A DNA stretch of 37,765 nt, from NCBI GenBank assembly GCA_026391075.1, contig JAPLES010000061.1:1-37765 (forward strand). The letters run 5' to 3'. Source of the stretch: Bacteroidota bacterium. Lineage in GTDB: Bacteria > Bacteroidota > Bacteroidia > Chitinophagales > LD1. The position numbers and the translations under genes are program-made. Of this stretch, positions 1 through 37,765 are shown piece by piece. Every line of letters starts with the position of its first letter. Position 1 is the first letter of the stretch. The notes under the pieces were generated by a model that made no database searches, was not told where the DNA came from, and saw only the letters and a list, made by a program, of their open reading frames with translations.

Positions 1-84
1 ACCGATACCGAGATTGAAAAAATAATGAATCGCTTAATGAGTAAATACGAAAGCGATTTAGGGGCGGTGATTCGCAAAAATTAA
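1..84 (+). CDS. C-terminal end of an unidentified protein (partial)
   Basis: An open frame enters from the left edge and ends with TAA at 82-84. It encodes 27 residues ending in DLGAVIRKN, a charged, probably helical tail (IEKIMNRLMSKYES). The fragment is too short to assign a family. It converges on the serine-tRNA locus, and its stop lies only 4 bases from the tRNA 3' fragment at 89. It could be an out-of-gene frame, but its composition is protein-like. Confidence 0.5.
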   Translation, partial: TDTEIEKIMNRLMSKYESDLGAVIRKN

Positions 85-88
85 TCTG

Positions 89-107
89 CGGAAAGGGAGG
101 GATTCGA
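89..107 (-). pseudogene. 3' fragment of a serine tRNA gene
   Basis: Read on the minus strand, this is the end of a tRNA: T-loop TTCGAAT, T-stem 3' arm CCCTC, acceptor 3' arm CCTTTCC, discriminator G, then CA. It matches the 3' end of the intact tRNA-Ser at 423-507 in layout but has a different acceptor sequence, so it comes from another serine isoacceptor. No tRNA 5' half lies upstream; instead there is the 59-bp repeat and the end of the GIY-YIG gene. A GAGGA just beyond the repeat (157-161 region) may be the leftover 5' T-stem arm. Confidence 0.6.
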
Positions 108-160
108 ATGCTGACGCTTCGATCAGCATCGAGACAAGCTTCGCTTCGTCTCGATCCTCG
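102..160 (-). repeat. 59-bp direct repeat, copy A, in a tRNA T-loop
   Basis: This block matches 530-588 at 56 of 59 positions; the differences I count are at 117, 122 and 155. It holds two hairpins: GCTGA...TCAGC, and a longer one with arms CGAGAC and GTCTCG around AAGC/GCTT. One end is the tRNA T-loop TTCGA and the other is TCGA, so a TCGA flanks the inserted hairpins on both sides. It separates the T-stem arms of the broken tRNA at 89-107. Confidence 0.85.
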
Positions 161-161
161 T

Positions 162-407
162 TCAGGAATATTTGGTCATAAACTCAAGGAGTCTTTGTCG
201 TGAAAGGTTTTTCAATTTTAGTTCCAACTCCATTGCTTCCGCACGTGTTGGTTTCTCGGCACTCCAAATAATTACCCACGGAGTATAAGGTTTCGTTGCT
301 TTTTCATAACCGGAGTTATGTCTGTTCAATCTTTCGATTAAATTTTCGGTTTGACCAATGTAGTATTTGTCAAATTTTTGGGAATGCAAAACGTAAACAT
401 AGAACAC
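162..407 (-). CDS. GIY-YIG nuclease-family small protein next to a tRNA
   Basis: A small single-domain GIY-YIG nuclease of the YhbQ/UvrC-N type, about 81 residues. Visible are the paired motif YVYVLHS then YYIGQT, the Arg-containing helix ENLIERLNRHN and the likely metal-binding Glu in the RAEAMELE helix, so the active site looks intact. The frame stays open upstream to an ATG at 515, but that extra N-terminus is just the translated tRNA-Ser. I therefore prefer GTG at 405-407, which begins FYVYVLHS as in typical family members; ATT at 411-413 is an alternative. The gene starts 15 bases after the tRNA 3' end on the same strand and is probably co-transcribed with it. Members of this family next to tRNAs are, to my knowledge, common in Bacteroidota; their role is unsettled (selfish nuclease or DNA repair). 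Confidence 0.85.
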   Translation of the reverse strand: MFYVYVLHSQKFDKYYIGQTENLIERLNRHNSGYEKATKPYTPWVIIWSAEKPTRAEAMELELKLKNLSRQRLLEFMTKYS

Positions 408-422
408 AACAATACTTTTTTG

Positions 423-507
423 CAGAGAGGAAGGGATTCGAACCCTCGATACCTTGCGGTATACACGCTTTCCAAGCGTGCTCCTTAAGCCACTCGGACA
501 CCTCTCT
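423..507 (-). tRNA. tRNA-Ser (anticodon GGA)
   Basis: This is a complete class II tRNA. The acceptor stem AGAGAGG pairs with CCTCTCT, and the discriminator is G. The anticodon arm is CACGC-TTGGAAA-GCGTG with anticodon GGA, which reads UCC/UCU serine codons. A long variable arm (TACCGCAAGGTA) and a T-arm with loop TTCGAAT follow. No CCA is encoded: the sequence continues CAA after the discriminator. It appears to be the only intact tRNA here and lies between two damaged relatives. Confidence 0.95.
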
Positions 508-529
508 AATTTCAATTACAAAAAGAACA

Positions 530-588
530 ATTCGAATGCTGACGTTTCGGTCAGCATCGAGACAAGCTTCGCTTCGTCTCGACCCTCG
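530..588 (-). repeat. 59-bp direct repeat, copy B, in a tRNA T-loop
   Basis: This is the second copy of the block at 102-160, with the same orientation and the same position inside a tRNA T-loop. The two copies bracket the intact tRNA-Ser and the GIY-YIG gene, so recombination between them would delete both. Beyond its TTCGAAT end the tRNA 3' arm is absent and AT-rich sequence follows. Confidence 0.85.
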
Positions 589-612
589 ATACCTTACGGT
601 TTACACGCTTTC

Positions 613-630
613 TCCCGATAATTATCGGGA
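613..630. repeat. 18-bp perfect palindrome in the tRNA anticodon arm
   Basis: TCCCGATAATTATCGGGA is a perfect palindrome replacing the anticodon loop of the broken tRNA-Ser. The palindrome at 20084-20103 shares its arms (CCCGATA/TATCGGG) and differs only in the central two bases, which suggests the same short-palindrome family. Confidence 0.75.
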
Positions 631-679
631 TGCTCCTTCAACCACTCGGACACCTCTCTAAAAGTGGAGCGCGAATCTA

Positions 680-1462
680 TCAATTCATTTGAAAAACCAG
701 TTGCGCATTTCTTGAAGTAACTTCCGCCACTTCCTCATTGGTTTTGTTTAATGCTAATGCTATGCTTTCACAAACCAACTTCGTGTACGAAGGTTCATTT
801 CGCTTTCCGCGATGCGGCACAGGAGTTAAATACGGAGCATCTGTTTCAAGCACTAAATTTTCTAAGCTTAATTGTTGTAATACTTCTTTCAATCCGGAGT
901 TCTTGTAGGTAACAACTCCGCCAATGCCTAAATAAAAACCTAAGTCAATTATCTGTTTGGCTTCATCCAGCGTACCACCAAAACAGTGAAAAATTCCTTT
1001 CACTCTTCCGGCAAATTTCTTGACTACATCAATACAATTCTGTGTTGATTTGCGGCTGTGAATTACAATCGGAAGGTTTCCGGCAATTGCCATTTCAATT
1101 TGTCTTTCGAAAGCAATCAGTTGTTGTGCTTTGAAACTTAAATCCCAGTAATAATCCAATCCTATTTCGCCAACGGCATAGAATTTTGTTTCACTGTTCA
1201 GGTATTGTTCAACAATCTTCAATTCTGCTTCAAAATTTTCTTTTACGCTGCAAGGATGCAATCCCATCATCGGAAGAATTCTGAATTCTGAATTCTGAAT
1301 TCTGAATTCTGAAAGTGCAATTAATCGTTCGTGAGTTTCAGAGTCAATAGCTGGAAGAAAGATTTTATCCAATCCATTTTGTTGTGCCCGTTGAATTAAA
1401 TCGTTTAAATCATTTTCAAACTCGGGTAAGTAAAGATGGCAATGCGTATCAATCAGTTTCAT
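680..1462 (-). CDS. tatD: TatD-family metal-dependent DNase
   Basis: This encodes a 260-residue TIM-barrel hydrolase of the TatD (YcfH/TatD) family, a cytoplasmic 3'-5' exonuclease/deoxyribonuclease linked to DNA repair. Metal-ligand motifs are in order: DTHCHL near residue 5, GEIGLDYYW near 98, IHSR near 134, HCFGG near 159 and ETDAPYL near 207. Length is normal for the family. The stretch SEFRIQNSEFRI (about residues 51-62), before GLHPCSV, is encoded by a 7-bp tandem repeat and is probably an acquired insertion. The gene diverges from the bamD operon; the serine-tRNA locus follows on the same strand 20 bases after its stop. Confidence 0.93.
   Translation of the reverse strand: MKLIDTHCHLYLPEFENDLNDLIQRAQQNGLDKIFLPAIDSETHERLIALSEFRIQNSEFRILPMMGLHPCSVKENFEAELKIVEQYLNSETKFYAVGEIGLDYYWDLSFKAQQLIAFERQIEMAIAGNLPIVIHSRKSTQNCIDVVKKFAGRVKGIFHCFGGTLDEAKQIIDLGFYLGIGGVVTYKNSGLKEVLQQLSLENLVLETDAPYLTPVPHRGKRNEPSYTKLVCESIALALNKTNEEVAEVTSRNAQLVFQMN
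1276..1310. repeat. Heptanucleotide tandem repeat (GAATTCT x5) inside tatD
   Basis: Five perfect copies of GAATTCT followed by GAA lie inside the tatD coding region. Five units are 35 bases, so gain or loss of one unit would shift the frame. Three units equal 21 bases and would keep it. The repeat also creates five GAATTC palindromes. Confidence 0.95.
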
Positions 1463-1574
1463 TTTGCAAAGAAAGTTTAAAAACGCTTAGTGTTTAAACC
1501 CGCCCCCGTTTTAAACAATATTTTGGCTGCATTCCGTTCGTAGGAGTGTAATTACTATAAACCGAAATGAAATC

Positions 1575-1582
1575 TATATTTG
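1575..1582 (+). promoter_or_regulatory. Bacteroidota-type -7 box for the bamD operon
   Basis: TATATTTG matches the TAnnTTTG consensus of the Bacteroidota primary sigma factor. It lies 11 bases before the ATG at 1594 and overlaps the frame that begins at ATG 1567, which argues that the true start is 1594. I see no clear TTG -33 box at the usual distance. Confidence 0.5.
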
Positions 1583-1593
1583 CGCCCCTTTCT

Positions 1594-2757
1594 ATGAAGA
1601 TTTACAGTTCACTCATTTCCCGTTTTTTTAAGTTTTGTCTTTTGCCTGTGGCATATGCGATATTGCTTTTTACTTCTTCTTGCGAAACACCTGAAAAAGT
1701 ATTAAAGAGCAATGACCTTGTTTACAAAAAAACCAAAGCTATTTTTTGGTATAACAAGAAGGAGTATTTCAAGTGCATTCCCATTTTTGAAGAGTTGATT
1801 GGTTTAATGAAAGGACGCGAAAGCACTGAGGATTTATACTACATGTATTCATACGCCAACTACAAGCAAGGCGACTACATGATTTCGGCTTACCACTTCA
1901 AAAATTTTTACGACTTATATCCAAACAGCCAGTATTCTGAAGAGTGTTTGTATATGCATGCGAAGAGTTTTCAAATGCTTTCGCCAAAACCGGAACTTGA
2001 CCAAACCTATACCTACAAAGCGTTGGAGTCGTATGAACTGTTTCTGAACATGTATAGCGATAGTAAGTACTTGAAAGAGTGTAATGAGTCGGTAGAAAAA
2101 CTCAGAAAAAAATTAGAGAAGAAGGCGCTCAACGCTGCAGACCTTTATTACAGAACTTCCAATTACAAAGCGGCAGCTACTTCCTACGAAAATATTCTAC
2201 GTGATTTTCCGGATATTAATGAAGGAGAGAAGGTGACTTTTATGATTGTGAAGGCGCGTTATAAGTATGCGCAAAACTCTATTCCCTCTCGTAAATCCGA
2301 ACGATTTAATAATGTGGTGAAAAGCTTTAATACTTTCAAATATAAATTCAGCGCAAGCAAATCGTTGAAGGAGGCAGAAGGGTATGCTGCGCAATCGCAT
2401 TTTCAATCGGTACAAAGTGCTTATGAATGGGCCGAAATATCTCCGGCTGAAGATCGCGAAAAATATTTTCGTGTTTTCTTCAATGAATTGATCGCTCAAC
2501 AACCACTTATTACCGATAAAAAGGAGCTAGACCAGTTGGTACGGTGGAACGAAAAGGCATATTTTCTGATTGTGAAAAATAATTTCCTGATTAGCGAAGA
2601 CAAAAAAAGTAAGGACAAACTTCCGTCACTAGAGCAAACTGTGAAAACTTATTATACCTTTGTTGACCGTTTTCCAAACAGCCGATACATGAAAGAGGCA
2701 GAACGGATTTTCAATAATTCAACCGAACTAATCAAAAAACTGAAAGCAAATGGATAA
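1594..2757 (+). CDS. bamD: BamD-like outer-membrane assembly lipoprotein
   Basis: A TPR-type lipoprotein of the BAM complex, which inserts beta-barrel proteins into the outer membrane. The N-terminus has a hydrophobic signal ending in the lipobox LFTSSC, then repeated helical hairpins with BamD-like signatures (YLNNPNSxY-type: LYPNSQYSEECLYMHAKSFQML, MYSDSKYLKECNE). I start at ATG 1594 because the promoter box lies inside the nine extra codons of the ATG at 1567. At 387 residues it is longer than the roughly 260-290 usual for Bacteroidota BamD. The extra 100 or so residues are C-terminal and contain another helical repeat (FVDRFPNSRYMKEAER). It heads the operon bamD-rpoZ-coaC-coaB-porD-like and overlaps rpoZ by 8 bases. 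Confidence 0.85.
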   Translation: MKIYSSLISRFFKFCLLPVAYAILLFTSSCETPEKVLKSNDLVYKKTKAIFWYNKKEYFKCIPIFEELIGLMKGRESTEDLYYMYSYANYKQGDYMISAYHFKNFYDLYPNSQYSEECLYMHAKSFQMLSPKPELDQTYTYKALESYELFLNMYSDSKYLKECNESVEKLRKKLEKKALNAADLYYRTSNYKAAATSYENILRDFPDINEGEKVTFMIVKARYKYAQNSIPSRKSERFNNVVKSFNTFKYKFSASKSLKEAEGYAAQSHFQSVQSAYEWAEISPAEDREKYFRVFFNELIAQQPLITDKKELDQLVRWNEKAYFLIVKNNFLISEDKKSKDKLPSLEQTVKTYYTFVDRFPNSRYMKEAERIFNNSTELIKKLKANG

Positions 2758-3091
2758 GCTGAAAAAAATTAAAATGACTCAAATCAGTCCGCTGATTGAA
2801 ACGCAAAACCTCGAAGCAATGGCTAAAAAAACAGGTAATGTTTACGAGGCTATTTATACCATTTCGAGAAGAGCTAATCAGATTTCGAAAGAAATTAAGG
2901 AAGAGTTGCACTCAAAGTTGGAAGATTTTGCATCGCATACTGATAACCTCGAAGAGATTCACGAGAACCGTGAGCAAATTGAAATTTCGAAGTTCTACGA
3001 AAAACTTCCTCATGCTTCTATTTTGGCAACCAAAGAATATCAGAACGATGAACTTTCGGTTCGTGTAATAGAAGAGCCAACGGCAAACTAA
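2750..3091 (+). CDS. rpoZ: RNA polymerase omega subunit, Bacteroidota type
   Basis: A 113-residue RpoZ-like protein that helps fold and assemble the beta-prime subunit. Characteristic stretches are GNVYEAIYTISRRANQIS (residues 27-44) and the C-terminal REQIEISKFYEKLP, both typical of Bacteroidota omega proteins. The ATG at 2750 overlaps the end of bamD; an internal ATG at 2774 (MTQISPL) is an alternative start. Its place between bamD and the coenzyme A genes is the conserved Bacteroidota arrangement. Confidence 0.85.
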   Translation: MDKLKKIKMTQISPLIETQNLEAMAKKTGNVYEAIYTISRRANQISKEIKEELHSKLEDFASHTDNLEEIHENREQIEISKFYEKLPHASILATKEYQNDELSVRVIEEPTAN

Positions 3092-3101
3092 TTTTTGCTC
3101 T

Positions 3102-3647
3102 ATGAGCAACCTGAAAGAAAAAAAAATAGTTCTTGCAGTTTGCGGTTCAATAGCCGCATATAAATCAGCGATTTTAATTCGCCAACTCATTAAAGCCGGA
3201 GCGGAAGTGAAAGTAATTCTCACTGCTTCGGCTTCTAATTTTATAACGCCTCTCACACTATCCACGCTTAGTAAAAATCCGGTAATTACAGATTTCACCA
3301 ATAATGCTGAAACTTGGAACAGCCATGTGGAATTGGGTTTGTGGGCAGATGCTATGGTGATTGCTCCTGCATCGGCAAATACAATTGCAAAAATGGCTTT
3401 GGGCATGTGCGATAACATGTTGCTGGCTACTTATCTCTCTGCTAAGTGTCCTGTGTTTTTTGCGCCCGCTATGGATTTAGATATGTGGAAACACAAGAGT
3501 GTGAAACACAATATTGATTTGTTGCTTAGCTATGGTAATATTCTTATTCCCGTTGAAAACGGTGAACTCGCCAGTGGTTTAACTGGCGATGGAAGAATGG
3601 CAGAGCCCGAACACATCATGATGCATTTGAAAGATTATTTCGCTTAG
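3102..3647 (+). CDS. coaC: Phosphopantothenoylcysteine decarboxylase (stand-alone CoaC)
   Basis: A 181-residue flavoprotein that decarboxylates 4'-phosphopantothenoylcysteine in coenzyme A synthesis. Seen here: N-terminal VCGSIAAYKS (FMN fold), active-site His75 in SHVELG, the PASANTIAK loop and the substrate-clamp region ENGELASGLTGDGRM. Two positions differ from the well-studied E. coli enzyme: PAMDLDMW has Asp for the usual Asn (residue 125), and the clamp has Ser158 where E. coli has the catalytic Cys158. I believe these variants recur in Bacteroidota, but I cannot check. Usually this domain is fused to CoaB; here a TAG stop ends it cleanly and coaB begins in another frame 11 bases on. 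Confidence 0.9.
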   Translation: MSNLKEKKIVLAVCGSIAAYKSAILIRQLIKAGAEVKVILTASASNFITPLTLSTLSKNPVITDFTNNAETWNSHVELGLWADAMVIAPASANTIAKMALGMCDNMLLATYLSAKCPVFFAPAMDLDMWKHKSVKHNIDLLLSYGNILIPVENGELASGLTGDGRMAEPEHIMMHLKDYFA

Positions 3648-3658
3648 CATTGTCCCTA

Positions 3659-4306
3659 ATGAAAATTCTTATTACCGCAGGTCCTACTCATGAGCCCATT
3701 GATCCCGTGCGATTTATAGGCAATCATTCTTCGGGTAAAATGGGAATTGCCATTGCCGAAGAATTTGCAAAAGCAGGGAATGAGGTAACGCTGATAAAAG
3801 GAGCTACAAATCTGAATCCTTCAAACAGTTCTATCAAGCAAATCAATGTAGAAACAGCAGCAGAAATGTTCGATGCCTGCGCACAATATTTTTTTAGTGC
3901 CGATGTTATAGTGTTTGCTGCAGCGGTGGCGGATTACACGCCTAAGTTTCCGAGTGCAATAAAAATTAAAAAGAAGGAAGAAGAGTTTTCAATTGAGTTG
4001 ATAAAGACAAAAGACATTGCGTTGGAGTTAGGAAAGCAAAAAAGTGAAAATCAAATTGTTGTTGGATTTGCTTTGGAAACAAACGCTGAAGAGGAAAACG
4101 CCAAAGAGAAACTGAAGAAGAAGAATTTTGATTTTATTGTTTTGAATTCGATGCGCGATGAAGGCGCGGGTTTTAAGAACGACACAAACAAAATTACTAT
4201 CATTGACAAAGCAGGAAATGTGTCTAAATTTGATTTGAAGACTAAGGCAGAAGTGGCAAAAGATATTCTGGCATACACGAACAAAATTTTGAAACAACGT
4301 TTATGA
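3659..4306 (+). CDS. coaB: Phosphopantothenate-cysteine ligase (stand-alone CoaB)
   Basis: This protein, about 215 residues, joins phosphopantothenate to cysteine using a nucleotide triphosphate, the step before CoaC. Motifs: ITAGPTHEPIDPVRFIGNHS then SGKMG at the N-terminus, AAVADYTP near residue 85, KIKK near 101 and VGFALETN near 135. I choose ATG 3659 (MKILITAGPT); a TTG at 3650 would add only three residues. The frame differs from coaC (+2 versus +3), so no single-codon readthrough could restore a fusion. Its stop overlaps the next start by 4 bases (ATGA). Confidence 0.9.
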   Translation: MKILITAGPTHEPIDPVRFIGNHSSGKMGIAIAEEFAKAGNEVTLIKGATNLNPSNSSIKQINVETAAEMFDACAQYFFSADVIVFAAAVADYTPKFPSAIKIKKKEEEFSIELIKTKDIALELGKQKSENQIVVGFALETNAEEENAKEKLKKKNFDFIVLNSMRDEGAGFKNDTNKITIIDKAGNVSKFDLKTKAEVAKDILAYTNKILKQRL

Positions 4307-5226
4307 AACACCAAACAAAAAATACGAAACACTCACTAATTGCTCTCGCTATTTTTCTTTTTGCAACATTTTTTTTGAATGCCCAGGAACTTCGGTGCCA
4401 GTTGAAAATAAATTCACAAAAGGCGGTGGGAGTGGACCCGACAGTTTTTTCTAACATGGAAACTGCTTTGAATGAATTTATGAATTCTAAAAGCTGGACT
4501 AACGATCAATTTACTGCTGAAGAAAAAATTGAGTGCACGATGTTCATCACACTCGAAGCACCAACGGCACAGGATATTTATAACGCAAGTATTACAGTAC
4601 AGCTTTCTCGCCCTGTTTTTAAAAGCAGTTATAATTCGCCCATGTTTAATTTTATTGATAAGGATTGTATACTCACTTATGCCCAAGGACAGCCGCTTGA
4701 TTTTAATGTGACCCAATACAATTCGAACCTCACTTCCATTCTAGGTTTTTATGCCTACTTGCTTATAGGTATGGATTATGAAAGTTTTTCGAAAGGCGGA
4801 GGTGCAAAATATTTTACGATGGCAGAGCAAATTATGAATAACGTGCCCACCAGCGCAGGTGATTCAAAAGGGTGGAAACCTTTTGATGGGCAAAGGAATC
4901 GCTACTGGCTAATCAATAATTTAATGGCAAGCAAGTATGATGCGTTCAAGCAAGTGTTGTACGACTACCATTATGCGGGCATGGATAATTTTTATGAAAA
5001 ACCGGCTTTGGCTCGACAAAATATTTTGAACTCACTAGATAAGCTTGATAAAATTGCGCGCGATAATCCGAACGCAGTTTTGTTAGCTGTTTTTTTTCAG
5101 GCGAAGAGTGATGAATTGGTAAATATTTTTTCAGGAGCCGATATGGGAGAAAAAGCAAAGGCAATTACTGTGCTTCGTAGATGCGACCCAAGCAATTCTG
5201 CCAAGTATGATAAATTGATGAAGTAG
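4303..5226 (+). CDS. DUF4835 / PorD-like T9SS-associated protein
   Basis: A 307-residue secreted protein, signal peptide ending FFLNAQ, then a mature region starting ELRCQLKINSQK. Motifs IECTMFITLE, QLSRPVFKSSYNSPMFN, YAYLLIGMDYESFSKGGG and YDYHYAGMD are characteristic of DUF4835, a Bacteroidota-specific family that I recall being named PorD in type IX secretion. The assignment to the family is firm; the PorD role is from memory. It is translationally coupled to coaB (4-base overlap). In many Bacteroidota this operon continues into recN; here it meets the convergent acetyltransferase 7 bases on. Confidence 0.8.
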   Translation: MKHQTKNTKHSLIALAIFLFATFFLNAQELRCQLKINSQKAVGVDPTVFSNMETALNEFMNSKSWTNDQFTAEEKIECTMFITLEAPTAQDIYNASITVQLSRPVFKSSYNSPMFNFIDKDCILTYAQGQPLDFNVTQYNSNLTSILGFYAYLLIGMDYESFSKGGGAKYFTMAEQIMNNVPTSAGDSKGWKPFDGQRNRYWLINNLMASKYDAFKQVLYDYHYAGMDNFYEKPALARQNILNSLDKLDKIARDNPNAVLLAVFFQAKSDELVNIFSGADMGEKAKAITVLRRCDPSNSAKYDKLMK

Positions 5227-5233
5227 TAATCTG

Positions 5234-5719
5234 TTATCCTCTTCTCATCACAAAATCATTCATAAAATATCCACCGCCAATATCAAAATCGCCAACGGTT
5301 TCGATTACAAAACCAAGTTTTAAATAAAAATTGATGGCTTTGTAGTTGGTGCGGTTTACTTGAAGCTTAATTGTTTTCGATGAATCTATTTGCGACAGCA
5401 GATAATCGAAAAACTGTTTCCCTATTCCGTTTCGATGTTTAGAAACATCGAGATAAAATTTGTGGAGATAGTAGAAATCATTTTTCCATTCAATGGAAGA
5501 GTACGCAACAATATCATCGTTCACATACGCCAAAAAATATTTTTCACCGCGCTTCATGCTTTCTTCAATTGCTTTAACTGAATAACGATTAAGCAGCATG
5601 AATTCAATTTGTTCTACCGAAATAATTGCCGGATAATGTTCGCGCCAAATTTTTTGTGCGAGTTGGTCAATGACTGGAATTTCAGTAATTGTTGCCGGGC
5701 GAAAAGACAGATGCATCAT
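5234..5719 (-). CDS. GNAT-family N-acetyltransferase
   Basis: A 161-residue GCN5-related acetyltransferase. The N-terminal strand-helix FRPATITEIPVIDQLA, the mid-domain KFYLDVSKHRNGIGKQFFDY with its acetyl-CoA loop (RNGIGK) and the C-terminal LQVNRTNYKAINFYLKLGF are classical GNAT motifs. The substrate is unknown. Two consecutive ATGs start it; either could be used. It is the lone minus-strand gene after the bamD operon. Confidence 0.88.
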   Translation of the reverse strand: MMHLSFRPATITEIPVIDQLAQKIWREHYPAIISVEQIEFMLLNRYSVKAIEESMKRGEKYFLAYVNDDIVAYSSIEWKNDFYYLHKFYLDVSKHRNGIGKQFFDYLLSQIDSSKTIKLQVNRTNYKAINFYLKLGFVIETVGDFDIGGGYFMNDFVMRRG

Positions 5720-5758
5720 ATGGAACTACAAATAGTTACAGTTTTTGTTTTGATTTTT

Positions 5759-6154
5759 TTAATGACCCAAATTAATATTTACTCCCTTCCCTTTAATCTG
5801 TAAATGTTTTTTCTCAACAGTCATTCCGCCTTTGCTTCCTTTTACTTCCAACCCTTTTTTATTGGCTTCTACTCCGTGTCCATGACTATTTTTGGCTGAA
5901 ACCACTTGCTTGTGTAATTCTACTCCAGCCCCATTTTTATTTTTCGCTTCGGCACCTTTGCTATTTACTACAGCTCCACCTCCCTTGCTGCTTTTGACTT
6001 CTACAACTTTCTTTTTCACTTCCACACCGCTACCTTTACCGTTCGAAACGCTGGCTCCTTTGTTATTGGCAGTAACTCCTTTTTGTTGCGCATTTACATT
6101 GTTTGATAAAAAAAGCAGCATTAAAACAGATAGAAGGATGGACAAGTTTTTCAT
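5759..6154 (-). CDS. Small secreted Lys/Gly/Val repeat protein
   Basis: A 131-residue protein with a clear signal peptide (MKNLSILLSVLMLLFLS to NVNAQ). The mature part is built of about five 17-residue repeats: GVEVKKKVVEVKSSKGG, GAVVNSKGAEAKNKNGA, GVELHKQVVSAKNSHGH, GVEANKKGLEVKGSKGG, then MTVEKKHLQIKGKGVNI. Alternating hydrophobic residues with Lys and Gly-rich turns suggest a stack of short beta strands with a strongly basic surface. There is no Cys and no sorting domain. I do not recognise the family. It diverges from the peroxidase gene at 6266. Confidence 0.75.
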   Translation of the reverse strand: MKNLSILLSVLMLLFLSNNVNAQQKGVTANNKGASVSNGKGSGVEVKKKVVEVKSSKGGGAVVNSKGAEAKNKNGAGVELHKQVVSAKNSHGHGVEANKKGLEVKGSKGGMTVEKKHLQIKGKGVNINLGH

Positions 6155-6265
6155 GTGTTGGATAATTTGAAGTAAATGTAAACAACCAATTACCTAAACC
6201 GAATTATAGAATGAATAAAATTACTTCACTCATAAATCTTACTTTTACGAAAACAAATAATTGCT

Positions 6266-7090
6266 ATGAAAAAAATATTTACGCTCTTCACACTCAGTCT
6301 GTCACTTTTTTTTGCAAATGCACAAGCTCCATTAACCTTTCATGACTATTCTACCATGACCATTGATGGCGTTCCTATCAACCTTTCGCAATATTATGGC
6401 AAGAAGGTAATGGTGGTGAATGTAGCTGCTCATTGTGGCTACACGCCTCAGTTTACGCAACTGCAAGAAATCTATGATTTATACCAATCGCATAACTTCG
6501 AAATTATCGGATTCCCAAGTGATGACTTCAACCAACAGGGCACCGACTCTGAATTAATTGCTACATGTGGTTCTTACAACGTTACTTTCCCATTAACCGA
6601 AAGTGTTCATGTGAAGGGTGGCGCTATGCATCCGGTTTTTCAATGGCTTACTCAACTTTCGCTCAATACAGTTTCTAATGCTTCGGTAAGTTGGAACTTT
6701 CATAAGTTTTTGATTGACGAAGCTGGTCATTGGGTTAACCATTATACACAAAGCACCTTACCAAATGCGCAGGTTATTGTGGATTGGATTCTTTCGCCTT
6801 CGGCTTTGGGTGTATCACCTTCTATTAGTTTGGATGAAATCGTAGAGATGAAATCAGCTAACCCAACTTCTACTTCGATTGATTTTGTGGTGAAAAATTC
6901 GGGTTTAAAAAACCTGAACATTAAATTGTTTTCTACAAGAGGCGAATTAATTGGTTCAGTTTACAATGGCTCAGTGGAAAGCAATCAAAACATCAACTAT
7001 TCAGTAAGTAATTTAGCTACAGGAATTTATTTTGTAAAAATTGAAGCAGATGGATTGCAGAAGACACTGCGATGTTCTGTCATAAATTAA
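6266..7090 (+). CDS. Glutathione-peroxidase-like protein with T9SS sorting domain
   Basis: A 274-residue protein: signal peptide to FFANAQ, a GPx thioredoxin fold (about residues 23-175), and a C-terminal T9SS type A-like domain (about 195-274) ending LATGIYFVKIEADGLQKTLR. The peroxidatic Cys57 lies in NVAAHCGYTPQ, and Trp143-Asn144 (WNFHKFL) of the catalytic tetrad are present. The usual catalytic Gln in the FPCNQF loop is replaced: the loop reads FPSDDFNQQ. Cys101 (ATCGSYNVTFPL) aligns with the resolving Cys of thioredoxin-dependent GPx enzymes, so a 2-Cys mechanism is likely. It probably detoxifies peroxides outside the cell or at the surface. A strong terminator follows 7 bases after the stop. 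Confidence 0.88.
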   Translation: MKKIFTLFTLSLSLFFANAQAPLTFHDYSTMTIDGVPINLSQYYGKKVMVVNVAAHCGYTPQFTQLQEIYDLYQSHNFEIIGFPSDDFNQQGTDSELIATCGSYNVTFPLTESVHVKGGAMHPVFQWLTQLSLNTVSNASVSWNFHKFLIDEAGHWVNHYTQSTLPNAQVIVDWILSPSALGVSPSISLDEIVEMKSANPTSTSIDFVVKNSGLKNLNIKLFSTRGELIGSVYNGSVESNQNINYSVSNLATGIYFVKIEADGLQKTLRCSVIN

Positions 7091-7096
7091 TGGCAC

Positions 7097-7129
7097 AAAA
7101 AAGGCGAGCAAATTTTGCTCGCCTTTTTT
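7097..7129. terminator. Bidirectional intrinsic terminator
   Basis: A near-perfect hairpin with arms AAAAAAGGCGAGCAAA and its complement, loop one T, with an A tract on one side and a T tract on the other. It serves the peroxidase gene on the plus strand and panB, whose 3' end lies at 7146, on the minus strand. Confidence 0.92.
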
Positions 7130-7145
7130 ATTTCCGTTCGCAGTT

Positions 7146-7961
7146 TCAATACTGCTCTTCTTTATTCGGAAAGTTTTTACTCTTCACATCATCTACATAT
7201 TGCTTCACAGCATTTTCAATATCCTCAGACAGATTTAAATATTTGCGCAAAAATCGTGGTTTAAATTCTTTAGTAATGCCTAGCATATCGTGCGAGACCA
7301 ACACCTGACCATCGGTGCCACCACCCGCCCCAATTCCAATGGTAGGGATGAGTAATTTTTTTGAAACTGCGGTGGCCAGTTTAGCAGGAATTTTTTCAAG
7401 CACAATAGCAAAACATCCACTTTTTTGCAAGAGTAAGGCATCTTCCATTAATTTTTTTGCTTCCAATTCTTCTTTAGCACGTACCGTGTAAGTCCCGAAT
7501 TTATAAATGGATTGTGGTGTTAATCCCAAGTGACCCATTACCGGAATTCCAGCCGTAAGAATACGCTCCACGCTCTCGCGAATTTCGCCACCACCTTCTA
7601 GTTTTACGGCATGAGCACCGGCTTCTTTCATAATGCGAATAGCAGATTCCAGCGCCAACCTTGAGTTGCCCTGGTAATAACCAAAAGGTAAATCTACTAC
7701 CACTAATGCGCGCGTTACACCTCGCACAACCGATGAAGCGTGATAAATCATTTGGTCGAGTGTAATGGGCAAAGTAGTTTCGTGACCCGCCATTACGTTT
7801 GAAGCAGAATCGCCAACCAGAATAACATCAATGCCCGCACTATCAATAATACGCGCCATAGAGAAATCGTAACTGGTGAGCATCGAAATTTTTATTCCTT
7901 CCTTTTTAAAATCCTGAAGCGTGTGTGTAGTGATACGTTTAATTTCTTTGTGAACTGACAT
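7146..7961 (-). CDS. panB: 3-methyl-2-oxobutanoate hydroxymethyltransferase
   Basis: PanB makes ketopantoate from 2-oxoisovalerate and methylene-tetrahydrofolate, the first committed step to pantothenate and so upstream of the coaB/coaC products. It is about 271 residues from [11 protein letters not shown] (ATG at 7959-7961). The frame stays open to 8027, but that extra N-terminus does not match the family. Motifs: [13 protein letters not shown] (metal/substrate), [36 protein letters not shown] (catalytic Glu) and [17 protein letters not shown]. It ends before a bidirectional terminator and diverges from the lipoprotein gene at 8058. Confidence 0.95.
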
Positions 7962-8041
7962 GTGCTGTTTTTTGATTGAAGGCGAAAGTCTGTATAAGGT
8001 TTTGTAATGCAAAATATTTAATGTCAAAAGAAGATTTCTGA

Positions 8042-8049
8042 TACATTTG
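8042..8049 (+). promoter_or_regulatory. -7 box TACATTTG, very close to a start codon
   Basis: A perfect TAnnTTTG box ends 8 bases before the ATG at 8058. Transcription starting 5-8 bases downstream would give a nearly leaderless mRNA. Confidence 0.5.
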
Positions 8050-8057
8050 CCCGCCTT

Positions 8058-9089
8058 ATGAAAACGAAAAATTTAATTCTTGCTTTAGTCATTCTATCGT
8101 GCTTTACGGGGTGCAAAAAAGATTTTGATTTAACGGCTCCTTACAAAGAAATTCCGGTGGTGTATGGTTTGTTGAATGTGGATTCTACCACACATTACAT
8201 TCGTGTGCAAAAAGCTTTTTTGATTGATGGCGATGCAACTGTAGCAGCAGGTATTACCGATTCAATTTACTATTCAGATTCCATTACGATTAAGCTGATT
8301 GGCTATTTGAACGGAAGTCGCAAAGATTCTTTTTACCTCCATAAAATTGACGGCAACACTATTGGATTGCCTAAAGACTCGGGCTTGTTTGCAAACACAC
8401 CAAATATACTTTACACCTTCAACGGAGTATTAAAAGCCACAGAAAATTATAGGTTGGAAGTTTCGCGCGATGGAAAAATGATTGCTCGCACCACGGATGG
8501 AAGTAATGTTTCGCTCGTTAATAATTTTATAGTCAACACACCTTACCCTAGTATCAAGTTCAATTTATCGAACGCGCATCCAACTACGTTTAGTTGGCAG
8601 CCCGCAACTAATGCGGCCATTTATGATTTGACTGTTCGTTTTTTTTATAGAGAAATTAACACGTCAGGCATTACTGAACATTCGATTGACATTCCGTTTT
8701 TTAATTCTAAAATTCCTGATGACCTTACTTCGAGTAGTAATGTAAAGGCAGATTTTACGGCTGATATTTTGCTGAGTAAACTAGTGGCAAATTTACCACA
8801 GTCAACCGATATTACACGAGAGTTTAAACAAATGAATTTCATGTTCGCAGCCGGGGGAATTGAGCTTTCAAAATTTGTTGAATCGCAACATGCCCAAACC
8901 GGAATTACCTCAGGCGAAGCTTTACCTGTTTACACGAATATTGTAGATGGCACAGGGCTATTATCATCGCGCTACTTCAAACAGGTGGATAGCGTTTTGT
9001 TTTCACCTGCAGGAATTGATTCGTTGGCTTGCAGCGATATTTCGCGCGGGCTGCGCTTTAAAAATCATTTTGGTATGGTTTGTAATTAG
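8058..9089 (+). CDS. Unrecognised Bacteroidota lipoprotein
   Basis: A 343-residue protein with a lipoprotein signal: a hydrophobic run ending LSCFTGC at Cys19, then KKDFD, which resembles the basic/acidic export signal of Bacteroidota surface lipoproteins. The mature start [27 protein letters not shown] resembles uncharacterised outer-membrane lipoproteins of this phylum, but I cannot name the family. The rest looks beta-rich, with [22 protein letters not shown] suggesting an immunoglobulin-like or fibronectin-like strand pair. No enzyme motif is seen. It diverges from panB and is followed by the phosphatase 79 bases on. Confidence 0.75.
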
Positions 9090-9168
9090 TGTTTCACTAA
9101 TTGTATTTTTCAATTTCCTGTTTACTCATTCTATACTTAGCTTATCATTGCGCACAAATTTTTTAGGC

Positions 9169-10716
9169 ATGAAATTATTCTCTTGTCTGTTGTTTAGCTT
9201 TTTCGTTTCCGTGCTTAATGCACAGAATCTTTTTGATAATGAAATAAGCCAGCAATTCGACCCAAGTTTAAAGCCGTTTTATTTTGGTGTGGCATCGGGC
9301 GACCCGCAACAAAACAGCGTTGTTATCTGGACAAAAGTATGGAGTGATAGCGATCAAACAATAGCTGTAAATTGGGAAGTAGCTACGGATTCAGCTATGA
9401 AAAATGTAGTTGCTGGTAACGAAATGCGCACGAGTTTTACTTCTGCATTCACCGTAAAAATTTTGGTGAAAGGTTTGCAGCCTGCTACTACTTATTTCTA
9501 CCGTTTCGAAACTGAAAACGTTTTTTCCCCTATAGGAAGAACTAAAACGGCTCCAGTAAAATCAGAGCAGCTTCGTTTTGCTGTTGTAAACTGTAATAAT
9601 TTTGAACACGGATATTTTAATGCGTATAGATTAATTGCGAACCGAAACGATATTGATGCCGTGTTGCATTTAGGCGATTACATTTATGAATACGGAGCTA
9701 ACAAAAGTAAGAAGCACCCGAGTGTGCGTCAACATATTCCCGAGCACGAAATTTTGAATTTACAGGATTACCGAAGCCGTTATGCGCAGTATCGCCTCGA
9801 TAAAGATTTGCAGGAAGCACATCGTTTGCATCCTTTTATTAACGTGTGGGACGACCACGAATTTGCCAATGATGCTTACAAGGATGGCGCAAAAAATCAG
9901 CAGGTAGAGGAAGGTGATTGGAATCTAAGAAAAGCTATTGCCAAGAAAGTTTATTTCGAATGGATACCTATTACCGACAATGTGGAGGAAAGTGTTATCC
10001 GCAAAATGAGTTACGGCAATTTAGCGGACTTATTTATGATTGATACGCGCATAGAAGAGCGCTGCAAACAGGTTGACCCTTATGATACCTTGCTGCAATG
10101 CACCACACGAACCATTCTTGGGGCTAAACAAACCGCATGGCTCACACAAGGTGTTGAGCATTCTGCTGCGCGATGGAAAGTGATTGCAAATCAAGTAGTG
10201 TTTTCAGAATTAGATGCACACCAACTCACAAAAAAAAGCCGCATTAATGCCGATGCATGGGATGGTTACCCCGAAGAGCGCAAAGAATTATTTGATTCTT
10301 TTTACGCGAACAACACCAAGAACATCGTCATCATCACAGGCGATATTCATTTGTCGTGGGCATTTGATTTGGTGTTGAACCCTACCGACAAAAACAATTA
10401 CAACAGTAAAACAGGCAAAGGAGTAATAGGAGCCGAGTATGTGGTTCCTAGTGTTACCTCCAATGGCTTGGGCGAACGCATTCCACGAGGGTTAGCAAAA
10501 ATTGTTGAACTTATTTTAAAAAGAGAAGCTACTAACCCTCATTTGCGTTTTCAAAACTTAGTTGATCATGGTTACATGTTGCTCGATTTAGATAACAAAC
10601 GTGCCAATGCTACCTGGTATTTTTGCAAAACCGTGCGCAAGCGTTCCGAAAAATTCTCAGCAAAGGATAGTTGGAGTACGAAGTGGAATGAGAACAGGTT
10701 GGTGAGGGAGAAGTGA
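9169..10716 (+). CDS. PhoD-like alkaline phosphatase
   Basis: A metallophosphatase of the PhoD family, 515 residues from ATG 9169, with signal peptide MKLFSCLLFSFFVSVLNAQ. The open frame extends back to 8947 inside the previous gene, but only the ATG at 9169 gives a signal peptide. An N-terminal fibronectin-like domain (FGVASGDPQQNSVVIWTKV to LQPATTYFYRFE) precedes the phosphodiesterase domain. Metal-binding motifs: NCNNFEHGYFNAY, LHLGDYIYEYG, WDDHEFANDAY and ITGDIHLSWAFD. It should release phosphate from phosphomonoesters or diesters outside the inner membrane. No T9SS sorting domain is seen. Convergent with the next gene, 3 bases apart. Confidence 0.9.
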   Translation: MKLFSCLLFSFFVSVLNAQNLFDNEISQQFDPSLKPFYFGVASGDPQQNSVVIWTKVWSDSDQTIAVNWEVATDSAMKNVVAGNEMRTSFTSAFTVKILVKGLQPATTYFYRFETENVFSPIGRTKTAPVKSEQLRFAVVNCNNFEHGYFNAYRLIANRNDIDAVLHLGDYIYEYGANKSKKHPSVRQHIPEHEILNLQDYRSRYAQYRLDKDLQEAHRLHPFINVWDDHEFANDAYKDGAKNQQVEEGDWNLRKAIAKKVYFEWIPITDNVEESVIRKMSYGNLADLFMIDTRIEERCKQVDPYDTLLQCTTRTILGAKQTAWLTQGVEHSAARWKVIANQVVFSELDAHQLTKKSRINADAWDGYPEERKELFDSFYANNTKNIVIITGDIHLSWAFDLVLNPTDKNNYNSKTGKGVIGAEYVVPSVTSNGLGERIPRGLAKIVELILKREATNPHLRFQNLVDHGYMLLDLDNKRANATWYFCKTVRKRSEKFSAKDSWSTKWNENRLVREK

Positions 10717-10719
10717 TTT

Positions 10720-12807
10720 TTATTGCCCTCCGCCCAACTGCTGATAAATTCCTGTATAATATGAAGCTCCGTTTCTGTCGCCAATACGATTGAGACTTTC
10801 AATCAAGGCGCGATAAGGACCAGGAAAATAAGGATTGGCTTTTACCACATCGGTAAGTACAGCAGTAGCATTTGTAAAATCCTGTTTGTAGAAATAAGCA
10901 AGACCTAACCAATAAGCAGCGTTTGTATTTTCTCTGCTCAGATTAAGTGCCGCAGTTAATACTCGTGCTGCATCATCAAATTTTTGCACGTTCAAATAAC
11001 ACAAGCCAAGGTTCGCGAGAACTATTTCATTCTTCGGATATTTCTGTGCGTATGGTTCAAGCAAAGCCAATGCTCCTGCGTAATCATTCTTTCCCATTAA
11101 TTCCTGCGCGGCATAATCGCGCTTGTCATCTTTTTTAATAACACACGAAAGCGGAACACCATCGGCATACACGGTGTAAATACTTTGCTCAGGCGGAAAG
11201 CAATTATTCAAAAGTAAATCGCGGTCAATAAAGCGACAATACATTATTTCATAGTCGGCATCTTTTTCACAGCGCTGGCGGTAACTCGCGTAGCCTACTG
11301 CTGTGGTCAAAGAATCTTCTTTGAAATAAAAATTAACCGGTCCAATAGCGTTGCTGTAAATCGTAGTTTTTCTTCCATCGGTTCGTTTTAGGTTTTCATG
11401 TGCTTTCAACCAATCGGCAGATTGCTTTACACTGTTCATGTAGTAATCGGTTTCATAATTTCCATACGCACCTTTTATGCCACCAACTAATTCGTTGAAA
11501 TAAACATACTCGTTGGGGTGATTAGCAAACATGAAACGCGCGGGGCTTAAAATAAGCAGCACAATTGCACCAGCTAAAATGTATTTCTTTTTATCGGGCA
11601 TCACTTTAAGCAAATAGTCAAATGCAATACCTGAAAGGATAATGATGCTCGGGTAAATAAAAAAGAAGTGGCGCATGGTGTCATACAAAACCGATTTCTT
11701 ATAAATCACATAACCAATCGGAAATACAATGCTGAAATACAAAAAGACGAGCAACAATAATTTTTTCTGCGTGCGCAAATATGGAATCAGTAAAAACGAA
11801 GCAAGCAATCCGATTAAACCGAATAGAGGAGTGGAAATTAAAAGCCATTTAGGAATATAATGCCACGGCACTTCGGTAGAAGAAATATGCGCGCCTTCAA
11901 ACAGAATTTTTATTTGCACCGGAAATTTTTCTGCCACGTTCAATGCTTCGAGCGGATGCTTCAGCGGGCTCACCAAACCATAAGGCCAGAAAAGTAAACT
12001 TGCAAAATAACCAAGTACGGTAGCGAGTAAAACAAATTTTAAACTCGGAAGTATATTGACCTTGAATTTTGAAAAATCGAGTAATTCACCAATGCCGTAA
12101 AGGTTCAGCATCGCTAAACCGTAAAACAAAAACGTGTAAGGAATCAAAAGCAAACCACCAATGCGTATTCCCATAGCCATACCAATGCTCAATCCTAAAC
12201 CTATAGCAGTTTTAAGTGTTGGCTTAGGAAGTTGTTTCAAAAATTTAAGAATGAAAAGATACGACACCATATAGCCCGCAGCCATCGTAATATCTTTCGG
12301 GTTGTTCATGCTCTCCCCAAAAAAACGCGGAGAGAATGCCATAAGAATTAACGTAATTAAACCCGCTTGCCAGCCTGCAACTTCAACTGCAACAAGTGCG
12401 GCACACAGCATAGCAAAAAAACCAAACATTGAATTCCAGAAGTGACGCACGTTCCATTCGTTGACCGATGGAAGTGCTTTAGATAGGAGAGTAGCAGTGC
12501 CATCATAAAAACCACCGTAAAAAACCATCAGTGAATCAGGACCGTTTGTAGTAGCAGCAGTGGTATCCTGACCAAGTGTGGCATAAAAATTTACCACGTG
12601 GTGCCCGTAAACACGGTGGAAATTCTCATCGCCCGAAATTCCGTATTGGTGACTAACTAAAGCCATCGTCAACATCAAAATTGCAGCAAGGCCTATGAAT
12701 AATTTTTTTGCGAGCGATTCAGGAATAAGTTCGGTGAGAATGAATTCTTTTTTCGGTTCAACTTTTTTTTCTGTTTTAAGTTGAGGTTTGTTCTGTTGCT
12801 TTGCCAT
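10720..12807 (-). CDS. GT-C-type membrane protein with C-terminal TPRs
   Basis: About 695 residues from MAKQQNKPQ (ATG at 12805-12807); the frame opens earlier at 12843 but the extra dozen residues look spurious. A Lys-rich cytoplasmic N-terminus leads into about ten membrane helices of the polyprenol-phosphate-sugar glycosyltransferase (GT-C) type. The first external loop holds acidic residues (GISGDENFHRVYG) in the place where this fold has its catalytic Asp/Glu. After a soluble segment, the last 150 residues are TPRs (NDYAGALALLEPYAQKYPKN, FDDAARVLTAALNLSRENTN, DFTNATAVLTDVVKANPYFP). Substrate and acceptor are unknown; attaching a sugar to exported proteins or glycans is a plausible guess. 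Confidence 0.8.
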   Translation of the reverse strand: MAKQQNKPQLKTEKKVEPKKEFILTELIPESLAKKLFIGLAAILMLTMALVSHQYGISGDENFHRVYGHHVVNFYATLGQDTTAATTNGPDSLMVFYGGFYDGTATLLSKALPSVNEWNVRHFWNSMFGFFAMLCAALVAVEVAGWQAGLITLILMAFSPRFFGESMNNPKDITMAAGYMVSYLFILKFLKQLPKPTLKTAIGLGLSIGMAMGIRIGGLLLIPYTFLFYGLAMLNLYGIGELLDFSKFKVNILPSLKFVLLATVLGYFASLLFWPYGLVSPLKHPLEALNVAEKFPVQIKILFEGAHISSTEVPWHYIPKWLLISTPLFGLIGLLASFLLIPYLRTQKKLLLLVFLYFSIVFPIGYVIYKKSVLYDTMRHFFFIYPSIIILSGIAFDYLLKVMPDKKKYILAGAIVLLILSPARFMFANHPNEYVYFNELVGGIKGAYGNYETDYYMNSVKQSADWLKAHENLKRTDGRKTTIYSNAIGPVNFYFKEDSLTTAVGYASYRQRCEKDADYEIMYCRFIDRDLLLNNCFPPEQSIYTVYADGVPLSCVIKKDDKRDYAAQELMGKNDYAGALALLEPYAQKYPKNEIVLANLGLCYLNVQKFDDAARVLTAALNLSRENTNAAYWLGLAYFYKQDFTNATAVLTDVVKANPYFPGPYRALIESLNRIGDRNGASYYTGIYQQLGGGQ

Positions 12808-12862
12808 TGGGAAAATTTGTGCGGCAAAATAGTAAAGGCACAAGAACTTTTTGAAAAGATGT

Positions 12863-12953
12863 TAGCTTTGCCGCGGTGCCAAACCAATTTATCTGCCACC
12901 GAAAGAGGGTAGATAAATAGCGCGGGCAGTGGTGAAAGCCATTGCCCTTTTTA
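12863..12953 (+). ncRNA. Candidate small RNA with promoter box and terminator
   Basis: In the gap between two minus-strand genes the plus strand has a TAGCTTTG box (12863-12870). Two hairpins follow: TTTATCT/AGATAAA with a short inner stem (12888-12917), and GGGCAGTGG/CCATTGCCC (12924-12947), the second followed by TTTTTATTT. CCGCG at 12871 could also pair with CGCGG at 12921. The T-run terminator points rightward, where no protein gene ends, so a short independent transcript is the simplest reading. I recognise no known RNA family and no tRNA or signal-recognition RNA motif. Confidence 0.3.
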
Positions 12954-13658
12954 TTTCGAAGCTGAAATAAAAATAGATTGACTTGCCATTTTCACCAAAG
13001 GAATTTTCTCCAACACTTCTCCTGCAATTACCGATGGTGCAATAAGTGCGTCAGGAATTCCCGGCAATAAAAAATCTTTGTACTCCACCTGAATATTTCT
13101 GTAACCTGCTTTCAATAATTTTTGTGTGGCAAAGTTTTTTGAGAACGCCATTTCATCAGGTTCCAAATGTGCTTTTAGGCGAAGCGAAGCGTACGAGAAA
13201 ATGAGATAGACGTATGGATTGTAAATATTCGGTTCGAGGAAAATTATTTTTCCGTTTTCTTTCAGCAGCGCTTTCATGTTTACAAAAGCTTCATCTAAGT
13301 GATGATACAAGTGATGAAGAATTCCGTTACCGATGATGTAATCAAATTTTTCTCCTTTGAATTGGTCTGCTTTATTGAAATCAAGAATGTCGAAACGAAG
13401 ATTAGGCAGTTGGAAATTTTTCTTTGCATCATCAATAAACGGAACACATAAATCAGTGCCAAGAACTTTCATTCCGGTTTTTTGCGCCAGCATAAAACAG
13501 TTTTTCCCTGTGCCGCAACCAATTTCCATAATTGATTTTTGCGAACCAACCTGCATTTGCGAAATCATATAATTGCATCTGCGCTCAGCACGAATACGTG
13601 TTGATTGGGTATCGCCCCAAACCTGATTGAATCCTCTGTCGTCTTTTATATTCTCCAT
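12951..13658 (-). CDS. Class I SAM-dependent methyltransferase (first of pair)
   Basis: A 235-residue Rossmann-fold methyltransferase. SAM motif I is IMEIGCGTGKNCF (about residue 43), followed by VLGTDLCVPFIDDAKK, FDYIIGNGILHHLYHH and GKIIFLEPNIYNPYVYL. The substrate is unknown; a lipid, quinone or glycan is possible. It abuts the upstream methyltransferase exactly (TAA directly followed by ATG), so the two form an operon. No downstream terminator for the minus strand is visible. Confidence 0.88.
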   Translation of the reverse strand: MENIKDDRGFNQVWGDTQSTRIRAERRCNYMISQMQVGSQKSIMEIGCGTGKNCFMLAQKTGMKVLGTDLCVPFIDDAKKNFQLPNLRFDILDFNKADQFKGEKFDYIIGNGILHHLYHHLDEAFVNMKALLKENGKIIFLEPNIYNPYVYLIFSYASLRLKAHLEPDEMAFSKNFATQKLLKAGYRNIQVEYKDFLLPGIPDALIAPSVIAGEVLEKIPLVKMASQSIFISASK

Positions 13659-14408
13659 TTATTTTTTTACAATGATGGTGTATCCAAGCGGGTCTTCATC
13701 GCTTCCTAAATTAAGCAACAGCGAAACATGTGCGAGTAAAACAACTGCAATCAAAATTGGTGACAGCGCAATCCACACGGGAACAAAAATCCATTTCCAT
13801 ATTTGCGATGGAAGAAGATTTCGAAACCATAACACAATTACTTTGTTGCCAATGTTACCTATATCAGTTCCGCGATTTTTAATTTTAGCTTCACTGAATT
13901 TGCTGAACATAGTTTTTAAACTACTAGGTGTGTAACGAAAAAAATCGTAAGGAATATAATGGTATCGTGCGCTCCACGGAATGGTTATAATTCCCGTTGC
14001 GCCATTTTTCATTACACGATGCATTTCGTCAATCAGTTTTTGATAATGCTGCACGTGTTCTAAAACTTCGGTGCAAATGATGCCGTCAAATTTTTCATTT
14101 TCAAAAGGAATATCTTCTCCGTTGAAAGGTGTAATTTCTGAATTGCTGTAATCAAATTTTTCGGCATCAACTATATCTATACCGAAATATTTTGTTTGAG
14201 TTGAGTTGAGTAAAAATTTATAGGGCGATTGTCCGCAGCCAATATCCAACACATTTCCCTTGAAAGCGGAAATCGTTTTTTTGATATCGCGGAAAATGGT
14301 GAGGATTTGTAAATCCAAAACCATACGCCCATAGAATTTTATTTTCCCCATCAACGAATCGGGTGGAGTGTTGTTTACAGGGCGAAACCCTTCGCTTTTA
14401 GCTATCAT
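13659..14408 (-). CDS. Class I SAM-dependent methyltransferase with membrane tail
   Basis: A 249-residue methyltransferase: motif I VLDIGCGQSPYKF (about residue 53), then YFGIDIVDAEKFDY, FDGIICTEVLEHVQHY, and MKNGATGIITIPWSARYHYIPYDF with a Methyltransf_11-type core. The last 50 residues are hydrophobic (IFVPVWIALSPILIAVVLLAHVSLLLN) and probably anchor it to the membrane. Such tails are common in methyltransferases of surface-glycan loci. First gene of a two-gene operon; it diverges from the SprB-repeat gene across a 149-base region with inverted repeats. Confidence 0.87.
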   Translation of the reverse strand: MIAKSEGFRPVNNTPPDSLMGKIKFYGRMVLDLQILTIFRDIKKTISAFKGNVLDIGCGQSPYKFLLNSTQTKYFGIDIVDAEKFDYSNSEITPFNGEDIPFENEKFDGIICTEVLEHVQHYQKLIDEMHRVMKNGATGIITIPWSARYHYIPYDFFRYTPSSLKTMFSKFSEAKIKNRGTDIGNIGNKVIVLWFRNLLPSQIWKWIFVPVWIALSPILIAVVLLAHVSLLLNLGSDEDPLGYTIIVKK

Positions 14409-14461
14409 ACTTGCAACGATAATACTTTTTGAAGAAGTCTAATTTTTACGCACTCCAAAAC

Positions 14462-14531
14462 GTTTGGACCAAACAAGGCATTTGTTGTAGAAAATATTTT
14501 TGCACACGTGCAACATAAATGCTTACATTTA
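14462..14531. promoter_or_regulatory. Divergent promoter region with two inverted repeats
   Basis: GTTTGG-A-CCAAAC (14462-14474) is a perfect 13-bp palindrome, and TTGCAC-AC-GTGCAA (14500-14513) is a second inverted repeat. A TACATTTA box (14524-14531) lies 26 bases before the SprB-repeat gene. These may be operators controlling either gene of the divergent pair; that is inference. Confidence 0.4.
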
Positions 14532-14557
14532 ACTCTATCTACTAAAGCACACTTAGA

Positions 14558-17500
14558 ATGAAAACAATTATTACCCTGACAATTGTTGCCATTGCAACGC
14601 TATTTTGCATTTCAAAAACTTCGGCACAGTGTGCACCATTACCAACATTGTCTGTGGTTAATCCTTCTTTCGAAGGAACACAACAACCACACGTAACCCC
14701 TGGGCCTTGGGTTAATTGCCATCCCGGGCAAACACCCGATACACAACCGGGAAGTTGGGGAGTGACACTGCCACCAACAAACGGTAGCTCTTATTTAGGA
14801 TTGGTTCATCAGCCATCGAGCGGATGGCAAGAAGGAGCTTCGGAAGCGTTGAGTTCTCCAATGGTTGCAGGTACTACTTATAATTTTTCGATTGACTTAG
14901 CTAACTCTTCTTCTACTGGTGGGGGTATAGACCCTGGTTGTGCAGAGTGTCAAATTTGGGGCAGTAGTAATTCAGAATGTGATCAAACAGTTTTGTTGTG
15001 GTCATCAGGAAATATTACTCCATTCGATGTGTGGCAAACGTATAACGTAAGCATTACCCCAACACAAAATTTTCCGTACATCAGCATTTATATCAACTCA
15101 CTAAATTGCTCTACTCAACCTTATATTTTGGTTGACAACATGACTCCTATTGTTCCAGTTAATAACGTGAGCGCTCCTACTCTTATCAATAGCCCAGTTA
15201 CTTGTGGGGGTGGAAATAACGGAGTAGCTACCGTTCATGCAACGGGTCTTAATCCCCCGTTTTCTTTCTCATGGAACTCAGTTCCCGCACAAACCGATTC
15301 GGTTTTGGATAATGTGGGTGCGGGTACTTATACGGTAACTGTTACTGATGCAAACGGATGCTCGGCTACCGGTACGGTGGCTATGACATTGCCAGCCCCT
15401 ACAATAACGCCCACCGCGACAAACATCAATTGTTTTGGTCAAAGTACAGGTGGAGTAAGTATTACTACCACAGGTGGAACAGGAGCTGTTAATTTTGCAT
15501 GGAGTAATGGCGCAGGAAATGTTACCAGTATTTCTTCGGTAGTTGCGGGAACTTATACGGTAACCGCTAGTGATGCGTTGAACTGTACTTCTTCGGCAAG
15601 TGTAGCGGTTACCCAACCGCTTCAACTTACTGTTACAGCCAATGCTACCAATGCCACTTGTACTGTTCCCGGCTCGCTTGTTGCAAATCCTGCAGGAGGA
15701 ATAACGAACTACTCTTACAGTTGGAATACAATACCTGCACAATCAACACAAACCGCAACAAATTTAGGAGGAGGTTCTTATGTGATCACAGTAACCGATG
15801 CAAACTCTTGTACGGTTTCGGCAACGTTCAATGTTTTGTTTCCGCCTAATGCACCAACCATAACTTTAACTCCTACGAACCCACCTTGCTTTGGGCAAAA
15901 CAATGGAAATATTGCTTCAACTGTTGTGGGAGGAACTCCCGGATATTCTTATGCGTGGAATACAGTGCCTGCTCAAACTTCTGCTAATGCCATAAATCTT
16001 ATTGCAGGAACTTATGTATTAACTGTTACCGATGCAGGTTTGTGCTCGGTGAGTGCAAGTGTTACACTGACAGAACCAACATTGCTTACTGTAACTACTG
16101 CAAAAGTTGATGTGCTTTGCTTTGGATTTAGCACAGGCAGTACAACAGTTACTGCAGGTGGAGGAACAACAAATTATTTATACAGTTGGAATACAACTCC
16201 TGTGCAAACTACTGCAACGGCTTCTTCAATTCCAGCGGGAAATTATATAGTTACGGTAACAGATGCGCAGAACTGCACGGTATCTTCTGCTATTACGGTT
16301 AACCAACCTGCAGCTCCACTTGCGGTAACAGAAACGCACGTAAATGTTTTATGTTTTGGAAATGCTACAGGTAGTGCAACTGCAACAGCTGTAGGAGGAA
16401 CAATCAATTATTCTTATTCGTGGAATACGGTACCTGTTCAAACAACATCGGCTATCAGTACAATTATTGCAGGTACGTATAACTTAACTGTTACCGATGC
16501 TAACAGTTGTTCGGTAAGTGTATCTTCAATAATTACACAACCTGCTACCCCCGTTTCTGTTACATCAACCATCGCGGCCCCATTGTGTTTTGGTCAGCCA
16601 TCAACTTCGGCTTCATCAAATGCAAATGGTGGAACTCCGAATTATAATTACGCATGGAACACCGTACCCGCACAAAACACACAAAACATTACGAACGTTC
16701 CAGCAGGAACATTTACAGTTACAGTAACAGATGCGAACGCTTGCACGGCTACTTCTACCATTGTAGTTTCAGCACCACCTACGCAACTTACAGTAACCAC
16801 AACTCATGTTGATGTATTGTGTTTCGGTAATGCAACAGGAAGTATTTCATCAACCGCTAACGGAAGTTGGGGAACATATTCTTACAACTGGAGTTCAAAT
16901 CCTGTTCAAACTACTGCTATTGCTTCCCAGTTAATTGCAGGAACTTATAATCTTACTGTTACTGATATAAACGGATGCACCGCTACAGCTACGGATATTA
17001 TTTCGCAACCTGCTTCTGCCTTATCCATTTCAACTTCAAAAGTTGATGTACTATGTTTTGGTGATGCCACCGGAAGCGCAACGGTAGTTGCTGCAGGAGG
17101 AACCGTAGGATATAATTATTTATGGAGCACTACACCACAACAAACAACTGCGGTTATCAATTCAATTGTTGCGGGAACATATAACGTAACTGTTCTTGAT
17201 GCTAACAGTTGTTCGCAAACAAGCAGTGCAATTATTACACAGCCTTCAGCACCTTTAGTTGCTGCTAAAACAAGTGTTGATGTAGATTGTAATGGAGCAA
17301 GCAATGGAAGTATTACAGTGAGTACCACTGGGGGAACTGTGAACTATACGTATGTATGGAGTGTAACACCATCAGTTAATACTCCTAACGCGACTGGACT
17401 TGTACCAGGGAATTATTCTATCACTATTACCGATGCTAACAGTTGTACGTTTGCTATCAACAACATGATGATTACAGAACCAACTCTTTTAACCGTTAGT

Positions 17501-18466
17501 CCTGTTGTTACCAATGTATCGTGTCCTAATCATGGTGATGGAGCAGTTGATTTGAATCCAAACGGAGGAACACCGAATTACAATTATGTGTGGAGTAATG
17601 GTGGGAATAATTCTCCGCTTAACTCAAATTTATCGGGTGGTGTTTATGATGTAACCGTTACCGATAATCATGGATGTTCGCTTACAAGTACCTCAACAGT
17701 TATTGAATTGCCGGGAGTATTTATGAACGCGAGCGTTACAAATGTTTTGTGTTTCCCTTTACAAAACGGAGCTATTGATGTTACTGCGGGTTCATCTTTT
17801 ATGCCTTTACAATACACGTGGGATAATGGTGCTGTGACCCAAGATTTGTTTGGTCTGGACACAGGCACCTATCACATTACTGTAACCGATTCACACAATT
17901 GCGTAGTTGATTCTATCCTGCATGTAGGCAACGATGCCATATTCAGTATTGATGCAACACCCGATACAGTAACCATAAACTTGGGGCATTCAGTACCATT
18001 GAATGTAGTTCCAAACGGAAGTGTTTTTGGTACTGTGCTTTGGACTCCTTCAAACGGATTGAGTTGTTCTGATTGTGTTTCTCCAATTTCATCTACTAAT
18101 GAAAGCATAACTTATTATGTTACCGGAATTGATACAAACGGATGTGTAGCAACGGATGTTGTTCGTGTGAATGTGATACCGAATTACATTGCTTTTATAC
18201 CAAACGCATTTACACCAAACGGTGATGGCAATAACGATTGTTTTCAAGTTTTCGGAAACAAAGAAGCATGGAAACAATTTGAGGTTGAAGTGTACGATCG
18301 CATTGGCGAAAAAGTTTTTGAAAGCAACGACATGAATTTTAAATGGGATGGCACTTACAAAGGACAAATGATGAACCCTTCAGTTTTGGTTTACACCATA
18401 AAAGTGATTTACCTCAACAACTACTCCGATAAACTTTTCAAAGGAACGGTGACTTTAGTTCGTTAG
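14558..18466 (+). CDS. SprB-repeat surface protein with gliding-type C-terminal domain
   Basis: A 1302-residue secreted protein: signal peptide ending TSAQ, an N-terminal domain of about 175 residues resembling a carbohydrate-binding beta sandwich (VVNPSFEGT, WQEGASEALSSPMVAGTTY, YILVDNM), then 12 tandem SprB-type repeats. A 90-residue linker follows, and the C-terminus is a T9SS type B (gliding_CTERM/CHU_C) sorting domain: IAFIPNAFTPNGDGNNDCF, EVYDRIGEKVFES and FKWDGTYKGQ. Each repeat has the form LCFG...GT..YSYSWN..P.QTT......AGTYNLTVTDANSC. The protein is thus predicted to be exported by T9SS and attached to the surface. SprB itself is the gliding adhesin of Flavobacterium johnsoniae; motility here is not shown. 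Confidence 0.92.
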   Translation: MKTIITLTIVAIATLFCISKTSAQCAPLPTLSVVNPSFEGTQQPHVTPGPWVNCHPGQTPDTQPGSWGVTLPPTNGSSYLGLVHQPSSGWQEGASEALSSPMVAGTTYNFSIDLANSSSTGGGIDPGCAECQIWGSSNSECDQTVLLWSSGNITPFDVWQTYNVSITPTQNFPYISIYINSLNCSTQPYILVDNMTPIVPVNNVSAPTLINSPVTCGGGNNGVATVHATGLNPPFSFSWNSVPAQTDSVLDNVGAGTYTVTVTDANGCSATGTVAMTLPAPTITPTATNINCFGQSTGGVSITTTGGTGAVNFAWSNGAGNVTSISSVVAGTYTVTASDALNCTSSASVAVTQPLQLTVTANATNATCTVPGSLVANPAGGITNYSYSWNTIPAQSTQTATNLGGGSYVITVTDANSCTVSATFNVLFPPNAPTITLTPTNPPCFGQNNGNIASTVVGGTPGYSYAWNTVPAQTSANAINLIAGTYVLTVTDAGLCSVSASVTLTEPTLLTVTTAKVDVLCFGFSTGSTTVTAGGGTTNYLYSWNTTPVQTTATASSIPAGNYIVTVTDAQNCTVSSAITVNQPAAPLAVTETHVNVLCFGNATGSATATAVGGTINYSYSWNTVPVQTTSAISTIIAGTYNLTVTDANSCSVSVSSIITQPATPVSVTSTIAAPLCFGQPSTSASSNANGGTPNYNYAWNTVPAQNTQNITNVPAGTFTVTVTDANACTATSTIVVSAPPTQLTVTTTHVDVLCFGNATGSISSTANGSWGTYSYNWSSNPVQTTAIASQLIAGTYNLTVTDINGCTATATDIISQPASALSISTSKVDVLCFGDATGSATVVAAGGTVGYNYLWSTTPQQTTAVINSIVAGTYNVTVLDANSCSQTSSAIITQPSAPLVAAKTSVDVDCNGASNGSITVSTTGGTVNYTYVWSVTPSVNTPNATGLVPGNYSITITDANSCTFAINNMMITEPTLLTVSPVVTNVSCPNHGDGAVDLNPNGGTPNYNYVWSNGGNNSPLNSNLSGGVYDVTVTDNHGCSLTSTSTVIELPGVFMNASVTNVLCFPLQNGAIDVTAGSSFMPLQYTWDNGAVTQDLFGLDTGTYHITVTDSHNCVVDSILHVGNDAIFSIDATPDTVTINLGHSVPLNVVPNGSVFGTVLWTPSNGLSCSDCVSPISSTNESITYYVTGIDTNGCVATDVVRVNVIPNYIAFIPNAFTPNGDGNNDCFQVFGNKEAWKQFEVEVYDRIGEKVFESNDMNFKWDGTYKGQMMNPSVLVYTIKVIYLNNYSDKLFKGTVTLVR
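15160..17929 (+). repeat. 12 tandem SprB-type protein repeats
   Basis: Twelve units of about 76-78 residues (228-234 bases) form the middle of the surface protein. Each keeps a Cys near its start and a Cys in the TDANxC ending, and units 5-9 are the most alike. Unit 12 and the following linker diverge. Confidence 0.9.
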
Positions 18467-18517
18467 AAAACTACCTTGATTTACTTTCCCTTACTCGAAT
18501 ATAAAGAGGTTGTTGCT

Positions 18518-18538
18518 CCCCTCTCCATTGGAGAGGGG
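18518..18538. repeat. Short palindromic intergenic repeat / possible terminator
   Basis: CCCCTCTCC-ATT-GGAGAGGGG is a 9-bp stem with a 3-base loop in the gap between two convergent genes, followed by TTGGGAGTGAGG. A hairpin of this kind next to a GTGAGG tail is, as I recall, a common interspersed element in Bacteroidota. No T-run follows, so it is a weak terminator at best. Confidence 0.6.
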
Positions 18539-18556
18539 TTGGGAGTGAGGAATGAA

Positions 18557-19888
18557 TTAGAAAAACCTTTTCACAAAATCTTCCGAAGAAGTTTGTTCTA
18601 CCGATGCCTGCACTTTTTGGTTGGCGATGTTGTGTTCATCGTAACTAATGGCATCTAATTTTTCTCTCACGTTTTTTGTCTTCGAAAGAAAATCAGATTT
18701 GTATTTAGGAGGAAGCGGGTCGGCAAAGGTGAGCTTTTGATGTAACGGGTCAACTTGTGCGCCATCTTTCCAAAAGCGATAGCAAACGTGTGGACCGGTA
18801 GCCAAACCTGTGCTGCCCACATAACCAATTACTTCGCCTTGACGTACGCGTGTTCCGCTACGTATTCCTTTTGCAATTTTACTCATGTGCAGATACTGCG
18901 TTTTGTATTCTCCGTTGTGCCGAATCTTTACATAGTTGCCATTGAATACTTTGAACTGCGCATTTTCTATAACGCCATCGGCAGTAGCAAGAATGGGAGT
19001 GCCATAAGCCGCAGCATAATCTGTGCCGAGATGTGCTTTCCATATTTTGGTAACAGGGTGAAATCTTTTTTTCGAAAACTTAGAAGAGATGCGCGAGAAC
19101 TTTACAGGCGATTTCAGAAACTGTTTTTTCATGCTGTTTCCTTTTTCATCGTAGTAGTCGCCTTCGTGCGCAGCATCTTTTTCGTAGTAGAAAGCATAGT
19201 TGTCTTTGCCGCCACTGTTAAACACTACCGAGCTGATTTCACCAATGGCAACTGACTTGCCGTTCACTACATCTTCATCGAAAATTATTTTGAATTTATC
19301 GCCATTCTGAATTTTGTAAAAGTCAACACTCCACGCAAAAATTTCACTCATGCGAATAGCCAACACAGGGTCAACATCATTTTCTTCCAGCGTTTCATAA
19401 AGCGATGAATGAATCACTCCGCTCACCTCGCGGTGTTTACGCTCTACGCTGTTTTGCGCGCGATACATGTAAAGCGAATCATCGAGATTAAACACCACGT
19501 AGTTCACTTTGCTTTCTTCGTAAATCAGTTTTTTAGGAACCAGAACCGAATCGGTTTTCTCACACAAAACGGTAAAACAATTTCCCGCTTTTATTTTCCG
19601 CAGGTTGAAAATTTCGTTCGAAGCAGCAGCAAAAAAATTGATTGCCTGATACGTTACGTTGTATTGCGAAAAAATTTCGGCAAAGAGTTCGTTCTGTTTC
19701 ACTACGTGATTCAGCACTTTAAAGTCGTTGAGATTGATACCGAATTTTATAATGACGGCTTCTTCTACTATAGCAGTTGTTCTTTCTTCTGGTTTTACAC
19801 CGCGCAACTCGCGCACTATTTCAAACATCCAGAAGCTGATAATGCAAACGAACAAGACTACAGCAGCGGGTAAAAGGTATTTTTTCAT
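18557..19888 (-). CDS. M23-family peptidoglycan metallopeptidase
   Basis: A 443-residue membrane-anchored or secreted endopeptidase with one N-terminal hydrophobic segment (LLPAAVVLFVCIISFWMF). A middle region resembling the OapA/LysM-like part of E. coli MepM-type proteins precedes the LytM/M23 domain. Zinc-site motifs are complete: KAHLGTDYAA near residue 285, QYLHMS near 333 and GPHVCYRF near 365. It should cut peptide cross-links during wall growth. The C-terminal tail of about 60 residues is charged and unrelated to catalysis. Convergent with the SprB-repeat gene. Confidence 0.92.
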   Translation of the reverse strand: MKKYLLPAAVVLFVCIISFWMFEIVRELRGVKPEERTTAIVEEAVIIKFGINLNDFKVLNHVVKQNELFAEIFSQYNVTYQAINFFAAASNEIFNLRKIKAGNCFTVLCEKTDSVLVPKKLIYEESKVNYVVFNLDDSLYMYRAQNSVERKHREVSGVIHSSLYETLEENDVDPVLAIRMSEIFAWSVDFYKIQNGDKFKIIFDEDVVNGKSVAIGEISSVVFNSGGKDNYAFYYEKDAAHEGDYYDEKGNSMKKQFLKSPVKFSRISSKFSKKRFHPVTKIWKAHLGTDYAAAYGTPILATADGVIENAQFKVFNGNYVKIRHNGEYKTQYLHMSKIAKGIRSGTRVRQGEVIGYVGSTGLATGPHVCYRFWKDGAQVDPLHQKLTFADPLPPKYKSDFLSKTKNVREKLDAISYDEHNIANQKVQASVEQTSSEDFVKRFF

Positions 19889-20004
19889 TCAAAAAAATTA
19901 TTTGATGAAAATAACTGTGCCTACAGATGCGCTCAACTATTCGTGTGAATGATTAATAACAGAAAATGTTTTTTGTGCAATGGAAAAGACGGGCTCGCGC
20001 ACAC

Positions 20005-20116
20005 TGTCATGTTGAGCGAAGGCTTTGCGTAGCGAAACATCTTGTATTTTTGGGGAATGAAATACAAGTTTCCTCACTTCGCAATCCCGATAGCTATCGG
20101 GATGTTCGGAATGACA
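20005..20116. repeat. 112-bp interspersed repeat-like element with internal palindromes
   Basis: TGTCAT at the left end and ATGACA at the right end form short terminal inverted repeats. Inside are an inverted repeat CTTGTATTT/AAATACAAG (20041-20068) and a perfect 20-bp palindrome with arms ATCCCGATAG (20084-20103). The sequence TCATGTTGAGCGAAG...CGGAATGAC resembles intergenic repeats common in Bacteroidota. No coding capacity. It lies between the M23 gene and the DUF2147 gene. Confidence 0.65.
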
Positions 20117-20145
20117 AAGTCTTTTTTAGATGGATTAGAAATGTT

Positions 20146-20604
20146 TTACTGTCCCTCCGCCAACTTCCAAGTTGAAGTTCTGCCGAGGAATGAAGCACTG
20201 CAAATAAAGCCGCGCAGGTCAACGGTCTTGCCTTTGTAAGTCAGTTTGCCGCAATAGGTTTTTCCGTTTTTAGGGTCGTAAACAGTTCCACCGGTGTATA
20301 CATTTTTGTCTTCGGCATCAACCGAAAATCCTTTGAGAATTAAAATGGCCATGATAGGAGTAGCGCGCAACGATTCTTCTGGGTTTTCTTTATCGGTTTT
20401 CGGTTTGCCTGTTTTTTCATCGTTGAAGTTGTCGAGCCAAACTACTTTGCCGTAGTACTTTCCGTCTTTGGCTAAGTAAACTTCAATCTTGCTGGTCTTC
20501 TCCTGGTTGTACCAAACTTTTTCAATCTGGTTTTTTTCGCGCTGTGCAAAACTGCTGATGTTGAGAAGTAAAAGTGCAGCAATGGTTACGATTTGTTTTT
20601 TCAT
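20146..20604 (-). CDS. DUF2147 secreted protein
   Basis: A protein of about 152 residues from ATG 20602-20604, with signal peptide MKKQIVTIAALLLLNISSFAQ; the frame extends to 20679 but only this ATG yields a signal. The mature part, IEKVWYNQEKTSKIEVYLAKDGKYYGKVVWL, TGKPKTDKENPE and GGTVYDPKNGKTYCGKLTY, is typical of DUF2147, a small beta-barrel-like family of unknown function. One Cys pair (Cys in KTYCGK and GFICSAS) could form a disulfide. Confidence 0.85.
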   Translation of the reverse strand: MKKQIVTIAALLLLNISSFAQREKNQIEKVWYNQEKTSKIEVYLAKDGKYYGKVVWLDNFNDEKTGKPKTDKENPEESLRATPIMAILILKGFSVDAEDKNVYTGGTVYDPKNGKTYCGKLTYKGKTVDLRGFICSASFLGRTSTWKLAEGQ

Positions 20605-20775
20605 GATGATTCTTGATTGTTTTTCTTTTTCAAAGAATAATGATGCCAAAATAAAAAGTTTAGTGTTAAAGAAATGCAAGGGGGTGTTGCCGAAATTGCT
20701 TCCGTGGTTTAAATGGCAATGGTTTAGGTATTCTAACTTCTCGATACTAACTATTCAATACTATTTACTAATAGT

Positions 20776-20806
20776 TTGAAAACTTCGCGCTTCTCTCTTA
20801 TCCTTG
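20776..20806 (+). promoter_or_regulatory. Candidate promoter of the fadJ-like gene
   Basis: TTG at 20776-20778 and TATCCTTG at 20799-20806 with a 20-base spacer resemble the Bacteroidota -33/-7 pair (one mismatch in TAnnTTTG). The ATG follows 20 bases later. Confidence 0.4.
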
Positions 20807-20825
20807 CCTTTCTAAAAATTACAAC

Positions 20826-22955
20826 ATGGCATTTAAGTGGAGCAAAGACAGCGACAACATTGTAACCCTTACAATGGATTTAGAAGGTAAATCTGCCAAC
20901 GTTATCAATCACGCCTTTGGCGATTCGTTTAAAACAACCATTGAAAGATTGCAGGCAGAAAAGGAAAGTATCCGCGGTATCATTATTACTTCTGCCAAAG
21001 AAACCTTTATGGCAGGGGCAGATGTAGATGAGTTGTTCAAAGAAACTTCTGCCGAAACTTTTTTTAATCGTGCCGAGCAATTCAAAGCGGGTTTGAGATA
21101 TATTGAAACACAAGGCAAACCGGTGGTAGCTGCTATAAACGGTACTGCGCTCGGAGCTGGTTTCGAAATCCCATTGGCTTGCCACCGCAGAATTGTAATT
21201 GACAATCCTAAAATTCAATTAGGTCTTCCCGAAGTTACGTTGGGCTTATTGCCCGGTGGGGGAGGAGTAACGCGCATGGTGCGCATTATGGGTTTGCAAC
21301 CTGCCTTTACATATTTAACCGAAGGGAAGAAGGTGGCTCCGAAAGTTGCCCTTGCCGATGGTATCATTCATGAACTGGCAACAGATAGAGAAGATTTAAT
21401 AGCGAAATCGAAAGCATATATTCTCTCGGTTGCCAAAGCAACTCAGCCTTGGGACGAGAAAGATTATAAAATGCCGGGTGGTGTTCCAACACAGCCGAAG
21501 GTGGCGCAGTTTCTTCCGGTAGTTCCCGCAGTATTGGCTAAAAAGACTCATAACAATTATCCCGCTCCGCTTGCTATTATGTGCGCGGCTGTGGAAGGTG
21601 CTATTGTTGATTTTGATACGGCTTCGCGTATTGAGAGCCGTTACTTTGCAAAACTTGCCAGTGGCAAAGTGGCCAAGAACATGATTAATGTTTTTTGGAA
21701 ACAACTCAATAAAATTAATGCAGGTAACAGTCGTCCGAAGACAGAAGTTAAAGGAGATTTTAAAAAGGTGGGTGTGCTTGGTGCAGGAATGATGGGTAGC
21801 GCGATTGCGTACTGTTCAGCTATTAGCGGAATACAAACTGTACTAAAAGATGTTTCGCAGGAAGGAGCCGATAAAGGAAAAGCGTATTCAGAAAATATTT
21901 TGAAGAAGCGCGTGAGCAAAGGCAAAATGACAAAAGAAAAAGCAGAGGAAGTGTTGAACAGAATTACAGCTACAGCAAGCGCAGCAGATTTAAAAGATTG
22001 CGATTTAATTATTGAAGCAGTTTTCGAAAATCGCGAACTCAAAGCAAAGGTGACCAAAGAAGCCGAAGAGCAAATGAATCCTGCAGGAGTTTTTGCATCG
22101 AATACTTCTACACTTCCCATTACAGGATTGGCGGTAGCTTCTTCGCGCCCTAAAAATTTTATTGGTCTCCACTTCTTTTCACCGGCCGATAAAATGCCAT
22201 TGGTGGAAATTATTGTAGGAAAAGATACCAGCGATGAAACACTTGCACGCGCTTTTGATTTTGTAAAAGCCATAAAGAAAACTCCCATTGTAGTAAATGA
22301 CTCGCGCGGCTTTTATACTTCGCGTGTATTTGCCACTTACGTACTTGAAGGCATCTCCTTATTACTTGAAGGAACAAATGCACGTGCTATTGAAAGTGCC
22401 GGAATACAAATGGGAATGCCTGTTGGTCCTTTAGCATTGACCGATGAAGTTTCGTTATCGTTGATGGCACACATTCGTAAACAAACTATTGAAGATTTAA
22501 AAGCAGAAGGAAAAGAAATTCCTGCACACACCGCATACGAGGTAACCGATAAAATGATTTCAGCCGGTCGAGAAGGCAAAGCAAAAGGCGCGGGCTTTTA
22601 TGAATATCCCAAGGAAGGGAAAAAGCATTTATGGAATGGATTGAAAGAAATGTTCCCTGAAAAGAAAGCCCAACCTTCTATTACTGAAATGAAAGACCGT
22701 ATGTTGTTTATTCAGGCCATTGAAACAGTTCGCTGTCTCGATGAACAGGTTCTACGCAACGTGCCCGATGCAAATATTGGTTCAGTGTTTGGTTGGGGCT
22801 TTGCTCCTTTTAAAGGGGGTACTCTTCAATTCATTAATGACTACGGGGTAAAAGAATTTGTAGCTCGCGCTAAAGATTTGAACAAAAACTACGGAGCGCG
22901 CTTTGCGGTTCCAACTTCCTTGGAACAAATGGCTCTTGAAGGAAAAGAGTTTTAA
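20826..22955 (+). CDS. fadJ: FadJ-like bifunctional enoyl-CoA hydratase/3-hydroxyacyl-CoA dehydrogenase
   Basis: A 709-residue multifunctional beta-oxidation enzyme: hydratase domain (residues 1-200), NAD-binding domain (about 315-500) and C-terminal dehydrogenase domain. The hydratase Glu residues are in GAGFEIPLAC and GLPEVTLGLLPGGGG. The NAD site is KKVGVLGAGMMGSAIAYCSA and the dehydrogenase His is in FIGLHFFSPADKMPLVEI. It should hydrate and oxidise enoyl-CoA in fatty-acid degradation. No thiolase gene follows within 300 bases. Length fits FadJ-type proteins (about 700). It is preceded by a recognisable promoter and stands alone. Confidence 0.93.
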   Translation: MAFKWSKDSDNIVTLTMDLEGKSANVINHAFGDSFKTTIERLQAEKESIRGIIITSAKETFMAGADVDELFKETSAETFFNRAEQFKAGLRYIETQGKPVVAAINGTALGAGFEIPLACHRRIVIDNPKIQLGLPEVTLGLLPGGGGVTRMVRIMGLQPAFTYLTEGKKVAPKVALADGIIHELATDREDLIAKSKAYILSVAKATQPWDEKDYKMPGGVPTQPKVAQFLPVVPAVLAKKTHNNYPAPLAIMCAAVEGAIVDFDTASRIESRYFAKLASGKVAKNMINVFWKQLNKINAGNSRPKTEVKGDFKKVGVLGAGMMGSAIAYCSAISGIQTVLKDVSQEGADKGKAYSENILKKRVSKGKMTKEKAEEVLNRITATASAADLKDCDLIIEAVFENRELKAKVTKEAEEQMNPAGVFASNTSTLPITGLAVASSRPKNFIGLHFFSPADKMPLVEIIVGKDTSDETLARAFDFVKAIKKTPIVVNDSRGFYTSRVFATYVLEGISLLLEGTNARAIESAGIQMGMPVGPLALTDEVSLSLMAHIRKQTIEDLKAEGKEIPAHTAYEVTDKMISAGREGKAKGAGFYEYPKEGKKHLWNGLKEMFPEKKAQPSITEMKDRMLFIQAIETVRCLDEQVLRNVPDANIGSVFGWGFAPFKGGTLQFINDYGVKEFVARAKDLNKNYGARFAVPTSLEQMALEGKEF

Positions 22956-23441
22956 TCGCATCAAAGAATTTTCTCCAATATTCTTGTCAGGGATTATGGG
23001 TTAAGTCATTTCTACAGACTTATTTCCTACTTGTCTTATTTGTTTTGAGGTATTAAGAAAAAAACCTGCAAAAAATTTAGCTGTATAAAAAAAGAACCTA
23101 CCTTTCGCCCTGATTTAGAAAAATAGACACGCTAACAATTTGTTTCTGATAAGGAATAACACATTTAACATTAAAGCATATATTTTCCGCCTATAAACTG
23201 GCAAGCAAGGCTGGTTTTCGGGGGGGTATCTTGAATTATTAAAGTATTTGGATGAAACAATTCAACTTAACAGCTAATATTTCTGAACTCCTGTTTGTAA
23301 ATACAAGTCTTAACTTGTGTTGCACAGGCGCTTGCTTGTTTTCAACTTCCACATTATATTACTGCACAAGTCAAATTTCCGGTGATAGCTCAACTAGCTA
23401 TTCACCGGTTTCGTTTTAATAAAACTGCAATCATAGCCAAC
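22956..23441 (+). other. 486-base region upstream of the giant surface gene
   Basis: No gene is evident. The region is AT-rich, with a G7 run at 23220, an inverted repeat ACAAGT-CTTA-ACTTGT (23303-23318) that could be an operator, and the hairpin at 23379-23408. I see no perfect TAnnTTTG box; TATCTTGA near 23227 is the nearest match. It presumably holds the promoter and leader of the giant gene. Confidence 0.6.
23379..23408 (+). terminator. Leader hairpin with T-rich tail before the giant gene
   Basis: CCGGTGATAGCT pairs with AGCTATTCACCGG (one bulged T) around a CAACT loop, then TTTCGTTTTAAT follows. It has terminator form and lies 33 bases before the ATG of the giant gene, so it could end a stray transcript or act as a leader attenuator. 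Confidence 0.5.
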
Positions 23442-26400
23442 ATGAAAAACTTTTTATCCCTCAACTTATTTTCACTCTTCAATTATACTGTTATGAGAAA
23501 TTTGAAATCTACACGTTTAGCAAAATCATCTTTTGCCTGCCTATTTTTTGTGGCTATTACTTTATTTGCTAGAGCAGAAAATCCATTAGCGAATTTGCAG
23601 CTACCCCGCTCTAACAAAAGCTTAACTGAACAAATAAAAGCAAGTGAAAACAGTATTCACTTCATTGAGAACAAAGGACAGTGGAGTCCTGATGTGAAAA
23701 TGCGCGGTACTACCAGTACAGGCTACATGCAAATAATGAACGACCATATTCATTTTACTTCGCTAAAGAAAGAGGTGGGAAATGAAGCTGAAGAAAAAGA
23801 GGAGGAAGAAAAAGCAGCGAGAAACGAAAGTCATAGTGAACCTGTTGAGGCACATGGTTGGGGAATTTATTTTGAAGGCTCAAATCTGAACTATACTATT
23901 TCTAAAGAGAAGGAACTAATAACCAAGTACAACTATTTTATTAATAATGATCCTTCACATCACGCTACTGATGTTAGTAGTTATGGAGAAACAGTTTTAA
24001 AAGATATTTATCCGGGAACTGATTTACGTATGTACAGTCAAAAAGGACAAACCCTGGAATTTGACTGGGTGATTAAGGCAGGTAGCGATTTCAGTAAAAT
24101 CAAAATGGGATTTAAAGGACAAGATAATTTGACTGTAGATGAAAAAGGGAATTTGCGAGTTGTTTTGCGTTTTGATCAAGTGGTTTTTGACATTCCTGAA
24201 GCGTATCAAATCATCAATGGGAAAAAGATTTTGGTGCCTTTGATTTTTGAAGTTGAGGGTAAAACAGCTTCGTTCAAAGCCTTGGGGAAAGTAGATAGCG
24301 GATATGATTTAATTATTGACCCAAGTTTGAAATGGGGAACTTTTTTTGATGGAAATTCTACAACATTCGATGCATATCTTTTTGCAGTTGAGTTAGATGC
24401 TGCAGGTAACGTGTTGTGTGGTGGTTACACAAACGAAAGTATTGCTAATACTTATACCGGCACAGTTTGGGGTTATGATAGCACTTTCAACTCTAATCGT
24501 GATGGTATTTTATACAAACTAAAAGCGGATGGCACAAGTTTATTGAAAGTGACTTATCTCGGAGGTTCTGAAGATGATGAGACAATTTATGGCATTAGTT
24601 TATCTCCCGATTTTTCTACTATATATACTACCGGTTATACACAATCCGATAATTTTCCGTTATCAGCAACTCCCTTTACAAACGCTATTAACGCAGCTCA
24701 AGACGGTTTCGTTTCTGTTTTTCCAGCGGCTACGTTTGCTACGCTAACTTACTCTTCTTATTTAGGAGGAACTGGAACCACTGATGAAATGGTGAGTATT
24801 CGTGGTTTATCTAACAATAGTTTTATTGTAGGAGGTACAGTGAGTGCAGCAGTTCCTGCGGGCTATATTAACCTTGCCTATGACCCTACATATAGTGGCG
24901 GAACTGAAATGTACATAGGTAAGTTTACCACTTTTTCCACTCTTGCGTTTGGAACATATGTGGGTGGAACAGGAGATGAGCAATTGAATGACCTTTTGGT
25001 TTTCAGCGATGGTAAATATGCCTTTTCTGGTACTTCAGGAGCAACAGGAAGTTTTCCAGCCCTGATTAATAATGTGGCTACAGGACCAACAGGAGGAAAT
25101 GATGGTGTAATAGGTGTAATTCCAGTTGCTGGAGGCAATTTTAATATGTTAAGCAGAATTGGAGGCGGTGGCGATGACCAATTTTTTGGTATTACGGCAG
25201 GACCTTTCGATACGATATTTATTACCGGTAGAACGGCAAGTACTGATTTTCCGTTGGGAGTAGGAGCTGCTGCGGGAAACAGATTTCAATTTACGAAGGA
25301 TGCAGGTAATGATGGCTTCTTGGCTAAAATGCCTAAAACCGGTTATTCAGGTGGTGGAACAGATCCTTGGGCTGCAACTTTCTTTGGCGGAAATGGTGAC
25401 GACCGAGGTAACACCTTGCGTACTTATACTCCCTATGCCGCAATGATATTCGGAGTAACTCAATCTTCGAATTATGACACTTTAAATATTTCAGATGGAG
25501 GAGGTTTCTTTGATGGAACTTACAACAACGGATGGGATATATTTTTTACAGTGCTTGGCACCGATTTAAAAACCATTTATTTCTCTACTTATATAGGCGG
25601 AACCGGAAATGATTATTTAGGACAAACAGGTACTCCGCATGGTAGTAATCACTTTGCGGTTGAAGGGGATTCATTAATTTGTTTAGGCACAACGGTGCAT
25701 AGCGATGTTTTAACTCCAGCTATAGTAGGGCCTGCGGGAGTTTTTGATATTACCAAGACTCACTCTGGCGAAGATGAACATCTGATTTTTAAGTGGAGAA
25801 TTGGTATCGTTTTGAATTTTGATTACAGCGATGCACCAACCTCTTATGGTAACCCGAATCATATTGTAATTAACTCGCTTAAAATTGGTAGTACCATTGA
25901 TAAAGAGGATGCTGCACAGCCTTCCTATAAAGCTTTTAAAGACGATTCGCTAGGAACTACTCCTGATGACGAAGATGGAATAGCCGGTGTAGGAACGTAC
26001 GGTACACAAGTTTATGTACAGGATACTTCTACCCGATTTACACAGGTGGTTAATGTTACGAACAATACTGGTGTTACTGCCATTTTGTGTGGTTGGATAG
26101 ATTTTAATGAGGATGGAGATTTTCTCGATGCTAATGAGGTGGATACAGTTCTTGTACCTTCTGCCATAGGACTTTCAACTGCCACACTAACATGGACAGG
26201 TTATAATGCTACCAACATATTTAGGAATGCACCAAACGATACGAGTTACATGCGTTTGCGTTTAACTACTATGGGTGGTTTCTTTGTTACTAATCCTTCA
26301 CCTACACTAAGCGCCAGCAATGGTGAAGTGGAAGATTATATGTTGTTGAGATACCACTGTGTGAACTTAACGGGCGCTACCATTGATACTAACGGAACTA

Positions 26401-29400
26401 CCGGTTGTGGAACAGCAACAGGTTCTATCGTAATTACCAATGGAAATCTACTTCCGGGTGTTGTATACAATGTTTACTATAGTAAAAACGGAGGTGCTTT
26501 ACAAGGACCTTTCTCTTATACTACTGCAGGTATAACAGGAACATTAACTATATCGGGATTGACAGCAGGAACCTATACGGCTGTGGAGGTTTTTCATCCT
26601 ACTAATCATGCATGTGGTTTTACTTTACCTGGTTCTTATGTAATTTTAGATCCGAATGTACCTAGCGCACCAAGTCCGGTTACTGCTACACCTAATCCTA
26701 TTTGTACAGGAGGTACAGTTCAATTTAATGCCACTGGCCAGGCTGGAGCTAGTTGGAGTTGGACAGGTCCTGTGAGTTTCACAAGCACTTTACAAAATCC
26801 TACACGCTCAATAACATCTACCACAATGGGAGGAGTTTATTCTGTTACCCAAACAGTAGCAGGATGTACATCGGCTGCTGGTACCGTGACTTTAACAGTA
26901 GTAACCACACCAATAATTTCTTCTGCAACCGGAACAAATCCTACAACTTGTAGCGGAACCCAAGGAACTATTACTTTGAATGGACTTACTGCAGCTATAA
27001 CTTATACAGTAACTTATACCAAAACTCCAGGTGGAGCACAAGGTCCGGTTGCTATAACAGCAAACGGAAGCGGACAGGTTATCATTACCGGTTTGGGGGC
27101 TGGTTCATATTCAAATTTCGTTGTTTCTGCTGGAGGATGTTCCTCGGCTGCATTTGCAGGTCCTGTGGTATTAACTGACCCCGCAATTCCTGGTGCACCA
27201 ACAGGTTTGACAGCGGTGCCAAATCCAGTTTGCGAAGGGGGAATTTTAACTTTATCGGCAACGGGTACTGCCTTGGCTTGGACCTTCCCCGGTGGAGGAA
27301 CAGCATCGGGTTCGCCAGTTGTAAGAAACCCTGTAACCGCAGCTATGGGGGGAACATATTCTGTTACGCAAACTATTAGTGGTTGTACTTCTTTGCCTGC
27401 TACTATAGCAGTAACAGTAAATCTTAAACCTGTTATTGGTGGAAGTAGCAGTACGAATCCAACTACTTGCGGAGGAAGTCAGGGAACAATAACCCTTACC
27501 GGATTATCAGCCAGCGTTTCTTATACCGTAAATTATTTAAGAGGCGTAACTCCTCAAACGGCTACTATAACGTCAACTGCTGGAGGTAACGTGGTTATTA
27601 CAGGTTTAATTGCAGGGAGCTATAGTAATTTAACTGTTACACTCGTTTCTTCAGGTTGTACTTCAAATGCTTTAGCAGGGCCAATCGTATTGTCAGATCC
27701 TTCAACTCCTGCAGCACCTGCTGTTGGAAGTAATTCACCGGTATGTTCGGGGAATGCAATCAATCTTACGGCAACAGGTGCAGGTGGTGCAACTTATGCA
27801 TGGACCGGACCATTAAGCTATTCATCAGCATCACAAAATCCAAGTATTTTAAACGCAACTACTGCCATGAGCGGAAGTTATTGTGCAACACAAACAGTTG
27901 CTGGTTGTACTTCAGCTTCAGCCTGTGTAACGGTTACTGTCAATCAAACTCCGGCAATTACAACAACTGCAAGTAGCAACCCAACCACTTGTAGCGGAAC
28001 GCAAGGAACTATTACTTTGAATGGATTAGTGGCGGGTTCTACTTACACCGTAAATTACACTAAAACACCGGGTGGTGCGCAAGGACCTGTTTCTATTGTA
28101 GCCAACGGTACAGGACAAGTTATTATTACAGGATTAGGTGCGGGTTCTTATAGTAATTTTACAGTTACCATTTTAGGTTGTACTTCTGCAAACGAGGCAG
28201 GTCCAATTGTGTTAACTGACCCGGCTGCACCTGCGGCACCTACTGTTGGAAGTAACTCACCGGTTTGTTCGGGCAACAATATCAACCTTACGGCAACCGG
28301 AGTTGGTTCTTCGTTCACATGGACAGGTCCAAGTTTTTCTTCGAATGCACAAAATCCTACTATTGTAAACGCTACAACTTCAATGAGCGGAAGTTATTGT
28401 GCTACTCAAACACTTAACAATTGTACTTCACCTCAAGCTTGTACAACGGTAACCGTAAATCAAACACCTTCTATTACATCAACTTCTAGTACGAACCCTA
28501 CAACGTGCTTAGGAACACAAGGAACTATTACATTGAACGGATTAGTTGCAGCCTCTACTTATACGGTTAACTATACTAAAACACCGGGAGGTGCGCAGGG
28601 GCCGGTTTCATTAACGGCAAACGGAACAGGACAAATAATTATTTCAGGATTAGGCGCAGGTTCTTACAGTAATTTCAGTGTTTCAATTTTAGGTTGTACT
28701 TCGGCAGTTATTGCCGGACCAATCGTATTGACTGACCCTTCGGCTCCCGCTGCTCCTGCAGTTGGAAGCAACAGTCCGGTATGTTCAGGTAACACTATTA
28801 ATCTTACCGCAACGGGAGTGGGAACTTCTTTTGCATGGACGGGTCCGGGTGTTTATACATCTGCTTCTCAAAATCCAACCAGACCTACTTCAACTACTGC
28901 TATGAGCGGTAGCTATTGTGCCACACAAACGCTTGCTGGATGTACTTCGCCACAAGCATGTGTAACGGTAACGGTAAACCAAACTCCTTCAATAACTTCT
29001 ACTGCAAGTACCAACCCAACAACATGTAGTGGAAGTCAAGGAACAATTACTTTAAATGGATTGATTGCTTCTTCAACTTATTCAGTTACGTACGACAGAA
29101 ATGGAATTGGTCAAGGACCATTTACTCTTACGTCAAATGTATCGGGACAAATTATTATAACCGGATTAAATGCCGGATCTTATGCCAATTTCATTGTTAC
29201 AATAAATGCTTGTCCATCGGCTGCTGTTGCAGGACCAATTGTTCTATCTGACCCCTCTACGCCTGCGGCTCCATCAGTTGGAAGCAACAGTCCTGTATGT
29301 TCTGGTAACACCATCAACTTAACTGCAACGGGTGCAGGTGGTGCAACTTATTCATGGACTGGTCCAAGTTTCAGTTCTTCATCACAAAACCCTTCTATTG

Positions 29401-32400
29401 GAAGTTCTACAACTGCAATGAGCGGAAGTTACTGTGCTACTCAAACGGTTGCTGGATGTACTTCACCACAGGCTTGTGTAACAGTTACGGTTAATCAAAC
29501 ACCGGCAATACCAACAGCTTCGGCTTCACCAAACCCAATTTGCTCGGGAAATAATTTGACTTTGACTGCTGGTGGTGTTGCAGGTGCAACATTCAACTGG
29601 TCTTACCCAGATGGTGGAGGAACTTCTACTACTAGTACAACAGTAACACGCAACGCTGTTACTACAGCTATGAGCGGAACTTATACTGTTACACAAACGG
29701 TAACAGGGTGTACCTCTACAGCAGCAGGTACTGTAAATGTCACAGTAAACGCAACTCCGGTAATTACATCAACAGCAAGTAGCAATCCTACAACTTGTAG
29801 TGGAACACAAGGAACAATCACCTTAAACGGTTTGAATGCTTCTGTTTCGTATAGCATTGCTTATAGTAGAAACGGAACTGCCCAGGGACCATTTACTATT
29901 ACTTCTAATGGAACAGGTCAGGTAATTATTACTGGATTAAACGCGGGTTCTTACACTAATATTATTGCAACATTGGTTTCTACAGGTTGCCCTTCGGCAC
30001 CAGTAGCAGGACCAATTGTATTAGCAGACCCATCTACTCCGGCAGCACCAACCGTGGGAAGCAACAGTCCGGTATGTTCAGGTAATACGATTAATTTGAC
30101 AGCTACCGGAACAGGTGGTGCTACATATAGTTGGACAGGCCCAAGCTATTCTTCGTCTACTCAAAATCCTTTCATTCCGAATTCAATTACTGCAATGAGC
30201 GGAAGTTACTGTGCAACACAAACGGTTGCCAATTGTACTTCGCCAGCAGCATGTGTTACAGTAACTGTAAACCAAACTCCAAGTATTTCTTCGACAGCTA
30301 GCAGCAACCCAACAACCTGCAGTGGCAGTCAGGGAAGTATTACCTTGAATGGTTTGAATGCAAGTGCTAACTATACTTATACCTATAACAAAAATGGATC
30401 ACCGCAATCTGGAAGTGGAACAACCAACGCAAGCGGTCAATTAGTTATTTCAGGATTAACGGCCGGTTCTTACACAACATTTGTAGTTACTTTGGTTTCT
30501 ACAGGATGCCCTTCAGCAGCATTGTCAGGACCAATTACATTGACAGACCCTGCTACACCTGCTGCACCAACAGTAGGCAGCAATAGTCCGGTTTGTTCAG
30601 GAAATACAATCAATCTTACTGCAACAGGAGTAGGAACTTCATACAGTTGGACTGGACCAAGTTTCAGTTCTTCCTCACAAAATCCTTCAATAGGAAGTGC
30701 TACTACTGCCATGAGCGGAAGCTACTGTGCTACACAAACACTTGCGAATTGTACTTCGCCTGCTGCATGTGTAACTGTAACTGTAAATCAAACGCCAAGT
30801 ATTAGTTCTACATCAAGTAGTAATCCAACAACCTGCGGAGGAACACAAGGTACTATTACTTTAAACGGATTGGTAGCAAGCTCAACTTACTCGGTAACCT
30901 ATAGCCGAAATGGGGTAGCACAAGGACCATTTAGTTTAACCGCAAATGGTAGCGGACAAATTGTTATTAGTGGATTGAACGCAGGTGCTTACACTAATTT
31001 TGTAGTAAGTATTAATGGTTGTCCATCTTCTGCAGAAGCAGGTCCGGTTACATTAACTGATCCAACTACACCAGGTGCACCTACAGTGGGAAGCAACAGT
31101 CCGGTTTGCTCAGGCAATACAATTAATTTAACAGCAACAGGTACTGGTGGTGCTACTTATAGCTGGACAGGACCAAGCTTTACCTCAACTAATCAAAATC
31201 CTTCTATTGGAAGTTCTACAACTGCTATGAGTGGAAGCTACTGCGCTACACAAACAGTTGCGGGTTGTACTTCAATACCGGCATGTGTCACGGTTACAGT
31301 TAATCAAACCCCGGCTATTACTACTTCTGTTGGAACTAATCCAACAACTTGTTTAGGAAATCAGGGAACAATCACATTGAGCGGATTGAATGCAAGTGTG
31401 AACTACACCGTAATTTATAACAAGAACGGTGCTGGTCAAGGACCATTTACTATTACAACAAATGGCAGCGGACAATTAATTATTACGGGATTAACCGCAG
31501 GATTGTATAACGGTTTTGTGGTTACGCTAGTTTCTACAGGATGTCCTTCGGGTGCGTTTGGTGGTTCAGTAACTTTGACTGACCCTGCAAATCCAATTGC
31601 ACCAACATTAAGCAGTAACTCTCCTAGATGTTATGGGGATACATTGAAATTATTCAGCACCATTGTTTCGGGAGCAACCTACGCATGGACAGGACCGGCA
31701 TCATTTGCTTCGGCTTTGCAAAACCCAACACGACCAAGTGCTGTGCCTGCTATGTCTGGAACTTATTCGGTTGTGGTTACCGTAAATAATTGTAACTCTT
31801 CACCTGCTACTTTGAGTGTGACTGTTACTTCATGTCCACCGGTAGCAGTTAACGATTCCTATACAACACCAGAAGATAATACGCTCAACGTACCTGTTAC
31901 TGGAGTTCTTGTAAACGACAACGATCCTGCAAATCCTCAACAACCCTTAACTGTAACCACAACTCCGGTTTGCAATCCTTCACATGGTGCAGTTACCTTA
32001 AATGCAAACGGAAGTTTCTCTTACGTTCCCGCATTTAATTATAATGGTTTAGATTCTTTCTGTTACCGTGTTTGCGATAACGAAAGCCCGGTTGCTTGTG
32101 ATACAGCAGTTGTGTTTATTACTGTTACTCCGGTTAATGACCCACCGATTGTTCGCGATACAACAGTTACTACACCAGAGGATAATCCAATTACTGTTTG
32201 CTTACCAATTACAGATCCTGAAACGGCTACGCAGTCGCACTTATTCCAAAGCTATTTCTGTAATGCACAGAACGGAACAGTAAGTAGTGTAACCATTAAC
32301 AATGGATCAAATCCGCACACAGTTTGTGTGGCATATACGCCTAATGCTAACTTCAATGGAAACGATTCTGTTTGTATTGTAATTTGCGACAACGGCTCAC

Positions 32401-35400
32401 CGCAATTATGTGATACTGCTACCATCCATATTACTGTAACTCCAGTAAACGATAAACCAAATGCAGTAGATGATTACTTTGTATCTTGCACAGCCGTAGC
32501 TATTACCAATAATGTTTTAACCAATGATTTTGATATTGACGGACCAAGTATAACTGTTACCGGTCCAATTTTCGGAATGGGACCTTTCTCAGGAACACTT
32601 ACGTCCTTCTTTGCTAACGGAACATTTACCTATACTCCACCATCAGGTTCTTTCAATGGAATTGATTCGTTTGCGTATGTTATTTGCGATGGCGGAACAC
32701 CGAACCTTTGCGACACGGGAGTAGTTGTATTGGATTACCGTTGCGTGAACGTTCCTCCTGTTGCCGATAATGATTACTATACTATTCCGGAAGATCAAAC
32801 ATTGAATGCTGATGTTTCCACGAACGATTACGACCCAGACGGAGCTGTTTTGAATTACAATACCACACCGCTAGTAAACGTAACTCATGGTACGCTTACC
32901 TTAAACGGGAATGGGACATTCACTTACATTCCTACACTAAATTACTTTGGTGCTGATTCGTTTACATACGCAGTATGCGATACAGGAACACCTGTGAAAT
33001 GCGATACCGCTACAGTGTATATTACTATTACACCCGTGAACGATCCACCAGTGGTTCGTGATACAACGATTACTACTCCGGAGGATACTCCTTTTGCAGT
33101 TTGTTTGCCTATTACAGATGTAGAATCTTTTGACCTTCATGTATCGGCTATACTTTGCCAGCCGACAGCTGGCACATTAAGTTTATTCTCGGTTAATAAC
33201 CTCTCGAATCCACATGAAGTTTGTGTAACGTATACTCCCAATGCTAATTACAATGGACTTGATTCCTTGTGTTTATTAGTGTGCGATAACGGTACTCCTT
33301 CTAAATGCGACACGGCTTATATTCGAATTAATGTAACGCCTGTTAACGACCCGCCAATTGCAGTAAATGATAACTATTCAACCAACGAAGATGTAACGCT
33401 TACAACAACAGTAAGTACAGGCGTAAGAATTAATGATAATGATGCGGCTGACGGAAATGCCGTAACAACATTGACTATTACTACAACACCAATTGTAAAC
33501 GTAGCACACGGAACATTAACCTTAAGCAGCAACGGTGCGTTTACTTATGTGCCGACTTCTAACTATTGTGGTAATGATTCATTCCAATATCGTGTATGCG
33601 ATAATGGTACTCCACTGCCAAGTTTGTGTGATACCGGAACTGCATTCATCACTATCAATTGTGTAAACGACCCACCGGTTGTTCATGATACTATAATTAC
33701 ACAATGTGAAGATTGCGGACCGATTACAGTTTGTATTCCTGTGACCGATTTGGATGCCGGACAACAACATTTTGTAACTTCTGTTTTCTGCGGACCAAAC
33801 AACGGTACTGTTTCAACCACATTGAGCGGACCTTCATTTGATGTTTTGTGTGTTACCTACACTCCGAATGCAAACTACAATGGCAGTGATTCAATCTGCA
33901 TTATTGTTTGCGATAACGGTTCGCCATCGCTGTGCGATACCACTCATATCAGTATTACAGTTACTCCGGTGAACGATCCACCTGTTGTTGTAAATGATAA
34001 TTATAGTACGAATGAAGATGTTGCGATTGTAACAACATCTGTTACGGGGGTGCGCAATAACGATAATGATAATGCCGATGGAAATGCAGTAACTACATTG
34101 ACCGTTACCACTACTCCAATTATTAATGTAAGCAACGGAACATTGGTGTTGAATAGCAACGGTTCATTTACTTATACTCCAAATACAAATTTCAATGGCG
34201 TTGATTCGTTCCAATACAGAATTTGCGATAACGGCACACCACTTCCTAGTTTGTGTGATACCGCTACAGCGTACATCACTGTAAATCCAGTTAACGATCC
34301 ACCTGTAGTTCGTGATACTACCGTTACTACACCTGAGGACAATCCGATTTCAGTTTGTTTACCAATTTCAGATCCTGAAAGTTCAGATTTACACAGTTCT
34401 GTAATTCTTTGCAATGCATCGAATGGTTCGTTGAGTATTCCTGCGGTGAATAATATTTCAGTCCCTCATCAGGTTTGTATTACGTACACGCCTAATCTTA
34501 ATTTTAACGGCACTGATTCATTCTGTGTAATTGTTTGCGATAATGGTTCGCCTTCTAAATGTGATACAGCAATAGTGCATATCAATGTAACACCAGTTAA
34601 TGATCCGCCAGTTGCAGTAAATGATAATTACACGACTACCGAAGATGTAGCTATAGTAACCACATCGGTTACAGGAGTAAGAAATAATGATAACGACAAT
34701 GCCGATGGAAATGCCGTAACTACTTTGACTGTAAATACTACACCGGTAATTAATGTAAGCAACGGAACTCTGGTGCTCAATAGTAACGGTTCGTTTACAT
34801 ACACTCCGAACGCCAACTTCAATGGTGTGGATTCATTCCAGTATCGTGTTTGTGATAACGGAACCCCTCTTCCAAGTTTATGTGATACAGCAACAGCTTA
34901 TATTACTGTTACTGGAATTAATGACCCACCGGTAGTAGCGGATACTATTATTACACATTGTGAAGACTGCGGTCCAATTACAGTTTGCACTCCGGTTACA
35001 GACCCAGATAATGGACAGATACATTATATTTCTTCTACTTACTGCGGACCAAACAACGGAACTGTTTCTAGCACATTAAGCGGTCCATTGTTCAATCAGT
35101 TGTGTGTTACCTATACACCGAACGCTAATTTCAATGGTCAAGATTCCATTTGTATTATCGTTTGCGATAACGGGTCACCTGTATTGTGCGATACCTTCCA
35201 CGAGTTTATTACTGTAACTCCCGTTAACGATCCACCAGTGGCGTTGAATGATAATTATACGACCACCGAAGATGTAACCTTAACCACAACTTCGGCAACA
35301 GGTGTTAGAAATAATGATAACGACAATGCTGACGGCAATCCGGTTACTTCATTAACGGTGAACGGAACTCCGATACTTGCACCGGTTCATGGAACGCTTA

Positions 35401-37765
35401 CTTTGAATGCAAACGGTTCGTTCACTTATGTGCCTGCACCAAATTACAGCGGTAGCGATTCATTCCAATATCGCGTATGCGATAACGGAACGCCACTTCC
35501 AAGTTTATGTGATACGGCAACGGCTTACATTACCATATCTCCGGTTAACGATCCACCGGTAGTGGTAGATACGCCAATTACTCAATGTGAAGATTGTGGA
35601 CCAATTACTGTTTGTATTCCGGTTACCGATGCGGATGTAAATACTGTAACTACTATTGCGGGTACTTTCTGCGGACCAAATAGCGGAACAGTTTCAACAA
35701 GTTTAATTTTGAACATACTTTGTGTTACGTATACCGCTAACGCGAACTTTAATGGTCTCGATTCTATTTGTATAGTAGTTTGCGATAATGGAGTTCCGCA
35801 ACTTTGCGATACAACCCACATTAGAATTACAATTACCCCGGTTAACGATCCGCCAATTGCAATCAATGATAATTATAATACCAACGAAGATGTAGCGCTT
35901 ATAACTTCATCGGTAACAGGAGTTCGTAATAACGACAATGATAATGCAGATGGAAATCCGGTTACGTCATTGACGGTAAATACAACTCCTTTAGTGAATG
36001 TAGGCAACGGCACATTAGTTTTGAATAGCAATGGTTCATTTACCTACACTCCAAATTCTAATTTCAGTGGAACAGATTCGTTCCAGTATATTGTTTGCGA
36101 TAACGGAACACCGCTTCCAAGTTTGTGCGATACGGCTACCGCTTACATTACTGTAAATCCAATGAACGATCCACCTGTAGTTCGTGATACAACGGTTACT
36201 ACACCAGAAGATAATCCGATTACAGTTTGCTTACCAATTACAGACCCTGATTTGGGACAACAGCACACAGTTTCAATTTGCGATGTGCCCGATAACGGAA
36301 CAATAACTTTTGGTCCTGTTGTAAACAACGGCTCATTGCCGCATACAGTTTGTATCACTTATCGTCCGAACTTAAATTTCAATGGTGTTGATTCAATTTG
36401 TTTAACCATTTGTGATAATGGAGTTCCGCAATTGTGCGATAACGCAGTTACATATTTCAATGTAACTCCTGTTAATGATCCACCTATTGCAACGAACGAC
36501 AATTACACAACTCTAGAAAACACAACACTTACTACTACATCTTCAACAGGTGTTAGAATAAATGATAACGACAATGCAGATGGAAATCCGGTAACATCCT
36601 TAAGTGTGAACACTACTCCTCTTGTGAACGTAGCTCACGGAACTTTAGTATTAAATAGTGATGGCTCATTTACTTATATACCAACTGCGAATTACAACGG
36701 AACAGATTCGTTCCAATATATTATTTGCGATAGCGGAACTCCACTTCCAAGTTTGTGTGATACCGCTACAGCGTATATTACTATTACTAGTGTGAACTAT
36801 CCGCCAATCGTTCGCGATACAATCGTAACAACACCGGAAGACACACCGATAACTGTTTGTATTCCAATCAGCGACCAGGATGCATTGGATACACATACCT
36901 TCTCATTGTGCGGTAGTCCTGTAAACGGAACCGCTACAGGAATGATAATTTCTGGAAGCAATCCGCAAACACTTTGTTTCACTTATACACCATATCCAAA
37001 TTTAAATGGTAGAGATTCATTGTGTGTAATTGTGTGCGATAATGGAACTCCACAATTGTGCGACACTACACATATCACGATTATAATAACTCCTGTAAAT
37101 GACCCTCCTTATGCTGATACAATTTATGTAGTAACCTACATGAACAATCCGGTAGGTGTAAATACTGCGGCTGCAACCGGAGATTTAGAAGGCAACCCTC
37201 TTACCTTCTCTTATGGTTCAGTTACTCCCAACAATGGAACTTATGGTATCACTGGAAACGGTGCAATTGTAGTAACTCCGACTACTGGATTTGCAGGAAC
37301 ATTCACTATTCCTTACGGAGTTTGTGATTTGAGTCCATACCCGGTAACAGTACTTTGCGATAGCGCAGTAATTTTTGTTACTGTTCTTCCTCCAAGCGAT
37401 ACTTTGAATAATCACGCGCCAATTGCGAATAATGATTACGCAACAACTCCATTGAACAATGCAGTTGTGATAAATGAATTAGCGAATGATTACGATGTAG
37501 ATGGAGATCCTCTTTCAGTAACCATTATTGGATTGCCATTACATGGAACAGTAACTGTAAATCCAAACGGAAGTGTGAACTACACACCTAATACAGGCTA
37601 TTTTGGTTTCGATACAATTCATTACACGATTTGCGATCCGGTGGGAACAACTCAGCCGCGTCCATTGTGCGATGATGCATACATCATCATATCTATATCG
37701 CGCGACCCTGAGTCAATTACCAATGATCCTCCTGTTGCAGTAGATGATTTTGATTTCATCTGCGC
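23442..37765 (+). CDS. Giant modular surface protein, 3' end beyond the window
   Basis: One frame runs from ATG 23442 to the edge without a stop: at least 4774 residues. The second ATG (23493) would give a simpler signal peptide, MRNLKSTRLAK...LFARA; both are possible. Architecture: an ENKGQW-type domain (HFIENKGQW, about 73-297); six SBBP-like repeats of a beta propeller (such as TYLGGSEDDE, TYVGGTGDEQ, TYIGGTGND; about 297-787); a GEVED domain ending SNGEVEDYMLL (about 792-970); alternating glycine-rich and Ig-like modules (975-2797); then cadherin/Big_9-like modules (2799 on). Asp-rich loops such as NNDNDNADGN suggest calcium binding. No enzyme motif is seen. The layout fits T9SS-exported adhesins; the expected sorting domain is outside the window. 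Confidence 0.9.
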   Translation, partial: MKNFLSLNLFSLFNYTVMRNLKSTRLAKSSFACLFFVAITLFARAENPLANLQLPRSNKSLTEQIKASENSIHFIENKGQWSPDVKMRGTTSTGYMQIMNDHIHFTSLKKEVGNEAEEKEEEEKAARNESHSEPVEAHGWGIYFEGSNLNYTISKEKELITKYNYFINNDPSHHATDVSSYGETVLKDIYPGTDLRMYSQKGQTLEFDWVIKAGSDFSKIKMGFKGQDNLTVDEKGNLRVVLRFDQVVFDIPEAYQIINGKKILVPLIFEVEGKTASFKALGKVDSGYDLIIDPSLKWGTFFDGNSTTFDAYLFAVELDAAGNVLCGGYTNESIANTYTGTVWGYDSTFNSNRDGILYKLKADGTSLLKVTYLGGSEDDETIYGISLSPDFSTIYTTGYTQSDNFPLSATPFTNAINAAQDGFVSVFPAATFATLTYSSYLGGTGTTDEMVSIRGLSNNSFIVGGTVSAAVPAGYINLAYDPTYSGGTEMYIGKFTTFSTLAFGTYVGGTGDEQLNDLLVFSDGKYAFSGTSGATGSFPALINNVATGPTGGNDGVIGVIPVAGGNFNMLSRIGGGGDDQFFGITAGPFDTIFITGRTASTDFPLGVGAAAGNRFQFTKDAGNDGFLAKMPKTGYSGGGTDPWAATFFGGNGDDRGNTLRTYTPYAAMIFGVTQSSNYDTLNISDGGGFFDGTYNNGWDIFFTVLGTDLKTIYFSTYIGGTGNDYLGQTGTPHGSNHFAVEGDSLICLGTTVHSDVLTPAIVGPAGVFDITKTHSGEDEHLIFKWRIGIVLNFDYSDAPTSYGNPNHIVINSLKIGSTIDKEDAAQPSYKAFKDDSLGTTPDDEDGIAGVGTYGTQVYVQDTSTRFTQVVNVTNNTGVTAILCGWIDFNEDGDFLDANEVDTVLVPSAIGLSTATLTWTGYNATNIFRNAPNDTSYMRLRLTTMGGFFVTNPSPTLSASNGEVEDYMLLRYHCVNLTGATIDTNGTTGCGTATGSIVITNGNLLPGVVYNVYYSKNGGALQGPFSYTTAGITGTLTISGLTAGTYTAVEVFHPTNHACGFTLPGSYVILDPNVPSAPSPVTATPNPICTGGTVQFNATGQAGASWSWTGPVSFTSTLQNPTRSITSTTMGGVYSVTQTVAGCTSAAGTVTLTVVTTPIISSATGTNPTTCSGTQGTITLNGLTAAITYTVTYTKTPGGAQGPVAITANGSGQVIITGLGAGSYSNFVVSAGGCSSAAFAGPVVLTDPAIPGAPTGLTAVPNPVCEGGILTLSATGTALAWTFPGGGTASGSPVVRNPVTAAMGGTYSVTQTISGCTSLPATIAVTVNLKPVIGGSSSTNPTTCGGSQGTITLTGLSASVSYTVNYLRGVTPQTATITSTAGGNVVITGLIAGSYSNLTVTLVSSGCTSNALAGPIVLSDPSTPAAPAVGSNSPVCSGNAINLTATGAGGATYAWTGPLSYSSASQNPSILNATTAMSGSYCATQTVAGCTSASACVTVTVNQTPAITTTASSNPTTCSGTQGTITLNGLVAGSTYTVNYTKTPGGAQGPVSIVANGTGQVIITGLGAGSYSNFTVTILGCTSANEAGPIVLTDPAAPAAPTVGSNSPVCSGNNINLTATGVGSSFTWTGPSFSSNAQNPTIVNATTSMSGSYCATQTLNNCTSPQACTTVTVNQTPSITSTSSTNPTTCLGTQGTITLNGLVAASTYTVNYTKTPGGAQGPVSLTANGTGQIIISGLGAGSYSNFSVSILGCTSAVIAGPIVLTDPSAPAAPAVGSNSPVCSGNTINLTATGVGTSFAWTGPGVYTSASQNPTRPTSTTAMSGSYCATQTLAGCTSPQACVTVTVNQTPSITSTASTNPTTCSGSQGTITLNGLIASSTYSVTYDRNGIGQGPFTLTSNVSGQIIITGLNAGSYANFIVTINACPSAAVAGPIVLSDPSTPAAPSVGSNSPVCSGNTINLTATGAGGATYSWTGPSFSSSSQNPSIGSSTTAMSGSYCATQTVAGCTSPQACVTVTVNQTPAIPTASASPNPICSGNNLTLTAGGVAGATFNWSYPDGGGTSTTSTTVTRNAVTTAMSGTYTVTQTVTGCTSTAAGTVNVTVNATPVITSTASSNPTTCSGTQGTITLNGLNASVSYSIAYSRNGTAQGPFTITSNGTGQVIITGLNAGSYTNIIATLVSTGCPSAPVAGPIVLADPSTPAAPTVGSNSPVCSGNTINLTATGTGGATYSWTGPSYSSSTQNPFIPNSITAMSGSYCATQTVANCTSPAACVTVTVNQTPSISSTASSNPTTCSGSQGSITLNGLNASANYTYTYNKNGSPQSGSGTTNASGQLVISGLTAGSYTTFVVTLVSTGCPSAALSGPITLTDPATPAAPTVGSNSPVCSGNTINLTATGVGTSYSWTGPSFSSSSQNPSIGSATTAMSGSYCATQTLANCTSPAACVTVTVNQTPSISSTSSSNPTTCGGTQGTITLNGLVASSTYSVTYSRNGVAQGPFSLTANGSGQIVISGLNAGAYTNFVVSINGCPSSAEAGPVTLTDPTTPGAPTVGSNSPVCSGNTINLTATGTGGATYSWTGPSFTSTNQNPSIGSSTTAMSGSYCATQTVAGCTSIPACVTVTVNQTPAITTSVGTNPTTCLGNQGTITLSGLNASVNYTVIYNKNGAGQGPFTITTNGSGQLIITGLTAGLYNGFVVTLVSTGCPSGAFGGSVTLTDPANPIAPTLSSNSPRCYGDTLKLFSTIVSGATYAWTGPASFASALQNPTRPSAVPAMSGTYSVVVTVNNCNSSPATLSVTVTSCPPVAVNDSYTTPEDNTLNVPVTGVLVNDNDPANPQQPLTVTTTPVCNPSHGAVTLNANGSFSYVPAFNYNGLDSFCYRVCDNESPVACDTAVVFITVTPVNDPPIVRDTTVTTPEDNPITVCLPITDPETATQSHLFQSYFCNAQNGTVSSVTINNGSNPHTVCVAYTPNANFNGNDSVCIVICDNGSPQLCDTATIHITVTPVNDKPNAVDDYFVSCTAVAITNNVLTNDFDIDGPSITVTGPIFGMGPFSGTLTSFFANGTFTYTPPSGSFNGIDSFAYVICDGGTPNLCDTGVVVLDYRCVNVPPVADNDYYTIPEDQTLNADVSTNDYDPDGAVLNYNTTPLVNVTHGTLTLNGNGTFTYIPTLNYFGADSFTYAVCDTGTPVKCDTATVYITITPVNDPPVVRDTTITTPEDTPFAVCLPITDVESFDLHVSAILCQPTAGTLSLFSVNNLSNPHEVCVTYTPNANYNGLDSLCLLVCDNGTPSKCDTAYIRINVTPVNDPPIAVNDNYSTNEDVTLTTTVSTGVRINDNDAADGNAVTTLTITTTPIVNVAHGTLTLSSNGAFTYVPTSNYCGNDSFQYRVCDNGTPLPSLCDTGTAFITINCVNDPPVVHDTIITQCEDCGPITVCIPVTDLDAGQQHFVTSVFCGPNNGTVSTTLSGPSFDVLCVTYTPNANYNGSDSICIIVCDNGSPSLCDTTHISITVTPVNDPPVVVNDNYSTNEDVAIVTTSVTGVRNNDNDNADGNAVTTLTVTTTPIINVSNGTLVLNSNGSFTYTPNTNFNGVDSFQYRICDNGTPLPSLCDTATAYITVNPVNDPPVVRDTTVTTPEDNPISVCLPISDPESSDLHSSVILCNASNGSLSIPAVNNISVPHQVCITYTPNLNFNGTDSFCVIVCDNGSPSKCDTAIVHINVTPVNDPPVAVNDNYTTTEDVAIVTTSVTGVRNNDNDNADGNAVTTLTVNTTPVINVSNGTLVLNSNGSFTYTPNANFNGVDSFQYRVCDNGTPLPSLCDTATAYITVTGINDPPVVADTIITHCEDCGPITVCTPVTDPDNGQIHYISSTYCGPNNGTVSSTLSGPLFNQLCVTYTPNANFNGQDSICIIVCDNGSPVLCDTFHEFITVTPVNDPPVALNDNYTTTEDVTLTTTSATGVRNNDNDNADGNPVTSLTVNGTPILAPVHGTLTLNANGSFTYVPAPNYSGSDSFQYRVCDNGTPLPSLCDTATAYITISPVNDPPVVVDTPITQCEDCGPITVCIPVTDADVNTVTTIAGTFCGPNSGTVSTSLILNILCVTYTANANFNGLDSICIVVCDNGVPQLCDTTHIRITITPVNDPPIAINDNYNTNEDVALITSSVTGVRNNDNDNADGNPVTSLTVNTTPLVNVGNGTLVLNSNGSFTYTPNSNFSGTDSFQYIVCDNGTPLPSLCDTATAYITVNPMNDPPVVRDTTVTTPEDNPITVCLPITDPDLGQQHTVSICDVPDNGTITFGPVVNNGSLPHTVCITYRPNLNFNGVDSICLTICDNGVPQLCDNAVTYFNVTPVNDPPIATNDNYTTLENTTLTTTSSTGVRINDNDNADGNPVTSLSVNTTPLVNVAHGTLVLNSDGSFTYIPTANYNGTDSFQYIICDSGTPLPSLCDTATAYITITSVNYPPIVRDTIVTTPEDTPITVCIPISDQDALDTHTFSLCGSPVNGTATGMIISGSNPQTLCFTYTPYPNLNGRDSLCVIVCDNGTPQLCDTTHITIIITPVNDPPYADTIYVVTYMNNPVGVNTAAATGDLEGNPLTFSYGSVTPNNGTYGITGNGAIVVTPTTGFAGTFTIPYGVCDLSPYPVTVLCDSAVIFVTVLPPSDTLNNHAPIANNDYATTPLNNAVVINELANDYDVDGDPLSVTIIGLPLHGTVTVNPNGSVNYTPNTGYFGFDTIHYTICDPVGTTQPRPLCDDAYIIISISRDPESITNDPPVAVDDFDFIC
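26365..31830 (+). repeat. Array of alternating two-type modules in the giant protein
   Basis: Type A units (NPTTCSGTQGTITLNGL ... GQVIITGLGAGSYSNF ... AGPIVLTDP) alternate with Ig-like type B units (VGSNSPVCSGNTINLTATG ... SWTGPSF ... MSGSYCATQT ... CVTVTVNQTP). I count nine A units plus a diverged first one, and eleven B units. One A plus one B spans about 515-530 bases. At 29500-29760 a B unit is followed by another B unit, breaking the alternation. Confidence 0.88.
31837..37765 (+). repeat. Cadherin-like module array of the giant protein
   Basis: Nineteen complete modules of about 100 residues and the start of a twentieth. From about 33 kb many alternate: a C form (NDPPIAVNDNYSTNEDVTL ... 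GVRNNDNDNADGN ... DSFQYRVCDNGTPLPSLCDT) and a D form (NDPPVVRDTTVTTPEDNP ... TVCLPITDPE ... DSxCIIVCDNGSPxLCDT). One C-D pair spans about 627 bases. The first few modules and the last three differ from this scheme. Confidence 0.9.

Follow-up and report, generated by a model that had tools for sequence, protein, structure and literature searches.

A minimal GIY-YIG nuclease gene and paired hairpins at broken tRNA-Ser genes suggest a homing-endonuclease-like element of bacterial chromosomes

Near one end of the window, as we call the whole 37,765-nt stretch of Bacteroidota DNA analyzed here, which starts at a contig end, an intact tRNA-Ser(GGA) gene and a small GIY-YIG nuclease gene lie between two nearly identical repeats, each of which adjoins a piece of a further tRNA-Ser gene. 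What kind of DNA produces such an arrangement, and is it particular to serine tRNA genes? tRNA genes are known harbors for integrases and for the Seg nucleases of phages, which are linked to tRNA genes. The explanation that we favor, with a probability of roughly 0.57, is that the cassette belongs to a free-standing, homing-endonuclease-like selfish element of the chromosome, whose sole protein would be a minimal GIY-YIG nuclease.

Anatomy of the cassette and its nuclease

The two direct repeats are 59 bp long, share one orientation and agree at 56 of 59 positions (95%, three differences), as the original prediction had it. Read along the minus strand, the order is a tRNA-Ser 5' part, the first repeat, a 22-nt spacer, the intact tRNA-Ser(GGA), 14 nt, the GIY-YIG ORF, the second repeat and a tRNA-Ser 3' end (Table 1); the further claim that one repeat abuts a tRNA 3' end and the other follows a 5' part held as well. 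The repeat was found at these two places only, with no further copy in the 3.6-Mb assembly, which is 98% complete. As single-stranded DNA, the two copies are predicted to fold better than their shuffled versions (z of −3.3 and −3.6, with 1 of 200 shuffles equal for each copy). The repeat comparison, the assembly-wide search and this folding test led us to reject a chance origin.

Each repeat opens with 6 nt of T-stem, continues with hairpins of 26 and 20 nt and closes with TTCGAAT, the start of the T-loop, so that the paired hairpins sit exactly at the junction of T-stem and T-loop. The 59 bp are thus not one foreign, att-like sequence; they divide into target tRNA sequence and what appear to be hairpins of the element. 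The original prediction made no mention of these hairpins, of a palindrome in the broken 5' part or of a second source gene. The two broken parts seem to come from two different tRNA-Ser genes. The 5' part is that of the GGA gene, and the 3' end best matches tRNA-Ser(CGA), with 95% identity over 21 nt between positions 88–108 and the tRNA-Ser(CGA) of a congener; this assignment draws on those 21 nt and on the absence of a CGA gene from a MAG.

Table 1. Features of the tRNA-Ser locus (window positions).
Feature	Position	Strand	Remarks
Broken tRNA-Ser 3' end, T-loop to 3' end	87–108	−	7-nt overlap with repeat; best match tRNA-Ser(CGA)
Right element end (repeat)	102–160	−	T-stem copy 155–160, hairpin 1 129–154, hairpin 2 109–128, T-loop start 102–108
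GIY-YIG nuclease ORF, 81 aa	162–407	−	start taken as GTG 405–407
Spacer between tRNA and nuclease ORF, 14 nt	408–421	−	
Intact tRNA-Ser(GGA)	422–507	−	Rfam tRNA 53.4 bits; sole full-length one found in the assembly
Spacer with GTTCTTT at 522–528	508–529	−	by eye resembles the leader upstream of other tRNA genes
Left element end (repeat)	530–588	−	T-stem copy 583–588, hairpin 1 557–582, hairpin 2 537–556, T-loop start 530–536
Broken native tRNA-Ser(GGA), 5' part	582–659	−	position is that of the native gene in congeners
Palindrome TCCCGATAATTATCGGGA	613–630	.	stands for the 5' anticodon strand of the broken tRNA; dispersed palindrome class

The GTTCTTT in the spacer upstream of the intact tRNA may be boxA-like. 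The nuclease frame stays open upstream through the tRNA gene (162–515, minus strand), and automatic annotation may therefore give the protein a false N-terminus translated from the tRNA. Elsewhere in the window, the ORF of the neighboring TatD protein contains a seven-base tandem repeat (GAATTCT, 1276–1306) that adds a repeated peptide, and a palindrome at 20085–20102, TCCCGATAGCTATCGGGA, lies by eye within a longer imperfect inverted repeat with no tRNA gene adjoining.

The ORFs between the repeats reach at most 121 aa, and the GIY-YIG ORF alone among them was recognized. Residues 1–71 of its 81 match PF01541 (E = 3.4e-17, 63 bits against a cut-off of 22.6), and T5orf172 is the sole other Pfam family that it matches. 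Residues Y5, Y16, G18, R26, H30, E62 and K66 are invariant in a 25-row alignment; we take the conserved Y, Y-x-G, R, H and E to have catalytic roles. Among solved structures, profile comparison places two UPF0213 proteins and SLX1 closest (PDB 1zg2, 1ywl and 7cq2), SLX1 being named a structure-specific endonuclease. The only PHROG profiles matched by the window protein are two of homing endonucleases, both weakly (best E = 9e-4), and two other family members matched none. With the window protein as query, plasmids gave no match and phages one weak record, and the proteins of loci L037 and L014 had no match among viral contigs. dN was low relative to dS in three of the four usable pairs (L006/L108 and L098/L108, which are out of register, excluded); for L047/L048 (dN 0.040, dS 0.077) the divergence is too small to show selection. 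A group I intron with a homing endonuclease is out, as the tRNA-Ser(GGA) of the cassette is continuous and no intron family matched window positions 1–1500 at up to E 1.

The locus and the nuclease family in related genomes

The TatD protein (PF01026, E = 7.8e-72) served as an anchor for the locus in other genomes. It was sought in 40 genomes including the window's own, 38 of which matched, and 30 TatD loci were examined, one of them the window's. In three genomes of the window's genus (G017, G010 and G016), an intact tRNA-Ser(GGA) lies no more than 25 nt past TatD and is itself followed by tRNA-Ser(CGA), with neither nuclease nor hairpins. In the window, the broken GGA gene occupies the position of the congeners' GGA gene, and by eye its 5' sequence is shared with G017. 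Empty sites of the kind that the original prediction expected among relatives are thus present, and the locus is not a fixed one. The proposed route to them, excision between the repeats with rejoining of the tRNA, is not supported: each empty site has a pair of intact tRNA-Ser genes free of hairpins, and such recombination would leave a GGA/CGA-like hybrid with hairpins at its T-loop and lose the only tRNA-Ser(GGA) found.

At the 29 TatD loci other than the window's, no match to its nuclease was seen within a reach of at most 1,500 bases past TatD. In the genome nearest by TatD identity (G015, 87%), the stretch from TatD to tRNA-Ser(GGA) is as long as that of the window, 175 nt, and 103 of 175 positions are identical without gaps (shuffled mean 46, maximum 65, n = 1,000). 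The hairpins there are decayed and the nuclease is absent from the locus, with other GIY-YIG genes elsewhere in the genome; as far as its sequence can tell, the stretch is a decayed remnant of the element without its nuclease. The alleles lacking the nuclease at this one locus are those of the three empty congeners and the one remnant, taken from different species rather than strains. At the lepA locus (G139 versus G219) the contexts are not comparable and no second empty site was obtained, so that the clean empty sites belong to one locus. By eye, two distinct tRNA-Ser(GGA) alleles alternate among congeners at the TatD locus (L064–L067 and L074), which suggests allele replacement.

A tRNA-Ser(CGA) query of the window's own genome returned tRNA-Ser(TGA) as the best match and also tRNA-Ser(GCT), the cassette tRNA and the fragment at 88–108; no intact CGA gene was found. 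We read the locus as a native tRNA-Ser(GGA)–tRNA-Ser(CGA) pair whose T-loops may both have been struck, the stretch between them being exchanged for an intact tRNA-Ser(GGA) and the nuclease gene. No GGA copy other than the cassette tRNA was found, and this ties the nuclease gene to one that is probably indispensable. Elements of this kind may capture tRNA genes that the cell needs, and this seems to have happened in the window.

The association with tRNA genes extends well beyond this locus. At E 1e-8, a 25-row nuclease profile matched 164 of 247 class-level genomes, the window's own included, and 83 had no match; 60 stretches around nuclease matches were fetched. An intact tRNA gene on the same strand lay near the nuclease gene in 114 of 145 locus-strands, 90 times upstream (within 350 nt) and 24 times downstream (within 200 nt). 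These counts leave out L002–L005, L062, L092, L093 and L096 (the place of L001), L109 (L131) and L145 (L097), and the 145 still include some overlapping loci (L010/L033 and L111/L140). When one high-scoring locus was taken from each of 68 genomes, a sample of best-scoring rather than random matches, 55 had an intact same-strand tRNA (47 upstream, 8 downstream), and opposite-strand tRNAs at the same distances numbered 0. Twelve of the remaining 13 contain a tRNA-like match, short or longer, and matches of only 15–17 nt may be due to chance.

Fragments accompany these intact genes. Of the 90 cases with the tRNA upstream of the nuclease, 66 have a 3' tRNA fragment no more than 230 nt past the gene. 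Of the 24 with the tRNA downstream, 16 have a 5' fragment at most 400 nt ahead of the gene. The nuclease gene lies outside any intron and adjoins its presumed target tRNA gene. These tRNAs are of many isotypes and not Ser alone, so the original prediction of a nuclease-bearing element that targets serine tRNA genes keeps its first part, the look of a tRNA-targeting element, and loses its serine specificity. Farther afield, GIY-YIG relatives lie near tRNA-Gln in two candidate-phylum genomes and one Brocadiaceae genome (L043, L054 and L060).

The family also forms tandem arrays of identical or near-identical units. The longest has ten copies at 457-bp steps behind a tRNA-Met gene, nine of them identical and the last at 79%. 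Others have five copies (379 bp, the last shortened) behind tRNA-Asn, four (322 bp) behind tRNA-Pro and four (404 bp) behind tRNA-Asp, and such arrays also occur behind tRNA-Leu. The nuclease genes adjoining tRNAs in related bacteria look like a little-noticed sort of selfish DNA. Searches by title and abstract in an open-access library, a scope outside which fall most subscription papers and all preprints, yielded no paper on tRNA-linked GIY-YIG elements of bacterial chromosomes.

Paired hairpins and the place of the break

Fourteen hairpin segments, picked by eye, were compared: both window copies, eleven loci of the window's nuclease clade, and L097, which is off the tree; within the clade, L038 and L124 yielded no such segment. 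Every one of the 14 is predicted to form two neighboring hairpins. Changes fall on both sides of the base pairs; pair 4 of hairpin 1, for example, is AT in four segments, CG in four, GC in four and TA in two. The motif TTCRA follows directly after the hairpins in 13 of the 14. At L161, which belongs to the window's clade, the hairpins lie in the anticodon loop before TTTAAT, not TTCRA, and at L105, a tRNA-Arg locus with the gene ahead of the tRNA, such hairpins lie in the D-arm, before TTCAA.

In eleven 3' copies, the hairpins are followed by the end of the local tRNA, with an exact match in ten and the window as the exception, and the T-stem copy ahead of the hairpins is mostly the local tRNA's as well. 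Since local tRNA sequence flanks them on both sides, the hairpins look like the element's and the remainder like the target's. The hairpins of L006 (Leu), L098 (His) and L108 (Ser) are identical at 34–37 of 38–39 positions, far more alike than their gene DNA (about 65%), which speaks for constraint on these hairpins and not for a recent transfer. Outside the window's clade, the 5' and 3' hairpins are more similar within one element than between elements (mean 0.81 versus 0.64, 16 elements), in a comparison that is not like for like throughout (L001 and L037 are examples) and that drops four loci lacking a hairpin on one side. An extra hairpin, foreign to the intact tRNA, was found in 80 of 80 tRNA copies examined; the finder was run without a shuffle control, and some of the 80 may be chance.

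How the break relates to the nuclease can be followed on a tree of 108 rows and 77 columns, which is weakly resolved. Isotype requires 44 changes on it (minimum 14), against a mean of 80.1 for shuffled labels, none of 200 being as low. Valine, asparagine, alanine, methionine and proline genes form largely isotype-specific groups; the labels Arg, Phe, Glu, Gln and His, taken singly, do not cluster significantly. The window's clade (14 rows, SH-aLRT 97) is mixed, with Ser, Phe, Thr, Asp, Met, Leu, His and Arg. All 10 of its 10 classifiable 3' tRNA copies break directly ahead of the T-loop, compared with 8 of 40 outside the clade. The tree accounts for this character with 6 changes, where shuffled labels averaged 15.05 and 0 of 300 came as low. 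The test took in 65 loci, of which 13 were unclassifiable and left out and 50 of the other 52 are on the tree; rows L038, L105, L124 and L161 of the window's clade gave no 3' copy to class.

We used this simpler test because automatic classing of the hairpin site by flank alignment had misplaced some loci (L131 and L040 as anticodon, L126 as T). With that caveat, the automatic classes (n = 79: 46 anticodon, 14 T, 13 D, 6 unplaced) fitted the tree with 16 changes; shuffled classes averaged 23.9, and 0 of 200 were as low. Outside the window's clade, the hairpins are mostly in the anticodon arm, and in the D-loop for several genes that lie ahead of their tRNA. The multi-isotype clade breaks tRNA copies mostly at a sequence common to all tRNAs, and the isotype-tied groups break them elsewhere, as would be expected if the hairpin marks the nuclease's site.

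Some of the hairpins are members of a dispersed palindrome class. TCCCGA...TCGGGA occurs 22 times in the window's genome versus once for a control, and among the occurrences read, three lie in broken, nuclease-free tRNA copies near intact tRNA-Ser(TGA), tRNA-Met and tRNA-Ala genes. Two of the copies (L190, C18:189187–189204, and L192, C24:50162–50180) have a GTTCTTT stretch nearby and sit directly before the intact tRNA-Met and tRNA-Ala(GGC). The third (L201, C36, about 10378–10611) is a nearly full-length, broken tRNA-Ser in which the palindrome replaces the anticodon arm; it adjoins the intact tRNA-Ser(TGA) at a locus without a nuclease gene. The paired T-loop hairpins were found nowhere else in that genome.

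Explanations and known systems

From these observations we infer DNA cleavage, movement and repair-driven copying, with some role for the hairpins. The nuclease would cut tRNA genes at a place set by its clade, for the window's clade just before TTCRA and mostly in the universal T-loop. Recombinational repair would then copy the element in and duplicate the part of the tRNA beside the cut, so that one intact tRNA is kept and the other copy is a fragment; in the window's clade, that fragment bears the paired hairpins at the junction of T-stem and T-loop. Further breaks and unequal recombination could account for the tandem arrays. The hairpins probably have a function in the element, in recognition or in resolution by a nuclease of the UPF0213/SLX1 branch, and this is the weakest step of the scheme.

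The intact tRNA beside the nuclease keeps its T-loop motif unbroken. Insertion would therefore spare the target, unlike classical homing, and simple destruction of the target is a weakened idea; either expression must be low, in which regard the ORF, judged by eye, often begins just behind a terminator-like hairpin, or the real target is wider or structural. Further observations count against the favored explanation, among them the TTTAAT site of L161, the hairpin-bearing tRNA copies without a nuclease, the bare domain of the protein, the single locus with clean empty sites, the lack of matches in plasmids and viral contigs, the isotype labels that do not cluster, and a second, distant GIY-YIG match in the window's own genome (L222, C57:9184–9399, E = 3.6e-15) with no tRNA in its locus. 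That match came from a profile search; the single-protein search gave one gene.

In type III toxin-antitoxin systems, a toxin gene lies behind a terminator-like hairpin and tandem RNA repeats, and a comparable RNA-level system would have the GIY-YIG protein cut tRNA at the loop of the hairpin, with the hairpin-bearing copies as decoys or antitoxins. We consider this unlikely. Many hairpins do replace or enter tRNA loops, several loci have tandem 5' copies ahead of the tRNA, and by eye the ORF often begins just behind a terminator-like hairpin. However, the copies are no more than parts of tRNAs, at many loci none lies upstream of the gene, and the hairpins of the window's clade precede the same short DNA motif even in a D-arm (L105). 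Membership in type III proper is rejected, as the protein is GIY-YIG and not ToxN-like. GIY-YIG relatives of known function, such as SLX1, cut DNA. For SegB, this is described in PMC13096335.

It is also improbable, in our judgment, that the hairpins are independent dispersed palindromes that insert into non-functional tRNA copies, with the GIY-YIG gene a mere neighbor. The abundance of TCCCGA...TCGGGA and its presence in nuclease-free tRNA copies are what one would look for in such a case. Against it, the paired T-loop hairpins were found in their genome only at the cassette, the place of the break tracks the nuclease clade, and the hairpins have decayed in G015, where the locus lost its nuclease, although other GIY-YIG genes lie elsewhere in that genome.

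A housekeeping repair nuclease, encoded behind tRNA genes by happenstance and with fragments from ordinary tandem duplication, would fit the sequence relation to UPF0213 and SLX1 and the low dN relative to dS, but the changing isotype partners, the 83 genomes without a match, the empty sites, the multi-copy arrays and the hairpin ends make it very improbable and weaken any reading as a fixed housekeeping locus. As for an integrase-type element in a tRNA gene with the repeats as attL and attR, direct repeats at a tRNA gene beside an intact tRNA recall one, but we discount it almost entirely and reject the att-site reading, given that neither the ORF list nor Pfam reveals a recombinase-sized ORF between the repeats and that their hairpins are absent from the empty sites.

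Returning to the homing-endonuclease-like element, it is possible, if short of probable, that it stands for a class of its own, mobile, hairpin-ended and nested in tRNA genes. Such an element, consisting of a bare GIY-YIG nuclease with a terminal hairpin pair, would integrate ahead of TTCRA, or at a different fixed site of the tRNA in sister clades. By duplicating the neighboring part of the tRNA it would leave one tRNA intact, and it would multiply in tandem and switch isotype; the nuclease might act on an extruded hairpin or cloverleaf form of tRNA genes. A chromosomal family whose clade sets where tRNA genes are broken and duplicated would explain the tRNA fragments, the odd palindromes inside them and the GIY-YIG arrays of these genomes, and clades with differing break sites would offer a natural series on target choice by a bare GIY-YIG domain.

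Several known systems share parts of this picture. Tyrosine integrase elements sit at tRNA genes and leave an intact tRNA and a partial copy, as here; the window's element differs in having no integrase, in its hairpins at the junction and in a nuclease on the tRNA strand. REP/RAYT and Rickettsia palindromic elements are short dispersed palindromes placed inside genes; here, by contrast, the position goes with a nuclease clade and with one place in the tRNA, and between the repeats no Y1 transposase was seen. SLX1, among the nearest solved structures along with UPF0213, is a repair nuclease that cuts branched DNA with a partner, and no tRNA-linked element for SLX1 or UPF0213 appeared in our searches of an open-access library.

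The closest likeness is to the Seg enzymes. These have an extra part beyond the GIY-YIG domain, and the window ORF, an 81-aa protein with its Pfam match at residues 1–71, is without any such Seg-like part. SegB of T-even phages is a free-standing GIY-YIG homing endonuclease that adjoins tRNA genes (PMC13096335 and PMC2988022). According to PMC13096335, SegB lies by tRNAs of many isotypes and cuts inside tRNA genes; cleavage is favored by the motif RAWTSGAAC, present at 23 of 83 sites, without strictly depending on it. The same source describes SegB and its catalytic residues as required for the tandem amplification of a tRNA gene together with segB, via recombination.

In our own comparison, the SegB motif matches the tRNA T-loop. 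Its reverse complement, GTTCSAWTY, occurs exactly in 45 of 114 intact tRNAs and with at most one mismatch in 86 of 114, against means of 0.4 and 4.35 in shuffled tRNAs, and all exact matches are at the T-loop position, starting 22–24 nt from the 3' end. In the window's clade, the break falls inside this motif. The two systems have in common the GIY-YIG nuclease, adjoining tRNAs of many isotypes, a motif at the T-loop and, as proposed here for the arrays, tandem amplification by recombination, which in SegB takes in the tRNA gene and the nuclease's own gene. The window's family differs in being chromosomal, in its bare domain, in its place within tRNA genes, and in the partial copies and paired hairpins at the break; its sister clades break tRNA genes elsewhere, and several are mostly isotype-specific. 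Given the break inside a SegB-like motif and these shared features, the element can be read as a candidate chromosomal, hairpin-ended version of the SegB strategy.
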